Below are positions 1 to 37,202 of a stretch of 37,202 nt of DNA, piece by piece. Numbering within the stretch: the first letter of the stretch is position 1; every line of letters begins with the position of its first letter. Source of the stretch: Methylomonas sp. Lineage in GTDB: Bacteria > Pseudomonadota > Gammaproteobacteria > Methylococcales > Methylomonadaceae. The stretch lies in assembly GCA_026989395.1 (NCBI GenBank), contig JALSJK010000175.1:1-37202 (forward strand), read 5' to 3'. A program made the position numbers and the translations under genes. The notes under the pieces are model-generated. The model had not been told where the DNA came from and ran no database searches. It worked only from the letters and a program-made list of their open reading frames with translations.

Positions 1-54
1 AAGTAAAACGTAAACTTCGAAACAATCAAACTTTTTTGAATGGAGAGACAACAA

Positions 55-1815
55 ATGAATAAAACTGCAATTTCCACCATTATCGGTAGTGTAGTGACTG
101 CGATGATTTTTTCCAGCTCAGTAGTGTTGGCTGGCGGATTGAGCAAAAATGCAAAAAGAGCCGCAAAAAAAGCACCTACTGAAATGGTTGATTTAATTGT
201 AACTTATAAACATGATCTTAAATTTAAACACCAGGACAAAATCAACAAAAAGCATGGCAAAATTCGGCGAAAACTGAAAAAAATTAAAGGCCAGGCGATT
301 ACTTTACCGGCTGGTGAAATTAATAATTTATCAATGGATGCTGATGTGGCTATGATTTCTTTAGATCATCCTGTAGTTAATTTAGGGGAAAAAAATTCAG
401 TCACCACAACGACAACGAAAAGTCTCCCGTCATCTGTAGGGTTTAGTTACCCAGAATTATTTGAAATGTCTTATACAGGACAAGGGGTGACAGTTGCTGT
501 ACTAGATTCCGGTTTTGCCAAGCATCATGATTTAAAACCGCTGGTTGTTGAATCATTTGTTTCTGACGACAAGACAATAGATGTCTACGGTCATGGTAAT
601 CATGTTGCTGGGATTGTTGCAGGAACGGGAAAAAAATCCAATGGTTTATACCGGGGTGTAGCTCCAGGAGCAGATATTCTTTCTTTACGAGTGCTGGATG
701 ATCAAGGAGCTGGTCTGACTTCTGATGTGATTGAAGGATTGGAATGGGTGCTTGAGAATAAAGATGCTTACGATATTAGAGTCGTTAATTTATCATTGGG
801 ACACCCGGTTTTTGAATCTGCCAGCGATGATCCGTTAGTCCAGGCTGCAGAAGCTCTTTGGGATGCAGGTATCGTTGTGGTTTGTTCGGCTGGAAATAAT
901 GGTAAGTCTGGATATGGTAGCATTACTTCACCTGGCAATTCATCAAAAGTGATTACCGTCGGTTCAATAACTCATTGGGGAGATAATGATCCAAGTAATG
1001 ATATTGTTTCCAGTTATTCATCAATGGGACCAACCAAAGGCGATCATTTCGTCAAGCCGGATTTGTTGGCGCCGGGTAACCGAGTTATTGCTCCCAAAGC
1101 CAGCCGATCTTATATGGAAAAGAACTTTAAAAACAGAATGGTTTCGGCTCCGAAGCAAAAAGGATCTGAATACTTTCAACTTTCCGGAACCAGTATGTCT
1201 GCCGCAGTGGTTACAGGTGCAGTGGCCTTGATGTTGGAAAAAGATCCGACATTAACACCTGATACTATTAAAGCACGTCTGATGCGTTCTGCTACCAAGC
1301 CTGGAGTCGCTGATGTATACTTTTTACGGTCAAAAATACCTCACTGCATCCATAATAATCGATTTACATTCAGTATGTTACAGAATTCCAAAAGTGTATT
1401 TTTCAGCGTAAACAGTATATTTGCAACCGGCGCGGGTGTTTTGAATATTAAAGCAGCCCTTGATGAAACTGGGTTTGTTGATAATGCAACTTCTCCTCGG
1501 GTATATCGTGACGAACAAACCGGTATGATCGGTTTTGATAAAACCTCGGTATTATGGGGTGGCGAAGAATGGTCATTATCTTACTTATGGAGCGATAGTT
1601 ATCTTTGGAGCGACAGTTATTTGTGGAACGATAGTTATTTATGGAGTGATGGTTACTTGAAAAGCGACAGCTATCTTTGGAGTGACAGCTACTTGTGGTC
1701 TGACAGTTATCTTTGGAGTGATAGTTACTTATGGTCAGATAGCTATTTATGGAGCGATAGCTATTTATGGAGTGACAGTGCAGTTACTGCTGATAGCAAT
1801 CTAGTCGATGACTAA
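55..1815 (+). CDS. Secreted subtilisin-like serine protease (peptidase S8) with hexapeptide-repeat tail
   Basis: Endopeptidase of the subtilase family, likely exported. The start at 55 is preferred over the ATG at 40 because GGAGAG at 42-47 sits 7 nt before it and it begins directly with a signal peptide (residues 1 to about 27, ending VLA before GG). The catalytic triad is visible: D151 in VLDSG, H180 in GHGNH, S380 in SGTSMSA. The oxyanion Asn is N281 in SAGNN. An N-terminal propeptide-like stretch (about 28-130) is basic. Residues 422-455 (Y...I) are encoded by an inserted MITE; removing them restores ADV-FATGAG, the usual subtilase continuation. Residues 510-575 are eleven tandem hexapeptides of YLWSDS type. 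The protein is 586 aa. The family and triad are certain; the substrate is unknown, and whether the insertion leaves the enzyme active is unknown. Confidence 0.93.
   Translation: MNKTAISTIIGSVVTAMIFSSSVVLAGGLSKNAKRAAKKAPTEMVDLIVTYKHDLKFKHQDKINKKHGKIRRKLKKIKGQAITLPAGEINNLSMDADVAMISLDHPVVNLGEKNSVTTTTTKSLPSSVGFSYPELFEMSYTGQGVTVAVLDSGFAKHHDLKPLVVESFVSDDKTIDVYGHGNHVAGIVAGTGKKSNGLYRGVAPGADILSLRVLDDQGAGLTSDVIEGLEWVLENKDAYDIRVVNLSLGHPVFESASDDPLVQAAEALWDAGIVVVCSAGNNGKSGYGSITSPGNSSKVITVGSITHWGDNDPSNDIVSSYSSMGPTKGDHFVKPDLLAPGNRVIAPKASRSYMEKNFKNRMVSAPKQKGSEYFQLSGTSMSAAVVTGAVALMLEKDPTLTPDTIKARLMRSATKPGVADVYFLRSKIPHCIHNNRFTFSMLQNSKSVFFSVNSIFATGAGVLNIKAALDETGFVDNATSPRVYRDEQTGMIGFDKTSVLWGGEEWSLSYLWSDSYLWSDSYLWNDSYLWSDGYLKSDSYLWSDSYLWSDSYLWSDSYLWSDSYLWSDSYLWSDSAVTADSNLVDD
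1316..1419. mobile_element. MITE inserted in frame within the protease gene (TA target)
   Basis: The two ends are inverted repeats. The left end 1316-1340 and the reverse complement of 1395-1419 match at 21 of 25 positions; both begin TATACT and share TTTACG and AAAAATAC. TA lies at both outer edges, consistent with a TA target duplication as made by Tc1/mariner or IS630-type transposases. The net insertion is 102 bp, exactly 34 codons without a stop, so the host gene stays open. There is no room for a transposase. The excision product would read GAT GTA TTT GCA (D V F A), which fits subtilase sequence. Confidence 0.8.
1582..1779 (+). repeat. Eleven tandem 18-bp coding repeats (YLWSDS)
   Basis: Eleven 18-nt units encode YLWSDS with three variants: YLWNDS (unit 3), YLWSDG (unit 4) and YLKSDS (unit 5). 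Synonymous positions vary freely (tac/tat, tta/ttg/ctt, agc/agt/tca/tct, gat/gac) while the peptide is held, so selection acts on the protein. The repeat is Trp- and Asp-rich and sits at the extreme C-terminus, before a short tail ending in DD. Confidence 0.95.
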
Positions 1816-2009
1816 TTATATTTTTCATTGTTGCAGTAGAATTATCCGTAATCAGACAGTTTCTAGTCAATAGATAAAGTGGATCAGTATTTTGGGCAGG
1901 GATGCCTTTTCTCTTCTAACGGATTTCAAAGTCTTTGAACAGAGTGTTTCTGAAAAATCAAACCTGATTTTGTTTCAAAGGACTTAGCTAATTCAGGCCA
2001 AATAGGGCA
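1816..2009. other. Intergenic region with a small perfect palindrome
   Basis: Spacer between the protease and a convergent small ORF. It holds a perfect dyad, TTCAAAG-T-CTTTGAA, at 1925-1939, and a related copy (TTTCAAAGGACTT) near 1974-1986 that could pair with part of it. It may be a bidirectional transcription end, but no clear T-run follows. No further gene is seen. Confidence 0.3.
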
Positions 2010-2183
2010 TCAAATAATCAAATCAGAAAGTCCGTACCAATCTTGTGGCGTTTGTTGCGTTAATGCTGGTTTTTTTTCATTGAATAAATCTTCGAGAACA
2101 TACTGTAAGCCGTAAAAATCCTGATCGTTAAATTCATGAGATAAAAATGAAAGTGGGTCATTTTGATTGAAATTTGTTTCCAT
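2010..2183 (-). CDS. Small acidic protein of unknown function (57 aa)
   Basis: I do not recognise this gene. The start at 2183 (METNF...) is chosen because GAGGAAA lies 5 to 6 nt upstream on the minus strand. The longer reading from 2222 has no such site. The product is short, acidic and rich in aromatic residues (FYGLQY, DWYGL), with no membrane segment or signal peptide. It sits alone between the convergent protease gene and the carA leader, and it may be a genuine small protein or a chance ORF. Confidence 0.4.
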   Translation of the reverse strand: METNFNQNDPLSFLSHEFNDQDFYGLQYVLEDLFNEKKPALTQQTPQDWYGLSDLII

Positions 2184-2516
2184 GACTTTTCCTCTATGTT
2201 GCATTTTTGAAGTTGAGTTCATTGTGCCGAATATCTAAAAATTTATCGGTGAGTTTTTCACTAATGAAATGTGAACAAATCACATTATTTAACCGAGGAT
2301 TCAAACTAGAAACTGTTTTCAATGTATGCCCTTAATCATTAGTTTAGTTCATATTATTTTTTTTGACGGATGGGTTTTATGTTAAAGGCTTTTAACTTTG
2401 ATGAGGATGATACTTTTTTTGGGGCATAATGATTGTTGATGAGGATTCATGGCAGGGAAAAATAATAATGACCCATTCACGATAATTTCGTAAAATTAGC
2501 TGTTATTATTTTTTTG

Positions 2517-2545
2517 CGGGAAGAACCTTGAGTTCCTCCCGTTTT
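2517..2545 (+). promoter_or_regulatory. Leader hairpin before carA, possible attenuator
   Basis: CGGGAAGAAC (2517-2526) pairs with GTTCCTCCCG (2532-2541) over 9 of 10 positions around a 5-nt loop, followed by four T (2542-2545). A T-rich tract (about 2500-2515) precedes it. The hairpin ends 12 nt before the carA ribosome binding site. Its shape resembles an intrinsic terminator, as in UTP-sensitive attenuators of enterobacterial pyrimidine genes; that role is inferred. The rest of 2223-2516 shows no gene and no convincing promoter. Confidence 0.5.
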
Positions 2546-2566
2546 GCATATTTGAGGTGGCAGATT

Positions 2567-3685
2567 TTGAAAAAACCCGCAATGCTGGTTTTGGAAGATG
2601 GGACCGTGTTTCATGGTCAATCTATTGGGTATGATGGTAGTGCAGTCGGTGAAGTGGTTTTTAATACTTCTTTAACCGGCTATCAGGAAATTCTTAGTGA
2701 TCCTTCCTATGCCAGACAAATCGTAACATTAACCTATCCACATATCGGCAATGTAGGCACCAATGCTGAGGATAATGAATCGGATCAGGTTTATGCCAGT
2801 GGTTTGGTGATTCGTGACCTACCTTTGCTGGCCAGCAATTGGCGATGTGAAAAGAGTTTGCCAGAATATTTACTGGAGAACAAGGTTGTTGCTATCGCCG
2901 ATATTGATACCCGAAAATTAACCCGGATTTTGCGGGACAAAGGTGCGCAACGTGGCTGCATTTTAGCTGGGGAAGGCATTGATTCAGCACAAGCAGAATC
3001 CCTGATAGCCGATTTTTCCGGACTGAAGGGCATGGATTTGGCAAAACAAGTAACCACCCAAGCTAGTTATCAATGGCAGGAAGGAGTCTGGAAACTGGGG
3101 CAAGGTCACAAGAATGGCAATAACTTGATAAAACACGTGGTTGCCTATGATTTTGGCGTGAAAAAGAATATTCTTAGGTTATTGGTTGACCGAGGTTGCC
3201 GGGTCACTGTGGTGTCAGCAAAAACTCCGGCGAAGGAAGTGCTGGAAATGAAACCGGATGGTGTGTTTCTCTCCAATGGCCCTGGAGATCCGGAGCCCTG
3301 CGATTATGCAATTACCACTATTCAATCTATTTTGGATCAAAAAATCCCTGTCTTCGGGATATGTCTGGGATATCAATTATTGGCGCTGGCCAGTGGCGCC
3401 AAAACCATGAAAATGAAATTTGGGCATCATGGTGCGAATCATCCTGTCCAGGAAAAATCTACTGGAAAAGTTATGATTAGTAGTCAAAATCATGGTTTTG
3501 CCGTTGATGAAAAAACTTTGCCTGCAAATTTGAAGGCAACCTATCATTCCTTATTTGATGGTAGCTTGCAGGGTATAGAACGCACAGATTGCTTGGCAAT
3601 GGGATTCCAAGGACACCCTGAAGCCAGCCCCGGTCCGCATGATGTGGAGCATTTGTTCGACCAGTTCATCGCAATGATGAACTAA
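2567..3685 (+). CDS. carA: Carbamoyl-phosphate synthase small (glutaminase) subunit
   Basis: CarA hydrolyses glutamine and passes ammonia to CarB to make carbamoyl phosphate for arginine and pyrimidine synthesis in the cytoplasm. The product is 372 aa, close to the E. coli length of 382. The N-terminal CPSase domain starts [11 protein letters not shown]. The C-terminal class I amidotransferase domain has the nucleophile C266 in FGICLGYQ and the His/Glu pair in GFQGHPEAS. Most CarA proteins have His where this one has Tyr in GICLGYQ. The start is TTG at 2567, with GAGGTGG at 2554-2560. The TTG at 2528 lies inside the leader hairpin and has no ribosome site. carB follows after 50 nt, so the two form one operon. 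Confidence 0.96.
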
Positions 3686-3735
3686 TCTTGTTTTGTATTA
3701 AACCTCTCACTCCAAAGTACCACCAAAAAATTAAA

Positions 3736-6700
3736 ATGCCAAAAAGAACGGATATAAAGTCGATATTATTATTAGGTGCTGGCCCCATAGTCATTGGTCA
3801 GGCTTGTGAATTTGATTATTCAGGAACCCAAGCTTGTAAAGCGTTGAGAGAGGAAGGTTTCAGAGTCATTCTAGTCAATTCCAATCCGGCAACAATCATG
3901 ACAGATCCGGATATGGCCGATGCAATTTATATTGAACCCATTAATTGGCAAGTGGTTGAAAAAATAATTGAGAAAGAGCGCCCTGATGCCATTTTACCGA
4001 CCATGGGCGGTCAAACGGCACTGAATTGCGCTTTGGATCTTGATGCTCAGGGTGTGTTGGAGAAATATAATGTAGAAATGATTGGCGCGACCAAAGAAGC
4101 CATCAATATGGCTGAGGATCGGGAGTTATTCAATCAGGCCATGGCCAGAATTGGTTTCGAGGTACCAAAATCGACAACAGCTCATTCCATGGAAGAGGCG
4201 CTGGAAGCGCAAAAACAGGTGGGTTATCCGACCATTATTCGTCCGTCATTTACCATGGGTGGCAGTGGTGGTGGCATTGCCTACAATAAGGAAGAATTTA
4301 TTGAAATTTGTGAACGCGGCCTGGATTTATCGCCAACCAATGAGCTATTGATTGAGGAATCCGTACTTGGCTGGAAAGAATATGAAATGGAGGTAGTGCG
4401 TGATTCCAAGGACAATTGCATCATCATTTGTTCGATTGAGAATTTTGACCCGATGGGTGTTCATACCGGTGATTCAATTACCGTAGCTCCGGCTCAAACG
4501 CTAACGGATAAGGAATATCAAATTCTCAGAAATGTGTCCTTGGCAGTGCTGCGGGAAATTGGCGTCGATACCGGCGGTTCTAATGTGCAAGTGGCAATTA
4601 ATCCGGAAGATGGCCGTTTGGTTGTGATTGAAATGAATCCGCGGGTATCGCGTTCTTCGGCGTTAGCTTCCAAGGCAACCGGTTTTCCGATTGCCAAAGT
4701 TGCCGCCAAACTTGCTGTTGGCTATACCCTTGACGAATTAAAAAATGAAATAACTGGTGGCGCGACGCCTGCTTCTTTTGAACCAACCATTGATTATGTT
4801 GTTACCAAGGTGCCTCGTTTTACCTTTGAAAAATTCCCACAGGCTGATGACCGGTTAACAACACAAATGAAATCGGTTGGTGAGGTGATGGCAATTGGCC
4901 GGACTTTTCAAGAGTCATTACAGAAAGCTTTGCGGGGTCTTGAAATTGGAGTTTCTGGTTTGGATGAAAAAATTGATCCTAATCGCGCAGATGTAGAAGA
5001 AAAAATTCTTTGCGAATTGCGCCATCCGGGGCCAGATCGTTTATGGTACGTGGCGGATGGTTTTCGCCAGGGTTTGAGTTTTTCAGACATTTTTGATGCC
5101 AGTAAAATTGATCCGTGGTTTTTGATGCAGATTGAAGATCTGGTTTTGACAGAAAAATCCCTGAGCAGCAAAACTTTGGCAACACTTGATGAAAATGAAC
5201 TGCGTCAACTAAAAAGAAAAGGATTTTCCGATGCCCGGATTGCCAGATTACTGGATTCCACTGAACTGGATATCAGAAATAAACGGCATAAATTGAATAT
5301 TCGGCCAGTGTACAAACGTATTGATTCTTGTGCGGCAGAATTTTCTTCAGATACGGCTTATTTATATTCAACCTATGAAGAGGAATGTGAAGCCCGGGTT
5401 TCGGATAAAGAAAAAATCATCATTTTGGGAGGTGGGCCCAACAGGATAGGACAAGGAATCGAATTTGATTATTGTTGCGTACATGCGGCACTCGCCTTGC
5501 GCGAAGATGGCTATGAAACCATCATGATTAATTGTAATCCTGAAACGGTTTCAACTGATTTTGATACTTCTGACCGGCTTTATTTTGAACCGTTAACATT
5601 AGAAGATGTTCTGGAAATCATTGCCATTGAAAATCCCAAAGGTGTAATTGTTCAATATGGTGGTCAAACACCGTTAAAACTGGCGCGTGCATTGGAAGCT
5701 GCCGGCGCACCTATTATTGGGACTTCGCCGGACTCCATTGATTTGGCAGAAGACCGGGAAAGATTTCAGAAATTATTGGAACGGCTGGAATTAAAGCAAC
5801 CACCCAATGCAACGGCTCGCTCAACCGAGCAGGCTATAAATTCTGCCAAGGAATTAGGTTATCCGCTGGTGGTAAGACCTTCTTATGTACTGGGTGGACG
5901 GGCCATGGAAATTGTCTTTAACGAAGCAGATTTGCAGCGTTATATGAAAGAAGCGGTCAGTGTTTCCAATGATTCGCCAGTATTGCTGGACCGTTTTTTG
6001 GATGATGCCGTGGAAATGGATGTTGATGCAATTTATGATGGCGAACAAATTTTAATTGGCGGCTTGATGGAACATATCGAACAAGCGGGTGTCCATTCAG
6101 GGGATTCTGCCTGTTCAATTCCGCCTTATGATTTGGATCCGGAAATACAGGAACAGTTACGTGAACAAGTCAGGAAAATGGCGGAGGCATTGGGAGTGGT
6201 TGGGCTGATGAATACCCAGTTTGCGATTCAGGGTGATCAAATTTATGTGCTTGAAGTCAATCCAAGAGCTTCAAGGACTGCGCCATTTGTTTCCAAGGCT
6301 ACGGGTTATCCTTTGGCAAAAATTGCTGCTAGGTGTATGGCGGGGAAAACGCTTGCTGATCAGGGTATCACTAAAGAGCGGATTCCTGAATATTTTTCAG
6401 TTAAAGAAGCGGTGTTTCCTTTTATCAAGTTTCCTGGGGTGGATTCGCTTTTAGGGCCAGAAATGAAATCAACCGGAGAAGTTATGGGGGTTGGTAAAAC
6501 TTTTTCCGAGGCTTTTGCAAAATCTCAACAGGCTGCGGGAATTGATCTTGATCTCAGTGGCAAGGTTCTGATCAGTGTGAAGGATGCTGATAAGTCAAAA
6601 CTGCCGGAATTGGCAAAAATGCTGATTGACAAGGATTATCAGATTGTAGCGACCAAGGGAACTGCAAAAGTGATCAAGGAGCTTGGCATCCCATGTGATA

Positions 6701-6954
6701 TGGTTTTCAAGGTGAAGGAAGGGCGGCCCAATACGGTTGATATGATAAAAAACGGCCAAATTCAACTCATTATCAATACCACCGAGGGTGAAAAAGCCAT
6801 TGCAGATTCTTTTACCATGCGGCGTGAGGCTTTGCAGCATCGCATTACTTATTACACAACAGTTGCTGGCGCCAGAGCTGCATGTCAGGCATTAGGCGAA
6901 TTAAAAGTTGCTGAGGTTAATTGTTTGCAGGATCTGCATGCTAGCTTTTCTTAG
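3736..6954 (+). CDS. carB: Carbamoyl-phosphate synthase large subunit
   Basis: CarB uses ammonia from CarA, bicarbonate and two ATP to make carbamoyl phosphate. The product from the ATG at 3736 is 1072 aa, essentially the E. coli length of 1073. Two homologous ATP-grasp halves are visible. The first has [12 protein letters not shown] near the N-terminus and [10 protein letters not shown]. The second has [17 protein letters not shown] and [11 protein letters not shown]. The C-terminal MGS-like regulatory domain begins around [13 protein letters not shown]; in E. coli this region binds UMP, IMP and ornithine. The start at 3736 (MPKRTDI) matches the family. The longer reading from 3688 adds an unrelated leader. 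The ribosome site is weak, perhaps because translation is coupled to carA. Confidence 0.97.
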
Positions 6955-6956
6955 TT

Positions 6957-6986
6957 TCGTAGCAGTGGCTTCAGCCGCGATGGATT
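6957..6986. repeat. REP-like short palindrome after carB
   Basis: GTAGCAGTGGCTTCAGCCGC contains the dyad GGCT-TC-AGCC. Related units occur at 15955-15970 (GCAGCGGCTTTAGTCGC) and 21893-21904 (CGGCTAAAGCCG). This suggests a dispersed extragenic palindrome family distinct from the GTCGGGTTA family. It lies immediately after the carB stop codon. Confidence 0.4.
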
Positions 6987-7083
6987 AATTTACTCCGCAT
7001 CGAATATTAATACCACAGCTTTTTTGCAGAAAATAATTTTTATTACTGAACAACATATAGCTTTCAAATTTTTGGAGAAGTGA

Positions 7084-7560
7084 ATGAATAAAGTACCTTT
7101 AACAGTTGCTGGCGCAGAAAAACTTCGCCAGGAATTAGAAGAATTAAAATCAGTTGTTAGACCTCGAATCATAAAGGCGATTGCCGAAGCGAGAGAACAT
7201 GGTGATTTAAAGGAAAACGCGGAATATCATGCTGCCCGCGAGCAACAAAGTTTTACCGAAGGACGAATAGCTGATATTGAAGGCAAATTGTCGAATGCAG
7301 AAATTATCGATGTCACTAAAATTGATGGCAACGGTAAAGTGGTTTTTGGCGCAACCGTGGAAATTGAAAACATAGAAACCGAAGAAGTAGTGAGTTATCA
7401 ACTGGTTGGCGAAGACGAGGCAGATATCAAAGAAGGTCGTATTTCCATTGGTTCCCCCATAGCCAGAGCCTTGATTGGTAAGCTGGAAGAAGACGTTATT
7501 ACCGTTAAAACCCCCAGTGGTGAAATTGAGTATGAAATTATTTCTGTGAAATATATTTAA
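7084..7560 (+). CDS. greA: Transcription elongation factor GreA
   Basis: GreA rescues backtracked RNA polymerase by stimulating transcript cleavage through the secondary channel. The product is 158 aa, the normal length. The N-terminal coiled coil carries the acidic tip D41 and E44 in [11 protein letters not shown], the residues that hold the catalytic metal in E. coli GreA. The C-terminal FKBP-like domain contains [18 protein letters not shown] at 7074-7080 is a strong ribosome site for the ATG. It lies 129 nt after carB in the same direction, an order also seen in other gammaproteobacteria, and converges with yhbY. Confidence 0.97.
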
Positions 7561-7649
7561 AGCGGATTAGCAATAAAGATCATTTGAAAATCAGCATGGC
7601 GCCTAGCTGGATGGAGCGCTAAAGAAATCCGATTTTTAAAAAAATGCGG

Positions 7650-7931
7650 TTAACGTTTCTCAGTTTTGGTCAGGTTTTTCCGATAAATAGTACTGATTTG
7701 CCCAATAGTCTGAATAAGTTCTGCATCAGCTGTTGAACAGATTTCTGTGCTGATTGCTTTTCTGACAGCGCGATCACCAGAACGGATTCTAATTTTAATC
7801 AATTCATGGTTGTCTAGAGCAAGTTCAATTTCACTGAGAACTGCATCGGTCAGTCCGGCCTGACCTATCAGTACAACCGGTTTTAGCTGATGCGCTTGGC
7901 TACGCAGTTTTTTTCTCTCGATTGGTGTCAT
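7650..7931 (-). CDS. yhbY: Ribosome-associated RNA-binding protein YhbY (CRM domain)
   Basis: Single-domain CRM (CRS1-YhbY) RNA-binding protein, associated with 50S ribosome precursors in E. coli. At 93 aa it has the family length. The N-terminus (IERKKLRSQAHQLKPVV) and the conserved loop GQAGLT, followed by an amphipathic helix (LSEIELALDNHELIKI), are typical. AAGGAACC at 7935-7942 on the minus strand is the ribosome site. It lies 43 nt downstream of cca in the same direction and converges with greA. The 7561-7649 spacer has a weak inverted CGGATT/AATCCG pair but no clear terminator. Confidence 0.94.
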   Translation of the reverse strand: MTPIERKKLRSQAHQLKPVVLIGQAGLTDAVLSEIELALDNHELIKIRIRSGDRAVRKAISTEICSTADAELIQTIGQISTIYRKNLTKTEKR

Positions 7932-7974
7932 AATGGTTCCTTAAAAAACCGATTATTCTACAGATTTTTGATAA

Positions 7975-9213
7975 TTAATTGCTGCTTGTTTTATAAGAAT
8001 TTTTCAGAGTCTTAACTGCTTTAATGCGCAGTTCGCGAATTGCCTGACCAATTTCAGGTCCCTGCAAATTTATCTGCATGATTTCCGAAGTATCAATTTC
8101 TGCGGCGGCTTGCCTGGCAGCAAGAAGAAACCGGGCCTGTGGATAGTCATTTTTTTCGAGTCCGGTTCGACCTTTTGCATCTGCTTCACATGCCAAAACA
8201 AATTTTTCCAGATCATGATCGGGCTTAAAGGCACCAAGCGCAGCTAGCATATCTACGATAGTTGCGGGGCGTAGCTCAAAAATTCGATGGCAATGCGTAT
8301 GGTATTGCATCACTTTTGCTGCTAGTTTTGAATATTGATTGGGAACCCGTAAGCGGACGCATAATTTTTTTAAGATTGGCAGACCGGCGGTTTCATGGCC
8401 TCGATGACTGGGCCACATTTGTTTTGGGGTTACGCCTTTACCCAAGTCATGGGTAAGCGTGGCAAACCTGACCATCGGATCGGAAGATAATGACACCGCT
8501 TGGTCGAGGGCCAGTAAGCAATGAATGCCAGTGTCAATTTCTGGATGATATTTTGCCGGTTGGGGGACGCCAAATAATTGTTGGATTTCCGGGAAGATAA
8601 TTGCCAAAGCCCCGCACTCTTTGAGTGCAGTAAAAAAAGCAGAAGGCGTTTGTTCCGATAATGCCTTTTTTGTTTCCGCCCAAACCCTTTCAGGAACCAG
8701 GCTGTTGATTTCACCATTGGCGACCATTTGTTGCATGAGTTTTAGTGTTTCCTGGGCAATACTAAATCCTAAATGGGCATAGCGTGCGGCAAATCTCGCT
8801 ACGCGTAATATTCTGACGGGATCTTCACTGAATGCAGGGGAGATATGCCTTAATTTTTTATCCTGAAGATCTTTTTGACCATGATAAGGGTCAATCAATT
8901 TTCCTTCGGGAGTCATGGCCATGGCGTTGATGGTGAGATCACGGCGAACCAAATCTGCTTCTAAAGTCACGTCAGGGTCGGCATGAACGACAAATCCTTT
9001 GTAACCCGGCGCGGTTTTTCTTTCAGTTCTCGCCAGGGCATATTCGTCATGGGTTTGCGGATGGAGAAATACCGGGAAATCTTTACCAACGGCTTTAAAG
9101 CCTTGCGCCAGCATTTGTTCTGGTGTGGCGCCAATAACGACCCAATCTCGCTCTGTCACTGGAAAATTCAACAGTAGGTCCCGGATTGCGCCGCCCACCA
9201 AATAGGTTTTCAT
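7975..9213 (-). CDS. cca: CCA-adding tRNA nucleotidyltransferase with HD domain
   Basis: Adds or repairs the 3' CCA end of tRNAs using CTP and ATP. From the ATG at 9213 the product is 412 aa, the same as E. coli Cca. The class II nucleotidyltransferase head has GGAIRD at residues 7-12 and the metal-binding pair E21/D23 in TERDW, where E. coli has D21/D23. RRDLTINAMA follows. The C-terminal HD phosphohydrolase domain carries THDLGKG, as in gammaproteobacterial Cca. The longer frame from 9240 uses GTG and adds nine residues absent from homologues. No ribosome site is obvious upstream. It is probably cotranscribed with yhbY and is divergent from the permease gene. Confidence 0.95.
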   Translation of the reverse strand: MKTYLVGGAIRDLLLNFPVTERDWVVIGATPEQMLAQGFKAVGKDFPVFLHPQTHDEYALARTERKTAPGYKGFVVHADPDVTLEADLVRRDLTINAMAMTPEGKLIDPYHGQKDLQDKKLRHISPAFSEDPVRILRVARFAARYAHLGFSIAQETLKLMQQMVANGEINSLVPERVWAETKKALSEQTPSAFFTALKECGALAIIFPEIQQLFGVPQPAKYHPEIDTGIHCLLALDQAVSLSSDPMVRFATLTHDLGKGVTPKQMWPSHRGHETAGLPILKKLCVRLRVPNQYSKLAAKVMQYHTHCHRIFELRPATIVDMLAALGAFKPDHDLEKFVLACEADAKGRTGLEKNDYPQARFLLAARQAAAEIDTSEIMQINLQGPEIGQAIRELRIKAVKTLKNSYKTSSN

Positions 9214-9279
9214 AAAAATAATTTCGACAACAAAAAGCACTGAATATTGATAGTATACCTGTGACTCATAGGTTTTTCG

Positions 9280-10068
9280 ATGCTTGAAATTTTTCTTTAT
9301 TGCTTGTCGTTTGGTGGTCTTGCGGGATTGGTGGCCGGGTTGTTTGGTATTGGTGGCGGTATTATTTTAGTGCCATTTTTCCTGTGGCTGTTCAGCGCTA
9401 GGGGATTTTCTCAGGACGTAGTTATGCACAGCGCTGTTGCAACGTCATTGGCAACCATCATTGTGACCGCAATTTCATCGGTTTTTGCTCATCACAGGCT
9501 AGGCTCGGTATTGTGGAATGTTGTCCATAAACTGGCGCCCGGGGTATTTATCGGTGCTGTGTCGGGAGCAGCATTAGCCGATAGATTACCAACCGAAACA
9601 TTACGTTTGATTTTTGCATGCTACCTTCTGATCGTATCGTTGGAAATGATTTTTCAGTGGCGGCCAAAAGCAGAGAAACAGCATCCGTCATCGCCAATAT
9701 TAGTTATTTCCGGGATTGCTATTGGCGCGCTTTCTTCAGTTTTAGGGATTGGTGGGGGTACGCTTACGGTTCCTTTATTAACCAAATACGGTTTTCCAAT
9801 ACGCAATGCCGTTGCCATTTCCAGTGCTTGTGGTTTACCCATTGCGATTTCAGGGTCAATGAGTTTTGCGTTGTTTGGTTTGGGCAAGACTGGTTTGCCG
9901 GATGGCAGTATTGGTTATGTTTACTGGCCGGCATTTTTGGGAATTGTTTTGACGAGTATTCTAATGGCGCCGGTTGGAGCGAAACTGGCTCACCGATTAC
10001 CCACGAAAATCTTAAAACGAATTTTTGCAGGTTTGCTTTTTGCAGTTTCCGTCAACATGCTTGGTTAA
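9280..10068 (+). CDS. TauE/SafE (DUF81) family membrane permease
   Basis: Multi-pass inner-membrane protein of the TauE/SafE family, members of which export sulfite, sulfoacetate or similar organosulfur anions. It is 262 aa, typical for the family. Two homologous halves each carry a glycine motif near the start: LFGIGGGIILVPF (first half) and VLGIGGGTLTVPLL (second half), with about eight hydrophobic segments in total. The substrate cannot be inferred from the neighbours. No clear ribosome site precedes the ATG, which is only 66 nt from the divergent cca start. The glycosyltransferase-like genes begin 48 nt downstream in the same direction, so cotranscription is possible. Confidence 0.9.
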   Translation: MLEIFLYCLSFGGLAGLVAGLFGIGGGIILVPFFLWLFSARGFSQDVVMHSAVATSLATIIVTAISSVFAHHRLGSVLWNVVHKLAPGVFIGAVSGAALADRLPTETLRLIFACYLLIVSLEMIFQWRPKAEKQHPSSPILVISGIAIGALSSVLGIGGGTLTVPLLTKYGFPIRNAVAISSACGLPIAISGSMSFALFGLGKTGLPDGSIGYVYWPAFLGIVLTSILMAPVGAKLAHRLPTKILKRIFAGLLFAVSVNMLG

Positions 10069-10116
10069 ACAAGATACTATAAAATTAATTGCTTATTATT
10101 GATTATGGGAGAAAAA

Positions 10117-11463
10117 ATGTGGTTTAGAGTGTTTGTCGGGGTGGTAATTGCACTCAAGCTTGCGTCATTCTGGTACTTTGTCAAATATGGTCAATTTGTA
10201 GATAATGATTCTGCTCTTTATATCAAACTTGCAGAAAACTTACTGAATTTGCAGGTTTTTTCAGAATCGTCTGTCGCCCCATTTGATGCCCACGTCTTTA
10301 GAACGCCAGGATATCCTGCATTTTTAGCTTTATTATCATTGCTTGGCATGGAAGGAAACTACTGGGTGGTATTTTGGCAGGAAATTATTTACGGCTTTTG
10401 TATTTTCCTGTTCTATCACTATGGCAAATCATTGTTTGACAGGAATATCGTCATTGCCGGGGTCATCTTTCTGTTACTGGAACCAGGCAGTTGGGTGTAC
10501 CCCAAGTTGATTATGACAGAAGTGCTGTTTTTGCCGTTTTTCTTTGCCGGTATTTTTCTAATCGATATTTATCTTCGTCACTCTAAATGGCAAAATTTAG
10601 CCATAGCAGGGGGGTTACTAGGATTGGGAGCTTTGGTGCGTCCCGCCGTGCTATATTTTCCACTGGTTGTGGCCGTGACCTTAATTGGCTTTAATGTTAA
10701 AAATTATTCCCGGTGGCTTCACGCCGGAGTTTTAATATTGACGTTTTTCATAACACTTTCACCGTGGTTGATCCGAAATTACGTTCATTATGAAAGAGTT
10801 TTTATGTCCAGTGCCAAAGGCAATATTCTGGCTAAATATCATGTGCCGATTATTTGGGATGCGGCAGGTGAAATACCACGTGAACAAGGTAATATCAAAA
10901 CCATTAAGGAAATTAATCAACTTGTCAAAGAGCGATCAGACAAGCTTGGTCGGTTTTTAAATGCGGTGGAAGTTGATGAATTAGAACTACAATTTGCTGT
11001 TTCAGAATTGAAAAAATACCCGCTAGTTTATTTGAAACAATGGATTTTTGGAAGTATTAAAACCATGGTGGGGCCTTTTATAACCCAGCTATATGATTCA
11101 TTTGGTATTCTTTCTGAACGTCCTCATTTTTATGAGGAAATAAAGCATGCAGAGAGTTTTACGGAGGGAGTGATTAATTACTTTATCAATCTGGATTTTG
11201 TGTTTTTGCTCAATGCGGTTGCAACCATTGCGATGGCCGGTTTTGCGTTACTGGGTGTATTTTATATTATTAATCAAAAGGACTGTTTTTTATGGATACT
11301 AATGTTGGCAAATTTTTATTTTATTTTTTTGCCGGGGCCTGAAGGCTATCCAAGGTTCCGTTTTCCGGTCAGTTTGTTCTGGTTTATTCAGGCATATTAT
11401 GGTTTTCGATGGCTTAGGGAAAAGTTATATCGAAAGAAAGTTGTTTTAATATTGGACGATTGA
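10117..11463 (+). CDS. GT-C type membrane glycosyltransferase-like protein, paralogue 1
   Basis: Polytopic membrane protein of 448 aa resembling GT-C (PMT/ArnT, GT39-like) enzymes, which transfer sugars from polyprenyl-phosphate donors on the outer face of the membrane. After the first membrane segment comes an acidic first loop with the motif DNDSALYIKLAENLL. RTPGYPAFLALL follows; DS..Y..LA.NL and RTPGYP..LA are shared by all three tandem copies. About 9 to 10 hydrophobic segments are visible, with a soluble stretch around residues 240-330. The start at 10117 has GGGAG at 10107-10111 and aligns with the starts of the other two copies. The stop at 11461-11463 is just before the next start. 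The exact acceptor is unknown. Confidence 0.75.
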   Translation: MWFRVFVGVVIALKLASFWYFVKYGQFVDNDSALYIKLAENLLNLQVFSESSVAPFDAHVFRTPGYPAFLALLSLLGMEGNYWVVFWQEIIYGFCIFLFYHYGKSLFDRNIVIAGVIFLLLEPGSWVYPKLIMTEVLFLPFFFAGIFLIDIYLRHSKWQNLAIAGGLLGLGALVRPAVLYFPLVVAVTLIGFNVKNYSRWLHAGVLILTFFITLSPWLIRNYVHYERVFMSSAKGNILAKYHVPIIWDAAGEIPREQGNIKTIKEINQLVKERSDKLGRFLNAVEVDELELQFAVSELKKYPLVYLKQWIFGSIKTMVGPFITQLYDSFGILSERPHFYEEIKHAESFTEGVINYFINLDFVFLLNAVATIAMAGFALLGVFYIINQKDCFLWILMLANFYFIFLPGPEGYPRFRFPVSLFWFIQAYYGFRWLREKLYRKKVVLILDD

Positions 11464-11465
11464 CA

Positions 11466-12821
11466 ATGCGATTTAGCCATATTGTGGTGTTGCTGGTTCT
11501 ATTCCGAATTGGATTACTTGCGTATTTTGTTTTCACCGGAGGTAAATATCTTTATCCCGATTCACCAATGTATCTTGAATTAGCAGAAAATTTGATTAAG
11601 CATCATGTTTTTTCAATGTCAGCAACTGAACCTTTTATCCCTCATGTTTTTAGAACTCCTGGTTACCCGGTATTTTTGGCGATTTTTAAGTTTTTGGGGG
11701 TGGAAAATCCTTACCTGATAGCGCTGGTTCAGGAACTGATATATGCAGCAACCATTGCAGGTTTTTATTTGTTAAGCCAGGGACTTTTTGATCGTAATAT
11801 GATTCGCGGTGGGTTAATTTTTTTGTTATTGGAGCCAGGCGGTCTTGCCTACCCTAAATTGTTATTGTCAGAAGTTTTATTTTTACCTACTTTAGTTTTC
11901 AGTGTTTTATTAATAGGTCAGTATTTACGTAACAACCGGTTCCGGTATTTGCTGCTGACCGGTTTGATGATGGGAATAGGTGCGTTGATTAGACCCGGCA
12001 TGATGTATTTGCCTCTGGTTTTGGCAATAACAATAATCATCTTTAATATCCGCGATTTGAAAAGATGGATGCATGTCGGCGCACTGGTTTTAGCTTTTGT
12101 GATAGTCATATCTCCTTGGCTGGCTAGAAACCACCATTATTTTAATAAGTTTATGTTGTCAGGGATTCAAGGCTACACCCTTGCTAATTATCATGTTCCA
12201 ATGGTTTGGGAACTATTTAAGGGAATGCCTCAGGCGGAATCCCAGAACATCATTCAAGGCAAAGTTGACACGGAAAAGAAACAATTGGAAAAAACCTTGG
12301 GTAGACCTGCTTCAACAGCTGATGTTTTTCATTTGCAACAAAAAGTTGCCGTAAAGGAATTGTTAAAAATGCCGGGAGCCTATAGCGTTGCCTGGTTATA
12401 TGGCATGTTAAAGACCATGAATGGTCCGAATATTATTGAGCTGTATGATATTTTAAGTATCAATCCAGATCGGCCCAGATTATTCCAGATAATATCTGAA
12501 CAAGGTTGGACAGGTGTTTTTTATTATTTAGTTAAAACTGATTTGCTGTTTTTACTCAACAGTATTCTGACTATTTTAATGACCGGTTTGGCTTTATTGG
12601 GTGCAATCAGTATTTTAAAGTCTAAAGATGCGTTTTTATGGGTGATGATGCTCAGCAATTTTTATTTTATTGCTTCAGCAGGACCAATGGGGGAGGCAAG
12701 ATTTCGTTTTCCTGTCGGCTTGTTCTGGTTTATTCAGGCTTACCTGGGTTGGCGATTTTTGGTAGCGGTGTTGCAACATTGGCGACATGGTTTTTTTCTT
12801 AAAGCCGAAGCCGTCAAATGA
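11466..12821 (+). CDS. GT-C type membrane glycosyltransferase-like protein, paralogue 2
   Basis: Second tandem copy, 451 aa, with the same architecture as its neighbours: an N-terminal membrane helix, a luminal loop with PDSPMYLELAENLI, then FRTPGYPVFLAIF, a run of hydrophobic helices (GLMMGIGALIRPGM), a soluble segment, and a C-terminal trio of helices ending FPVGLFWFIQAY. The start at 11466 lies 2 nt after the previous stop, and its own stop overlaps the next start by 4 nt (ATGA at 12818-12821). Translation of the three is therefore probably coupled. Function beyond the GT-C-like fold is inference. Confidence 0.75.
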   Translation: MRFSHIVVLLVLFRIGLLAYFVFTGGKYLYPDSPMYLELAENLIKHHVFSMSATEPFIPHVFRTPGYPVFLAIFKFLGVENPYLIALVQELIYAATIAGFYLLSQGLFDRNMIRGGLIFLLLEPGGLAYPKLLLSEVLFLPTLVFSVLLIGQYLRNNRFRYLLLTGLMMGIGALIRPGMMYLPLVLAITIIIFNIRDLKRWMHVGALVLAFVIVISPWLARNHHYFNKFMLSGIQGYTLANYHVPMVWELFKGMPQAESQNIIQGKVDTEKKQLEKTLGRPASTADVFHLQQKVAVKELLKMPGAYSVAWLYGMLKTMNGPNIIELYDILSINPDRPRLFQIISEQGWTGVFYYLVKTDLLFLLNSILTILMTGLALLGAISILKSKDAFLWVMMLSNFYFIASAGPMGEARFRFPVGLFWFIQAYLGWRFLVAVLQHWRHGFFLKAEAVK

Positions 12822-14155
12822 AATTCAACATACTGATTGCCTTTCTGATTATTGTAAGAATCGCCGCATTTATTTATTTTCTAGCCATCGAAGGTCAGTA
12901 CATGACTTTCGATTCTCAATCCTATTTGACGTTGGCAAAGAATCTGGTTGAGCATCATGTGTTCGCTTTTGAGGCGCAACCGCCATTTTCTGCTCATGTC
13001 TGGAGAACGCCAGGTTATCCATTATTTTTAGCGCTTGTTCATTTGCTGGGGATGAAGAGCCTCTATTGGGTGATTTTCTTTCAAGAGCTTATTTTTGGAC
13101 TTTTTATCTATATTTTTTATCGTTATGGCAAACCGCTTTTTGGAACGAAAATAGCCAAAATAGGCTTAATATATTTGTTGATCGAACCAGATGGCTTGGC
13201 ATTTCCGAAACTGATTATGACCGAAACTCTATTCATGCCTTTTTTATTAGGCGGGATCCTGGCAATTGGTTATTACATAAAATTCAAGCATTGGCGATAT
13301 TTGATCTTTTCCGGGTTGTTGATGGGAATTGGCGCGTTGATCCGACCGGCCATTTTATATTTGCCCATTGTTATTGCCGTGGTGCTTCTAGTGTGTGGCT
13401 CCTTTGCCAGCAAGCGATGGTTACATGTTGGCGCTTTTTTTCTAGCATTTGTACTGGCTGTGTCTCCCTGGCTGATTCGAAACTATCTTCACTATCAAAA
13501 AATCTATTTTTCCGGCCAATCCTCTTATGGACTTGCCTATTTCCATGTGCCGATGATTCTGGAAGCCGAAAAGAATTTGCCATTTGAACAGGGCTGGGAG
13601 TATGTGGCGAGTCGGGTTCGCGAAAAATCCAAACAATTAGCTGATAAACAAGGAAAGCCGGCCTCGCCATTACAAATCCATGAGTTAGAAAAACAAGTGG
13701 CTATTGAAGAGTTGGCAAAATATCCTAAGACGTATGCCAAACGCTGGTTAATCGGTATGCTGAAATGCATGACTTCGCCCTTGATTATAGAACTCTACGA
13801 TGTCTATAAAATTGATCGGGATGAACGTTTGCATTTGATGGAAGAAATTACAAAAGCAGATAGTCCGGTTTCCGGGGCTGTCAATTATGTATTAAACCAG
13901 GATCGGCTTTACTTGCTGGATGTTATTTTTAGCCTGGTCGTCGCAGTTTTTGCATTAATCGGCGCAATCTATATTACATTGCGAAAAGATTGTTTTTTGT
14001 GGGTTATGATGCTGACGACTTTTTATTTCATCAGTATTCCAGGGCCATTTGGACACGGGCGATTTCGCGTACCCGTTGAAATTTTCTGGTTTATACAGGC
14101 GTTAATCGGATTTTTCTGGGTTAAAGCCAGCGCAAGCAGGTTGCTTCAAAGTTAG
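12818..14155 (+). CDS. GT-C type membrane glycosyltransferase-like protein, paralogue 3
   Basis: Third tandem copy, 445 aa. The acidic loop motif reads FDSQSYLTLAKNLV, followed by WRTPGYPLFLALV. GLLMGIGALIRPAI and the C-terminal FRVPVEIFWFIQAL match the other copies. It begins within the stop codon of copy 2. No further gene follows in the operon; after the stop there are 194 nt without an ORF before an eroded gene. The three copies are clearly homologous along their whole length but diverged, pointing to old duplication with retained function. Confidence 0.75.
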   Translation: MKFNILIAFLIIVRIAAFIYFLAIEGQYMTFDSQSYLTLAKNLVEHHVFAFEAQPPFSAHVWRTPGYPLFLALVHLLGMKSLYWVIFFQELIFGLFIYIFYRYGKPLFGTKIAKIGLIYLLIEPDGLAFPKLIMTETLFMPFLLGGILAIGYYIKFKHWRYLIFSGLLMGIGALIRPAILYLPIVIAVVLLVCGSFASKRWLHVGAFFLAFVLAVSPWLIRNYLHYQKIYFSGQSSYGLAYFHVPMILEAEKNLPFEQGWEYVASRVREKSKQLADKQGKPASPLQIHELEKQVAIEELAKYPKTYAKRWLIGMLKCMTSPLIIELYDVYKIDRDERLHLMEEITKADSPVSGAVNYVLNQDRLYLLDVIFSLVVAVFALIGAIYITLRKDCFLWVMMLTTFYFISIPGPFGHGRFRVPVEIFWFIQALIGFFWVKASASRLLQS

Positions 14156-14349
14156 AAGCCATTATTTTTTCTACTTATTTTCAGTGTGATTGCCGTTTCT
14201 GGAGCTGTGTTCTCGGACAGCCTGTTAGTGGTTGTGGCGACTGGAAAATTCAATTAATATCAAACTTTATTGGCTTCAAATTTTACGAGTCAATTTATGT
14301 GAAACAATAGCATTTTAGGAAATTGTATTGTCACTAGAAGAAATAAAAA

Positions 14350-15008
14350 ATGAAAAATAGACTAAAGCAAAAAGGAATTAAAGGCAGAGGTCCTTTTGCA
14401 AGAAAAGTGATTAATTCAGCTCGGCAACAACTACAAAGAAAAGTTACTAATTTAAACGATTGGAAAGAAGGAAAGTTAAGATCAGAAGAGTACTAAAAGA
14501 GCATAATTTCAGACGAGAGACTGAGTGAACTGGATCCACTTCATGCACTTTATGTATACAGTCAGAATCATCTATCTGTCTTAATTGAACAAATATCCGA
14601 ATTAGTAATATTCGCGAATTACTGACAAACCGAAGAGTAAAGGCAGTTTGTCCCAGTGATTATATGGGGTTAGAAGGAGAAATTTGGTTTGCTAAAATTC
14701 TTCCGCCATTATTTAATTTTTTCAGCTATTCTGTGGTTTTCACAACACCATATATTTTGGGAAAACTCGGGAATAATCGTTCATTTATTCAGGAAGTTGA
14801 AAATGATTGGCTAATGTATTTTGAACGGAACTTAGGTCAAGCTGGGATTGAAAATATCGAAGACTCCTACAAGGAATTGATGAAATACGGATTAAGTAAA
14901 AATTACTGGAATGAATATATTTTTCTATCTTATCGAAACCATACAGATAATATGACTCTTCTAGAAGCGTTTCCAGATATACTGTCGAGTATGCCTCATG
15001 CAAAGTAG
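14350..15008 (+). pseudogene. Eroded gene of unknown function (nonsense plus frameshift)
   Basis: Three fragments read as one broken protein. The first opens at 14350 (MKNRLKQKGIKGRG...) and stops at TAA 14494-14496. The same frame continues without a start as SIISDERLSELDPLHALY to about 14605. A one-base shift then leads into the frame that covers NIRELLTNRR, passes the ATG at 14664 (MGLEGEIWFAKIL) and ends at 15008. The ATG at 14664 is thus probably internal. I do not recognise the family. The combined product would be about 215 residues, cytosolic-looking, with no known motif visible. Two independent lesions argue against a single sequencing error. Confidence 0.55.
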
Positions 15009-15044
15009 AGGCGTAGTATTGTGTCAACAAAAGGCAACAATATT

Positions 15045-15068
15045 AACTAGGGCCATTTCTAGTTTTTT
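15045..15068 (+). terminator. Possible intrinsic terminator after the eroded gene
   Basis: AACTAG (15045-15050) pairs with CTAGTT (15059-15064) around an 8-nt loop, and six T occupy 15063-15068. The stem is short and AT-rich, so it may be weak. It sits 37 nt after the last reading frame of the pseudogene. Confidence 0.35.
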
Positions 15069-15201
15069 GTACCCTGTTTAATCTCATTTTATCGTTAAAT
15101 GCAGAAATTTGAATTTTACGATCAAAAAATCTTTTAGCGGGAGCGGCTGCAGATAAATGATTTCTCTTGCACTTTCTGGTTTTTTTTCTTATCATTAGCT
15201 G

Positions 15202-15591
15202 ATGGTAATATTCCTCCGTCATTCATTCGTTTCATTCCTGATTCTTCTGCAATTTGCTGCGCCGCTTCTGCATGCACATACAGGCGAAGAATTGACCAAT
15301 GACGGCATGCATATTCCAGGTCTGGAAGTCGTTGCTAGTCAACATTCAGATTCAACCACCTTAGAAGCAATGTCGGCTTATGAGATTTCCGGAGTCATTG
15401 TTAATATTTCTTCTGGAATAAAACGGCTGGATGTTTTATGTGACATAAACACACTGGCATCTCATATTTCGGGTGGTTTTTTTCCGGCACGAAAACATCA
15501 GCAGCTGGTTGAGACGAATGAGATATATTCTTTTTTACTTCCTCCAGGACCGATAATTCTGGTCCATGCTCCACGCGCACCTCCCTACTGA
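15202..15591 (+). CDS. Small exported protein in front of a metal efflux operon
   Basis: A 129-aa product with a clear signal peptide (residues 1 to about 25, LLQFAAPLLHA before HTGE). The mature part is short, contains several His residues (AHTGEE, ASQHSDS, RKHQQ), and ends in a proline-rich tail (LLPPGPIILVHAPRAPPY). Comparable small exported proteins with an N-terminal HAHTG stretch occur next to CzcCBA-type pumps, so a periplasmic accessory or metal-related role is plausible but not proven. It lies 479 nt upstream of the outer-membrane component gene, separated from it by a MITE and hairpins. Confidence 0.6.
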   Translation: MVIFLRHSFVSFLILLQFAAPLLHAHTGEELTNDGMHIPGLEVVASQHSDSTTLEAMSAYEISGVIVNISSGIKRLDVLCDINTLASHISGGFFPARKHQQLVETNEIYSFLLPPGPIILVHAPRAPPY

Positions 15592-15789
15592 CCCATTCGA
15601 ATTACACATTTAGTCCTGCTTATTTTTGTAATGCAGGAAAGATCATAGCTGGCTATAACGGCCTAACATCAAAGACAGCTAGTTTGTCTGAAGGTTTTTA
15701 CCAAGTTATAAGGTTGTACTGCCTGGAAATTAGCTGTGGCATGCTTGGCTATGGTTTCGCAATTAATCATATTTTGTCGAATTGATATG

Positions 15790-15953
15790 TATACTTCGCG
15801 CGGTCACGACTACGGATTTCTAACGACTGAGTTTTTGCCGATAGCTGCGTTACTAAAACAGTTGCGTAGCTTGCTATGCACCTATTTTAGTGCCTTGTTC
15901 TCGACAAAAATCATTGCGCTTTAAATTCCGCATTCGTAACCGCGCGAAGTATA
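15790..15953. mobile_element. MITE with 30-bp terminal inverted repeats (TATACTTCGCGCGG ends)
   Basis: The left end 15790-15819 and the reverse complement of 15924-15953 match at 26 of 30 positions; the first 15 are identical. TA lies at both edges. The element is 164 bp and has no transposase. It begins TATACT like the element in the protease gene but is otherwise different. A 62-codon frame crosses it (15736-15924) without any protein-like character. The upstream spacer 15592-15789 shows no gene. Confidence 0.8.
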
Positions 15954-15971
15954 GCAGCGGCTTTAGTCGCA

Positions 15972-16008
15972 AAATAGGCAAATATTACAGCTAAAGCTGT
16001 TCCTATTT
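15972..16008. repeat. Nested hairpin upstream of the efflux operon
   Basis: The outer arms AAATAGG (15972-15978) and CCTATTT (16002-16008) enclose the inner dyad ACAGCT-AA-AGCTGT (15987-16000). The whole lies directly after a REP-like GCAGCGGCTTTAGTCGC unit at the MITE edge and 62 nt before the first efflux gene. It could be a pair of extragenic palindromes or a regulatory structure in the operon leader. Confidence 0.5.
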
Positions 16009-16070
16009 ACAACAGGAATGTATTGGACAAAGTAGAGCCAATTCAACTTCAAAAAACAGTGGAGTAAAAA

Positions 16071-17321
16071 ATGTACAAACGAAACCCGGTGTGGTTTTTT
16101 ATTGGTTTATTGGTCGTTTCACCTTTAACTTTAGCGAGGTCGGAACATCTTGTCGATCATCACGACCCCATTACTGTTGATCCGCAATTATCATTGCCAG
16201 AGCTAGTTGATATAACGATAGAAAACTATCCCGAGGCCATTATGATTCCGGCGCTTCAACAAGAAGTTGAAGCCTTGAAGCAACGTGGTAATAGTTTTTT
16301 GGCTGGTGCTTTATCAGCATCTTTTTACTATTGGGATGATGCCGTTGCCAATGATACGGGCAGCCGTGAAATTGGAGGTGCAATAGAAGCACCATTATGG
16401 AATTGGGGCCAAAGACAGGCTGGACAAAACCTGGCCGAACAGGCGGAAAAGACCAATTTACTGAAAGCAACTGTTTTGAAATGGCAAGTGACTGGTTTAA
16501 TCAGGTCGAGTTTATGGGATTTGGCTTTGGAGAATCAACGCTATCAACTAGCTGTTAAAGTCTACGAAATTGCCGAGAAATTATTGAAAACCATTCAGCG
16601 CAGAGTTGATTTGGGTGATTTAGCTCGGGCTGATGCATTGCTGGCAAAAAGTGAATTACTGCAAAAACGTTCTGCTTTAATGGCTGCCGAAGCTGAATTA
16701 ATGCATGCACGCAAACGTTTTTCCACTTTGACTCAAATGACCCGTATTCCCGAAAATTTTCGTGAAGAGCTGACTTCCTTAACTGATTTTGGTAATCATC
16801 CGGCTTTGGCTGTCGCTAATGCCATGATTGAAAGAAAAAGAGCTGAATTGGAATGGGTTAAAGCACAAGGCTCTGGTCAGAGTACGGTTGCTTTGGGAGG
16901 GAGATCGGAGCGTGGATCACGTTTTGAACAAGATATTGAAGCTATGACGTTCAGTTTGTCGGTGCCATTTGGCGGCAGTTCTCATTTAGCACCACAAATT
17001 GCAGCAGCTAACTTGGAATTAAGCCAAGTAATTAGCCAAAGGGATCAGTTGTTTCGAAATTTGGAGCGCGCTTTGCACGAAGCAAATCATATGCTTGAGG
17101 TTGATCGTGCAGAACTGAAGATTGCAAGTGAATTAAAAGCCATTGCTAATGAACATTTAAAAATGGCCAGGCTAAGTTTTGATGAGGGGGAAATTAATTT
17201 ACTCGATTTTTTGAGAATACAGGCGCGTACCCAGGCAGCGATTCAGCAGGCAGAGGAAAAAGCCATTTTTGTTGGTCGAGATATAGCACAATTTAACCAG
17301 GCAGTGGGAGTATTGCCATGA
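16071..17321 (+). CDS. Outer-membrane efflux protein (TolC/CzcC family)
   Basis: Outer-membrane channel of a heavy-metal RND complex. It is 416 aa with a signal peptide (VWFFIGLLVVSPLTLA before RS). Two OEP repeats rich in long amphipathic helices are visible: QRRVDLGDLARADALLAKSEL in the first half, and LKMARLSFDEGEINLLDFLRIQ in the second, the latter being a hallmark of CzcC-type proteins. GGAG at 16061-16064 precedes the ATG. Its stop overlaps the adaptor start by 4 nt, so the two are translationally coupled. The family is certain; the ion is not determined. Confidence 0.92.
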   Translation: MYKRNPVWFFIGLLVVSPLTLARSEHLVDHHDPITVDPQLSLPELVDITIENYPEAIMIPALQQEVEALKQRGNSFLAGALSASFYYWDDAVANDTGSREIGGAIEAPLWNWGQRQAGQNLAEQAEKTNLLKATVLKWQVTGLIRSSLWDLALENQRYQLAVKVYEIAEKLLKTIQRRVDLGDLARADALLAKSELLQKRSALMAAEAELMHARKRFSTLTQMTRIPENFREELTSLTDFGNHPALAVANAMIERKRAELEWVKAQGSGQSTVALGGRSERGSRFEQDIEAMTFSLSVPFGGSSHLAPQIAAANLELSQVISQRDQLFRNLERALHEANHMLEVDRAELKIASELKAIANEHLKMARLSFDEGEINLLDFLRIQARTQAAIQQAEEKAIFVGRDIAQFNQAVGVLP

Positions 17322-18427
17322 AATCAATAGATAAAATATTAACATTATTTTTTCTGCTTACCTCTTTATGCTTGGCAGAAGAGACTATCAAACTTTCCCA
17401 GCAACAACTTGACAAGCTCGGAGTCAAACTTGGTAAGCTGGAAGCAGTTGATCAGGTTCCCTTGTTTAATGCGCCAGCATCAGTGACTGTTCCGCCATCT
17501 GAAGAATATATTGTTACTGCCCCTCAATCAGGTTTGATAAGTAAGCTTGATGCCGCCATTGGTGATCAGGTAGATAAGAATCAGGTTATTGCTTTGCTTA
17601 ACAGTCCGGAATTTCTGTCATTACAACGACGTTTCCTGAAAACAAACAGTAATCGTCGTTTGGCGTTTTCTGGTTTTCAGCGGGATAAAAAGTTGTTTGC
17701 TGAGGGGGTCATTTCCGAACGGCGCTGGCAGGAAACTAAGACCCGGTATCTGGGGCTGGTTTCAGAAGCAAATGAAACAAGACAGTTATTGGAAATAGCG
17801 GGTATGTCACAAGGCGATATTGCAAGCTTATCAAAAACCCGGAAGTTTTCTGCCCAGTTGAAGATTCGTTCACCCATTTCGGGTGTTGTCCTTGAGCGCT
17901 CCGTTGTTGCCGGTGAAAGGGTTGATATGTTGGCGCCGCTGTATCGGGTCGCTAATCTCAGTACTCTCTGGTTGGAAATTTATGTGCCTCAGGAGAAAAT
18001 TTCCAAGCTGAGAGTGGGTGATAAATTACACATCAAGGATACGACCGTTAGTGCCCGGATTACTATGCTGGGGAAAAATGTTAATTCAGAAAATCAAACT
18101 ATTTTAGCGAGGGCGGTTATTACCAATCCAAATTCAAATATTCGGGTGGGGCAGCGGGTCACTGTCCAGGTTATTCAACAGAGCAAAAAACAGACTTATA
18201 AAATTTCCAATTCGGGAATTGCCCAAAGAGAAGGTAGTTATCATATTTTTATTCATAACAAGGATGGATTTATAGTTAGGGAAATCAATATCCTGGGCAG
18301 GGTGAGCAGCCATTCCATGATTGCGGGGAATTTGACCGGACTGGAACAAGTCGCGGTTCAAGGCAGTGTAGCCTTAAAAGCTGTCTGGATGGGATTGGGA
18401 GCGGATGAAGAGACTCAGGGAGAATAA
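17318..18427 (+). CDS. RND efflux periplasmic adaptor (CzcB/HlyD family)
   Basis: Membrane-fusion protein linking the inner-membrane pump to the outer-membrane channel. It is 369 aa with a short signal peptide (ILTLFFLLTSLCLA before EE). The barrel-sandwich (lipoyl-like) halves are visible as VTAPQSGLISKLDAAIGDQV and IRSPISGVVLERSVVAGERV, separated by a helical hairpin (about residues 100-175). A beta-barrel domain follows (LWLEIYVPQEKISKL). There is no His-rich N-terminal metal-binding segment of the kind found in some CzcB proteins. The gene overlaps the channel gene and ends 2 nt before the RND gene. Confidence 0.92.
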   Translation: MKSIDKILTLFFLLTSLCLAEETIKLSQQQLDKLGVKLGKLEAVDQVPLFNAPASVTVPPSEEYIVTAPQSGLISKLDAAIGDQVDKNQVIALLNSPEFLSLQRRFLKTNSNRRLAFSGFQRDKKLFAEGVISERRWQETKTRYLGLVSEANETRQLLEIAGMSQGDIASLSKTRKFSAQLKIRSPISGVVLERSVVAGERVDMLAPLYRVANLSTLWLEIYVPQEKISKLRVGDKLHIKDTTVSARITMLGKNVNSENQTILARAVITNPNSNIRVGQRVTVQVIQQSKKQTYKISNSGIAQREGSYHIFIHNKDGFIVREINILGRVSSHSMIAGNLTGLEQVAVQGSVALKAVWMGLGADEETQGE

Positions 18428-18429
18428 CC

Positions 18430-21400
18430 ATGATTTCTGAATTGATTCGATTTTCCTTATCCCAAAGGATTTTAATGTTACTGCTGGTGTTGTTGCTTTC
18501 AGGCGGCGGTTATTATGCTTTTACCAACATACCAATCGATGCGTTTCCTGAAGTTTCCCCAACTCAGGTGAAAGTAATTGTGAAAGCTCCTGGAATGACT
18601 CCGGAAGAGGTTGAAACCCGTATTACCGCACCTATAGAAATTGAGTTATTGGGTATTCCCAAGCAAACCATGCTGCGATCTATTGCCAAGTATGCTTTAA
18701 CAGATATAACCATTGATTTTGCCGAAGGCACAGATATTTACTGGGCACGACAGCAAATTGCTGAGCGTTTGAATACAATATGGGGCGATTTGCCAGACGG
18801 AATTGAGGGTGGTATAGCCCCCATGACTACCCCATTAGGGGAAATGTTTATGTTTTCCGTTGAGGGAGGCGAGTTGAGTTTAATGGAGCGTCGCACATTG
18901 ATGGACTGGGTGATTCGTCCGGCTTTACGAAGTGTGTCTGGGGTTGCCGATGTTAACGTTTTAGGAGGATTGGTCAGAAGTTTTGAGGTCATTCCCGATA
19001 ATACCCGGATGTCAGCGCGGAATATCAGTATTGAAAGTGTCATTCAGGCACTAGAAAGTAATAATCGTAATGATGGTGCTGGACGCATGAGAGAAGGTGA
19101 AGAAGCATTGATTGTGCGTGCAGAAGGTCGCATTAAAACGATTGAGGATGTGCGGGACATTGTGGTTTCTAATCAACAGGGTGTCCCAGTTACGATAGGC
19201 GATGTTGCAACTATTCAAATTGGTTCTTTAACCCGTTATGGCGCGGTGAGTCAAAATGGTCTGGGTGAGGCTATAACCGGTTTGGTGCTCAGTTTGAGAG
19301 GAGCCAATGCGAGGCAAACAGTAGAAGCTGTACAAAAAAAACTGGATGATATCAGCTCGGGTTTCCCCAAAGGAGTTCATGTTAATGTTTTCTATAATCG
19401 CGGCAATTTGATAAATGCAGCAATCGGTACGGTTAGTAATGCTTTGTATGCGGCAATCGTTCTGGTTTTAATATTGCTGGTATTGTTTCTGGGAAATTTA
19501 AGAGCTGCCTTGACAGTTGCGTTTACCCTGCCTCTGGCAGCGATGATCACATTCATACTTATGGAAACGATGGGTATGACTGCCAATCTGATGAGTCTTG
19601 GCGGCTTGGCCATTGCCATTGGTATGCTGGTAGATGCATCCATTGTCGTCGTCGAGAATATTACCACTCATCAGGCAGATTTGGAGCGTGCTAAACGTTT
19701 ACCGACACTACATATTATTTACCGGGCAACCCGGGAAGTCGCCGCTCCTGTTATTTCAGGTTTTTTAATTATTATTATCGTATTCTTGCCGCTGTTGACT
19801 CTGCAAGGTCTGGAAGGAAAATTGTTTGCACCTGTGGCACTGACAATTATTTTTGCACTGAGTGGTTCTCTGCTGTTGTCATTGACTGTGATTCCTGTGA
19901 TTGCTTCATATCTTCTGAAGAAAGTTTCTATGCAGGAACCCTGGTTGCCGAGAAAACTACAGGAATTATATAAGCCACTTTTGATCTGGAGTTTGGCCAA
20001 CACTAAAAAGATTTTTACCACTGCGGGTATTATGCTGGTTTTAACTGTGCTGGTTTTTACCCGGATAGGAAGTACCTTTATGCCGTCTCTGGATGAGGGT
20101 GATATTATTGTGCAGCTGGAAAAATTGCCATCTATTACACTTGAACAATCTGTTGCTTTAGATCTCAAGGTGCAACAGAATATTCTGAAAAATGTACCGG
20201 AAGTTGAGCGAATTGTCGCCCGTGTGGGTTCGGATGAATTAGGTCTGGATCCAATGAGCCTTAATGAAACTGATACCTTTATGGTCTTAAAACCCAAATC
20301 GGAATGGACCGTAGATAACAAGGAACAGTTGATCGATTCAATTCGCAAGGCTGTTAAGGAAATTCCGGGAATTGCTTTTGGCTTTACCCAGCCAATTGAA
20401 ATGCGAGTATCCGAAATGCTGACCGGATCGCGTGGGGATATTGCCGTTAAATTATTTGGTTCTGATTTGACTGTGCTCAATGACTTGTCAGAACAAATCG
20501 CACAATTATTAAAAACCATTGAGGGTTCCAGCGATGTTTTTGCCAGCCAGAATGAGGGCATGCAATTTCTACAAGTGACTATTGATCGTTTGGCGGCCGG
20601 TCGCTTTGGTTTGAGTGGCGATGCAATTGAAACCATGTTGCGTAGCCAGATTGAAGGTTTAAAGCTGGGTATTGTTCAAGAGGGAAATAAACGAACACCG
20701 CTTTTGCTGAGAGCAAAGACTGATCCGGCTAATTTTGCCAATTTACAAATTACCTTACCCAATGGAGGTAATATCCCCGTAACAGCAATTGCTAAACTTG
20801 AACGAGTTGAGGGCGTTGTTGCTGTTAAGCGTGAACGCGGGCAACGTTTCGTTGTTATTCGCAGCAATGTTGAAGGCCGTGATTTGGTCGGATTTGTTGA
20901 TGAAGCCCGTAACAAAGTAGCGCAACAAATTGATCTGCCTGCCGGTTATTATGTCGAGTGGGGTGGCCAGTTTGAAAATCAACAACGGGCGGCGGCGCGT
21001 TTGACCTTAGTGGTTCCAGTAGCATTAGGGTTGATATTTCTTCTGTTATTCTCAACCTTCGGTTCGGTACGGCAAGCAGTTTTGGTGTTTTCCAATATCC
21101 CATTGGCAATGATTGGTGGCGTATTTGCCTTGTGGATCTCGGGCGAATATTTGTCAGTGCCGGCATCAGTCGGTTTTATTGCCCTTTTGGGTGTTGCCGT
21201 TCCAAATGGAGTGGTGTTGTTAAGTTATTTTAATCAGCTCCGTGCAACGGGAATGGATATGGCCAGAGTGGTTGTCGAAGGTTCATTGCGACGCTTAAGG
21301 CCGGTTTTGATGACAGCCAGCATTACTGTTTTTGGTCTGATTCCCATGTTATTTGCAACCGGCCCTGGTTCAGAAATACAGAAGCCATTGGCAATTGTGG

Positions 21401-21495
21401 TTATTGGCGGCCTGGTTTCATCCACTTTTTTGACATTGATTTTGTTGCCAATTTTGTATCAATTATTTGGTGAGAAAAAGGAGCTTGAACAATGA
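18430..21495 (+). CDS. Heavy-metal RND efflux transporter (CzcA/CusA family)
   Basis: Proton-driven trimeric inner-membrane pump, 1021 aa, typical HME-RND size. It has the classical layout: helix 1 after FSLSQRILMLLL, a periplasmic loop starting TNIPIDAFPEVSP, helices 2-6, a second large loop, and helices 8-12. In helix 4 the sequence is AIAIGMLVDASIVVVEN. D402 and E409 are kept, but the first Asp of the CzcA DFGxxxDGA signature is replaced by A396. This resembles the Cu/Ag-type arrangement (AxG) more than Zn/Co/Cd CzcA. The loop region MRVSEMLTG holds a Met where CusA has one of its metal-binding Met residues. The ion assignment is tentative. Confidence 0.93.
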   Translation: MISELIRFSLSQRILMLLLVLLLSGGGYYAFTNIPIDAFPEVSPTQVKVIVKAPGMTPEEVETRITAPIEIELLGIPKQTMLRSIAKYALTDITIDFAEGTDIYWARQQIAERLNTIWGDLPDGIEGGIAPMTTPLGEMFMFSVEGGELSLMERRTLMDWVIRPALRSVSGVADVNVLGGLVRSFEVIPDNTRMSARNISIESVIQALESNNRNDGAGRMREGEEALIVRAEGRIKTIEDVRDIVVSNQQGVPVTIGDVATIQIGSLTRYGAVSQNGLGEAITGLVLSLRGANARQTVEAVQKKLDDISSGFPKGVHVNVFYNRGNLINAAIGTVSNALYAAIVLVLILLVLFLGNLRAALTVAFTLPLAAMITFILMETMGMTANLMSLGGLAIAIGMLVDASIVVVENITTHQADLERAKRLPTLHIIYRATREVAAPVISGFLIIIIVFLPLLTLQGLEGKLFAPVALTIIFALSGSLLLSLTVIPVIASYLLKKVSMQEPWLPRKLQELYKPLLIWSLANTKKIFTTAGIMLVLTVLVFTRIGSTFMPSLDEGDIIVQLEKLPSITLEQSVALDLKVQQNILKNVPEVERIVARVGSDELGLDPMSLNETDTFMVLKPKSEWTVDNKEQLIDSIRKAVKEIPGIAFGFTQPIEMRVSEMLTGSRGDIAVKLFGSDLTVLNDLSEQIAQLLKTIEGSSDVFASQNEGMQFLQVTIDRLAAGRFGLSGDAIETMLRSQIEGLKLGIVQEGNKRTPLLLRAKTDPANFANLQITLPNGGNIPVTAIAKLERVEGVVAVKRERGQRFVVIRSNVEGRDLVGFVDEARNKVAQQIDLPAGYYVEWGGQFENQQRAAARLTLVVPVALGLIFLLLFSTFGSVRQAVLVFSNIPLAMIGGVFALWISGEYLSVPASVGFIALLGVAVPNGVVLLSYFNQLRATGMDMARVVVEGSLRRLRPVLMTASITVFGLIPMLFATGPGSEIQKPLAIVVIGGLVSSTFLTLILLPILYQLFGEKKELEQ

Positions 21496-21797
21496 AAGAA
21501 CAGGAATATTTAGTGACCTTGAATGTACCACCGAGTCTTGAAGAACCCATTGTCGATTGCTTACTAACGTTTGAAACCGAACATGGCTTCAGCAGTCTGC
21601 CGGTTAGTGCCCATGATCACAGAAACCAGAATTTGTCGATTGCTGAGCAGGTATCAGGGAGGCAAGATAAAATTCGGTTTCAAATGTATATTCCGGAACA
21701 GGCATTGCCGGAATTGCTTGATAAGCTGAAAAATGATTTTTCAGGTTCCGGTATTCATTACTGGGTAATGCCGGTGATAAAAAGCGGTTATTTGTAG
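21492..21797 (+). CDS. DUF3240 family protein of metal RND operons
   Basis: A 101-aa cytosolic protein with the pattern of DUF3240: VTLNVPPSLEEPIVDCLL at the start, SLPVSAHDHR, SIAEQVSGRQDKIRFQMYIP, and the C-terminal GIHYWVMPVIKSGYL. Members are encoded directly after CzcA-type genes and are predicted to have a PII-like ferredoxin fold. A metal-sensing or pump-regulating role is inferred from that. Its start overlaps the pump stop by 4 nt. The gene closes the operon; no clear terminator follows, only REP-like palindromes. Confidence 0.88.
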   Translation: MKEQEYLVTLNVPPSLEEPIVDCLLTFETEHGFSSLPVSAHDHRNQNLSIAEQVSGRQDKIRFQMYIPEQALPELLDKLKNDFSGSGIHYWVMPVIKSGYL

Positions 21798-21803
21798 TCA
21801 CTA

Positions 21804-21928
21804 TGTCGGGTTACGGCTAATGCCTAATCCGACCTACTCGTTTTTCATCCGTGTAAACTAAAAATGATAGGTAAAAATAGTGAATGCTCCATCGGCTAAA
21901 GCCGGTAGTGTCGGGTTACGCTGCGGCT
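21804..21928. repeat. REP cluster after the efflux operon
   Basis: Three palindromic units. 21804-21836 is a diverged full GTCGGGTTA...CCTAATCCGACCTAC unit. 21893-21904 is CGGCT-AA-AGCCG. 21908-21928 is the left half (TGTCGGGTTACGCTGCGGCT) of the same family as the units at 33290-36985, with its right half missing. The RAYT gene at 34309 is the probable source family. Confidence 0.7.
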
Positions 21929-21959
21929 GATTGTTTCCTTTTTCAAGACAGGGTTAGGG

Positions 21960-22150
21960 CTAAGGTGAGGGTTCATGAGCCCGTCTCCTCGCAAGTTTAC
22001 TACGAACAGAATCAGGATTTCTCCGTTCTGGTAATACAGCAATAACGTATGCCGTATCATCACTTAAATCGAAATAAATTGAATACGGAAACCGCAAAGT
22101 CAACTTCTGCTTCTGATAAGATCTGAATATGCCTGATATTCATTTTCCAT
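21960..22150 (-). pseudogene. Remnant of a RelE/ParE-type toxin
   Basis: The ATG at 22150 overlaps the antitoxin stop, as in intact pairs. The frame starts MENEYQ, is then lost and stops. A second frame shows QILSEAEVDFAV, typical of the start of RelE/ParE toxins. A third shows RFPYSIYFDLSDDTAYVIAV followed by LPERRNPDSVRS, typical of the C-terminal strands, ending at the stop at 21962-21960. The whole is about 60 codons against a usual 95 to 100, so a central segment is deleted and the frame is broken. Toxin activity is very unlikely. Confidence 0.65.
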
Positions 22151-22322
22151 GTTTTGATTTTAAATCATCCAGCGAAATAAAATTGGCATGGCCGCTTTCA
22201 ATCTTTTCTTTTCTGTCAGACAGTACTTCTTCATGCCATTCAGGCGATTTAATTTCAGTAGATTCGTGAGGCAATGAATCCCATAGTGTCTCCATTGCTT
22301 GAAGCCACTCAAGCACAGCCAT
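22140..22322 (-). CDS. Addiction module antitoxin-like protein
   Basis: A 60-aa protein of the putative addiction-module family (TIGR02574 / unstable antitoxin type). It shows MAVLEWLQAMETLWDSL, then SPEWHEEVLSDRKEKIESG and FISLDDLKSKHG. Such proteins pair with RelE/ParE toxins. The start at 22322 has AGGAAG about 7 nt upstream and is preferred over the ATG at 22346. Its partner immediately downstream is destroyed, so this is an orphan antitoxin. It could still bind a related toxin elsewhere, but this is inference. Confidence 0.75.
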   Translation of the reverse strand: MAVLEWLQAMETLWDSLPHESTEIKSPEWHEEVLSDRKEKIESGHANFISLDDLKSKHGK

Positions 22323-22473
22323 AAGTATGCTTCCTGTCATCCTCATGTTCGGCAGCTAAAAAAGGCTTGGTGTCGATATTATATGGTTGATCCAGTTCGT
22401 TTTCGTTCTGCTCGTGTGCTAAAACAACTTGTAAAGGGATCAGTAAAAAGATACAAAGTAGTCTAGCCAGCAT
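22309..22473 (-). CDS. Very small exported ORF (54 aa), possibly a truncated gene
   Basis: Minus-strand frame beginning MLARLLCIFLLIPLQVVLA, a convincing signal peptide, followed by a short charged stretch with several His and acidic residues (HEQNENELDQPYN, AAEHEDDRKH). It ends inside the antitoxin start region (14-nt overlap in another frame). It may be a real small periplasmic protein, or the 5' end of a longer gene cut off when the toxin-antitoxin pair arrived. No family is recognised. Confidence 0.4.
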   Translation of the reverse strand: MLARLLCIFLLIPLQVVLAHEQNENELDQPYNIDTKPFLAAEHEDDRKHTYGCA

Positions 22474-22628
22474 ATACTACATTCAAGTGTCCAAATAACA
22501 TTGAAAACATGTGTATTACAAAATAAGTACAAATTTATGGTTGGCCATAAGAGATAAAATCATGATTATTTTGATGCGATATCAATTTTTTATAGAACAT
22601 TAAACTTCAAATTAAAAAGTCTTAGAAA

Positions 22629-22976
22629 ATGAAAATATTACTTTTATGTTTAGCACTAGGATTAATTCCGTTTTATTTTATGAATATTGCATTTCACATT
22701 AATATTTTTGAGTTGGAAATGCTTTTGCATATTCTTGTGCGATTTTTTGCTGGTTTTCTTATCCTTGGTATCTGGGTTTGGTATTGGCATAAATTAAAAG
22801 TTAAATATGCCATCCTTATTATTATCGGTTTATTTCTATCTGATATTTTATTTGACTATTTTCGTAACGTGTATAACTTTAATTTCGAAATGTTGATTTA
22901 TGATTTTTACACAATGATTTGGGGGAGCATTTCAGGTTTTGTTTTCATTAAATTTGGAAAGAAAAAGAGTCAGTGA
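22629..22976 (+). CDS. Small integral membrane protein, unknown function
   Basis: A 115-aa product with about four hydrophobic segments (LLLCLALGLIPFYFMNIAF; ILVRFFAGFLILGIWVWYW; YAILIIIGLFLSDILF; FYTMIWGSISGFVFIKF) and a basic C-terminus (GKKKSQ). I recognise no family. The ribosome site is weak. It stands alone, and ends 18 nt before a palindromic element that separates it from the convergent receptor gene. Low GC compared with its neighbours suggests acquired or fast-evolving DNA. Confidence 0.55.
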   Translation: MKILLLCLALGLIPFYFMNIAFHINIFELEMLLHILVRFFAGFLILGIWVWYWHKLKVKYAILIIIGLFLSDILFDYFRNVYNFNFEMLIYDFYTMIWGSISGFVFIKFGKKKSQ

Positions 22977-22994
22977 ATAAATGTATGTTTTTAT

Positions 22995-23159
22995 GTAACT
23001 ACTCAGCGTATTTATAGTTTCAATATCAGCAACTTATTCCAGAAGACGCCGTAAATACGTCCGTGTAGGCTTGGTTGTGTCATCCATGACACATACACTT
23101 ATTTCATAAGTCACTGATATTTAATAATTTTAGTTAAATTAAATACGCTGAATAGTTAC
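22995..23159. mobile_element. MITE-like nested inverted repeat between convergent genes
   Basis: The outer arms 22995-23014 and 23140-23159 match at 19 of 20 positions when inverted (GTAACTAYTCAGCGTATTTA). Inner arms 23022-23037 and 23106-23121 match at 14 of 16. The centre holds a perfect dyad TGTGTCAT-CC-ATGACACA at 23076-23093. The 165-bp unit could fold as one long hairpin. It carries no ORF. Its ends are unlike those of the two TATACT elements, so it is a third family. Confidence 0.75.
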
Positions 23160-23188
23160 GTTTTTATAAATGAATTCCAAAGAGTATT

Positions 23189-25294
23189 TTAAAATCTTGC
23201 TGTTATTGTGATTTGGGCATTAATGGGTTCAGTAGGGTGGAAATGAATATCATCAACGCCTTCTGCCGCTTCACCCGGCAGGCGGGAAGTGTAGTAATAG
23301 TCAATCGCACTGTCTTTACGATTCAGTATGTTGAAAACTTCTGCCTGAATTGTCCAGGTTTCGTTGAATTTGTAGCCAATTAATGCGGATAAAAGAATAG
23401 TACTTTCAGAACGTACGCTGTTATCTTCAATTAATGGGCGAGGGCCAAAAAATCGCAGCCTGGGTCCGCCAAAAAATCCGTGAAAATCATGAACAGTGGC
23501 GCCAGCGGCAATAACCGTTTCGATAGATCCAGGAATAAAATTGCCTTCTGGCGCATCACCGCGAAACCGCGCTTTTGAATAACTAAAATCCAGATCAAAA
23601 GTCAGCCAATCAGTTGGTGAATAATAGTTGGCAATTTCAATGCCGTAACGTCTGCTTGCCCGTCCGATTTCGGTGGTTCCGGCATCGCCACTGAATACCA
23701 GTTCAGAATCTATATCAAGCCACCAAAAAGCCAGAGTACTTTGCAAGCCGGGAATCCAGGTGGTGCGCATCCCGATTTCAGCACCATAAGTCCGTGAAAG
23801 TGGTTTTGCCGGTGATACTCTTTCTTTGGTTACCGGGTCAACTTTGGTATTAATACCACGCCCATCGTTACTGTGGTAACCCATACCGCCATTTAAGTAA
23901 AGCTCAGTGTCTGCCCAGGGCCCCAAAATAAGGCCAAGCTTGGGGCTGACCAAACCATCGTAGACTTCACCATTATTTTCGGCGATATTGCTGTTGGTTA
24001 CTTCAAAACGAAAGCCATCAAACCTCACCCCCACATTGGTTCGTAACCAATCTGTCCAACGTGTTTTGTTATCAAAATAAAGGCCGACACTTGTAACCCA
24101 GGTATTATCTTCTCTTACCTTTGATAAAGTCCTTCTTTGTTTGGTCAAAAACAAGCCGTTTTTGATATTGTCATTGCGAATTTGCAAACCAATGGTGGTT
24201 TCTGATTCGGAATCGCCAATCATATGGTAAAAAGTATGACTGACTTTAGCTCCAACTTGCCAGCGTTCATCAGGTTGAGAGAACTGGTCACCATTAACCG
24301 GATCATTTAAAAAATAAGTAAAATTTGAAAACAATGCTAATCGTGAGTAAAGACCATAAATCATTAATTTACTGGAACTGGAAGCAGTTTGCCGGTGCCA
24401 TTCTCCGGTTATACTATAGCGGCGACTTGAACCTCCATCAGTCGGATCAATACTTTCAAAACGATCAATAATGCCTTTCTTGACTGCGCGTACAGGGATT
24501 TGATCGGTTGCATTCCAGTCTGCTTTTGATGCCATGGCGGTAATGCTCCAGCCATAATCGTCATATTCTTTGCTGAAACGTAAAACCCCATTGAATTTTA
24601 AATAATCATTGCTAACTTTCCATGGGCCTGCCTTGTAGACAACTTCGCCAGCATAAAGTAAATTGCCGCCACCTATTTCTGTTGATCCGGTTAACAAACC
24701 TCGATATTTGTCAAACATTCCTCCGGTAAATTTAATGGTGGTTTCAGGTAGTTGCTTGAAATATTGGACATCGGCCCCGCCAGTGCTTGAGAAATCACCA
24801 AGTTCTGCATAATAATTTCCTTTTTTGAAAGCAACCGTTTCTATCAATTCCGGAATTAAAAAATTGGTGTCCATCCAGCCCTGGCCATGAGCGTGGGTGG
24901 TCAAATTGATGGGTACGCCATCAATTTCAGTCAGAAAATCAGTGCCATGATCAAGATTAAAGCCGCGTAAATAATACTGATTGGCTTTGCCTTCGCCGCT
25001 ATGTTGGGAAGCAATCATTCCGGGTACAGTTTCAAGAATTTCGCCTGGACGGCTGATGGGGCGGAATTTTAATTGCTCCTGGCCAATATTTCCTTGGGAT
25101 GCACTATCGGCAATTCCTATCTGGGCATCAGCTCTTCCGGTAATAACCAAGGCATCCAGTTGTTCCGGGCCATCGATGTCAGGATGGGCATAACTGGGCG
25201 CATTTACCATCATTGCTGAGAAAAAAATGATGGAATGGATTTTGTACGAATTAATGCGATAAAAGGAAGGGTTTGTAGGTGTTTTATTCATCAT
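23189..25294 (-). CDS. TonB-dependent outer-membrane receptor
   Basis: Outer-membrane beta-barrel importer energised by TonB, 701 aa. The signal peptide ends near NAPSYA before HPD. A TonB-box-like segment (LDALVITG) is followed by the plug domain (ISRPGEILETVPGMIAS, QYYLRGFNLDHGTDF, STGGADVQYF). The barrel ends with the C-terminal Phe expected of outer-membrane proteins (ITITARF). The plug HSGEGKANQYYLRGFNLDHG belongs to a receptor group of unknown substrate. It follows a CusRS-like pair on the same strand, with 195 nt between, in which copper-box-like half-sites occur. A metal or metallophore substrate is therefore plausible but inferred. No strong ribosome site precedes the ATG. Confidence 0.9.
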   Translation of the reverse strand: MMNKTPTNPSFYRINSYKIHSIIFFSAMMVNAPSYAHPDIDGPEQLDALVITGRADAQIGIADSASQGNIGQEQLKFRPISRPGEILETVPGMIASQHSGEGKANQYYLRGFNLDHGTDFLTEIDGVPINLTTHAHGQGWMDTNFLIPELIETVAFKKGNYYAELGDFSSTGGADVQYFKQLPETTIKFTGGMFDKYRGLLTGSTEIGGGNLLYAGEVVYKAGPWKVSNDYLKFNGVLRFSKEYDDYGWSITAMASKADWNATDQIPVRAVKKGIIDRFESIDPTDGGSSRRYSITGEWHRQTASSSSKLMIYGLYSRLALFSNFTYFLNDPVNGDQFSQPDERWQVGAKVSHTFYHMIGDSESETTIGLQIRNDNIKNGLFLTKQRRTLSKVREDNTWVTSVGLYFDNKTRWTDWLRTNVGVRFDGFRFEVTNSNIAENNGEVYDGLVSPKLGLILGPWADTELYLNGGMGYHSNDGRGINTKVDPVTKERVSPAKPLSRTYGAEIGMRTTWIPGLQSTLAFWWLDIDSELVFSGDAGTTEIGRASRRYGIEIANYYSPTDWLTFDLDFSYSKARFRGDAPEGNFIPGSIETVIAAGATVHDFHGFFGGPRLRFFGPRPLIEDNSVRSESTILLSALIGYKFNETWTIQAEVFNILNRKDSAIDYYYTSRLPGEAAEGVDDIHFHPTEPINAQITITARF

Positions 25295-25398
25295 TGCGAA
25301 CTATTTGGCTTATTATTCTTGATTAGAGATACTCAATAAAAAGAGAGGATATCAGAATGAGGTAATACTGAACTTAGGAGGTAAAAATTGCGGCTGTA

Positions 25399-25496
25399 TT
25401 GTCATTTTTTTTATATCCTCTGCAAACTTGTTTCGGATATAGTAATGATTGGTTACAAACAACAAGATGACAAGAATATTACAATTTTGTCATTTT
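25399..25496 (-). promoter_or_regulatory. Cluster of CusR-type half-sites upstream of the receptor gene
   Basis: On the minus strand AAAATGACAA occurs exactly at 25496-25487 and again at 25408-25399, and its inverse TTGTCAT at 25473-25467. The E. coli CusR box is AAAATGACAA-NN-TTGTCATTTT. Here the inverted arms are 13 nt apart, 11 more than in that box, or about one helical turn. The upstream arm overlaps the kinase stop codon. The remaining spacer 25295-25398 shows nothing further. Binding is inferred. Confidence 0.5.
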
Positions 25497-26947
25497 TTAG
25501 ATGGCGGGAAAATTAATTCAAGCACTGTTCCTTGTGGCTGATTATTACGCGCTAAAACTGTGCCGCCATGCAAGTGCATAATTGATTTGACGATAGCCAG
25601 ACCAAGACCAGTTCCCTGGGTGTCTCGATGACGGGATTTATCCACTCGGTAGAAACGATCAAAAATATGCGGGATTTGGTCTTGCGGAATACCTATACCA
25701 TTATCGCCAACAGATATTTTTATTGATTGGTCCGGCATTGTTTCAGCAAGCATCGCTACTTGCCCCCCTTTTGGGGCATATCGGATAGCATTGGATACCA
25801 GGTTGGTTAATACTTGGCGCAGCAATCTCTGATCAGCATAGACAACGATTTTATTAGACTTGCAACTAATTTCCAGCTGATGTTCAGCGGCTATGCCTTC
25901 ATAAAATGACAAAACTTTCTGAAATTCATTTTCAACTGAGAGTGGTTGACAATTAATTTCAGTTTTTGGGTCTTCCGCTCTGGCTAAAAACAATAATTCA
26001 TCAATCATTCTGGCAATTCGGGAACATTCTTCAATATTCGACTCCAGTATCTGGCAATATTCTTCGGTATTTCTCTCCCTGGATAATGCCACTTCGGTTT
26101 CACCCATTAAGTTATTTACTGGTGTCCGTAGTTCATGGGCCAGATCTGCTGAAAAACGTGATAACTGTCCGAAAGATTGATCCAGCCGTGCCAGCATTTG
26201 ATCAAAACTATCGGCCAGCAAGGCTATTTCGTGTGGCCAGTTTTTTGAGCCGACTCGCTCATTTAATTGTTGGGCATTGATGGTTTGGATGGCATTAGTA
26301 ATCTGGCGTAAAGGTTGTAAACCTCGGCGGGTTATCCAAAAGCCTGACAGTGCAGATGCTAAAACTCCAAAAGCCAAAACACTTACAAGAGTATGCTGGT
26401 ATTCCAGCAATAATGTTTCGTCTTGCGCTAATTCCAGCATCCCTTGGAGTAAGATTTTTTCTGGGCGGCCTTGAAAATTTGTCAAAGTCCAAGCGCTGCC
26501 TAGCAGATATTGTTGATTATTGGTCGACTTTTTCTTAATGACTGCTATGTTCTCATTTAGATTATTAGCCTCAGGGAATTCAAGTGCTTCGGGCAGGGGT
26601 TGCATCATGCCAGATTGCAGTATCAATTTACCTTCAGAATCAAGGATTCGTACAAAAACATGATGTGGAATTCCAGGGTGAATGGCTGAAGAATGCGGCA
26701 TTTGTGAATGGTGATGCTCTATATCAATTAATTCGTGCAGTTCTTCGCCAAAATTGGAGGAAGTTTTAAAGTAACGCTTCAGGTCTGAAATCTTTGCGAT
26801 TAGCAGATTTTGGTGTTCCCGCTCAAGATGATCCAGAACTGACCAATACAGAATTCCTGATGCAATGACCAAAACTGCAAACGTTGTAATGGCATAATGA
26901 ATCGCCAATTTTCCGGCTAGAGACAAACCGGCAGAAGCTTTATTCAT
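25490..26947 (-). CDS. Heavy-metal sensor histidine kinase (CusS/CzcS type)
   Basis: Inner-membrane sensor kinase, 485 aa. There are two membrane helices (about residues 11-32 and 185-205) around a periplasmic sensor loop, which carries a His/Met-rich stretch ([17 protein letters not shown]) suited to metal binding. A HAMP domain follows. Then come the H-box with H271 in AHELRTPVN, the N-box [15 protein letters not shown], the G-boxes DNGIGIP and [11 protein letters not shown], and the F-box [10 protein letters not shown]. The start at 26947 overlaps the regulator stop by 8 nt. The longer reading from 26974 adds an unlikely nine residues. It phosphorylates the adjacent regulator. The metal is not proven. 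Confidence 0.92.
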
Positions 26948-27614
26948 TCCACTCAAACACATAACCAACGCCACGGACGGTACGAATCAATTTCACTTCA
27001 AAAGGGTCGTCTACCTTGTTGCGTAGGCGTCGGATAGCAACATCAACAACATTGGTATCACTGTCAAAATTCATATCCCAGACCTGCTCGGCAATGACAG
27101 TTCGCGATAAAACTTCTCCCTGCCGACGGGCCATTAATGCCAGCAATTGAAGTTCCTTCGGGGTCAGGTCTATACGCTTGCCACTTCTGGTAACACGATG
27201 TTTGACGGTGTCAATTTCCAAATCAGCACATTTCAAAATTTGTTGCTCGACTACGGCCCCCCGTCGTAAAAGAGTACGAATTCTAGCCAGTAATTCAGAA
27301 AAAGCAAAAGGTTTGACCAGATAATCATCCGCTCCAAGTTCCAGTCCTTTAACTCGATCATCTACTTCATCCCTGGCCGTCAGTAATAACACCCTTGTTT
27401 GAATATCTTTGCTGCGTAATGCCGCCAGTACAGACCAGCCATCCAGCAATGGCAGCATAACATCCAAGATTACCAAATCATAGTTGCCAAATTCCAGCGC
27501 ATTTAGCCCATCAACCCCATTTTTAGCTGCATTAACTGAAAAGCCATTTTCTTTTAATCCCTTGGAGAGAAAAGCAGCCGTTTTTTCCTCATCCTCAATA
27601 ATTAGAATTCTCAT
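26940..27614 (-). CDS. OmpR-family response regulator (CusR/CopR-like)
   Basis: A 224-aa two-component regulator. The receiver domain has the acidic pocket E7/D8, phosphoacceptor D51 in VILDVMLP, and the conserved KPF loop ([14 protein letters not shown]). The C-terminal winged helix includes [20 protein letters not shown] and [10 protein letters not shown], ending [12 protein letters not shown]. This is typical of the heavy-metal subgroup (CusR, CopR, CzcR). It is first in a regulator-kinase operon and probably controls the receptor downstream and perhaps the pump operon. GTTAACT occurs twice (27660-27705) in front of it and could be an autoregulatory site, but this is weak. Confidence 0.93.
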
Positions 27615-27994
27615 AAAATCAAAGTATATAGCTGAAAGTCTGGTTGTTGGAAAATACTTGTTAACTAGGGTTCAAGCGTGAAACTAGGAATGATGAAAAG
27701 TTAACTGGTTTTGTAATTATCAATAATTAAGTTCTGCGATTTTTTCAGGTGAGATGTTGAATGCAGGCCAAATTGAGATTATGGGATAAACAAGAATTTA
27801 ATATGATCAAGGGCTAAATTGCTTACAGTTACTTTCAATATATAATCAATGTTTAGATTATCAGTTAAGCCATAAAGGGTCAATGAACCATGACCTGATT
27901 TTGAACAAGCTAAAGCTGTTAATATTTTGATAAATAAATATTTTTACACTAGACTTTGCAAAATGTTTCTGACACTAGGATAAGGAGTCCACTG
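27615..27994. promoter_or_regulatory. Divergent intergenic region, possible promoter for the membrane-protein operon
   Basis: 380 nt between the regulator gene (minus) and the next operon (plus). No gene is seen. TTGATA at 27927-27932 is followed after 17 nt by TAGACT at 27950-27955, an acceptable sigma70-like pair 40 nt before the start codon. GTTAACT repeats near 27660 and 27700 face the regulator gene. Confidence 0.3.
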
Positions 27995-28774
27995 ATGAGC
28001 CTGTTACCTGAAGAACCCGTTAGCATTGCTAAAGTTTTGGATACGAGTTTTATTCTGTTCAAAATCAGCTTTAAAAAGACCGTTGGCTTTGGTTTATTGC
28101 TCGGTTTGATTTCTGCCATTATTGGTTTAATGTCTTCATTGCATATTGAAGGACTGATAGAGCAAGGCTCTTATACGGATGGAAGAATTGCAATCTTGAT
28201 ATTGGGATTGGCATTTGTTGGATTTTTATCTGCCTTTTGGCTTTATGGCGCATTGATCTATCGGATAGATGATATTGCGCAAGGCGGAGATGCCAGTTTT
28301 GGTGAAGCTTTAGGCGTAGGATTAAAAAAATTCCCTGTTATGTTGTTTGCGGTGGTTTTATATTCAATCGCCGTATTGTTAGGGATAATTGTATTAGTGA
28401 TTCCGGGGTTGATCTTGTCGCTTTCGCTTTTTTTCTATGCTTATTTTATTGTTTTGGAAGACCAGAGCGCTTATCAATCTCTGAAGTCCAGTCATAAACT
28501 GGTATGGAAAGACTGGTGGCGGACAGCAGGTGTTTTTACTGTTCCAGGGGTTATTGCGGTAATCGCTGTCATCGGCTTAGGTGCGGTAGCGGGTTTTCTG
28601 GGGGGATTTGATCCCGATAGCGATTTAGATTACTTGCTGGAGGCCGGTTTTAATTTTTTATCCGGCATTTTTTACCAGTTTTTTTACGTTCTGGGCTATG
28701 TCCAGTTTCATGACCTTAAATTAAGAAAAACCGGTAGTGATCTCGAAGCCAGAATGGCAGATATGGGTAATTAA
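27995..28774 (+). CDS. Integral membrane protein, first gene of a MoxR-DUF58 operon
   Basis: A 259-aa protein with about six hydrophobic segments, for example TVGFGLLLGLISAIIGL, IAILILGLAFVGFLSAFWLYGAL and VMLFAVVLYSIAVLLGIIVL. It ends with a cytosolic tail (KLRKTGSDLEARMADMGN). It resembles the uncharacterised membrane-domain proteins found in front of DUF4129 genes. The start at 27995 has AAGGAG at 27982-27987 and is preferred over the upstream reading from 27956. The gene leads a compact five-gene operon. Function is unknown. Confidence 0.75.
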   Translation: MSLLPEEPVSIAKVLDTSFILFKISFKKTVGFGLLLGLISAIIGLMSSLHIEGLIEQGSYTDGRIAILILGLAFVGFLSAFWLYGALIYRIDDIAQGGDASFGEALGVGLKKFPVMLFAVVLYSIAVLLGIIVLVIPGLILSLSLFFYAYFIVLEDQSAYQSLKSSHKLVWKDWWRTAGVFTVPGVIAVIAVIGLGAVAGFLGGFDPDSDLDYLLEAGFNFLSGIFYQFFYVLGYVQFHDLKLRKTGSDLEARMADMGN

Positions 28775-28786
28775 TCAAGCGGCTAA

Positions 28787-29707
28787 ATGATGGTAATGAG
28801 ATTTTTAACTTCGGGAAAAATATGGATATGTCTGACATTGTTATTTTATCAAAATGCTTTTGCTCAAAACCAGGATTCTGATTGTCTGTCCAGAGCTTTA
28901 GATCAGCAACAGAACCAGGAATTAATGCAGCTTGAATGCCCGGAGTTTTTTCATCGCCTGCTTGAAAAAGACCTAATTGATACGATGGCAAGTGATTTGC
29001 CAGAACAATTTAGCCGATCACAATTGCAATATCTTATAGCTTCAATGCAGACAACAGATAACCGGCCTGTTTTGGATCGCACTGGTCTGGACAACTTGTT
29101 GGCAGAAATTTATGTTGAACATCAACAAGACGAAACCAACAGCTTGTGGCAGCAGTTTCTGGGGTGGTTAAAGCATTTTAAACCCGAAAACCATGAGGCA
29201 GAATTTACCTGGCTGGTACATTTTTTAGATAGCATCACGCCTTCAGAATATACTGCCAGAATAATGATGTATGGCGCTTTTACTTTGATAATTATATTGA
29301 CTATCGTTTTGGTATTTAAGGAGTTATCCATTGCCGGTATGTTTAGCCGAAAAAAGACCAGAAAAAAAACCAATGGCCAGGTATTCGACAACAAGATTGC
29401 AAATATTGAAAAACCTTTATCAATAGAAGAAATCAGACAATTGGAACCACGTAAACAATTGCCGAGCGTGCTTAAAACAGTGATTGTCCATTTGGTTAAA
29501 CAAGGGGATTTGCCTGAGAATAAAATACTGACTAACCGGGAGCTTAAACAAAAACTGTGTCAACATGAGTCATCCAGCGACAAAATATTTACGTTATTGC
29601 TGGATGAGGTAGAGCCAGTTCTTTATGGCGGCGTTCAGCCTTCTGAGCAGATATTAAAACGCAGTTGGCAATATGCAGAGAAAATTCTACATTCACCCTC
29701 TGTCTAA
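28787..29707 (+). CDS. DUF4129-type membrane-anchored protein
   Basis: A 306-aa protein with an N-terminal signal peptide (ICLTLLFYQNAFA before QN), a periplasmic segment, one membrane helix (MYGAFTLIIILTIVLVF, about residues 163-182), and a cytosolic C-terminal domain. That domain has the DUF4129 pattern: LPSVLKTVIVHLVKQGDL, LTNRELKQKL and ILKRSWQYAEKIL. DUF4129 proteins accompany MoxR/DUF58 genes, and a transglutaminase-related partner role has been suggested for some; it is not established. The start is one of three close ATGs (28787, 28790, 28796). It follows the first gene by 12 nt. Confidence 0.75.
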   Translation: MMVMRFLTSGKIWICLTLLFYQNAFAQNQDSDCLSRALDQQQNQELMQLECPEFFHRLLEKDLIDTMASDLPEQFSRSQLQYLIASMQTTDNRPVLDRTGLDNLLAEIYVEHQQDETNSLWQQFLGWLKHFKPENHEAEFTWLVHFLDSITPSEYTARIMMYGAFTLIIILTIVLVFKELSIAGMFSRKKTRKKTNGQVFDNKIANIEKPLSIEEIRQLEPRKQLPSVLKTVIVHLVKQGDLPENKILTNRELKQKLCQHESSSDKIFTLLLDEVEPVLYGGVQPSEQILKRSWQYAEKILHSPSV

Positions 29708-29740
29708 TTCCATGCATTTTTATTGTTTGAGCTCAGTGAA

Positions 29741-31033
29741 ATGAAAGATAGAGTGCTGACGCTGTTGTTTGCTCTGGCTGCTTTTTTGTTGGCCATGTTT
29801 CTGCTAACGCCACCATTATCCTCCGGAGAAAAAATTTCCTTGCCAACCTCTGAAGACAGAGGTTCTGATGGACTGAAAGGCTTATATCAATGGTTGCAGA
29901 ATAATAAGATTCGAGTCTCAAGTTTGAGGAAACGTTTTACAGACCTGAGCAAAGATCACGAATTAGCAGAAACCGGTAATGTTTTGATTGTTAGTAGTCC
30001 CTTTAACCGACAAGTGCTGACCTCAGAATGGCAGGCATTACAGCGTTGGGTTGCGGATGGTAATACCGTGCTGGTACTTGGAGCAGGCTACTATATTCCA
30101 GATTGGGCAAACCGTGATGATTGCTTTTGTCAGATAGACGCATTACTGGATAGATTTGGTTGGCATATAGATTCAGATACGGAAACTGTAGATGATGAGC
30201 AGGTATCTGAGGCAAATAATAGTTTCAAACAAACCATTGACAATCTGAAACACAACATTGAATCATTAAAACCTGAGCAAACTTTATTTTATCCACTTTC
30301 CAGCCATTCCTTACTGACTGGAGTAGATTCAATTTCAGGCAAGATTACCTCGGCACTATTAGAAACCAGGTGGTTTGTTTGGACTGATGAGGACAAGTTG
30401 GGATTCCGTTTGCTGTCATTACAAGATCAGTCAGAAACAACCATGTTATGGCAGTTGCAGACTGATGCAGGGCAGGTGATATTAAGTCTGGCGCCGGATC
30501 TTTTTAACAATCAAACGCTAAACAAGGCTGACAATGCGGTTTTGTTCTCCAATATTGTTACGCTACATTTAGGAGAAAATGGAACAGTCATTTTTGATGA
30601 CTATCATTTTGGTTTGTCGGATTTGTATGACCCTGACCAGTTTTTTGCCGACGAACGTTTGCACCAAACATTAGCATTTATTTTTTTACTCTGGTTATTT
30701 TATGTGTTTGGATATAGCCAACGATTAGCGCCAGTACGTGCAAAAAAAACCAGACCCTCAGCGGTCGATTATGTGAATGCTATGGCTGGGTTTTTTGCCA
30801 ATCGACTGGATAAAAAAACCATAGCCCGCGAATTAACCAGATGGCTGTTTAAGGATGTTCGCCGGCATTGGCACTTTTCCAGTGACCAGGAAGTATGGCG
30901 CTGGTTGCAGCAACATCCAAAACTCGATCGATCATTACTGGCATTGTTACAAAAAGCAGAACAAAACCAGCCGGTATCATTATCAACACTATCACAAAAC
31001 ATCATTACAATCAGGAAGCAAATTTTCTTATGA
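29741..31033 (+). CDS. DUF4350 domain protein
   Basis: A 430-aa protein with an N-terminal membrane helix (LLFALAAFLLAMFLLTPPL), then a ThuA/GATase-like periplasmic or exposed domain of DUF4350 type (SDGLKGLYQWLQNNKIRVSS; LIVSSPF; LQRWVADGNTVLVLGAG). A second helix lies near residues 310-330 (LAFIFLLWLFYVFGYS), followed by a cytosolic helical tail. The ATG at 29741 is preferred over the TTG at 29723. Its stop overlaps the MoxR start by 4 nt (31030-31033). DUF4350 is a steady member of MoxR/DUF58 operons; biochemical function unknown. Confidence 0.82.
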   Translation: MKDRVLTLLFALAAFLLAMFLLTPPLSSGEKISLPTSEDRGSDGLKGLYQWLQNNKIRVSSLRKRFTDLSKDHELAETGNVLIVSSPFNRQVLTSEWQALQRWVADGNTVLVLGAGYYIPDWANRDDCFCQIDALLDRFGWHIDSDTETVDDEQVSEANNSFKQTIDNLKHNIESLKPEQTLFYPLSSHSLLTGVDSISGKITSALLETRWFVWTDEDKLGFRLLSLQDQSETTMLWQLQTDAGQVILSLAPDLFNNQTLNKADNAVLFSNIVTLHLGENGTVIFDDYHFGLSDLYDPDQFFADERLHQTLAFIFLLWLFYVFGYSQRLAPVRAKKTRPSAVDYVNAMAGFFANRLDKKTIARELTRWLFKDVRRHWHFSSDQEVWRWLQQHPKLDRSLLALLQKAEQNQPVSLSTLSQNIITIRKQIFL

Positions 31034-31992
31034 ATAATGCAGCACAACTGGAACAAATATTACATGATCGACTGGGTAAGGTTCTTTTCGGGATGGAAGA
31101 AATTCTGCATGGTTTGAGTATCGCACTGATTGCCCAGGGCCATGTACTACTGGAAGGAGCGCCGGGGCTTGGAAAAACCTTGTTGTCAAAATCACTGGCG
31201 CAATTATTGGGTGGTGAATTTGGCAGGATACAGGGAACGGCAGACCTGATGCCATCAGATATGACAGGCATTCATGTGTATAACAATGAAAAAAGACAGT
31301 TTGAATTATTACCCGGACCGCTGTTCAACAAAGTGGTTTTGATGGACGAGATCAACCGTACTGGTCCAAAAACCCAGTCAGCGCTGCTACAAGCGATGGA
31401 GGAGAACAGAATTACTCTGGACAGAAAAACCTATCAATTACCCGATGGTTTTTTTGTGATAGCCTCACAAAATCCGTTAGACTTTGAAGGAGTATATCCT
31501 TTATTGGAGTCACAGCTAGATCGGTTCCTGATGCGGCTGGAGATGAATTATCCGTTGTTGGAAACTGAAATGGCGGTGTTAAAAAAATATGATCGTCCTG
31601 GTGGCGGCCATGCCCAGGAAATAACAGACTTACAGCCACTAGCTGATAATTTGATAAGCTTATCGCAACAGGACGCAGCTAAAGTTTATGTTGCGGATTC
31701 CTTGTATCATTATGTTGCAACCATTGCAAAAATCAGTCGTGAACATCCCCGGTTGGCACTGGGCTTGTCTCCTCGCGGTGCGCTGGCAGTCATGCGTTGC
31801 TCTCGAGTAGAGGCAGCTATTCAACAGCGCGACTATGTAACGCCAGACGATATTAAACGCGTTGCACCTTTCGTTGTGGGGCATCGCTTGTTGTTGACTT
31901 CGGAAGCTATGCTGGAAGGTATCGGATCATTGCAAATCTACCAGGATATAGAATCCCAGGTTGCAGTCCCGCGTGATCTGGAAATAGCCTGA
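31030..31992 (+). CDS. MoxR family AAA+ ATPase
   Basis: A 320-aa AAA+ ATPase of the MoxR group, thought to act as chaperone-like remodelling factors with VWA/DUF58 partners. Walker A is G43-T50 in EGAPGLGKT, Walker B is VVLMDEINR, sensor 1 lies near ASQNP, and the family signature GPKTQSALLQAMEE is present. The start at 31030 (MNNAAQLEQIL) fits the family, whereas an upstream in-frame start at 30895 would lie inside the previous gene. It overlaps that gene by 4 nt and is followed 1 nt later by its DUF58 partner. Cytosolic. Confidence 0.93.
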   Translation: MNNAAQLEQILHDRLGKVLFGMEEILHGLSIALIAQGHVLLEGAPGLGKTLLSKSLAQLLGGEFGRIQGTADLMPSDMTGIHVYNNEKRQFELLPGPLFNKVVLMDEINRTGPKTQSALLQAMEENRITLDRKTYQLPDGFFVIASQNPLDFEGVYPLLESQLDRFLMRLEMNYPLLETEMAVLKKYDRPGGGHAQEITDLQPLADNLISLSQQDAAKVYVADSLYHYVATIAKISREHPRLALGLSPRGALAVMRCSRVEAAIQQRDYVTPDDIKRVAPFVVGHRLLLTSEAMLEGIGSLQIYQDIESQVAVPRDLEIA

Positions 31993-31993
31993 T

Positions 31994-33292
31994 ATGTCAT
32001 TATCCAGTCGGGCTTTGGCTTTGGTGAGCCTGATAATTTTACTGGCGATCACAGGTATTTGGGTTGGAGAACCCCTGCAAGGTCTGTGGCGATGGCCAGC
32101 CGTCATATTATTACTGTTCATTGTTTGGGAACGGGTGCAAACTGACAAACTGTTTTCAATAAATAGAGAAATAGCGCCCCGGTTGTTTCTTGGTGTACCT
32201 GCTCGTTATCAGCAAACCATCATCAATCACAGCCGCTATCCGTTGCTGCTAGACAGTCAATCTGATTATTCAGATTCATTGCAGGCAGATCCAAAGATAC
32301 TGCGCTGGAAAATTCCGGCTGGAGAATCCAGGGAAAAATTATTAAAGGTTGTTCCGGTCGCTTTAGGAGAAGCGGCATTGGGAAAAACCTATGTTCGTGT
32401 TTTAGGCCGATTCGGGTTGGTCTGGTGGCGACATGACATTGATAAATCGGTAAAATTTCAAATTGAACCGGCAATGTTAAAACACAATCTCACCATCACT
32501 GGAAATACAAAATCAGGGGGGAGAAATACCCGCCTCAGGGCAGGTTCAGGTTTTGAATTGCTCAATTTGAGAGATTATCAACATGGCGATCCGTTGCATA
32601 GTATTGACTGGAAGGCTAGCGCCAGAAGACAAAATACTGTGGTTCGGGTGTTCAGCAAACAGCAACGACTGGAAATTGCAATTTTGCTTGATTGTGGAAG
32701 AGCCAGCTTAATTCAATGTGGTTTAATGAGCCGTCTCCATCATTATATCAATATCGCCTCTCGCCTGACTGAATTTGCCATAAGCAATGAAGACCAGGTC
32801 GCATGTATTGCCTATGCTGATAAAACTATTGCCCACATGCCTATGTCGGGCGGTATTTCTGCAATTCAAAACACTCGACAACTATTAACGGGCTTGAACA
32901 CTGAAGTCGAAGAATCAAATCCGTTAGAGATCGCGCTGGAATTAAAATACTTCCTTAAACATCGTAGTCTGGTTGTTTATCTGACAGAAATGGAACAGGC
33001 AGAAGCAGCCACTCAATTAATGCAAGCCGTTCAATTATTACGCGGTAAACATCATATTGTCGTTGCGTCAATTGACGACCCCGATATCAATAATTTAACT
33101 CAGCAAATCGACCAGACCTGGCTATCTCCGTATCAAAATTTTGCAGCGCTGGAGTATTACCGGGGTCGGGCATTAACCCGTAACAAACTTAGACAATCCG
33201 GCGTTGATGTGCTGACTGCATGTCCCGAAAACCTGGATGCAGAAGTATTGAATTTTTATCAAAAAATTCGAGAAAGCCGAAAAGCCATGTAG
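31994..33292 (+). CDS. DUF58 domain protein, MoxR partner
   Basis: A 432-aa protein with two N-terminal membrane helices (ALALVSLIILLAITGIWV and WPAVILLLFIVW), a beta-rich exposed segment, and the DUF58 core (GSGFELLNLRDYQHGDPLHS, IDWKASARRQNTVVRVF). A VWA-like domain follows (LEIAILLDCGR). DUF58 proteins are predicted partners of MoxR ATPases. The stop codon TAG at 33290-33292 is the first part of a REP element, which suggests the REP insertion may have altered the original C-terminus. It is the last gene of the operon. Confidence 0.88.
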   Translation: MSLSSRALALVSLIILLAITGIWVGEPLQGLWRWPAVILLLFIVWERVQTDKLFSINREIAPRLFLGVPARYQQTIINHSRYPLLLDSQSDYSDSLQADPKILRWKIPAGESREKLLKVVPVALGEAALGKTYVRVLGRFGLVWWRHDIDKSVKFQIEPAMLKHNLTITGNTKSGGRNTRLRAGSGFELLNLRDYQHGDPLHSIDWKASARRQNTVVRVFSKQQRLEIAILLDCGRASLIQCGLMSRLHHYINIASRLTEFAISNEDQVACIAYADKTIAHMPMSGGISAIQNTRQLLTGLNTEVEESNPLEIALELKYFLKHRSLVVYLTEMEQAEAATQLMQAVQLLRGKHHIVVASIDDPDINNLTQQIDQTWLSPYQNFAALEYYRGRALTRNKLRQSGVDVLTACPENLDAEVLNFYQKIRESRKAM

Positions 33293-33372
33293 GTCGGGTT
33301 AGCGCCAGCGTAACCCGACATTGGTTGTGCGAAATTTTATTGTCGGGTTACGCTGCAGCTAACCCGACCTAC
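33290..33372. repeat. Inverted pair of REP units (BIME-like)
   Basis: 33290-33320 reads TAGGTCGGGTTAGCGC and on to AACCCGACA. 33341-33372 is the same unit inverted (TGTCGGGTTACGC to ACCCGACCTAC). Each unit is itself a near-perfect dyad, and the pair forms a larger dyad with a 20-nt spacer. It overlaps the DUF58 stop codon and may act as a transcription end. Confidence 0.85.
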
Positions 33373-33461
33373 CTGATTAAAAACATATTGCAAAGCAGAA
33401 ATTTAGAATGGTTGGTCTATGATTTTAAATATCTCATTTCGATATTTAGTAAAACCAAATC

Positions 33462-34251
33462 ATGCGTGAATTAACATGGAGAAAAGCGATAGATCAAGTG
33501 CTCAGATCATCTACAACCCCACTTCATTACAACGAAATTACAGAACGTATCATTTCAGAAGGTTTACGCAAAAATCTTGGTGCCACCCCAGCAGCAACGG
33601 TTAATGCACAGATTTCTGCTTCCATCAAACACGATGGTGATTCATCACCTTATATTCGAGTGTCAAAAGGCACATTTACCATGCGTGTGCCCACGCAACT
33701 GGTATATCAAAATCAGTACCAAAACTCACGCCAGATGTAACCGAGTCAGAGGAATTGGAAGAGCAGTATGAAATTATTACTTCATTTGGCATGTTTTGGC
33801 GAAAAGAAGCTATAGAGTGGAATACAAGTCCCAAGCTACTTGGAATGCAGCAGATTGGCGCTACACCCGTAGATTTTTACAAGCAGTTAGGGATTTATCT
33901 TCTTTACGATGGCCGTGAAGTTATTTATGTTGGTCGAACAAATGATAGGCCGCTGGGCAGAATGTTGTATGAGCATACAATAGATCGCATGTCAGCGCGA
34001 TGGGATAGATTTTCTTGGTTCGGTTTGTTACCCGTTTCTAAGACAGGAGATATTGGTGCATTACCCGATTCATTCAAGGCGGCAAAATTAATTCCAGCAT
34101 TGGAAGCGGTCTTAATCGAAGCTCTTGAGCCACGATAAAATAGGAAGCGTGGAGATGACCTGGCGGCAGTAGAATATCTTCAAAAAGTTGATCCAGAAAT
34201 CGAAAAAAAGAAAATAAAAGCCACGTTGGACGCAGCGCTCAACAAGCTGTA
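33462..34251 (+). pseudogene. Broken HARE-HTH / GIY-YIG nuclease
   Basis: The first frame (33462-33740) encodes a HARE-HTH domain: TWRKAIDQVLRSS, LHYNEITERIISEGL, GATPAATVNAQIS. A one-base shift near 33720 leads into a second frame (KLTPDVTESEELEEQYE onward) with a GIY-YIG nuclease domain: GIYLLYDGREVIYVGRTND, then RWDRFSWFGLL. That frame hits TAA at 34136-34138, where relatives would read Gln or similar, then continues open as NRKRGDDLAAVEYLQ to a stop at 34251. The joined product would be about 262 aa. HARE-HTH domains accompany nucleases of restriction-like systems. Frameshift plus nonsense means it is very probably inactive. It lies between REP units. Confidence 0.8.
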
Positions 34252-34268
34252 AAAGCAGCAAAACAAAG

Positions 34269-34299
34269 TAGATCGGGTTAGCGGCAGCGTAACCCGACA
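34269..34299 (+). repeat. REP unit upstream of the RAYT gene
   Basis: TAGATCGGGTTAGCGGCAGC and on to AACCCGACA, a near-perfect dyad in the same orientation as 33290-33320 and 36955-36985. It ends 9 nt before the RAYT start codon used here. Confidence 0.85.
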
Positions 34300-34308
34300 T
34301 TGATGCTT

Positions 34309-34848
34309 ATGCAATATCGACGATTAAAGATAGAAGGCAGTAGCTATTTTTTTACTTTGGTTACCGATAAAAGAAAAAAATTGTTTGCTGATGATGAAAA
34401 TGTGGCGTTATTACGACAGGCTTTTCGTCATGTAATGAAAAAACGGGTTTTTGTTATTGAAGCCATTGTGATATTGCCTGATCATATACATTGTATTTGG
34501 ACGCTTCCCGCTGGAGATGCTGATTTTTCAACACGCTGGCGGTTGATAAAAACGTGGTTTACCAAGCATTGTGATGAGCAATATAAAAGTGCTCCGAATA
34601 AGGCAAGAATCAAAAAACAACAACAAGCGGTTTGGCAGCACCGTTATTGGGAGCATTGCATCAAAGATGAGGTCGATTTTGAGCATCATGTGAATTATAT
34701 TCATTACAACCCAGTTAAACATGGCTATGTTGAAAGAGCAGTGGATTGGCAATATTCGAGTATTCACAAATACATCAAACGCGGGATTGTTTCTGATAGC
34801 TGGGGGGCTGGTAATGTTTCTATTCCAGATGGAATAGGGTGTGAATGA
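34309..34848 (+). CDS. REP-associated tyrosine transposase (RAYT, Y1/IS200-like)
   Basis: A 179-aa single-strand nuclease of the Y1/TnpA_REP group, which recognises and moves REP hairpins. The HUH motif is H59-I-H61 in LPDHIHCIW. The candidate catalytic Tyr lies in the helix HHVNYIHYNPVKHGY. The N-terminus MQYRRLKIEGSSYFFTLVT is typical. The start at 34309 is taken from the family; ATG at 34303 is also possible. The gene is flanked by a REP in direct orientation upstream (34269) and an inverted one downstream (34855), the classical RAYT layout. It appears intact and is probably responsible for the REP units of this window. Confidence 0.93.
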   Translation: MQYRRLKIEGSSYFFTLVTDKRKKLFADDENVALLRQAFRHVMKKRVFVIEAIVILPDHIHCIWTLPAGDADFSTRWRLIKTWFTKHCDEQYKSAPNKARIKKQQQAVWQHRYWEHCIKDEVDFEHHVNYIHYNPVKHGYVERAVDWQYSSIHKYIKRGIVSDSWGAGNVSIPDGIGCE

Positions 34849-34854
34849 TTTATT

Positions 34855-34886
34855 TGTCGGGTTACGCTGTCGCTAACCCGACCTAC
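34855..34886 (-). repeat. REP unit downstream of the RAYT gene
   Basis: TGTCGGGTTACGCTGTCGCT continuing to AACCCGACCTAC, inverted relative to the upstream unit. Together with 34269-34299 it frames the RAYT gene. CTGATTAAA follows, as it does after the unit at 33341-33372, so the family includes short flanking sequence. Confidence 0.85.
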
Positions 34887-34913
34887 CTGATTAAATATTA
34901 AAACCGGCTCTTG

Positions 34914-34940
34914 GGTCACAATTCGGCATAAATTGTGACC
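34914..34940. promoter_or_regulatory. Perfect 10-bp dyad upstream of the methyltransferase pair
   Basis: GGTCACAATT (34914-34923) and AATTGTGACC (34931-34940) are perfect inverted arms with a 7-nt spacer, 70 nt before the first methyltransferase start. This is long for chance and well placed for an operator. No T-run follows directly, so it is not an obvious terminator. The binding protein is unknown. Confidence 0.6.
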
Positions 34941-34965
34941 GCCACGGCAGAAAATCGCCTCTTTT

Positions 34966-35004
34966 TGTCTATCTTTTAGAGCAACAGTTCTAAAAAATCA
35001 GACA
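34966..35004 (+). promoter_or_regulatory. Second dyad at the methyltransferase start
   Basis: TTTTAGA (34974-34980) and TCTAAAA (34989-34995) are perfect arms, extended by TGTCT (34966-34970) and AGACA (35000-35004). The structure ends 5 nt before the ATG at 35010, where no Shine-Dalgarno sequence is visible. It may be an operator or an mRNA hairpin controlling translation. Confidence 0.5.
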
Positions 35005-35009
35005 AACAA

Positions 35010-35798
35010 ATGACGGATACAGTTGTACTCGATGCAATTTACCAGCGCACTCTGGAAAGGGTAAAAAATCTGGGTGAGGTTTTTACGCCGCCTTCCAGCG
35101 TAGAAGAAATGCTCACGCTTTTAAGCGCTGGCAGAAAAGATTTCTGGGGCGATATTAACCATGTGTTTTTTGAGCCAAATTGTGGACATGGAAATTTTGT
35201 CATCGCAATTTACCAAAAACGGCTGCAAGCGCTATGCAAAAAAGCCCCGTCACAAAATCCGACACAAGCGGCACTGTTTGCTATTGCCAATGCGATCAAC
35301 ACTTTGTGGGCGATAGATATTGATGCTGAAAATGTCAATCAATGCCGCAATCGGGTATTTCAGGAAACAATGGTTTTCCTGCAACAAAAAACCGGTATTC
35401 CAAAACAGCATTCCGTTGTAAAACAACATAAATATTTTTTCGCCCATTTATTATGCGCGATTAATTGGCATATTCAGGAAAATGAAACCCTGTCATGTTT
35501 GAGCGACAGTAAAGCGGCGAAAACCAATGCCGAAAAAACCCGTTCTGGCAGACAATGGTTTGCTAGACATGGGCATCATCCGCTGAATTTCAATTTAAGC
35601 TGGGCCGAACATTATCAACGATGCAGGCAAGATAATCTTACCGATCTTACCTTCCAAAGAGCGCAACGGTTTTTGATTGATTTATTGGCAGGCCAGTTTC
35701 AGACTAGCACAGAATTCCAATTCGCTAACATCCTTGCAAGTCAACAGCTTGTCAACCAAAAATCGGCAATAAAAACCAAAACGCAAGGTGCAGGATAA
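35010..35798 (+). CDS. N6-adenine DNA methyltransferase-like protein, subunit 1
   Basis: A 262-aa protein resembling the SAM-binding half of N6-adenine DNA methyltransferases. The GEVFTPPSSVEEML segment is the usual pre-motif-I element. FFEPNCGHGNFVIAI matches motif I (normally DPxCGxGxF, here EPNCGHGNF). LWAIDIDAENVNQC fits motif II. No catalytic NPPY/DPPY motif IV is present anywhere, so alone it should not methylate. The C-terminus (QRAQRFLIDLLAGQF onward) is unfamiliar. The stop lies 4 nt before the second gene, which does carry NPPY, suggesting the two work as a heteromeric enzyme. Function is inferred. Confidence 0.7.
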   Translation: MTDTVVLDAIYQRTLERVKNLGEVFTPPSSVEEMLTLLSAGRKDFWGDINHVFFEPNCGHGNFVIAIYQKRLQALCKKAPSQNPTQAALFAIANAINTLWAIDIDAENVNQCRNRVFQETMVFLQQKTGIPKQHSVVKQHKYFFAHLLCAINWHIQENETLSCLSDSKAAKTNAEKTRSGRQWFARHGHHPLNFNLSWAEHYQRCRQDNLTDLTFQRAQRFLIDLLAGQFQTSTEFQFANILASQQLVNQKSAIKTKTQGAG

Positions 35799-35802
35799 AG
35801 CC

Positions 35803-36951
35803 ATGAACAGCCAGCCTGCTTACAACACCCATACCCATGTGGTCGATATTCTCGGGAATGTTAAAGGCCGCGATCAGCCAATCATGCTGATGACAAAAGC
35901 GATTGAGCTGGTGACCACACTGGATGCCGAAGTTTTTCTTGATGATGACGTGGTATTTTTCGACCCGTTTTGTAAAGCCGGTGAAATACTGCTGGCTTGC
36001 GCCTTTTCAAGTTGCCGAGCCAAGTTTGAATTAGTTCCAGAACTATTCACCGAGGAAGCGTTTAAAAAACAGGTTAAAAAAGAGCTGTACCACTCCAACC
36101 GCTATTTTGCCCTCGCCCCTGACGAAAGACATCACCGCCTGAGCCTGCGTACCTTTCTGGGCAACGAAAATTCACACAAAGAGCATTTTAACCACATCAT
36201 CCGCAACGGCAATTATGTGTCGGAAATTGACGGCAAGCTGAATCGAGACAAATTTGAACAGGAGTTTTTACCCATGCTGGAGCATATAAAAAGCACATCT
36301 GGGAAAAACAAAATTATTGCGGTGGGTAATCCGCCTTATCAGGAGTCGGATGGTGGTTTTGGTAAAAGCGCCAAATCTATTTATGATTTGTTTACCGAGC
36401 AATTAGTTGAGAATCAGGATATATCTGAATTTGTACTTGTCATCCCTGCCAGATGGTTTAGTTGTGGCAAAGGACTTGATGGTTTTCGTGAACGAATGAT
36501 GTCATCCGCAAAGATAAAAAATCTCAAGTATTTTCAGAATGCAAGTCATGTATTCCCTACCGTGGATATAAATGGAGGAATTTGTTTTCTACATTATGAT
36601 AAAGACCATGAAGAAAACGAAGATTTTATCGAAAAAGAAAAGGACAAGGAAAGGCAGTCAAGAAAAAAATGGTATGCCACGCAAATTAAACGTCTGGCTA
36701 TCTGTATGGCTGATTTTATCTATATGACTTATGAACGGGAATATAATATCGATGATGTCATCCAAACCAAAAACCCGCATTTCTTTGAAGTCATGACAGG
36801 GATTTCGCAACACGATTTTTCCGAACTTTGCGACAAAGGCTTTATCAACCGCTTTGTTTTGAACCGGATTGTGCGGGAGTTTCGGGACCAGGAAACCGGC
36901 TCATTACAGCCAGAGGATTATATCCTCAAGAATCTGTTTGATGTTGCTTAA
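35803..36951 (+). CDS. Eco57I-type DNA methyltransferase-like protein, subunit 2
   Basis: A 382-aa protein with the catalytic motif IV NPPYQESDGGFG and the following region LVIPARWFSCGKGLDGFRER and VFPTVDINGGICFLHYD, typical of Eco57I-like adenine methyltransferases. The N-terminal motif I is altered: FFDPFCKAGEILLACA, where Lys replaces the Gly of DPFCGSG, a variant I associate with methyltransferases of type III-like or Eco57I-like systems. A charged coiled segment (HEENEDFIEKEKDKERQ) lies in the C-terminal half. The ATG at 35803 has AGGA about 7 nt before it; the GTG at 35788 would overlap gene 1. No restriction domain or helicase is visible. Confidence 0.72.
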   Translation: MNSQPAYNTHTHVVDILGNVKGRDQPIMLMTKAIELVTTLDAEVFLDDDVVFFDPFCKAGEILLACAFSSCRAKFELVPELFTEEAFKKQVKKELYHSNRYFALAPDERHHRLSLRTFLGNENSHKEHFNHIIRNGNYVSEIDGKLNRDKFEQEFLPMLEHIKSTSGKNKIIAVGNPPYQESDGGFGKSAKSIYDLFTEQLVENQDISEFVLVIPARWFSCGKGLDGFRERMMSSAKIKNLKYFQNASHVFPTVDINGGICFLHYDKDHEENEDFIEKEKDKERQSRKKWYATQIKRLAICMADFIYMTYEREYNIDDVIQTKNPHFFEVMTGISQHDFSELCDKGFINRFVLNRIVREFRDQETGSLQPEDYILKNLFDVA

Positions 36952-36954
36952 CGG

Positions 36955-36985
36955 TAGGTCGGGTTAGCGACAGCGTAACCCGACA
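36955..36985 (+). repeat. REP unit after the methyltransferase pair
   Basis: TAGGTCGGGTTAGCGACAGC continuing to AACCCGACA. It lies 4 nt after the subunit 2 stop region, in direct orientation to 34269-34299, and is followed by the same ATTGATGCT as the RAYT upstream unit. Confidence 0.85.
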
Positions 36986-37100
36986 TTGATGCTAAGTTGA
37001 AAGAGCGGTAGATTGGCAATATTCGAGTATTCACAAATACATCAAACGCGGGATTGTTTCTGATGGCTGGGGGCTGGTAATGTTTGTATTCCTGAGGGGG
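36986..37100 (+). pseudogene. Internally deleted RAYT copy
   Basis: After the REP, TTGATGCT matches the first bases of the RAYT region (34300-34307). The sequence then jumps at about 36994-36996 to the last roughly 110 nt of the RAYT gene (34730 onward: GTTGAAAGAGC, GATTGGCAATATTCGAG and so on). A few substitutions and a one-base loss in the G-run near 37070 are present. About 420 nt of the gene are missing. It is non-coding but retains both ends, like an internal deletion derivative of the REP-RAYT-REP element. Similarity fades after about 37100. Confidence 0.8.
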
Positions 37101-37183
37101 TTGGGTCAGGGCAAACGCATTAAAATATATTAATTAAAAGTAAGTTATGAGATATTTCTAATTTTAAATATAAGGAATGCCTC

Positions 37184-37202
37184 ATGAGTGAAAGTATAAT
37201 TG
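37184..37202 (+). CDS. Start of a gene cut by the window edge
   Basis: ATG at 37184 with AAGGA at 37172-37176, 7 nt upstream, reading MSESII before the window ends. This is too short to identify. Its position right after the methyltransferase module makes it a candidate partner gene. Confidence 0.45.

Follow-up and report, generated by a model that had tools for sequence, protein, structure and literature searches.

The gap between the DUF58 gene and cbiB in the Methylomonas sp. contig JALSJK010000175.1 is in all probability a decaying accretion island and not a mobile methyltransferase cassette. We analysed the whole 37,202-nt stretch of this contig (the window), at the right end of which the island lies. 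We infer the following order of events. One ordinary REPtron (REP-RAYT-REP), its transposase gene open, would have settled between the DUF58 gene and cbiB; a second, related RAYT unit, somewhat diverged beforehand, would have lost 419 internal nt and then been severed by an ISAs1-like insertion sequence (IS). A presumably dead restriction-modification operon, its methylase and helicase genes fused by a deletion of about 2.7 kb, lies between the two RAYT copies, and the RAYT pieces would flank these genes merely because REP elements settle between genes.

Anatomy of the island

A preliminary description of this DNA had reported the order REP-RAYT-REP, ORFs, REP and short RAYT, and the repeat, ORF and alignment coordinates bear it out. 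As observed directly, the layout comprises REP-RAYT-REP (34268-34887), methyltransferase-like ORFs (35010-36951), a REP (36953-36985) and a RAYT 3' piece (36991-37106). Both RAYT 3' ends and both upstream REPs are in direct orientation, as had been stated. The individual features are as follows.

33286-33375, no strand: two inverted REPs, overlapping the DUF58 gene at its 3' end (repeat table)
33462-34252, +: broken HARE-HTH / GIY-YIG-like gene (HARE-HTH match; G034 homologue)
34268-34299, +: 5' REP of the intact REPtron, GTAG-tagged
34309-34848, +: RAYT / TnpA_REP gene, open, 179 aa (NF047646, Y1_Tnp, 4ER8)
34855-34887, -: 3' REP of the intact REPtron, inverted (repeat table)
34900-35009, +: operon upstream region (window 34900 aligns with L064:427 of G006)
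35010-35798, +: methyltransferase-like gene 1, 262 aa (G006 counterpart 261 aa)
35788-36951, +: chimeric ORF, Eco57I-type methylase to residue ~275, then T5orf172-ResIII helicase C-terminus
36605-36615, +: fusion point of the ~2.7-kb operon deletion (two G006 alignments overlap at 36610-36628)
36953-36985, +: REP upstream of the short copy; its GTAG starts two nt past the chimeric-ORF stop codon
36986-37106, +: RAYT remnant, consisting of the leader ATTGATGCT (from 36985) and a 3'-end piece with a 1-nt frameshift, without a 3' REP
37107-37202, +: end of a multi-copy ISAs1-like IS, reaching the contig end (also at 7 other contig ends)

The DUF58-cbiB site

Nine other family genomes have a DUF58 gene at E <= 1e-80; we read one of them, G006, in detail and the other eight by blastn. 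In G006, which belongs to the same genus, the site from DUF58 to cbiB measures only 350 bp and contains no island. Its gap holds one decayed REP, 33 nt past the DUF58 stop; none of 3000 Markov sequences and 1 of 115 genomic pieces reached its score of 26. Island DNA gave no blastn match in the other eight genomes, and the DUF58 gene was not found in G033, the third genome of the genus. In G000, cbiB lies near the start of contig C148 and points to the contig end; we infer that this contig joins the right side of the window. The end of a 35-aa ORF at the start of C148 had no Pfam match.

The HARE-HTH / GIY-YIG-like gene upstream of the REPtron is broken twice, by a frameshift near 33686-33698 and by an in-frame stop at 34136-34138. 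Its DNA is 74% identical to an intact gene of 263 aa in the family genome G034, the product of which has a GIY-YIG match under the Pfam cut-off (E 0.056).

The intact REPtron

Judged by its sequence, the product of the RAYT gene is a genuine RAYT, a REP-associated tyrosine type transposase. The protein scored 193.6 bits against NCBIfam NF047646 (cut-off 80; E 1.5e-57), it carries a Y1_Tnp match, and its sole PDB match at E <= 0.001 was 4ER8 TnpArep (E 7e-39). GTAG-tagged palindromic REPs bracket the gene in inverted orientation, the arrangement that marks a REPtron, and the inverted REP at 34855-34887 matches the REP at 36953-36985 without a difference across 33 nt. One full copy only of the 34309-34848 RAYT was found in the assembly (all 8 protein candidates scored). 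Elsewhere in the family genomes the best match to the full gene, among the matches listed (about three candidates per genome), was 73% over 336 nt, with short stretches of at most 84%.

The short RAYT copy

Positions 36991-37106 align with 34724-34840 of the intact gene at 106 identical positions out of 117 (91%), a similarity far beyond chance (E 5e-40), and the longest identical run between the two 3' ends is 54 nt (34744-34797). When the short copy was used as query against 201 family genomes (at most four candidates scored per genome), the adjacent RAYT, at 91%, was the only long match; the other two matches were of 36 and 24 nt. The short copy is thus not closer to some other RAYT gene, an outcome that would have told against the preliminary description, and its sequence supports a place in the lineage of the neighbouring RAYT.

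From GTAG to GTTGAAAG the full copy measures 461 nt (34268 to 34729), against 42 nt for the short copy (36954 to 36996); 419 nt are thus missing, in agreement with the earlier estimate of about 420. Because GCT, as noted by eye, is common to both sides of the deletion junction, the loss likely occurred by illegitimate recombination. The short copy also has a 1-nt deletion relative to the intact RAYT. Of the nine substitutions that separate the copies, six fall on third codon positions (binomial P about 0.04), a weak hint that the short copy may derive from a previously diverged RAYT gene rather than from its neighbour by a recent deletion. The term "deletion derivative" therefore described the form correctly, but its implied descent from the neighbouring gene may be mistaken.

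Contrary to what had been claimed, the short copy has not kept both ends: its match stops at 37106, 8 nt short of the RAYT ORF end, and the end of the IS stands there instead of a 3' REP. This IS boundary was observed directly. The segment 37107-37202 recurs at 99-100% identity at the ends of seven other contigs, and the flanks preceding CAGGGC differ among the contig ends that share the IS. We take the CAGGGC start of the repeated sequence to match the ISAs1-family end motif. The beginning of the IS ORF, of which 23 aa were read, matched PF13808 weakly (E 0.009, below the curated cut-off). A right-hand RAYT end and a REP may lie beyond the IS, the right part of the island being unassembled. 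A pattern search for such a RAYT 3' end (at most 3 mismatches) returned nothing but the intact copy and two places unrelated to it; an end diverged by more than three mismatches may have escaped it.

The operon between the RAYT copies

DNA homology of the operon with G006 begins 12 nt past the 3' REP of the intact REPtron and stops just before the REP at 36953-36985. The G006 operon is unfused; it sits at a different locus, is accompanied by neither REP nor RAYT, and contains a 10-N gap within the methylase gene. The G006 homologue of methyltransferase-like gene 1 has weak PglX/MTase_II matches only. Relative to G006, about 2.7 kb is absent from the chimeric ORF, and the fusion, a direct observation, is in frame. 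The methylase and helicase parts are 2.79-2.88 kb apart in 11 of 11 loci with both, and the helicase aligns over 810-821 aa in all but one of 15 relatives' loci, the 15th being cut by a contig end. The full-length methylase and helicase of an intact restriction-modification operon are absent from the window. Since the second "methyltransferase" fuses parts of two genes, the operon is a remnant; residual function of the chimeric ORF is possible because it is open and in frame.

In the available DNA around relatives of the operon, where several loci are cut by contig ends, we directly observed no RAYT at any of the 15 loci. Methyltransferases without flanking RAYT in all relatives, which the preliminary description had named as contrary to its own reading, were therefore what we found as far as the DNA permits; with a chimeric second ORF and an operon reduced to a remnant, its "methyltransferase cassette" is not supported.

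The same data bear on a composite RAYT element, in which the methyltransferase operon would have been mobilised as one piece by a pair of directly oriented REPtrons, the downstream member of which decayed later. As counterpoints to decay, two related RAYT pieces in direct orientation flank the operon, formally the layout of a composite element, and REPs stand close to it on both sides (12 nt and 2 nt), the homology with G006 starting 12 nt from one of them and ending just before the other; furthermore, G006 has its operon elsewhere and no island between its DUF58 and cbiB. Against these points stand the absence of RAYT at all 15 loci, the single full copy of the gene in the assembly, and the account of RAYTs in PMC3116915, which reports them to be single-copy and seemingly incapable of mobilising themselves. 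We therefore regard a composite element as very unlikely. A plasmid search returned three records, each covering at most 8% of the query, with no bearing on mobility.

That the RAYT 3' ends serve as a recombination switch deleting the methyltransferases is very improbable. The 54 identical nt lie inside a direct repeat whose copies are 2267 nt apart, through which the circular excision proposed in the preliminary description is possible; the proposal gained no support. There is little to switch, because the operon is already a fusion remnant. No deleted form with one RAYT left was seen, the G006 site being without RAYT and G033 having yielded no DUF58 gene, and generic RecA deletion would account for any such event.

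REP doublets within and outside the window

The REPs at 33286-33375 form an inverted doublet separated by a spacer of 20 nt. This spacer and the outer flank (33320-33340 and 33374-33383) share 22 of 31 nt with the RAYT 3' end, a value reached by 9 of 200000 shuffles. The same REP core occurs on at least 11 non-window contigs (40 of 54 candidates scored), mostly in another context: the TIR of a different element adjoins the REP match in 9 of the 11 listed, and the dispersed REP pairs sit in that element, a 133-134-bp one with terminal inverted repeats. None of the 11 other REP contigs examined showed the spacer of the 33286-33375 doublet. Possibly this pair, too, derives from the same RAYT element, as its third and minimal remnant. 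A local decay series of one REPtron lineage, from intact (34268-34887) through internally deleted (36953-37106) to a minimal REP pair (33286-33383), is a tentative and rather doubtful reading. If true, it would be a snapshot of a REP doublet (REPIN) born from a REPtron by internal deletion, and a concrete example bearing on the open question of REPIN origin.

The preliminary description had instead seen in the short copy a non-autonomous, RAYT-mobilised miniature element. The copy does retain the leader together with a 5' REP and some of the 3' coding end, and REPINs are a known RAYT-linked non-autonomous class, so described in PMC3116915. Nevertheless, the copy has no 3' REP, and a genome-wide look for other short REP-deltaRAYT copies found none in the draft, which is 98% complete and in which repeats may be collapsed (8 of 8 protein candidates, 40 of 54 and 40 of 52 DNA candidates scored, and a pattern search). 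The REP contigs outside the window, with a different element's TIR alongside in most cases, likewise argue against it. On the missing 3' REP and the lack of a second copy in the draft this candidate was rejected, and we give it hardly any credence.

A wrong join at repeats, making the island partly an assembly artefact, is highly improbable: the source assembly is a draft of 182 contigs and the window ends in a multi-copy IS, but the two RAYT copies are 9% different, and around the operon fusion point the repeat table of 33000-37202 lists no repeat above about 20 nt.

Comparison with known systems

The locus cautions against taking repeat-bounded genes for a mobile cassette, because the relatives show these genes to be fused remnants and an unrelated insertion sequence cuts the "deletion element". 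We found no literature on Methylomonas together with REP-associated elements, which is not proof of absence from print.

The sequence at the right end resembles an ISAs1-family IS in its CAGGGC start, its multiple copies and its weakly PF13808-like ORF start, although just 96 nt lie in the window and the body is in none of the contigs examined. The operon is like a restriction-modification operon with an Eco57I-type methylase and a T5orf172-ResIII helicase, the relatives of which keep the order of two methylase-like genes followed by the helicase; in contrast, the window has lost most of the helicase as well as the C-terminus of the methylase, and the remainder is fused. The inverted doublet at 33286-33375 has the form of a REPIN, yet REPINs are dispersed, whereas here the spacer, which did not recur at the 11 other REP contigs, and the flank are similar to the local RAYT 3' end. 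Finally, the intact REP-RAYT-REP is like known REPtrons, with a RAYT protein and GTAG-tagged, inverted REPs on both sides; of nine family relatives inspected by eye, at least five have REP-like repeats beside the gene. The locus departs from RAYTs as PMC3116915 describes them, single-copy, in having about 2 kb away a second copy of the same lineage, internally deleted and severed by an IS.

Layout of the island

The simplest history of the island at the end of the contig is one of accretion and decay. A tolerated intergenic site would have gathered REPtrons and genes of foreign origin, and the genes would then have been broken through frameshift, stop and deletion; the middle of a second RAYT unit would have been lost, and an insertion sequence (IS) would have landed in its remainder. 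The host genome comprises 3.27 Mb in 182 contigs and is 98% complete, the window being the whole of contig C175. From 33286, the features are, in order:

33286-33375, inverted REP pair
33462-34252, broken HARE-HTH/GIY-YIG-like gene
34268-34887, REP-RAYT-REP (intact copy)
35010-35798, methyltransferase-like gene 1
35788-36951, 387-aa ORF
36953-36985, REP
36991-37106, RAYT fragment (with the preceding REP, the short copy)
37107 to contig end, IS end

The HARE-HTH/GIY-YIG-like gene carries a frameshift and a premature stop. Its intact 263-aa homologue in the family genome G034 (L144:7956-8747) lies downstream of what we take to be genes for G6P dehydrogenase and 6-phosphogluconolactonase, and no methylase-like gene was noticed beside it. 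Elsewhere in the window, 21781-21950 holds two REP-like palindromes that score lower (34 and 30).

Our genus sample comprised three genomes. In the same-genus relative G006, 350 bp separate the DUF58 gene from the end of cbiB (L105:9526-9875), and this stretch holds no island. The cbiB gene of the window genome is found close to where contig C148 starts; it is oriented towards the contig end and stands behind an MgtC/DUF4010 gene. From synteny with G006 we infer that C175 and C148 face each other, and the island would thus run through the remainder of C175 and across a gap in the assembly into about 1.3 kb of C148. At the start of C148 (1-110; L115) lies an ORF end of 35 aa with no Pfam match, which may be a piece of a further mobile element within this island.

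In the otherwise empty G006 site, a decayed REP stands 33 nt past the stop codon of DUF58; its score of 26 was matched by no Markov sequence out of 3000 and by a single genomic piece out of 115. Thus, a REP at this site may be ancestral. The spacer and outer flank of the window pair at 33286-33375 match the RAYT 3' end at 22 of 31 nt (9 of 200,000 shuffles), an optimistic statistic because the stretches were picked after seeing the repeat table. Judged by this likeness, the pair may count as a third remnant of that RAYT element, reduced to a minimum. To read intact copy, deleted copy and minimal pair as stages of one lineage is less compelling, however, because the REP at 33286 could be the older, ancestral one.

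The methyltransferase genes

The G006 operon consists of gene 1, which codes for 261 aa, the gene of an Eco57I-type methylase, which contains a 10-N run, and a gene whose 815-aa product combines T5orf172 with ResIII domains. Residues 4-281 of the window 387-aa ORF match the methylase and residues 274-386 the helicase C-terminus. We compared 15 loci from 15 named contigs, several ending early at contig ends. The helicase alignment spans 810-821 aa in 14 of them, the remaining locus being cut by a contig end, and the methylase and helicase parts lie 2.79-2.88 kb apart in all 11 loci holding both; the other four show the helicase part only. Given this unfused spacing and the two-part match, the window ORF is therefore a deletion fusion. 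As a restriction system, the window operon has very probably lost its function.

No RAYT was detected (tblastn, E <= 1e-3) in any of the 15 loci, several of which stop at contig ends, or in the G006 contig, covered over its full 14.5 kb. A lone 8-nt REP core is present somewhere in four loci (L049, L051, L054, L063) and in none of the other 11. The preliminary description is confirmed in part as an observation and supported in part as an interpretation. It had proposed a mobile methyltransferase cassette, which the fused ORF and the RAYT-free loci of relatives do not bear out. The two RAYT 3' ends have 54 identical nt in common, and recombination across them could delete 2267 nt. The proposed excision as a circle finds no backing, however, and it would remove genes that are already remnants. 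A composite element is conceivable but unlikely, having no support from relatives, given the same absence of RAYT.

The short RAYT copy

Across REP and leader up to ATTGATGCT, the short copy agrees with the intact one at 38 of 40 nt; it then jumps to the RAYT 3' end, with identity at 106 of 117 positions and 419 nt missing. An in-frame comparison of 112 positions shows nine substitutions, six of them in third codon position, besides the loss of 1 nt. The fragment has no REP on its 3' side. At 37107 a stretch (CAGGGC...) begins that runs up to the contig end and recurs, at 99-100% identity, at the ends of seven other contigs (C182, C171, C132, C96, C79, C15, C170), among which the bases preceding CAGGGC differ; this is the pattern of a multi-copy IS breaking the assembly. 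The short copy is therefore an IS-truncated fragment. Of the deletion derivative proposed earlier, the loss of 419 nt and the RAYT lineage stand, but the two-ended miniature element does not, with no 3' REP and the IS beginning at 37107. A search elsewhere for the missing RAYT 3' end yielded nothing convincing.

A weak match of the first 23 codons of the IS ORF to PF13808 (E 0.009, below cut-off), together with the fit to what we take to be the ISAs1 end motif, points to membership of the ISAs1 family. At L011 (contig C41), CAGGGCAAACGCATTAAAAT sequence 3' of the REP resembles the IS end at 37107; its continuation differs.

Dispersed REPs and the RAYT gene

Scoring 40 of 54 candidates gave REP matches on at least 11 contigs besides the window itself. 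Nine of these 11 carry CACTGCCATTAAGTTAAG, with up to 2 mismatches, at one or both sides, and in eight of the nine a REP pair also exceeds the score used; C41 and C101 show neither feature. On C3, C43 and C170, both CACTGCCATTAAGTTAAG ends were found at a spacing that gives an element of 133-134 bp. It is a MITE-like unit with an inverted REP doublet at its core, and its spacers differ by eye from those of the window.

Dispersed REP element with terminal inverted repeats CACTGCCATTAAGTTAAG (C3 judged by repeat spacing only; C11 with one REP above the score used)
Contigs: C3, C11, C24, C29, C31, C43, C50, C143, C159, C170
Loci: L154, L158, L026, L015, L014, L021, L010, L020, L028, L019, L031

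A protein search of the window genome found a single full RAYT copy and two further weak matches, a C157 stretch with eight stops and a 193-aa frame on C149. At the DNA level, the gene has relatives in 116 of 201 family genomes (E <= 1e-5), and REP-like repeats directly adjoin RAYT, by eye, in at least five (L145, L149, L150, L151, L152) of nine relatives read (L145-L153). The RAYT assignment itself held: the protein matches NCBIfam NF047646 well above cut-off as well as the solved TnpArep structure 4ER8, and its REPs bear the GTAG tag. The window RAYT is a genuine, ordinary member of its kind.
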